Origin: an uncultured Peptococcaceae bacterium
GTDB lineage: Bacteria; Bacillota; Peptococcia; Peptococcales; Peptococcaceae
NCBI GenBank assembly: GCA_902496505.1
Contig: CABVBB010000008.1
Location: 1 to 15,118 of the forward strand
DNA: 15,118 nt
Direction: 5' to 3'
In this document: positions 1 through 15,118 of the stretch, one piece after another
Layout: every line of letters begins with the position of its first letter
Position numbering within the stretch: position 1 is the first letter of the stretch
The notes under the pieces: model-generated
Told to the model about the DNA's origin: nothing
The model's database searches: none
Seen by the model: the letters and a program-made list of their open reading frames with translations, nothing else
Program-made: the position numbers and the translations under genes

Positions 1-1
1 T

Positions 2-838
2 ATTGGCTTGGAATACGCTAATATGTACCGCAGTTTCGGCGCGCAGGTGACGGTCTTGGTCAAGTACGACCGCTTCCTGCCGAAGGAAGACAAGGTGATC
101 GCTGAGGAAGTCCAGCGCATTTTGGAGAAGCAAGGCATCACGCTGATCTTCAACGCCCGCACAGAACGGCTGACCAACGGCGATCAGCAGGCAGAACTGC
201 TCTATACAGACGTTTTGACCGGCGAGCAAAAAACGCTGCGCGCTGATGCGGTGCTCTTGGCCGCTGGCCGCCGCCCCAACCATCAAGCGCTCGATCTGGC
301 CAGCGCTGGTGTGGCTGTGGATGAACGGGGCGCTATCATCGTCGATGAACAGCTGCATACCACAGCTCCCGCCATCTGGGCGCTGGGCGATGTCAAAGGC
401 GGGCCGCAGTTTACCTACGTCTCGCTGGATGATTACCGCATCGTACGCGCGGAGCTCTTCGGCGGCAAAGCGTATACCTTAAGCGACCGACGCAATGTGC
501 CCTACAGCGTTTTCATCGATCCTCCGCTGTCCCGCGTGGGACTGACTGAGCAAGAGGCCATCCAAGCGGGGCATACCGTCAAGACAGCCGTCATGCGTCC
601 CACCAATCCCAAGGCCAAGATCCTCGGGCAGACGGACGGTCTGCTGAAAGCCGTAGTGGACGCAGAAAACGGCGAGATCTTGGGCTGCACCTTGCTGTGC
701 GTCCGTTCTGAGGAATTGATCAATCAGATAAAACTTGCGATGGATGCTCATTTAGATTATACTTTTATCAGAGATCAGGTTTTTACTCACCCCACTATGA
801 GCGAGGTGCTCAATGACCTGTTCGCGCAGATCAAATAA
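2..838 (+). CDS. rclA: RclA-like FAD-dependent pyridine nucleotide-disulfide oxidoreductase (5' end missing)
   Basis: The window opens inside this gene: the first readable residues are IGLEYANMYRSFGAQVTVL, part of the NAD(P)H-binding Rossmann region. The FAD site and redox-active cysteine pair would lie upstream and cannot be checked. Visible parts are the rest of the NAD(P)H domain, the second FAD-contact motif (IWALGDVKGG) and the dimerisation domain ending in FTHPTMSEVLNDLF, whose His-Pro...Glu is the usual acid-base dyad of this family. From memory of E. coli RclA, the blocks QFTYVSLDDYRIVR, NVPYSVF..PPLSRVG and RDQVFTHPTMSE are nearly identical. That makes RclA, a cytoplasmic flavoprotein protecting against reactive chlorine species and able to reduce copper, a better label than dihydrolipoamide dehydrogenase or mercuric reductase. 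The stop is 18 bp before the HxlR regulator, so the two are probably one operon. The name rests on motif recall, not a search. Confidence 0.85.
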   Translation: MGLEYANMYRSFGAQVTVLVKYDRFLPKEDKVIAEEVQRILEKQGITLIFNARTERLTNGDQQAELLYTDVLTGEQKTLRADAVLLAAGRRPNHQALDLASAGVAVDERGAIIVDEQLHTTAPAIWALGDVKGGPQFTYVSLDDYRIVRAELFGGKAYTLSDRRNVPYSVFIDPPLSRVGLTEQEAIQAGHTVKTAVMRPTNPKAKILGQTDGLLKAVVDAENGEILGCTLLCVRSEELINQIKLAMDAHLDYTFIRDQVFTHPTMSEVLNDLFAQIK

Positions 839-856
839 AGAGATCGAGGGATTCTG

Positions 857-1300
857 ATGAAAAGCTCCTATAATCTGCCCTGCAATATTGCGCAGACACT
901 CAATATCATTGGGGACAAATGGTCGCTCCTGATCATTCATGAGCTGGCTATTGGCCACAATACCTACAAAGAGATCCAAACAGGCCTGACCGGCATACCG
1001 ACCAATCTGCTCTCCACCCGCCTCAAGGAACTGGAGGAAGATGGCCTTTTGGTCAGCCGACTGTACCAAAATCATCCGCCGCGCTACCAATATGAGCTGA
1101 CAGAAAGCGGCACCGAGCTGTATCACGTCTTCTACGCGCTGATCCTCTGGGGCGAAAAATATCTTCAGCATGATAAATGCTACAAACGGCTGGTGCACAA
1201 AACCTGCGGCCACTCCATCGAGCAGCAGTATTATTGCCCGCACTGCCAGCAGACGATCGATAAAAGTGAGATCCAGGTCGTAGATATTGCTAAGTCATAA
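857..1300 (+). CDS. HxlR/DUF24-family winged-helix transcriptional regulator
   Basis: 147 residues, the usual length for the HxlR/DUF24 (MarR-like) family. Residues about 9-100 carry the family core: CNIAQTLNIIGDKWSLLII, a recognition helix in TGIPTNLLSTRLKELEEDGL and the wing RYQYELTESG. Cys9 is at the conserved N-terminal position used as a thiol switch by redox-sensing members such as YodB and HypR. Residues 108-130 add a less common tail with Cys117-x-His119 and Cys127-x-x-Cys130, which looks like a small metal-binding knuckle. A GAGGG ribosome site precedes the ATG. It lies 18 bp after the RclA-like gene, so it probably regulates that gene in response to oxidants. Family assignment is secure; the signal is inferred from Cys9 and the neighbour. 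Confidence 0.9.
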   Translation: MKSSYNLPCNIAQTLNIIGDKWSLLIIHELAIGHNTYKEIQTGLTGIPTNLLSTRLKELEEDGLLVSRLYQNHPPRYQYELTESGTELYHVFYALILWGEKYLQHDKCYKRLVHKTCGHSIEQQYYCPHCQQTIDKSEIQVVDIAKS

Positions 1301-1335
1301 GAAAAAAGCTGATTTTCCGTTTGGGAGATCAGCTT
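1301..1335 (-). terminator. Hairpin with minus-strand T-run
   Basis: An 8-bp stem (AAGCTGAT at 1306-1313 with ATCAGCTT at 1328-1335) lies just after the HxlR stop. Read on the minus strand it is followed by TTTTTTC. On the plus strand it is followed by A-rich sequence, so it favours termination of leftward transcription coming from panE rather than ending the HxlR transcript. Confidence 0.5.
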
Positions 1336-1358
1336 GAAAAAAAGAGGGAGTGCCATTT

Positions 1359-1374
1359 TGTTTCGCGTGAAACA
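1359..1374. promoter_or_regulatory. parS-like ParB-binding site, copy 1
   Basis: TGTTTCGCGTGAAACA matches the conserved bacterial chromosomal parS sequence TGTTNCACGTGAAACA at all positions except one (G for A at position 7). It lies in the convergent intergenic space between the HxlR gene and panE, 22 bp centre to centre from a second copy. ParB/Spo0J loads on such sites for chromosome segregation and SMC loading. Confidence 0.8.
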
Positions 1375-1380
1375 TTTGTT

Positions 1381-1396
1381 CGTTTCACGTGAAACA
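1381..1396. promoter_or_regulatory. parS-like ParB-binding site, copy 2
   Basis: CGTTTCACGTGAAACA contains the complete 14-bp palindrome GTTTCACGTGAAAC and differs from consensus parS only at the first base (C for T). Together with copy 1 it forms a tandem pair on about the same helix face (22 bp, two turns). The position between convergent transcription units, away from promoters, is typical of parS and not of an operator. Confidence 0.85.
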
Positions 1397-1410
1397 CACG
1401 GCATAGCATC

Positions 1411-1457
1411 AAAAAATCCCGGCAGAGCGAATTTTTTCGTTCTGTCGGGATTTTTTT
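1411..1457. terminator. Strong bidirectional Rho-independent terminator
   Basis: A long stem of about 21 bp (1411-1431 pairing with 1436-1457, with two G-U pairs and a TTTT loop) is bounded by six A's on the left and seven T's on the right, so it can stop transcription in both directions. It serves the convergent ends of the HxlR gene and panE. panE stops 11 bp further on. Confidence 0.9.
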
Positions 1458-1468
1458 GAGTGCGGATC

Positions 1469-2383
1469 TCAGCGGGCTGTGCTTTCCAGCCGTTTGATCT
1501 CGGTATACAGCCAGTCATTGACCGGCGTAGGTACGCCGTGCTTTTGGCCCAGCTGGCGGATGGTGCCGGAGAAAAGCTCCACCTCTGTGAGGCGGCCGGC
1601 CTCCAGATCTTGGCGCAGGGAGGGCTTGCCGGAGGCGCCCAGGGTATCCAGCACGCTCAGCCAATAGGTGAGGTCGTCCTCGGTAAGCGTGACCGCTTCA
1701 TAAGGCGCCAAGGCCATGACTTCCCGCATAGCGGCGATCATCACCTCGCGGGGGCGGCCGGGCTGCTGGATGGTACCGTAATCGCCTTCAAAGACGGCCA
1801 CCGCTTGATTAACGCCCACATTGAGCATGAGTTTGCCCCACAAATGATGAGGCATATCCGGAGAAACTTGGCAGGGCATACCGTGCGCCAGCAAAAATTC
1901 GGCCAGCGCTTCTACGCGGGGCGTCACCGCTCCGGCGGTCTGCTCACCGATGCGGATGAAGCCGCGGGTGCTGTAAGTCAGATGATTGCCTACCTTCACT
2001 GCATCCATGCCCTGCGCCACGCAGTAGAGCACCTTGTCCCGGCCAAAGGCATCACTGAGCAGTTCTTCGCTGGCGATGCCGTTTAACGCTGAGAGGATCA
2101 GCGTGTGTTCGCCCACTTGCTGGCGGGCGGCTTCGATCGCCTGCGGCAGGCCGCTGAATTTGACGGCGAAGATGACCACATCCGCAGGGGGCAGAGCCTC
2201 TTGGACATCGACATAATTGAGCGCCAGCCGTGTGCCGTTGGCATAGACGCCATCGCGTTCATAGCGTTCTACCCGTTCACGGTCAGCAACGATGCGCAGA
2301 TCCCCCGGTGCCAGATGGGGCGAGAGCTCCTCCGCGAATAACACGCCCAACGCACCTAAACCAATGATTGCAACAGTTTGCAT
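1469..2383 (-). CDS. panE: 2-dehydropantoate 2-reductase (ketopantoate reductase)
   Basis: 304 residues, full length for the ApbA/PanE family, which reduces ketopantoate to pantoate with NADPH in pantothenate/CoA synthesis. The N-terminus is a Rossmann fold with Gly8-x-Gly10-x-x-Gly13. The C-terminal all-helical domain has the catalytic-lysine motif WGKLMLNVGVNQ (Lys184, Asn188) and the family block KPSLRQDLEAGRLTEVE with the substrate-binding Glu near 267. An AGGAGG ribosome site lies 8 bases before the ATG on the minus strand. It appears to be a single-gene transcription unit. Family members also include paralogues acting on other 2-oxo acids, so the exact substrate is likely but unproven. 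Confidence 0.9.
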   Translation of the reverse strand: MQTVAIIGLGALGVLFAEELSPHLAPGDLRIVADRERVERYERDGVYANGTRLALNYVDVQEALPPADVVIFAVKFSGLPQAIEAARQQVGEHTLILSALNGIASEELLSDAFGRDKVLYCVAQGMDAVKVGNHLTYSTRGFIRIGEQTAGAVTPRVEALAEFLLAHGMPCQVSPDMPHHLWGKLMLNVGVNQAVAVFEGDYGTIQQPGRPREVMIAAMREVMALAPYEAVTLTEDDLTYWLSVLDTLGASGKPSLRQDLEAGRLTEVELFSGTIRQLGQKHGVPTPVNDWLYTEIKRLESTAR

Positions 2384-2452
2384 GATGATAAGCCTCCTTC
2401 AGATCTATCTCGTACAAATATAATAGGATATTGGAAAAATCACATTAGGGTC

Positions 2453-2482
2453 ATTATACAACCTCGGATGGGATTTTTGCCA
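2453..2482 (-). promoter_or_regulatory. Candidate panE promoter
   Basis: On the minus strand, TGGCAA (complement of 2477-2482) and TATAAT (complement of 2453-2458) are separated by 18 bp. Transcription would start near 2446 and leave a leader of about 60 bases before panE. A second AT-rich candidate (TATTAT, near 2418-2424) is closer to the gene, so the assignment is tentative. Confidence 0.4.
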
Positions 2483-2529
2483 GCAATTTGTGCAGGCCTC
2501 CCAAAACGGCTGCCCAACAGCGGATAAAA

Positions 2530-2538
2530 TGGTATAAT
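2530..2538 (+). promoter_or_regulatory. Extended -10 promoter in front of the CRISPR leader
   Basis: TGGTATAAT is a consensus -10 with the upstream TG of an extended -10 element. No convincing -35 is present at 16-18 bp, as is common for extended -10 promoters. Transcription would start near 2545 and run rightwards through the G+C-rich leader into the CRISPR array, matching the expected direction of crRNA synthesis for this repeat family. Confidence 0.6.
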
Positions 2539-2539
2539 A

Positions 2540-2735
2540 GGAACAAGGGAGAAGCCTCAGGCGGTGCTCGTGCAAACCTTCAGCAAACAGATAAACCCCA
2601 GCAGCTCGCAGCACCCAGCCCATCGCATTGGCTGACGAAAGCAGTGCCAAGACAGGCCAAAGCTTCCTGGCGCCAAAGCCCCTTCGCCAAAACGACTTAA
2701 GCAGCGCAGCAGTGAAGCACGCTGAACAGGCCGCG
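2540..2735 (+). other. CRISPR leader or transcribed region of unknown nature
   Basis: About 195 bp between the promoter and the first repeat, with no credible reading frame. It is clearly G+C-rich, whereas CRISPR leaders are usually A+T-rich. Several short helices are possible: CAGCC with GGCTG inside a GCAC/GTGC pair (about 2607-2650), CAGG/CCTG and GGCG/CGCC further on, and 5' GCGG...CGTGC against 3' GCACG...CCGC across the whole segment. It may be a structured RNA merged with the array transcript, or simply an unusual leader. No known RNA family could be recognised. Confidence 0.4.
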
Positions 2736-3162
2736 GTCGCACCTGATACGGGTGCGTGGATTGAAAACCACAAAAAACGGCATCTATATTTATCAGTTGG
2801 CGTCGCACCTGATACGGGTGCGTGGATTGAAACGTGAGGAGGCGATCAAATGACGTTAGATTTACAGTCGCACCTGATACGGGTGCGTGGATTGAAATTG
2901 AAATAGGCTTGCATCATGGCAAAACAGGTGTAAGTCGCACCTCACGCAGGTGCGTGGATTGAAACCGCTTAAAATAGCCTTACTTGCTGATACAAAGCTG
3001 TCGCACCTCACGAAGGTGCGTGGATTGAAACCAGAATTGGTTATATCGACGAGCATGATGGTCAAGTCGCACCTCACGCAGGTGCGTGGATTGAAACTCA
3101 CACAGCAGATTGAAAAGCTGGGTGCAGGCCGTCGCACCTCCTACAGGTGCGGGGAGTGCAGC
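2736..3162 (+). CRISPR. Type I-C-like CRISPR array, 7 repeats / 6 spacers, no cas genes in view
   Basis: 32-bp repeats start at 2736, 2802, 2867, 2934, 3000, 3066 and 3131. Spacers are 34, 33, 35, 34, 34 and 33 bp, all different. The repeat has the type I-C form: GTCGCACC, a variable centre, then GTGCGTGGATTGAAA plus one base, with a small hairpin (GCACC/GGTGC) and an ATTGAAAC-type 3' handle. Repeats 1-3 share the centre TGATACG; repeats 4-6 carry TCACGCA or TCACGAA. The last repeat (3131-3162) is decayed in its 3' third, which marks the old end and puts the leader on the left, so crRNAs would come from the plus strand. No cas gene lies within the window on either side, so the array is orphan or depends on Cas proteins elsewhere. 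Confidence 0.95.
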
Positions 3163-3172
3163 TAGTCGTTGT

Positions 3173-3203
3173 GCCAGCCAGTGGAGATTTCGCTGGCTTT
3201 TTT
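3173..3203 (+). terminator. Terminator of the CRISPR transcript
   Basis: GCCAGC (3173-3178) pairs with GCTGGC (3192-3197); an alternative register pairs AGCCAG with CTGGCT. A T-run follows at 3198-3203. It begins 11 bp after the decayed last repeat and would end the array transcript before terD. Confidence 0.75.
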
Positions 3204-3293
3204 CGTTTGCCCAAAAGGGTAAATGCTGCTGGCTGTGGAATGAAATTTTAGAGCCGATACGGCCATCATAATTTCGAGGGGTGTTACGCACAT

Positions 3294-3872
3294 ATGGCGA
3301 TCAATTTGAGCAAGGGACAAAAAATCGATTTGACCAAGGGCAATCCAGGACTGGACAAGATCGTGGCTGGTCTGGGCTGGGATGTGAACAAATACGACGG
3401 CGGATCGGATTTCGATCTGGATGTGGCGATGTTTATGCTGGATGAAAGCGGCAAGGTCTTCCACGAAAAAGGTTTTGTCTATTATGGCAACAAGCAGGAT
3501 GAAGCGGGTTCGGTGATCCACAGCGGTGACAATCTGACCGGTGCAGGCGAGGGCGATGATGAGAAGATCTTCGTCACCTTGTCTAAGGTACCGGCAGCTG
3601 TGCAGCGTATTTGCTTCACCGTGACGATTTATGAAGCGGAAAACAGAAAGCAAAACTTTGGCCAGGTGTCCAACGCCTATATCCGCATTTTAGACGACAG
3701 CCAAAAAGAATTGCTCCGCTATGATCTGGGCGAAGATTTCTCCATCGAGACGGCGATCGTCGCGGCTGAGATCTACCGCCATAATGGCGAATGGAAGTTC
3801 AACGCCGTCGGTGCAGGCTACCAGGGCGGCCTGAAAGCCTTAGCCGAAAGTTACGGCCTCAATATTGCCTAA
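3294..3872 (+). CDS. terD: TerD-family protein (tellurium resistance / stress, Ca2+-binding)
   Basis: 192 residues, the standard length of a single TerD domain. It begins [20 protein letters not shown], with the family blocks [21 protein letters not shown] (residues 37-49, acidic Asp39/41/43), [19 protein letters not shown] (74-91) and [20 protein letters not shown]. The acidic loops bind calcium in characterised members. TerD proteins accompany tellurite resistance, phage and colicin resistance and general stress survival, but the biochemical function is unsettled. A GAGGGGTG ribosome site lies 10 bases upstream of the ATG. The gene is solitary, without terZABCEF, and is closed by its own terminator. 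Its place between a CRISPR array and a fic gene suggests an accessory segment. The family is certain; a true tellurite phenotype is not implied. Confidence 0.93.
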
Positions 3873-3893
3873 GCAATTGATACCATGAACACC

Positions 3894-3937
3894 AAAAACC
3901 TCCCATTCTTGGATCTGTACGAGAAGGGAGGTTTTTT
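3894..3937 (+). terminator. Rho-independent terminator after terD
   Basis: AAAAACCTCCC (3894-3904) pairs with GGGAGGTTTTT. The stem is extended inside by TTCT/AGAA past one bulged A, and six T's end at 3937. The five A's on the left let it work leftwards too. Confidence 0.88.
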
Positions 3938-4038
3938 GCTGTCCAGTGGAATAACATTTGACTAAAATGAATAAAATAGCAATAAGTTTGGACTTAAAAA
4001 GCTTATGATGAGATAAAATGGTGTTTTTGCCTAAAACA

Positions 4039-4047
4039 TGTTATACT
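4039..4047 (+). promoter_or_regulatory. Candidate fic promoter (extended -10)
   Basis: TGTTATACT fits an extended -10 element 31 bp before the fic start codon. The sequence at the expected -35 position is a poor match. The surrounding 3938-4069 is A+T-rich and holds no gene. Confidence 0.4.
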
Positions 4048-4078
4048 TGAGCAAAAAGATGACAAAGGAGTGGCGGAT

Positions 4079-5305
4079 GTGGGTGAGTATAAGTTATTGA
4101 GCAGGATCTATCATGATGTCAAGCTGAGGGATACGTATACCACAGTCTATGAGCAAAGGTTTAATGGGGATAGTACCTACAAATTGCCGTTAGCGATCAA
4201 AGACACGTCCACTGCCGAAGATATGCAGCTATTTGTTGTTTTGACGCCGGAAATTTATGAGACCACGATACAGATCAGTCAATTAGAAGAACAGCTGCAA
4301 AACCTTATTGCAGAGCTGCCGCCAGCCGCCATTCAGGGTCATCTTATGAATTACATTTTGGTCGATGAATTGATGAAAACCAATGAGATTGAAGGCGTAC
4401 ACAGCACCAGAAAAGAAATCTCAGATGCTGTAGCCGCTAATAAAAAAAGAGAAAAAGAAGAAAAGCGGAAGCTGAGATTTATCAACCAAGTGAATCAGTA
4501 TATGAAGATTCTGGCTGAAAATGAATTTGTGATCGATACCCCGCAAAGTTTACGGACGCTTTATGATGAATTTTTAATGGGCGAATTGAAGGCTGATGAG
4601 CTGCCAGACGGTACGATTTTCCGCAAGGATCCCGTTACCGTCTATTCTCAGACGGAGAAGCCGCTGCATACAGGTTTGATGCCGGAACAGGCGATCATTA
4701 TGGCTGTCCAAAGCCTGATCAACTTTTACCAAGATGATACCTATCCCAGTTTTTTGAGGATCGCCATAGCACACTACTATTTGGGGTATATCCATCCCTT
4801 CTATGATGGCAATGGCCGTTTTGGTCGTCTGCTCAGCTCGATCTTACTCGCGCAGGAATTTGATACATTGATCGCGTTGAGGCTGTCGGTCACCATCCAT
4901 GAAAATCTCAAAGCGTATTACAGAGCCTTTGAGGCGGTCAATGATCGGCTGAACAAAGGCGATGCGACGCCTTTTTATACGATGTTTCTGCATGTTATAG
5001 AGCAGGCCGCCAGTGAGCTGTTGGTCGATTTGACGGAAAAAGAAGCGGCTCTCATATATGCAGAGGAAAATGTGAAAATGCTGAGCGACTTAGACGAGGA
5101 AGAAAAAGATACCTTGTATGTCATGCAACAAGCCAGTGTGTTCTCGAACAAAAATTTGAGCATCAACGCCCTTATGCAAAATCTCAAATTCTCGCGGAAC
5201 AAGATGCTTAGACTGCTTGATTCTCTCGAAAGAAAAGGTTATATCACCGTTGATCGACAGCACAAGCCATATAAATATATCCTAAGTGAGCAGTTTTTTG
5301 CCTGA
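4079..5305 (+). CDS. Fic-domain protein (AMPylase type, class II) with C-terminal winged helix
   Basis: 408 residues from the GTG at 4079, chosen because AAAGGAG (4064-4070) lies 8 bases upstream. The in-frame GTG at 4070 overlaps that site. Residues 239-250 are HPFYDGNGRFGR, the complete HPFxxGNGRxxR catalytic motif of Fic enzymes, which transfer AMP or another nucleotide to protein hydroxyls. Residues 101-106 (TNEIEG) fit the inhibitory (S/T)xxxE(G/N) motif placed N-terminal to the Fic core, defining class II self-inhibited Fic proteins. The C-terminus (about 350-405, LSINALMQNLKFSRNKMLRLLDSLERKGYITV) looks like a winged helix-turn-helix, so it may bind DNA and control itself. No antitoxin gene is adjacent, as expected when inhibition is intramolecular. 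Its target is unknown. Confidence 0.92.
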   Translation: MGEYKLLSRIYHDVKLRDTYTTVYEQRFNGDSTYKLPLAIKDTSTAEDMQLFVVLTPEIYETTIQISQLEEQLQNLIAELPPAAIQGHLMNYILVDELMKTNEIEGVHSTRKEISDAVAANKKREKEEKRKLRFINQVNQYMKILAENEFVIDTPQSLRTLYDEFLMGELKADELPDGTIFRKDPVTVYSQTEKPLHTGLMPEQAIIMAVQSLINFYQDDTYPSFLRIAIAHYYLGYIHPFYDGNGRFGRLLSSILLAQEFDTLIALRLSVTIHENLKAYYRAFEAVNDRLNKGDATPFYTMFLHVIEQAASELLVDLTEKEAALIYAEENVKMLSDLDEEEKDTLYVMQQASVFSNKNLSINALMQNLKFSRNKMLRLLDSLERKGYITVDRQHKPYKYILSEQFFA

Positions 5306-5309
5306 CATG

Positions 5310-5338
5310 GCCGCACCTTGGCGTGCGTGGATCGAAAC
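5310..5338 (+). repeat. Isolated, decayed CRISPR repeat
   Basis: Reading GCCGCACC, TTGGC, then GTGCGTGGATCGAAAC, this 29-bp stretch matches 7 of 8 bases at the 5' end and 15 of 16 at the 3' end of the array repeats at 2736-3097, but has lost about three central bases. It starts 5 bp after the fic stop codon and no second copy follows at spacer distance. It is probably a remnant of an older, longer array or of a rearrangement that brought in terD and fic. Confidence 0.75.
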
Positions 5339-5408
5339 GAGGCGTTGTTATTGTTCAGCGTGCCGTCTGCTTGCCTCTGGCAGGGGCGTAAATCGCTGCC
5401 GCTTTATT

Positions 5409-5443
5409 TTTTAGCCGCACTTTTCTTCAAGCTGCGGCTAAAA
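5409..5443. other. Hairpin in the long fic-sucC intergenic region
   Basis: The gap 5306-5645 holds the relict CRISPR repeat, this hairpin and the sucC promoter; no gene is evident. The hairpin has an 11-bp perfect stem (TTTTAGCCGCA at 5409-5419, TGCGGCTAAAA at 5433-5443). Neither strand has a T-run on its exit side, so it is not a standard terminator. It may be a remnant or an RNA element. 5444-5550 becomes A+T-rich with nothing else recognised. Confidence 0.5.
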
Positions 5444-5551
5444 GGCGTGCTATTTTGGCCGTACAGGGCAAGTTTGTCCCTGGGGCTAGCCTATAAAATA
5501 AAAAGTATACAATATATATCGTTTAATAACAGCTATTTGCTAAAAAAAGGC

Positions 5552-5580
5552 TTAACTAATCAGCCAAATTAGTTTATAAT
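5552..5580 (+). promoter_or_regulatory. sucCD promoter with embedded inverted repeat (putative operator)
   Basis: TTAACT (5552-5557) and TATAAT (5575-5580) are separated by exactly 17 bp. A perfect 7-bp inverted repeat, AACTAAT (5554-5560) and ATTAGTT (5568-5574), fills the spacer, so a bound dimeric repressor would block polymerase. Transcription should start near 5587, giving a leader of about 60 bases before sucC. The -10 continues as TATAATAGGAACAA, identical over 14 bases to the sequence at the CRISPR leader promoter (2533-2546). Confidence 0.75.
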
Positions 5581-5645
5581 AGGAACAATCGCATTTAGGC
5601 GATCAAGAGGATTTGTGGCAACCTAATCTGGAGGTGTTGTGATTT

Positions 5646-6800
5646 ATGGATTTGATGGAATATCAGGCACAGCAGCTGTTTATGGCGGCGGGGCTTCCGG
5701 TCAAAAAAGGCGTAGTCGCTGCTGACGCGGATGCTTTGGTCAAATTGGTTCATGAACAAGGCATGGCATATCCGCTGGTGCTGAAAGCACAGGTACAGGT
5801 CGGCGGCCGAGGCAAAGCCGGCGGTATCAAATTTGCAGAAAATGATGATGAATTGAAAGCTTGTGCCGAGGCGATCCTGGGCATGGATATTAAAGGACAT
5901 ATCGTTAAATTGGTCATGGCTGTGGAAAAAGCCAGCGTTGCACGGGAGATGTATCTCTCCATCATGCTGGATCGTCAGAGCAAAGGCCCGGTCATCATGT
6001 TCTGCCCACAGGGCGGCATGGAGATCGAAAATCTGACCAAAGAGCATCCTGAACTCATGGTCAAAACGTTCGTCGATCCCCGCATGGGCATCAGCGGCTA
6101 TACCGGTCAGTATCTGGCTACCAAAGCAGGCTTGGACAAAGAAGCCGGCAAACAGCTGCAAAAGCTTTTGCTCAATTTGTATAAATGCTTCATGGATAAT
6201 CACTGCACCTTGACGGAGATCAATCCCTTAGTGGTCGATACTGAGGGCAATATCTGCGCGCTGGACGGCAAGATCTCCATCGACGACAGTGCTGTCAGCA
6301 TCCACGAAAATCTGGCGGCCTTCAAGGTCGACATCCCCGGCGATCCCATCGTTGAGGAAGCTAAGAAAAATAATTTCTTCTGCGTGCCCTGCGAACCGGA
6401 CGGCACCATCGCGGTCATCTGCAATGGCTCCGGCATGCTGATGAACACCATCGACCGCGTCAGCGGCAAAGGCTTCAAAGTCTGCCTGGCACTGGATCTG
6501 GGCGGCGGCGCTACAGCAGCCCGCGTCAAAGAAGCCGTGCGCATCGTTTCCGAATATGACAAAGTCGGCGCTATGTTGATCAACGTCTTCGGCGGCATCA
6601 CCCGCTGCGACGAAGTGGCTACCGGCATCAAAGAAGCCATGGAAGAGAACAATATCACCACGGACATGATCCTGCGCCTCGAAGGCAGCAACAAAGAGGC
6701 TGGCGCAGCTATTGCGGCGACCATTCCTAAAGTCATCCATGCTGAGGATCTGAACGAAGGTTTGGATTTATTAGTTGAGAGAATGGGGGCACAGGCATGA
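5646..6800 (+). CDS. sucC: Succinyl-CoA ligase (ADP-forming) beta subunit
   Basis: 384 residues, close to the 388 of E. coli SucC. MDLMEYQAQQLF aligns with the E. coli start and GGAGGTG lies 9 bases upstream, fixing the ATG at 5646 rather than 5655. The N-terminal ATP-grasp domain shows LKAQVQVGGRGKAGG (nucleotide binding), TEINPLVV and LDGKISIDD (metal ligands). The C-terminal ligase domain shows VICNGSGM, LDLGGGAT and NVFGGITRCDEVA. With SucD it interconverts succinyl-CoA and succinate with nucleotide phosphorylation, in the TCA cycle or, in anaerobes, in succinate/propionate metabolism. The stop overlaps the sucD start by 4 bp, so the two are translationally coupled. Specificity for succinate is by family; see sucD for divergent residues. 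Confidence 0.93.
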   Translation: MDLMEYQAQQLFMAAGLPVKKGVVAADADALVKLVHEQGMAYPLVLKAQVQVGGRGKAGGIKFAENDDELKACAEAILGMDIKGHIVKLVMAVEKASVAREMYLSIMLDRQSKGPVIMFCPQGGMEIENLTKEHPELMVKTFVDPRMGISGYTGQYLATKAGLDKEAGKQLQKLLLNLYKCFMDNHCTLTEINPLVVDTEGNICALDGKISIDDSAVSIHENLAAFKVDIPGDPIVEEAKKNNFFCVPCEPDGTIAVICNGSGMLMNTIDRVSGKGFKVCLALDLGGGATAARVKEAVRIVSEYDKVGAMLINVFGGITRCDEVATGIKEAMEENNITTDMILRLEGSNKEAGAAIAATIPKVIHAEDLNEGLDLLVERMGAQA

Positions 6801-7678
6801 GTATCATTATCGATCAGAATACAAAATTACTGGTACAGGGCATCACAGGCCGTGAGGGCTCCTACCATACCAAACAAATGCTGGATGCCGGCACCAATAT
6901 CGTTGCTGGCGTGACACCAGGCAAAGGCGGCCAGATGGTCGAAGGCGTACCTGTCTTCAACACCGTGCGCGAGGCTGTAGAAGCCACCGGCGCTAATGCC
7001 ACCATTTCCTTTGCACCAGCCAAATTTGCCATCGATGGCATCTACGAAGCCATTGACGCAGGACTCAAAACGATCGTCGTTTTGGCAGAGTATGTACCGG
7101 TACACGACATGATGATCGCTTATCATGTGGCCAGAGAAAAAGGCGTGACCATCATCGGGCCTAACACCTTCGGCATCATTTCCCCAGGCAAATGCAAAGC
7201 CGGCATCATGGATCACCACATCTTCGCCCCTGGCAATGTGGCGCTCATTTCCCGCAGCGGCACCAACAGCTACGAGACCGCTTTCATGATGAAAAACAAC
7301 GGCATCGGCATCAGCACCTGCATCGGTGTTGGCGGCGATATGATCCCAGGCACCGCTTTTGTCGATTTGCTTCCTGCTCTCGAAGCTGATCCCGAGACCA
7401 AAGTCATTGCCATGATCGGTGAGATCGGCGGTAATGAGGAAGAATTGGCCGCAGCTTATATCAAAGAGCACGTGACCAAGCCTGTCGTAGCTTTCATCGC
7501 TGGCAAAAACGCTCCAAAAGGCAAAGGCATGGGCCATGCCGGTGCGATCGTGGGCGCAGACGGCACAGGCAGTGCTGAACACAAAGAAGCTGCTCTCTCC
7601 GCAGCAGGCGCTGCTATCGCCAACAACATGAGCGAATTGGTCGAGCTGGTCAAAAAAGCAGTAGAGCAAGCAAAATAA
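6797..7678 (+). CDS. sucD: Succinyl-CoA ligase (ADP-forming) alpha subunit
   Basis: 293 residues, the usual length. The CoA-binding Rossmann domain has [16 protein letters not shown] and GVTPGKGG. The ligase domain has MIGEIGG and MGHAGAIV with His247, the residue phosphorylated in the reaction (His246 in E. coli). Two active-site segments differ from the usual form: GPNTFG (122-126 region) replaces GPNCPG, so the conserved Cys (Cys123 in E. coli, near CoA and the phosphohistidine) is Thr124; and SRSGTNSYE replaces [19 protein letters not shown] also replaces the common TEGIPxxDM. The enzyme should be active but may differ in kinetics or acid substrate. It starts inside the sucC stop (ATGA) and is followed by a terminator. 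Confidence 0.92.
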
Positions 7679-7704
7679 TACGGCTATCCCCTAGATAGCG
7701 GATC

Positions 7705-7747
7705 AAAAAGGCTGTGCCAAGTGCGTCTGCATTTGTCACAGCCTTTT
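7705..7747 (+). terminator. Terminator after sucCD
   Basis: AAAAGGCTGTG (7706-7716) pairs perfectly with CACAGCCTTTT (7737-7747) around a 20-nt loop. The A/T flanks make it usable from both sides. A smaller hairpin, GCTATC/GATAGC at 7683-7699, precedes it. Confidence 0.85.
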
Positions 7748-7766
7748 GTGGCTTTAACATACTGCC

Positions 7767-7795
7767 TTGCCGGACGGTCGGTCAGGCTGTAAACT
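7767..7795 (+). promoter_or_regulatory. Candidate promoter of the first RR-HK operon
   Basis: TTGCCG (7767-7772), a 17-bp spacer and TAAACT (7790-7795) precede the regulator start by about 33 bp. The TCCC-type direct repeats seen at the agrBD promoter are not present here, so this operon may be constitutive. Confidence 0.5.
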
Positions 7796-7828
7796 GAAAA
7801 GTAAATGCCGCATAAAGGAGTGGATCAG

Positions 7829-8560
7829 GTGCGCATTGCGATTTGTGATGATGAAAAACAAGAACGACAATTGATCATAGACTGGCTGCAGCAAGAAAAC
7901 ATTTCCAAGTTTGACATCGACGAATACGGTTCAGCAGATGATCTGCTGCGCGCGATCCAAGGCGGGCGCAACTTCAATCTGATCTATCTGGATATCGAAA
8001 TGCCAGGCGATCACAATGGTTTGGAAGCGGCCCGCATTTTGGCACAGGAGCATGATCCCGCCATGCTGGTCTTTATCACCAGCTATAGAGAATTTATCAA
8101 CCAAGGCTACAAAGTATCAGCGATGGATTTTTTGACCAAGCCGCTCAATGAAGAAGAGTTTCGTGAAACGTTTCAGCGCTGCCGCCAAAAATACGATGCC
8201 CAGCATTATCTGCTCTTTGAAAAACGGGACGATGTCCTGCAGATCATGGCCAGCGACATCTTGGTGGTGACAGCGCGGAGAAATTATGTAGAGATCACTT
8301 ATCGCGGCGGTAAAGAGCCTTTTGAATACCGTTCCACCATGGCTGAAATGGAGCGATTATTGTCTGACAAAGGCTTTTTTCGCTGTCACAACAGCTATAT
8401 CATCAACCTGGCCTATCTCAAACGCGTCTATCGGGATAAGGAAAAGCAATGCTGGGCGATGGTCTCTGACGGCGAGCAGGACTACAAGCTGTCCGTCAGC
8501 CAAAACAAATGGACAGCCATCAGACGCGCTCTGCACGAATTTCGAAGGGGGCGGATGTGA
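7829..8560 (+). CDS. LytTR-family response regulator 1 (AgrA-like)
   Basis: 243 residues from the GTG at 7829. AAAGGAG sits 8 bases upstream, and the start RIAICDDEKQERQL aligns with the start of the paralogue at 10982; the upstream ATG at 7805 lacks both. The receiver domain (1-120) has Asp7/Asp8, phospho-acceptor Asp55 in LIYLDIEMPG, Thr84 and Lys104 in DFLTKPL. The LytTR DNA-binding domain covers about 130-240 (ILVVTARRNYVEI ... FFRCHNSYIINLAYLKRVY). LytTR regulators bind paired direct repeats upstream of suboptimal promoters. The stop codon shares one base with the kinase start, so the pair is translationally coupled. It should receive phosphate from kinase 1 and probably acts on the agr-type promoters in this locus. 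Confidence 0.92.
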   Translation: MRIAICDDEKQERQLIIDWLQQENISKFDIDEYGSADDLLRAIQGGRNFNLIYLDIEMPGDHNGLEAARILAQEHDPAMLVFITSYREFINQGYKVSAMDFLTKPLNEEEFRETFQRCRQKYDAQHYLLFEKRDDVLQIMASDILVVTARRNYVEITYRGGKEPFEYRSTMAEMERLLSDKGFFRCHNSYIINLAYLKRVYRDKEKQCWAMVSDGEQDYKLSVSQNKWTAIRRALHEFRRGRM

Positions 8561-9870
8561 TGGATTATGATAGCGTGATCATAGTAGCCTTATATACTTT
8601 TGGGGCTCTCATGGAAATGATAACGCTGTGGTATCTATGCAAGATCGTCTTGGGAGAAAGTAAAAGAAGCCCGAGAGAAACGTTGGTGGTCTTTGGAATA
8701 ACCGGAGTGTTGGCATTAGTATTGTCAATGATGGACGTAACATCGAATCAGCGTATGCTGGGCTTCTATATTATTTTGCTCATCCCTACCATGATGTTTG
8801 AAGGGCATATATTGTTGAAGCTGTTTGTATGTGTGGCCTTTTTTGCAATCGGTGGAGGGTCAGAGACACTTACCAAAGCCTTTATTCTTGCTATGAATAG
8901 TGATGTAGGGACAGTTGTTGTACTGAATTCTTGGGGGAAATTTGCGCAGGGACTGATCATATCTAAATTTTTAGCATTTGCTGTCGTAAGGATATTAGCT
9001 TCTTTGCAAAGAGTTAAACATCACCAACTGTCAACATTATCAGTCATGGCCTTTTCCATTTTGCCAATAGCAACAGCTATGGCGATCAACCAATTGATGA
9101 AAATAAGCTATGTCATAGATAGTCAGCAAAGCTACGCAATGACCTTTATGATCGTGGCTTTATTAGTCATCTCCAATATCGTATTGTTTCATATTTTAGA
9201 AACGCAGGCAGAAAATGAGCAGACCAAGCTGCGTCTGGCCTTACTGCAAAATCAACAAAATGAGCAGGAGAAGTTTTACAGCCAGCTGGCAGAAGAAAAA
9301 ACGAAAACCAACCGCTTAGCCCATGATCTGAATAAATATCTGCTGGCGATCTCAGGATATTTGCAGGAAGACCGCCATGAAGACATTGAAAAATGTTTGA
9401 CGGACCTGAATATCAACTTGCAGAAGGCAGTGTGCCACTATACCAGTGATATGGCCATCGATACGGTCATCACCGAAAAGGCGCAGTCAGCTAAAGCGCA
9501 GGATACATTTTTGCGGGTGACCAGCTTTGTGCAGGCGCCGCTCATGGCTAATGGCATCGACATGGCCTTGTTATTGGCCAATGCCTTGGATAATGCGTTG
9601 GAAGCGACAGCAGACCAGCCGGCAGCGGTGATCGATCTAAAACTCAGCATTGATGAAGATTATATCGATCTCATTATCAAAAATCCCCTGACGCACGCGG
9701 TAAAGATCGTTGACAACACCATCGCTACGACCAAAGCCGACAAAGCTATGCATGGTCTGGGGCTGATCTCCATTCAGGAGATCGTGGAGCGTTATGATGG
9801 CGATCTGGTGCTCAGAAATGAGGCAGGGCACTTCATTTTTGATGCGATGCTGATGAACAGGGAGAAGTAA
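8560..9870 (+). CDS. AgrC-like membrane histidine kinase 1 (HPK10 / GHKL type)
   Basis: 436 residues from the ATG at 8560, overlapping the regulator stop by one base. Residues 1-213 are six or seven hydrophobic membrane segments, the AgrC-type peptide sensor. A coiled-coil-like linker (about 214-250) leads to the phospho-acceptor His255 in RLAHDLNKYLLAISGYLQ. The ATPase region has the N-box LLANALDNALEAT (Asn341, Asn345) and the glycine box HGLGLISIQEIVERYDG (398-414). This set is characteristic of AgrC/ComD kinases that detect cyclic or short peptides. The sensor half is visibly A+T-richer (about 37-48% G+C per line) than most of the kinase half and than the paralogue at 11761, which suggests separate evolution or exchange of the sensor. 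A terminator begins at the stop codon. Confidence 0.92.
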   Translation: MDYDSVIIVALYTFGALMEMITLWYLCKIVLGESKRSPRETLVVFGITGVLALVLSMMDVTSNQRMLGFYIILLIPTMMFEGHILLKLFVCVAFFAIGGGSETLTKAFILAMNSDVGTVVVLNSWGKFAQGLIISKFLAFAVVRILASLQRVKHHQLSTLSVMAFSILPIATAMAINQLMKISYVIDSQQSYAMTFMIVALLVISNIVLFHILETQAENEQTKLRLALLQNQQNEQEKFYSQLAEEKTKTNRLAHDLNKYLLAISGYLQEDRHEDIEKCLTDLNINLQKAVCHYTSDMAIDTVITEKAQSAKAQDTFLRVTSFVQAPLMANGIDMALLLANALDNALEATADQPAAVIDLKLSIDEDYIDLIIKNPLTHAVKIVDNTIATTKADKAMHGLGLISIQEIVERYDGDLVLRNEAGHFIFDAMLMNREK

Positions 9871-9897
9871 AAAGCAGAGGCAGCGGCCTCTGCTTTT
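9870..9897 (+). terminator. Terminator after kinase 1
   Basis: AAAAGCAGAGGC (9870-9881) pairs perfectly with GCCTCTGCTTTT (9886-9897) around a 4-nt loop. It separates the first RR-HK operon from the agrBD operon. Confidence 0.9.
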
Positions 9898-9923
9898 GGG
9901 TATGAGTGGAAATATCTGGTCCG

Positions 9924-9954
9924 TCCCTGAAACAGGGGATTTTATCCCGCTTTT
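9924..9954 (+). promoter_or_regulatory. Putative LytTR binding site: direct repeats upstream of the agrBD promoter
   Basis: TCCCTGAAA (9924-9932) and TCCCGCTTT (9945-9953) start 21 bp apart, the two-turn spacing used by AgrA/LytTR regulators. The second repeat touches the -35 element. A similar pair lies at 13072/13092 before the candidate RNA. The motif does not match the S. aureus AgrA site letter for letter, so the regulator is inferred from spacing and position. Confidence 0.6.
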
Positions 9955-9984
9955 GACAGAAAAAGGGGAGATTTGTGGTATAGT
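9953..9984 (+). promoter_or_regulatory. agrBD promoter with 20-bp spacer
   Basis: TTGACA (9953-9958, a perfect -35) and TATAGT (9979-9984) are separated by 20 bp, three more than optimal. Over-long spacers are a known feature of AgrA-dependent agr promoters, which need activator to fire. The start of transcription would be near 9991, about 18 bases before agrB. Confidence 0.75.
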
Positions 9985-10008
9985 GCATAGGCGAAGGGAG
10001 GCAGCGCC

Positions 10009-10632
10009 ATGATCGTAGAGCAGGCTCAGAAACTCACAGATCATTTGTGCAGACAGCAGATCATCAAGGAGGAAGAGAAGAGCATTTATTATTTTTGCTT
10101 TGAGGTGATGATCTCCACCGTATATTTTTGGCTGATCGCGCTGGCTTTGGCTGTGCTCAGCGGACAGATCGTGGAGAGCGCACTTTATCTGGCTGCGTTT
10201 ACCCTAATGCGCTCAGCGGCCGGAGGCTATCATGCCGCTAGTCACTGGCGGTGTCTGACCATGTCAGCGGTCAGTATGGTGATATTTTTTGCAGTCGAAT
10301 TGATGGTGCCGGAGTCTTGGCTGGTCATCGTGATGCCGGTACTTGGTCTTTATACGGTTTATCTGATCGGGCGATTCGCGCCAATCGATCACCCCAATAA
10401 TCCCTTTACCGCCGAAGAGCGGCAGCGCAACCGACGGAAAAGTTTGCTGTATTTGGGGCTGATGAGTGTATGTTTAGTGCTGCTTTGGGCTGTGGGGAAA
10501 ACACATCTGGCCTTCTGCTTGCTTCTGGGGCTGGCCCAGGCTGCGGCAGCGTTAAATATAGCAATTCTAAAGCATCAGGGAGGTGAAAACGATGAAGAAT
10601 GTCTTGACGAAAGCACAGGTCTTATTGGCTGA
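10009..10632 (+). CDS. agrB: AgrB-type accessory gene regulator peptidase/transporter
   Basis: 207 residues, typical for AgrB, with about five or six hydrophobic membrane segments from residue 25 on. RSAAGGYHAASHWRC (68-82) contains the catalytic His75 and Cys82 seven residues apart, as in AgrB cysteine peptidases. These cut the C-terminal tail off AgrD and form the thiolactone ring. GGGAGG lies 7 bases before the ATG. The 3' end overlaps the agrD gene by 41 bp in another frame, so both are made from one transcript. Its flanks are two kinase/regulator pairs rather than the S. aureus order B-D-C-A. Confidence 0.93.
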   Translation: MIVEQAQKLTDHLCRQQIIKEEEKSIYYFCFEVMISTVYFWLIALALAVLSGQIVESALYLAAFTLMRSAAGGYHAASHWRCLTMSAVSMVIFFAVELMVPESWLVIVMPVLGLYTVYLIGRFAPIDHPNNPFTAEERQRNRRKSLLYLGLMSVCLVLLWAVGKTHLAFCLLLGLAQAAAALNIAILKHQGGENDEECLDESTGLIG

Positions 10633-10723
10633 CTTGGCTTTGGCAGCTGGTGTAAAAGTTGCTAAGGGCAAATGTATGACTGAGTATTATCAGCCTAAGG
10701 TTCCTCAAGAACTGAAAAAGTAA
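10592..10723 (+). CDS. agrD: AgrD-type autoinducing peptide precursor
   Basis: A 43-residue gene. The product has an amphipathic N-terminal leader (MKNVLTKAQVLLADLALAAG), then KGKCMTEY, then a charged tail YQPKVPQELKK. The tail aligns with the recognition tail of S. aureus AgrD (xxPxVPxEL), which fixes the processing site after Tyr32. The mature signal would therefore carry a five-residue thiolactone ring Cys28-Met-Thr-Glu-Tyr32 plus a short N-terminal extension of unknown length. A strong AGGGAGGTG ribosome site lies 7 bases upstream of the ATG, inside agrB. The cysteine, the ring size, the PxVPxEL tail and the overlap with agrB make this a confident call; the exact N-terminus of the secreted peptide cannot be read from the sequence. 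Confidence 0.93.
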   Translation: MKNVLTKAQVLLADLALAAGVKVAKGKCMTEYYQPKVPQELKK

Positions 10724-10751
10724 GATTGGCAGGATCTATTGTCAGCAGTGT

Positions 10752-10839
10752 ACTTCTGGTGTTTTGTTCGAGCAAGCCATTTGCTAAAGTCGCCGGGAAA
10801 GCGCAGCATCAGAAGTCAATTCAGCATGAGCGTGCTGAA
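10752..10839 (+). ncRNA. Structured 3' region of the agrBD transcript
   Basis: Between agrD and its terminator lie 137 bp without a credible gene but with nested helices. A 10-bp closing stem (10752-10761 with 10807-10816, one G-U) encloses a 5-bp hairpin AGCAA/TTGCT (10771-10785) and a short CGC/GCG pair. A 7-bp hairpin TTCAGCA/TGCTGAA follows at 10820-10839. It could be a stabilising 3' UTR or a processed small RNA. No family is recognised. Confidence 0.4.
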
Positions 10840-10860
10840 AAAGTACATATGGAAGGAAAC

Positions 10861-10892
10861 GCCGTCGCAGTGGGGATCTGCGGCGGCTTTTT
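10861..10892 (+). terminator. Terminator of the agrBD operon
   Basis: GCCGTCGCAG (10861-10870) pairs with CTGCGGCGGC (10878-10887), ten pairs with one G-U, followed by five T's. Confidence 0.9.
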
Positions 10893-10911
10893 GGTTTGTG
10901 AGGAGAAGCTC

Positions 10912-10941
10912 TTGAAAACAGGCCAGTCTGTAGTGTAAGAT
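10912..10941 (+). promoter_or_regulatory. Candidate promoter of the second RR-HK operon
   Basis: TTGAAA (10912-10917), an 18-bp spacer and TAAGAT (10936-10941) lie about 40 bp before the regulator start. No TCCC direct repeats are present. Confidence 0.5.
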
Positions 10942-10981
10942 GAGAGGAAGAAGGTGAGATGAGCAGCAAGGGGGAGGCAAA

Positions 10982-11764
10982 ATGAACATTGCGATCTGTG
11001 ATGATGAAAAGCACGAACGTCAGCTTTTGGAGGGCTGGCTGCGAGAAGATGAGACGCTGCAGGCTGTGATCAGCGCCTATGCTTCGACGGCATCGCTGAT
11101 CAAGGATGTGGAGCGCGGTCTGCGCTATGATCTGATCTTTTTGGATATAGAGCTGCCTGGTGATATCGATGGTCTGGAAGCCGCTTATCAGATCCGTCAG
11201 CTGGATGCGAATGTGATGCAGGTGTTCATTACAGGACATTGGGATCTGATGGTGAGTGCATTCAAAGTAGAGGCTATGGATTTTTTGGTCAAGCCGGTGG
11301 ATAAGGCGCGTTTTTTGGCTACGGTGGATCGTTGCCGGGACAAGTTCTGCGCGATCAATCAGGTGGTCTTCGCTAATGTGGAGGAGGCGGCGCTGCTGAC
11401 GGTGCGGGATATTTATTATATTTCAACAATGTCAGGCAAGGACAAAAATTATGTGCTGATCCATGATCGGTTATCAGAGCATTCCGCCTTACTGGAGGAG
11501 GAAAAGGGCATCAAGATCCGCATGACGATGAATGAGGTGGAGCAGCTTTTGGCGGGCAAGGGATTTTACCGCTGCCAGAGCGGCTATTTAGTGAACTGGG
11601 CATATGTGAAGCGCATCTATACAGAAAAGAGCGATAAGCTCATCCAGAATAAGGTCCTGTTGGTAGACGGCGATTGGCGTCAGACCCTGCCGGTCAGCCG
11701 CGACAAAAAGCAGGAGATGCTGAGACTTTTCCATAGCCGCAGACGGGGAGGCGAGAGACTATGA
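10982..11764 (+). CDS. LytTR-family response regulator 2 (AgrA-like)
   Basis: 260 residues. The receiver domain has Asp7/Asp8, phospho-acceptor Asp55 in LIFLDIELPG, Thr84 and Lys104 in DFLVKPV, at the same numbers as in regulator 1, so the two are clear paralogues. The LytTR domain occupies about 130-250 (LTVRDIYYISTMSGKDKNYVLI ... FYRCQSGYLVNWAYVKRIY). It has an insertion of roughly ten or more residues near SGKDKNYVLIHDRLSEHSALLEEEKG that regulator 1 lacks, which may alter DNA contacts. GGGGGAGG sits 4 bases before the ATG. The stop overlaps the start of kinase 2 (ATGA). Confidence 0.92.
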   Translation: MNIAICDDEKHERQLLEGWLREDETLQAVISAYASTASLIKDVERGLRYDLIFLDIELPGDIDGLEAAYQIRQLDANVMQVFITGHWDLMVSAFKVEAMDFLVKPVDKARFLATVDRCRDKFCAINQVVFANVEEAALLTVRDIYYISTMSGKDKNYVLIHDRLSEHSALLEEEKGIKIRMTMNEVEQLLAGKGFYRCQSGYLVNWAYVKRIYTEKSDKLIQNKVLLVDGDWRQTLPVSRDKKQEMLRLFHSRRRGGERL

Positions 11765-13062
11765 TGGTGATCGCTATCAATATTTTTTGCAGCGTGATGG
11801 AGATGGCGACGCTGTGGTATCTGGGCTCCTTTATCATGGGCAAAAGCAAATACCGCTGGCCAGTCAATGTGCTGGTGTTGTTGCTAGCGGTGGCTGCGTC
11901 AGTGTGCGCTGCGGTCTTCATGCCCAAGGGACCGGTGAGGATATTAGTCAATGCAGCCATTTTTTTGGTGCCGCTTTTGCTTTTTGAAAGTTCGCTCTTG
12001 ATGAAGCTTTTTACCTTGGGGCTTTTTGTTACCATATCCGGATGCACGGAGCAGGCAGTCAAGGCGTTGCAGGTCCTCATTAACGGCGGGCTGGAGGCAG
12101 TGGATGGGGATTTCGGCAAGTATGTGCAGGGCGCGGTCTTGTCTAAATTCTTGGCGCTGGCATTGGTGCGCCTCTTGATGAGTTTCAAAAAAGCCAAGGG
12201 GCAGACATTATCCGGCTTGGCGATGCTGGAAATGGTGATATATCCGCTGACGACGATGCTGGTCATGAGTCAAATCTTGCGGCCGGGGTATTTTGCAGAG
12301 GATACGTCCACCTATGTGGGCGCGTTTTTGGTAGCCTGCGCGTTGATCGTGACCAATTTTTTGCTGTTCCATATTTTTGAGCGGCAGGCAGAGCAGGAAA
12401 ACAACAAGATCAAGCTGGCGCTGATGCAGAAGCAGCAGGAGGAGCAGAAGCGTTTTTATCTGGAATTGGCCGCAGAAAAAAAGAAGACCAACCAAATGGC
12501 TCACGACATCAAAAATTATCTCTTAGCCGTGTCCGGCTTCATCCAAGAGGGTCGCATGGAGGACGCGCTGGCTTATTTGCAGCAGCTGCAGGTGCTCAGT
12601 GAGACCAATTATTGTCACATCACCGGCCATCTGCCCATTGATGCCGTCTTGGCAGAGAAGGAGCATCAAGCAGAGCTGCAGGGGACCACGCTGCGGATCG
12701 AGACCACCATCGATCATCCGCTGCAGGCCGATGAAGTGGATGTGGCGCTTTTGCTGGCCAATGCTTTGGATAATGCGCTGGAAGCGACGATAGACCTGCC
12801 GGAGGCGGTCATCACGCTCATCTACCGGGTGGACGAATATTATATCGATCTTATCTTGACCAATACCGTAGCACATGAGGTGATCGTAGAAAACAATTCG
12901 ATCGCGACTAATAAGGCAGACAAAGAACACCATGGCATAGGACTGGCCTCCATCAAAGAGATCGTAGAGCGCTACGACGGCTCTATCGAACTTTCCAGTG
13001 ATGGGCAGATGTTCACCTTGGATGTTCTGCTCGGCAATGTGTCCGCAGACAGTGCAATGTGA
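11761..13062 (+). CDS. AgrC-like membrane histidine kinase 2 (HPK10 / GHKL type)
   Basis: 433 residues; ATG at 11761 or 11764 are both possible. Residues 1-205 form six or seven membrane segments. The phospho-acceptor is His248 in QMAHDIKNYLLAVSGF, the N-box is LLANALDNALEAT (Asn334, Asn338) and the glycine box is HGIGLASIKEIVERYDG (391-407). The catalytic half is close to kinase 1 while the sensor halves share only scattered blocks (VMEMATLWYL / LMEMITLWYL, the FE...LLMKLF / FEGHILLKLF stretch, SKFLAxAxVR). This is what is expected if the two receptors respond to different or differently recognised peptides. Overlap with regulator 2 indicates translational coupling. Confidence 0.92.
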   Translation: MMVIAINIFCSVMEMATLWYLGSFIMGKSKYRWPVNVLVLLLAVAASVCAAVFMPKGPVRILVNAAIFLVPLLLFESSLLMKLFTLGLFVTISGCTEQAVKALQVLINGGLEAVDGDFGKYVQGAVLSKFLALALVRLLMSFKKAKGQTLSGLAMLEMVIYPLTTMLVMSQILRPGYFAEDTSTYVGAFLVACALIVTNFLLFHIFERQAEQENNKIKLALMQKQQEEQKRFYLELAAEKKKTNQMAHDIKNYLLAVSGFIQEGRMEDALAYLQQLQVLSETNYCHITGHLPIDAVLAEKEHQAELQGTTLRIETTIDHPLQADEVDVALLLANALDNALEATIDLPEAVITLIYRVDEYYIDLILTNTVAHEVIVENNSIATNKADKEHHGIGLASIKEIVERYDGSIELSSDGQMFTLDVLLGNVSADSAM

Positions 13063-13067
13063 TGCAG

Positions 13068-13130
13068 ATTTTCCCTATAAACGACCAATTTTCCCTAAAA
13101 CAAAGTGGTCAGCCCGCTATCTGCTATGAT
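13068..13130 (+). promoter_or_regulatory. Putative LytTR-controlled promoter after kinase 2
   Basis: ATTTTCCCTA occurs at 13068-13077 and again at 13088-13097, exactly 20 bp apart, each followed by A-rich sequence. TATGAT (13125-13130) is the -10 candidate, 33 bp from the second TCCC, against 34 bp in the agrBD promoter. No good -35 exists, as expected for an activator-dependent promoter. Transcription would start near 13137. Confidence 0.6.
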
Positions 13131-13136
13131 AGAAAA

Positions 13137-13340
13137 AACCAGTACAAGAACACACTTTGCTGGTCATGAGGGGCTGGTAAAGCTGTCATTAGGGGAGATG
13201 GCTTTGCTGGGAACGCACCTTTGTGTTCCAAAGGGGAAAATGCAGCCACCCAAGAAGTCACTGCTGACACGATGTTTTCATTGCTGGGAAATGAGTGGGA
13301 AACAGGGAAAAGCTGCCGCCTGATCAGGCGGCAGCTTTTT
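13137..13340 (+). ncRNA. Candidate regulatory RNA (RNAIII-like position)
   Basis: About 200 bases lie between a putative LytTR-dependent promoter and a strong terminator, with no convincing gene. An internal hairpin can form near 13202-13234: CTTT, GGAA and CAC pair with GTG, TTCC and AAAG across small bulges. The only sizeable open frame on this strand (GTG at 13105) starts upstream of the predicted transcription start, has no ribosome site and ends inside the terminator stem. In S. aureus the AgrA-regulated effector is the RNA RNAIII; this transcript occupies a comparable place but shares no recognised sequence with it. Confidence 0.45.
13311..13340 (+). terminator. Strong terminator between kinase 2 region and lipoprotein
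   Basis: AGCTGCCGCCTGA (13311-13323) is followed without a loop break by its perfect complement TCAGGCGGCAGCT (13324-13336), with AAAA before and TTTTT at the exit. It can act in both directions. Confidence 0.9.
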
Positions 13341-13367
13341 CGATTGATCGAGAAAGTGGGGATAAAG

Positions 13368-14516
13368 ATGAAGAAAACGATCGTGAAACTGATCAGTTTA
13401 TTGTTGAGCCTGCTGCTTTTGGCGGGCTGTATAGGACAAAAGCAGCCAGTGGAAAGGGTCAAAGTTTTGGAAAATCAGGGGGAAATAAATGCAGCCATTG
13501 CGTTTACCCCGTTTTATTATACGATTTTTGAGAAGCGGCAGCCCGGCTGCTTATACGATCAGGGACAAGAAATAGCTACGCCGGATTCGTCGCTGCTCGG
13601 GATGGATAACGCGCTCCCTGCGGAGGGGATAGAACCCCTGCTGGCATATTTTCAGGCAGAAGATATCGATGAGCTGACGGCTCAGCTGGGGCAATATATG
13701 TATTATCAGGCATACGCCGAAGGAAGGATGTTTGTCTTCTGTGACCATGCTAAGAAGATCGTGCATCTCATCGCAGAACAGAGCGGGCATATCCAGCATA
13801 TGATCTGTGAAACGGAGATTTCGGCTATACCAGACTTTGTGGGCAGAGATGAAGACCATTTTTATGTCATCCTGCAGGAAAACACGGAGTATGGCAGAGG
13901 CTTGATCGAAAAGCCGCAGGTTATTATATATGCCTACGATTTCAGTCAAGCGACATTGGAGAGTATGTCGTTTCAGATCGAGGATGTGGCTTACGATGGC
14001 TGGATCAAGGACTGGTTTGTCGAGAAGGGGAAGCAGTATTTTCTGATAGATGAGTATATAACGGATGATACAGCAGAGTACTATGGAATAGAGGCGCGTG
14101 AGCTGCCAGATCGTGTTGTGGCAGTCGATATGGCGGAAGGATCAGTGACACAATTTCCGCTGTCTACAGTGAACACAGATTTCATCTTTTGGGAAGAGGG
14201 CGCCTTGCATTGGGGGGAGATGCAAACCGTAGCAGGGCATAGTGAACTGATCCTCCATTCTGAACGGTCGGCAAAACGGATCATTTTGGCAGAGGGGCCG
14301 ATATACGCGTGGTTTCGGCCTTTTTATCATCAGGGGCAGCTTTATTTGGATGTCGAGGGCGCTGGACTGGAGCCGTATAAAAAAGGTGTGCTGGTCGTCG
14401 ATACGCAGGCAGGCAAAGTGCTTCAGCTGATCGCCTTTGATGATCCAGAGGCTGATGTCATTTTTGTCCGCTATCTGATGAAGCTGCCAGACGGTCAGTA
14501 TGTGGATCTGCGCTAA
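13368..14516 (+). CDS. Predicted lipoprotein of unknown function
   Basis: 382 residues from the ATG at 13368, chosen because the product begins with a lipoprotein signal peptide: MKKTIVK, a hydrophobic stretch, then the lipobox LLAGC with Cys21. The longer open frame to 13221 would bury this signal and passes through the terminator. The ribosome site is weak (GGGG, 6-7 bases upstream). The mature protein is acidic, rich in aromatic residues and beta-strand-like repeats (for example DRVVAVDMAEGSVTQFPLS, GVLVVDTQAGKVLQLIAF), which suggests a beta-propeller-like fold but no recognised domain. It should be anchored to the outer face of the cytoplasmic membrane. Its place directly after the agr-like locus makes it a possible target or co-inherited gene; that link is inferred. 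Confidence 0.8.
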   Translation: MKKTIVKLISLLLSLLLLAGCIGQKQPVERVKVLENQGEINAAIAFTPFYYTIFEKRQPGCLYDQGQEIATPDSSLLGMDNALPAEGIEPLLAYFQAEDIDELTAQLGQYMYYQAYAEGRMFVFCDHAKKIVHLIAEQSGHIQHMICETEISAIPDFVGRDEDHFYVILQENTEYGRGLIEKPQVIIYAYDFSQATLESMSFQIEDVAYDGWIKDWFVEKGKQYFLIDEYITDDTAEYYGIEARELPDRVVAVDMAEGSVTQFPLSTVNTDFIFWEEGALHWGEMQTVAGHSELILHSERSAKRIILAEGPIYAWFRPFYHQGQLYLDVEGAGLEPYKKGVLVVDTQAGKVLQLIAFDDPEADVIFVRYLMKLPDGQYVDLR

Positions 14517-14591
14517 AGGAAATAGTTTCCACTATGCTGAGCGCTTTCAGGTCCAGTTGAAGTCCAGGAGTAAGGGAAAGGGAGGATGAGG

Positions 14592-15118
14592 ATGAAACGG
14601 TTTCTATATTGTGCGGCGGCGATCATTATGGTTGTAGTGGTGCTTTGCATTTTTATGCCAGGAAAAGCAGATAGTGGTCAGAGAAGCGGTAAGACAAAAG
14701 ACTACAACGAGGTCTATGAGCTGCTTCACCTCAGCCTGCCGAGGGATACGGTGCGTTTGTCGGAGCAAGGGGAGCAGGACAATTTTCACGGCGATGGCTG
14801 CCGTCTGCTGGTCTTTCAGCTCAGCCCGGCAGGGCAGGAAAGCCTCATGCAGCAAAGTTTTTTTGCCAGCTGGAGTCGGCTGCCCATGGAAAAGACGCTG
14901 CAAGATAAGCTGAGCGTTAGGTTTCAGGCAGATGATGTGACAGTAGAAGGGGCACTTGAGGGCGCGCAGGGGTATTATATCGTCTTGAGCCATAACTACA
15001 GCTATGTGCTCAATACCCAAAACAAGCAGGCTGCGGAGGCGTCATTCCCTACACATGATGATCTGTGGCGGAATATCGTTTGGGCTGTCTTGGATACCCA
15101 AAATCATCAGCTGATGAT
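14592..15118 (+). CDS. Membrane-anchored or secreted protein of unknown function (3' end missing)
   Basis: The frame is open from the ATG at 14592 to the window edge (175 codons) with GGGAGG 6-7 bases upstream. An in-phase ATG at 14586 is less well placed. The product starts MKRFLYCAAA with a single hydrophobic segment (about residues 4-22), then a hydrophilic extracytoplasmic part beginning GKADSGQRSGKTKDYNEVY. The segment could be an uncleaved anchor or a signal peptide; no clear lipobox is seen. No domain is recognised. It follows the lipoprotein by 75 bp with no terminator between, so both may be co-transcribed. Confidence 0.75.
   Translation, partial: MKRFLYCAAAIIMVVVVLCIFMPGKADSGQRSGKTKDYNEVYELLHLSLPRDTVRLSEQGEQDNFHGDGCRLLVFQLSPAGQESLMQQSFFASWSRLPMEKTLQDKLSVRFQADDVTVEGALEGAQGYYIVLSHNYSYVLNTQNKQAAEASFPTHDDLWRNIVWAVLDTQNHQLM

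Follow-up and report, generated by a model that had tools for sequence, protein, structure and literature searches.

Positions 7829-13062 of the window (the whole analysed stretch of 15,118 bases from an uncultured Peptococcaceae bacterium) carry six genes on the + strand in the order RR1-HK1, agrB-agrD, RR2-HK2, all of them open and with their catalytic residues present. This order had been proposed by a first-pass annotation of the sequence, and all six genes were found again at their positions. RR1 (7829-8560), an AgrA-like response regulator with a receiver and a LytTR domain (Pfam Response_reg and LytTR), starts with a GTG preceded by a ribosome-site-like AAAGGAG, and its gene overlaps that of its own kinase, HK1 (8560-9870). 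The same overlap joins RR2 (10982-11764), with the same two Pfam domains, to HK2 (11761-13062). Between the two pairs lie the genes for the AgrB peptidase (10009-10632, identified by Pfam) and the AgrD pro-peptide (10592-10723). As for the hairpin terminators previously described between these units, the one 3' of agrD (10861-10887, + strand) is listed by the automatic terminator scan, while the one 3' of HK1 (9873-9897, + strand) is absent from that list and was recognized by eye.

Of the signal genes, AgrB matches PF04647 at 132 bits (cut-off 23) and AgrD matches TIGR04223 at 31.2 bits (cut-off 19), with 44% identity over 39 columns to the peptide of G002, the nearest genome compared. For the mature signal we infer a ring that is probably C-M-T-E-Y, followed by YQPKVPQELKK. 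No further AgrD-like ORF was seen by eye among the window ORFs of at least 40 amino acids; the idea of another AgrD, either in the agrD-RR2 gap or downstream of HK2, was discarded, since the ORFs of that size in these places, inspected by eye, lack the AgrD-like C-terminal PxxPxEL.

Both regulators match PF00072 and PF04397, and a recount on the sequences agrees with the earlier observation that Asp55 and Lys104 stand at the same numbers in RR1 and RR2. The AgrA equivalog is far from reached (49 and 41 bits, cut-off 400); BtsR ranks first, also far below its own cut-off. The receivers are 44% identical and the LytTR domains 34%. In the alignment, RR1 and RR2 have in common an N-terminal stretch, DEKxERQLxxxWL, that sets them apart from the regulators of G002 and G001 and lies in what we take to be the helix usually facing the kinase. 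Their LytTR domains are set apart by an insertion and by a motif that reads RCHNS in one and RCQSG in the other, which favours different DNA targets. With the N-terminal stretch in common but unlike LytTR domains, the outputs are probably partly separate.

The two kinases have the six to seven membrane segments and the AgrC-type GHKL core originally ascribed to them: HATPase_c_5 is found in both, and the AlphaFold models give seven helices per sensor part, the last one continuing into the dimerisation helix. The conserved histidine, H255 in HK1 and H248 in HK2, is invariant in 27-row alignments. When the kinase profile was compared with the PDB, the top sequence match was the kinase module of Staphylococcus aureus AgrC (E 6e-21), a match that also enters the assignment of HK1. 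With Foldseek, AgrC came first by E-value at a low whole-length TM-score (0.27). Neither kinase attains the cut-off of 500 bits for the staphylococcal AgrC equivalog, HK2 scoring 19.5 bits and HK1 not being listed.

HK1 and HK2 are 43% identical overall, 33% in the sensors and 51% in the kinases. In the tree each falls in its own clade (100/100 for both), and the two are mutually nearest among the rows compared, at 88/82, a value below the starred support level; by sequence comparison they are paralogues. The duplicated-receptor design suggested by the first-pass annotation thus holds, and the possibility that an unrelated two-component system came to lie here by chance was rejected because HK2 is the nearest paralogue of HK1 among these rows. 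Each clade comprises four to six lineages, and because these separate, well-supported clades span several sequence lineages, both kinases appear to persist. For HK2, six full-length or near-full-length relatives (P0001-P0006, of which P0006 has an internal gap and P0005 a shortened start) and a fragment (P0008) indicate that the kinase of the second pair is not lost or decayed in all close relatives, the case that the first-pass annotation named as refuting its design; this holds at the protein level and rests on protein clusters taken without genomic context. No HK2 cluster could be matched to an AgrB cluster by the length of its longest contig. Mean sensor identity within the clades is alike, 64.7% for HK2 and 67.1% for HK1, and both retain the His, Asn and Gly columns of the catalytic core. 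Dating of the duplication was abandoned, since AU tests reject neither a grouping of the G002 kinase with HK1 (p 0.21) nor one with HK2 (p 0.15). A phage setting was also set aside, as neither HK2 nor the AgrB alignment has relatives in viral contigs.

The textbook agr locus is a circuit of one signal and one receptor. The window lies near the Peptococcaceae, and its kin on that side have a single RR-HK-agrB-agrD unit, so that the B-D-C-A order taken earlier as the normal one is not that of this lineage. Two complete RR-HK pairs around one agrB were found in the window only, 1 of the 124 agrB loci compared, which are not a random sample; kinases were labelled by length, separating short kinases and sensor-only proteins, and the regulator counts are lower bounds because no more than 44 ORFs were picked up by the profile for regulators. 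In none of the relatives was RR2-HK2 seen beside agrBD. G002 has a single pair there; the second pair is therefore either peculiar to the lineage of the window or has been lost in G002. The position of a kinase directly before agrBD, occupied here by HK1, recurs in L001, G002 and other RR-HK-agrB loci. No report of a flanking double-receptor agr locus was found among the best-ranked open-licence literature.

The two sensors differ in their composition. Residues 1-215 of HK1 (8560-9204, + strand) have an alien third-position composition (GC3 44% against 69% expected, z -8.7), which stops near the sensor/kinase border, the kinase half having a z of -0.1; the HK2 sensor is normal (z 0.0). Weaker deviations of the same kind occur in AgrD (z -2.6) and in residues 101-194 of AgrB (z -2.6), values that count as weak among some two dozen composition tests. 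Other deviating genes of the window are Fic (z -4.4) and a lipoprotein-like gene (z -3.2). Since the odd composition is common to the HK1 sensor and AgrD and is not that of the HK2 sensor, HK1 alone appears to travel with AgrD. HK1 and its nearest relative, P0007, differ at 14 positions, 13 of which lie in residues 108-127 (8881-8940, + strand), around a loop that joins helices 4 and 5, spans 113-124 in the model and is predicted to be extracellular. In S. aureus AgrC, peptide specificity is set by the second extracellular loop, according to PMC5007282. Among 42 within-clade pairs in which sensor and kinase divergence were compared, three besides HK1/P0007 have near-equal kinases and unlike sensors: P0042/P0044 (sensor divergence 39.7%, kinase 0.5%), P0041/P0043 (34.4% and 4.5%) and P0003/P0006 (20.7% and 2.9%); metagenome assembly can fuse a conserved kinase to the wrong sensor in such pairs. 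One of them belongs to HK2, which is thus not strictly constant. From these sequence patterns, HK1 looks like the exchangeable self-receptor of agr specificity groups, and the evidence points to it as the co-diversifying partner of AgrD. HK2, with neither the composition break nor the loop pattern of HK1, looks like a resident second receptor.

Candidate regulatory sites are found at two places. Downstream of HK2 lies a perfect 10-base direct repeat, ATTTTCCCTA, with a 20-base period (13068-13097, + strand); no other exact 10-base repeat with a period of 19-24 occurs in the window. This repeat resembles AgrA/VirR-style sites and is proposed as an operator of a LytTR regulator preceding a short terminated transcript. 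A -10-like TATGAT follows 27 bases 3' of the repeat (13125-13130, + strand), without a consensus -35; the sigma-70 scan lists no site at 13040-13500, nor at the agrB promoter. The putative transcript, a leader or small RNA (13137-13343, + strand), may encode a 41-amino-acid peptide at 13198-13323 and would end at a strong hairpin with a T run (13308-13340, + strand), recognized by eye and folding and not in the automatic list. A structured regulatory RNA at 13137-13345 was rejected, given that its z of -4.3 with the terminator falls to -1.0 for 13137-13300 without it. No Rfam family reaches its gathering score in the window, the best weak match being Thr_leader at 20.8 bits (gathering score 55, E 0.098). 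The lipoprotein-like gene begins at 13368, 3' of the hairpin; searches with it and its composition test used a query from 13365, one codon before the ATG. It was dropped as a conserved target when a search of 46 genomes from the class gave no match, although such an empty result shows little. Before agrB, a degenerate site of two half-sites, CCGTCCCTGA and TTATCCCGCT, with a 21-base period (9921-9951, + strand) is weak and was picked out by eye, the automatic repeat scan listing nothing before agrB or RR1; a -10-like TATAGT (9979-9984) follows 27 bases after it. G002 likewise has ATTGTCCTCA/ATTATCCTCA with a 20-base period before agrB, 28 bases from TACAAT (distance by eye), and is the only one of six family loci with an upstream repeat of at least 9/10. 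A scan of G002 for its own operator (up to 3 mismatches) returned only the agrB site and was set aside; the reversed control pattern also gave one match.

With the agrBDCA locus of S. aureus, the window has in common AgrB, AgrD, an AgrC-type kinase and a LytTR regulator, and in both the receptor varies in its sensor half and a key extracellular loop (PMC5007282). It differs in having two complete pairs in separate units (RR-HK-B-D-RR-HK). The proposed short transcript would recall RNAII/RNAIII as a regulated transcript beside the locus, but lies downstream on the same strand and is not divergent. The regulator-kinase-first order is that of Clostridioides difficile agr2 (agrACDB), which, unlike the window, has one kinase and one regulator as described in PMC3754575. 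In the same species, PMC10602386 describes RgaR as a LytTR regulator that acts on direct repeats spaced by 21 bases, the key bases being those at -51 and -72, and that drives both agrB1D1 and the small RNA gene spoZ; RgaS-RgaR are presented there as orphans acting as a pair, unlike the arrangement seen here. In Lactiplantibacillus plantarum, two two-component systems, LamCA and LamKR, are said to read one agr-type cyclic peptide in cooperation (PMC12405376). There, lamKR is treated as a region apart from lamBDCA, whereas both window pairs flank one agrBD and one sensor, HK1, bears signs of specificity-cassette exchange.

The evidence can be read as a receptor-regulator pair duplicated around one signal gene pair, so that one peptide would serve two receptors with partly separate outputs, a reading we consider about evenly balanced between right and wrong. 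AgrB would cut AgrD and export it as a cyclic thiolactone peptide, its ring probably CMTEY. HK1, directly before agrBD, would be the exchangeable self-type receptor, whose sensor half is replaced by strain-to-strain recombination, and more weakly AgrD and the back half of AgrB with it, the kinase half of HK1 staying in place. HK2, a paralogous second receptor with a sensor of resident composition, would most likely respond to this peptide as well, or to a portion common to its variants, with less regard to type. The outputs of RR1 and RR2 would probably be partly separate: one of them, more likely RR2, would act on the 13068-13097 repeat and switch on the short terminated transcript, perhaps much as with RNAIII of S. 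aureus or SpoZ of C. difficile, and the weaker similar site before agrB would provide autoinduction.

Other explanations divide on the role of HK2. It could be an eavesdropping or orphan receptor, paired with RR2, for a different cyclic peptide made by a neighbour or encoded elsewhere in the genome, where a second agrBD may lie, HK1 alone reading the local AgrD. The lower identity of the sensors than of the kinases agrees with this, as does an odd composition confined to the HK1 sensor and AgrD; yet HK2 adjoins agrBD and is a paralogue of its receptor, the window holds no other AgrD-like ORF among those inspected, and the sensors of the two clades are on average similarly conserved. We regard such a foreign ligand as possible though improbable. 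Alternatively, both kinases might phosphorylate both regulators in one cross-talking circuit, with HK2 tuning gain or threshold and no separation of outputs. The N-terminal stretch shared by RR1 and RR2 and their more similar receivers would suit it, but both regulators are encoded in overlap with their own kinases and the LytTR differences favour different DNA targets, which leaves this quite unlikely. That the second pair is a tandem duplicate without a function of its own, redundant and due to be lost, would fit the single pair of G002; with HK1 and HK2 far from a recent duplication at 43% identity, and both clades persisting over several lineages with their catalytic columns kept, it seems very improbable.

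If the reading of one peptide with two receptors is extended, the locus might hold a two-tier agr code, in which HK1 as exchangeable self-type receptor and HK2 as resident census receptor both read a single peptide, RR1 and RR2 acting on different promoters, one of them before the RNAIII-like transcript after HK2. This extension is tentative and on balance unlikely. If true, the HK1 sensor would be swapped jointly with AgrD and the back half of AgrB, HK2 would not follow these exchanges, and a cell would tell 'my type' from 'my kind' by a single signal. The presence of two paralogous receptor systems around one signal pair makes it testable how specificity groups arise without breakage of the circuit: a second receptor that is not exchanged could keep signalling alive while the first switches type, or could alternatively give separate kin and census outputs.

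The locus consists of six genes, all on the plus strand and at the positions assigned by the first-pass annotation: RR1 (7829-8560) and HK1 (8560-9870), agrB (10009-10632) and agrD (10592-10723), RR2 (10982-11764) and HK2 (11761-13062). Receiver and LytTR domains were found in both response regulators and HATPase_c_5, typical of AgrC-type kinases, in both sensor kinases (Pfam), while the AgrB domain scored 132 bits (Pfam) and AgrD passed the TIGR04223 cut-off. In the alignments, the conserved histidine corresponds to H255 of HK1 and H248 of HK2, and seven helices form the sensor part of each in AlphaFold models (mean pLDDT 81.4 and 80.4, pTM 0.53 and 0.51, respectively). Judged by its predicted proteins, the locus is a true agr-type system. 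The three units are, as previously described, set apart by terminator-like hairpins, at 9873-9897 (read by eye) and 10861-10887 (found by a terminator scan). Elsewhere in the window, a small CRISPR-like array (2734-3162) has seven reported repeats of 34 nt, the last one degenerate, with a start-to-start spacing of 65-67 bases.

The first-pass annotation asked whether the RR-HK-agrBD-RR-HK order is conserved: it is real in the window and occurs in none of the 123 other agrB loci compared, nor was a two-pair arrangement around agrBD found in the literature searched, and relative to both it is new. The 124 loci (98 better-scoring matches listed, 15 more from the list, 10 family loci and the window) are neither a complete nor a random sample; the 98 and the 15 come from the matches listed in an agrB search of 398 genomes, 165 of them with a match, and this list itself covers only part of the matches. 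Regulator counts are lower bounds, and in L168 and L170 contig ends fall beside agrB. Kinase-like genes flank agrB on both sides in one locus each of the types K [B] K R, b s [B] R s and k' [B] k' r', and several loci have a kinase on one side and a kinase-profile match below 250 aa (b) on the other (e.g., b [B] K in six loci). Such short matches lie near many agrB loci (e.g., L069 4593-5105, L088 4600-5112); by eye, 10 of the 12 listed resemble a membrane-only sensor half and two a kinase half. In nine loci, eight from the family, RR-HK lies upstream of agrB with no other labelled gene within 4 kb.

The only AgrB relative found in genome_contigs (37% identical) belongs to locus L001, from a Peptococcaceae MAG of sheep rectum. 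Genome G002, of the same family, is the nearest in a comparison set of 46 genomes of its class, since the window gene at 6797-7678, which we take to be of the succinyl-CoA ligase alpha type, shares 90% identity with its G002 counterpart, and none of the other genomes listed exceeds 53%. Both L001 and G002 have RR-HK-agrB-agrD with no second pair adjoining. Despite this kinship the agr proteins of G002 are distant, its kinase being 38% identical to HK1 and 32% to HK2. At L045 5398-7434, G002 also encodes another LytTR-like regulator and, downstream of it, an AgrC-like kinase whose coding sequence is broken into two reading frames.

Full-length identity between HK1 and HK2 is 43%. The kinase trees called for beforehand separate them: among 28 kinases, each falls in a group of seven rows (100/100), and the groups are sisters (88/82) with the G002 kinase outside, within a grouping of all three supported at 99/98; placing that kinase with HK1 (p 0.21) or with HK2 (p 0.15) was not rejected. 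The HK2-type fragment P0008 was excluded, and P0006 has an internal gap. Besides near-identical rows, each group holds six distinct sequence types, to be counted as four to six true lineages because three pairs have near-equal kinases; persistence of both types is read from protein clusters without genome context. The longest contigs are equal in size for the HK1 and AgrB relatives P0041 and P0068 (3574) and P0042 and P0069 (2784), which fits an HK1-agrB linkage; among the clusters compared, no HK2 cluster matches an AgrB cluster in this way.

Thirteen of the 14 positions differing between HK1 and its relative P0007 lie within residues 108-127, and the modelled loop between helices 4 and 5 (AlphaFold) spans residues 113-124. 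Among the 21 HK1 pairs, P0041/P0043 diverge by 4.5% in the kinase and 34.4% in the sensor, and P0042/P0044 by 0.5% and 39.7%; among the 21 HK2 pairs, P0003/P0006 diverge by 2.9% and 20.7%. Some of these near-equal kinases with unlike sensors could stem from chimeric assembly. Codon composition, referred to the other window genes, deviates strongly in HK1 residues 1-215 (GC3 44% vs 69% expected, z -8.7), with z -1.0 for residues 216-260 and 0.4 for 261-436. The remaining values are -1.5 and -2.6 for AgrB residues 1-100 and 101-194, -2.6 for AgrD, -1.3 for RR1, -0.2 for RR2, and 0.0 and 1.7 for the HK2 sensor and kinase. Deviation alone is not special, because the Fic-domain gene (4070-5305, z -4.4), possibly acquired, and a lipoprotein-like gene (z -3.2) deviate too; the special feature is a composition break within one gene, HK1, close to the sensor border. 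From its codon composition and sequence variation, HK1 looks like an exchangeable receptor.

Past HK2, the direct repeat ATTTTCCCTA occurs without mismatch at 13068 and 13088; at periods of 19-24 the window has no other exact 10-base direct repeat. When the letters of 13063-13130 were shuffled 20,000 times, a single shuffle produced such a repeat. A -10-like TATGAT follows 27 bases 3', with no consensus -35 in the promoter scan, and about 200 bases later comes a 16-pair terminator hairpin. The proposed short transcript contains a second direct repeat (13164-13195, TCATGAGGGG / TCATTAGGGG, period 22). Instead of a free small RNA, terminator read-through could control the lipoprotein-like gene, named by eye and with no Pfam or NCBIfam match, because it starts at 13368, 27 bases past the terminator. 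C. difficile RgaR, whose repeats have key bases at -51/-72, switches on agrB1D1 as well as spoZ, a small RNA gene (PMC10602386). Upstream of agrB in G002, 28 bases before TACAAT, lies a repeat that matches at 9 of 10 bases and likewise has a 20-base period, the only one of its kind in six family agrB upstream regions scanned; in L185, outside the family list, the spacer from HK to agrB contains an exact repeat of period 22. Exact repeats also occur in AT-rich spacers elsewhere, so that each repeat alone is weak evidence. The scan upstream of the window's own agrB found none, and half-sites there were aligned by eye only. Direct repeats of period 21-22 near agr loci (TAACTAACCC type and TAGTTTTACC; L167 1280 and 4569, L185 3196) are possible candidate operators of LytTR regulators. 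Since the LytTR domain of RR2 is nearer to that of the G002 regulator than RR1 is (41% vs 32% identity), our guess is that RR2 may have retained the old operator.

The nearest functional precedent found is the LamCA and LamKR pair of systems in L. plantarum (PMC12405376). HK2 rather probably reads the same peptide as HK1, and it seems slightly more probable still that the outputs of the two pairs are separate at least in part.
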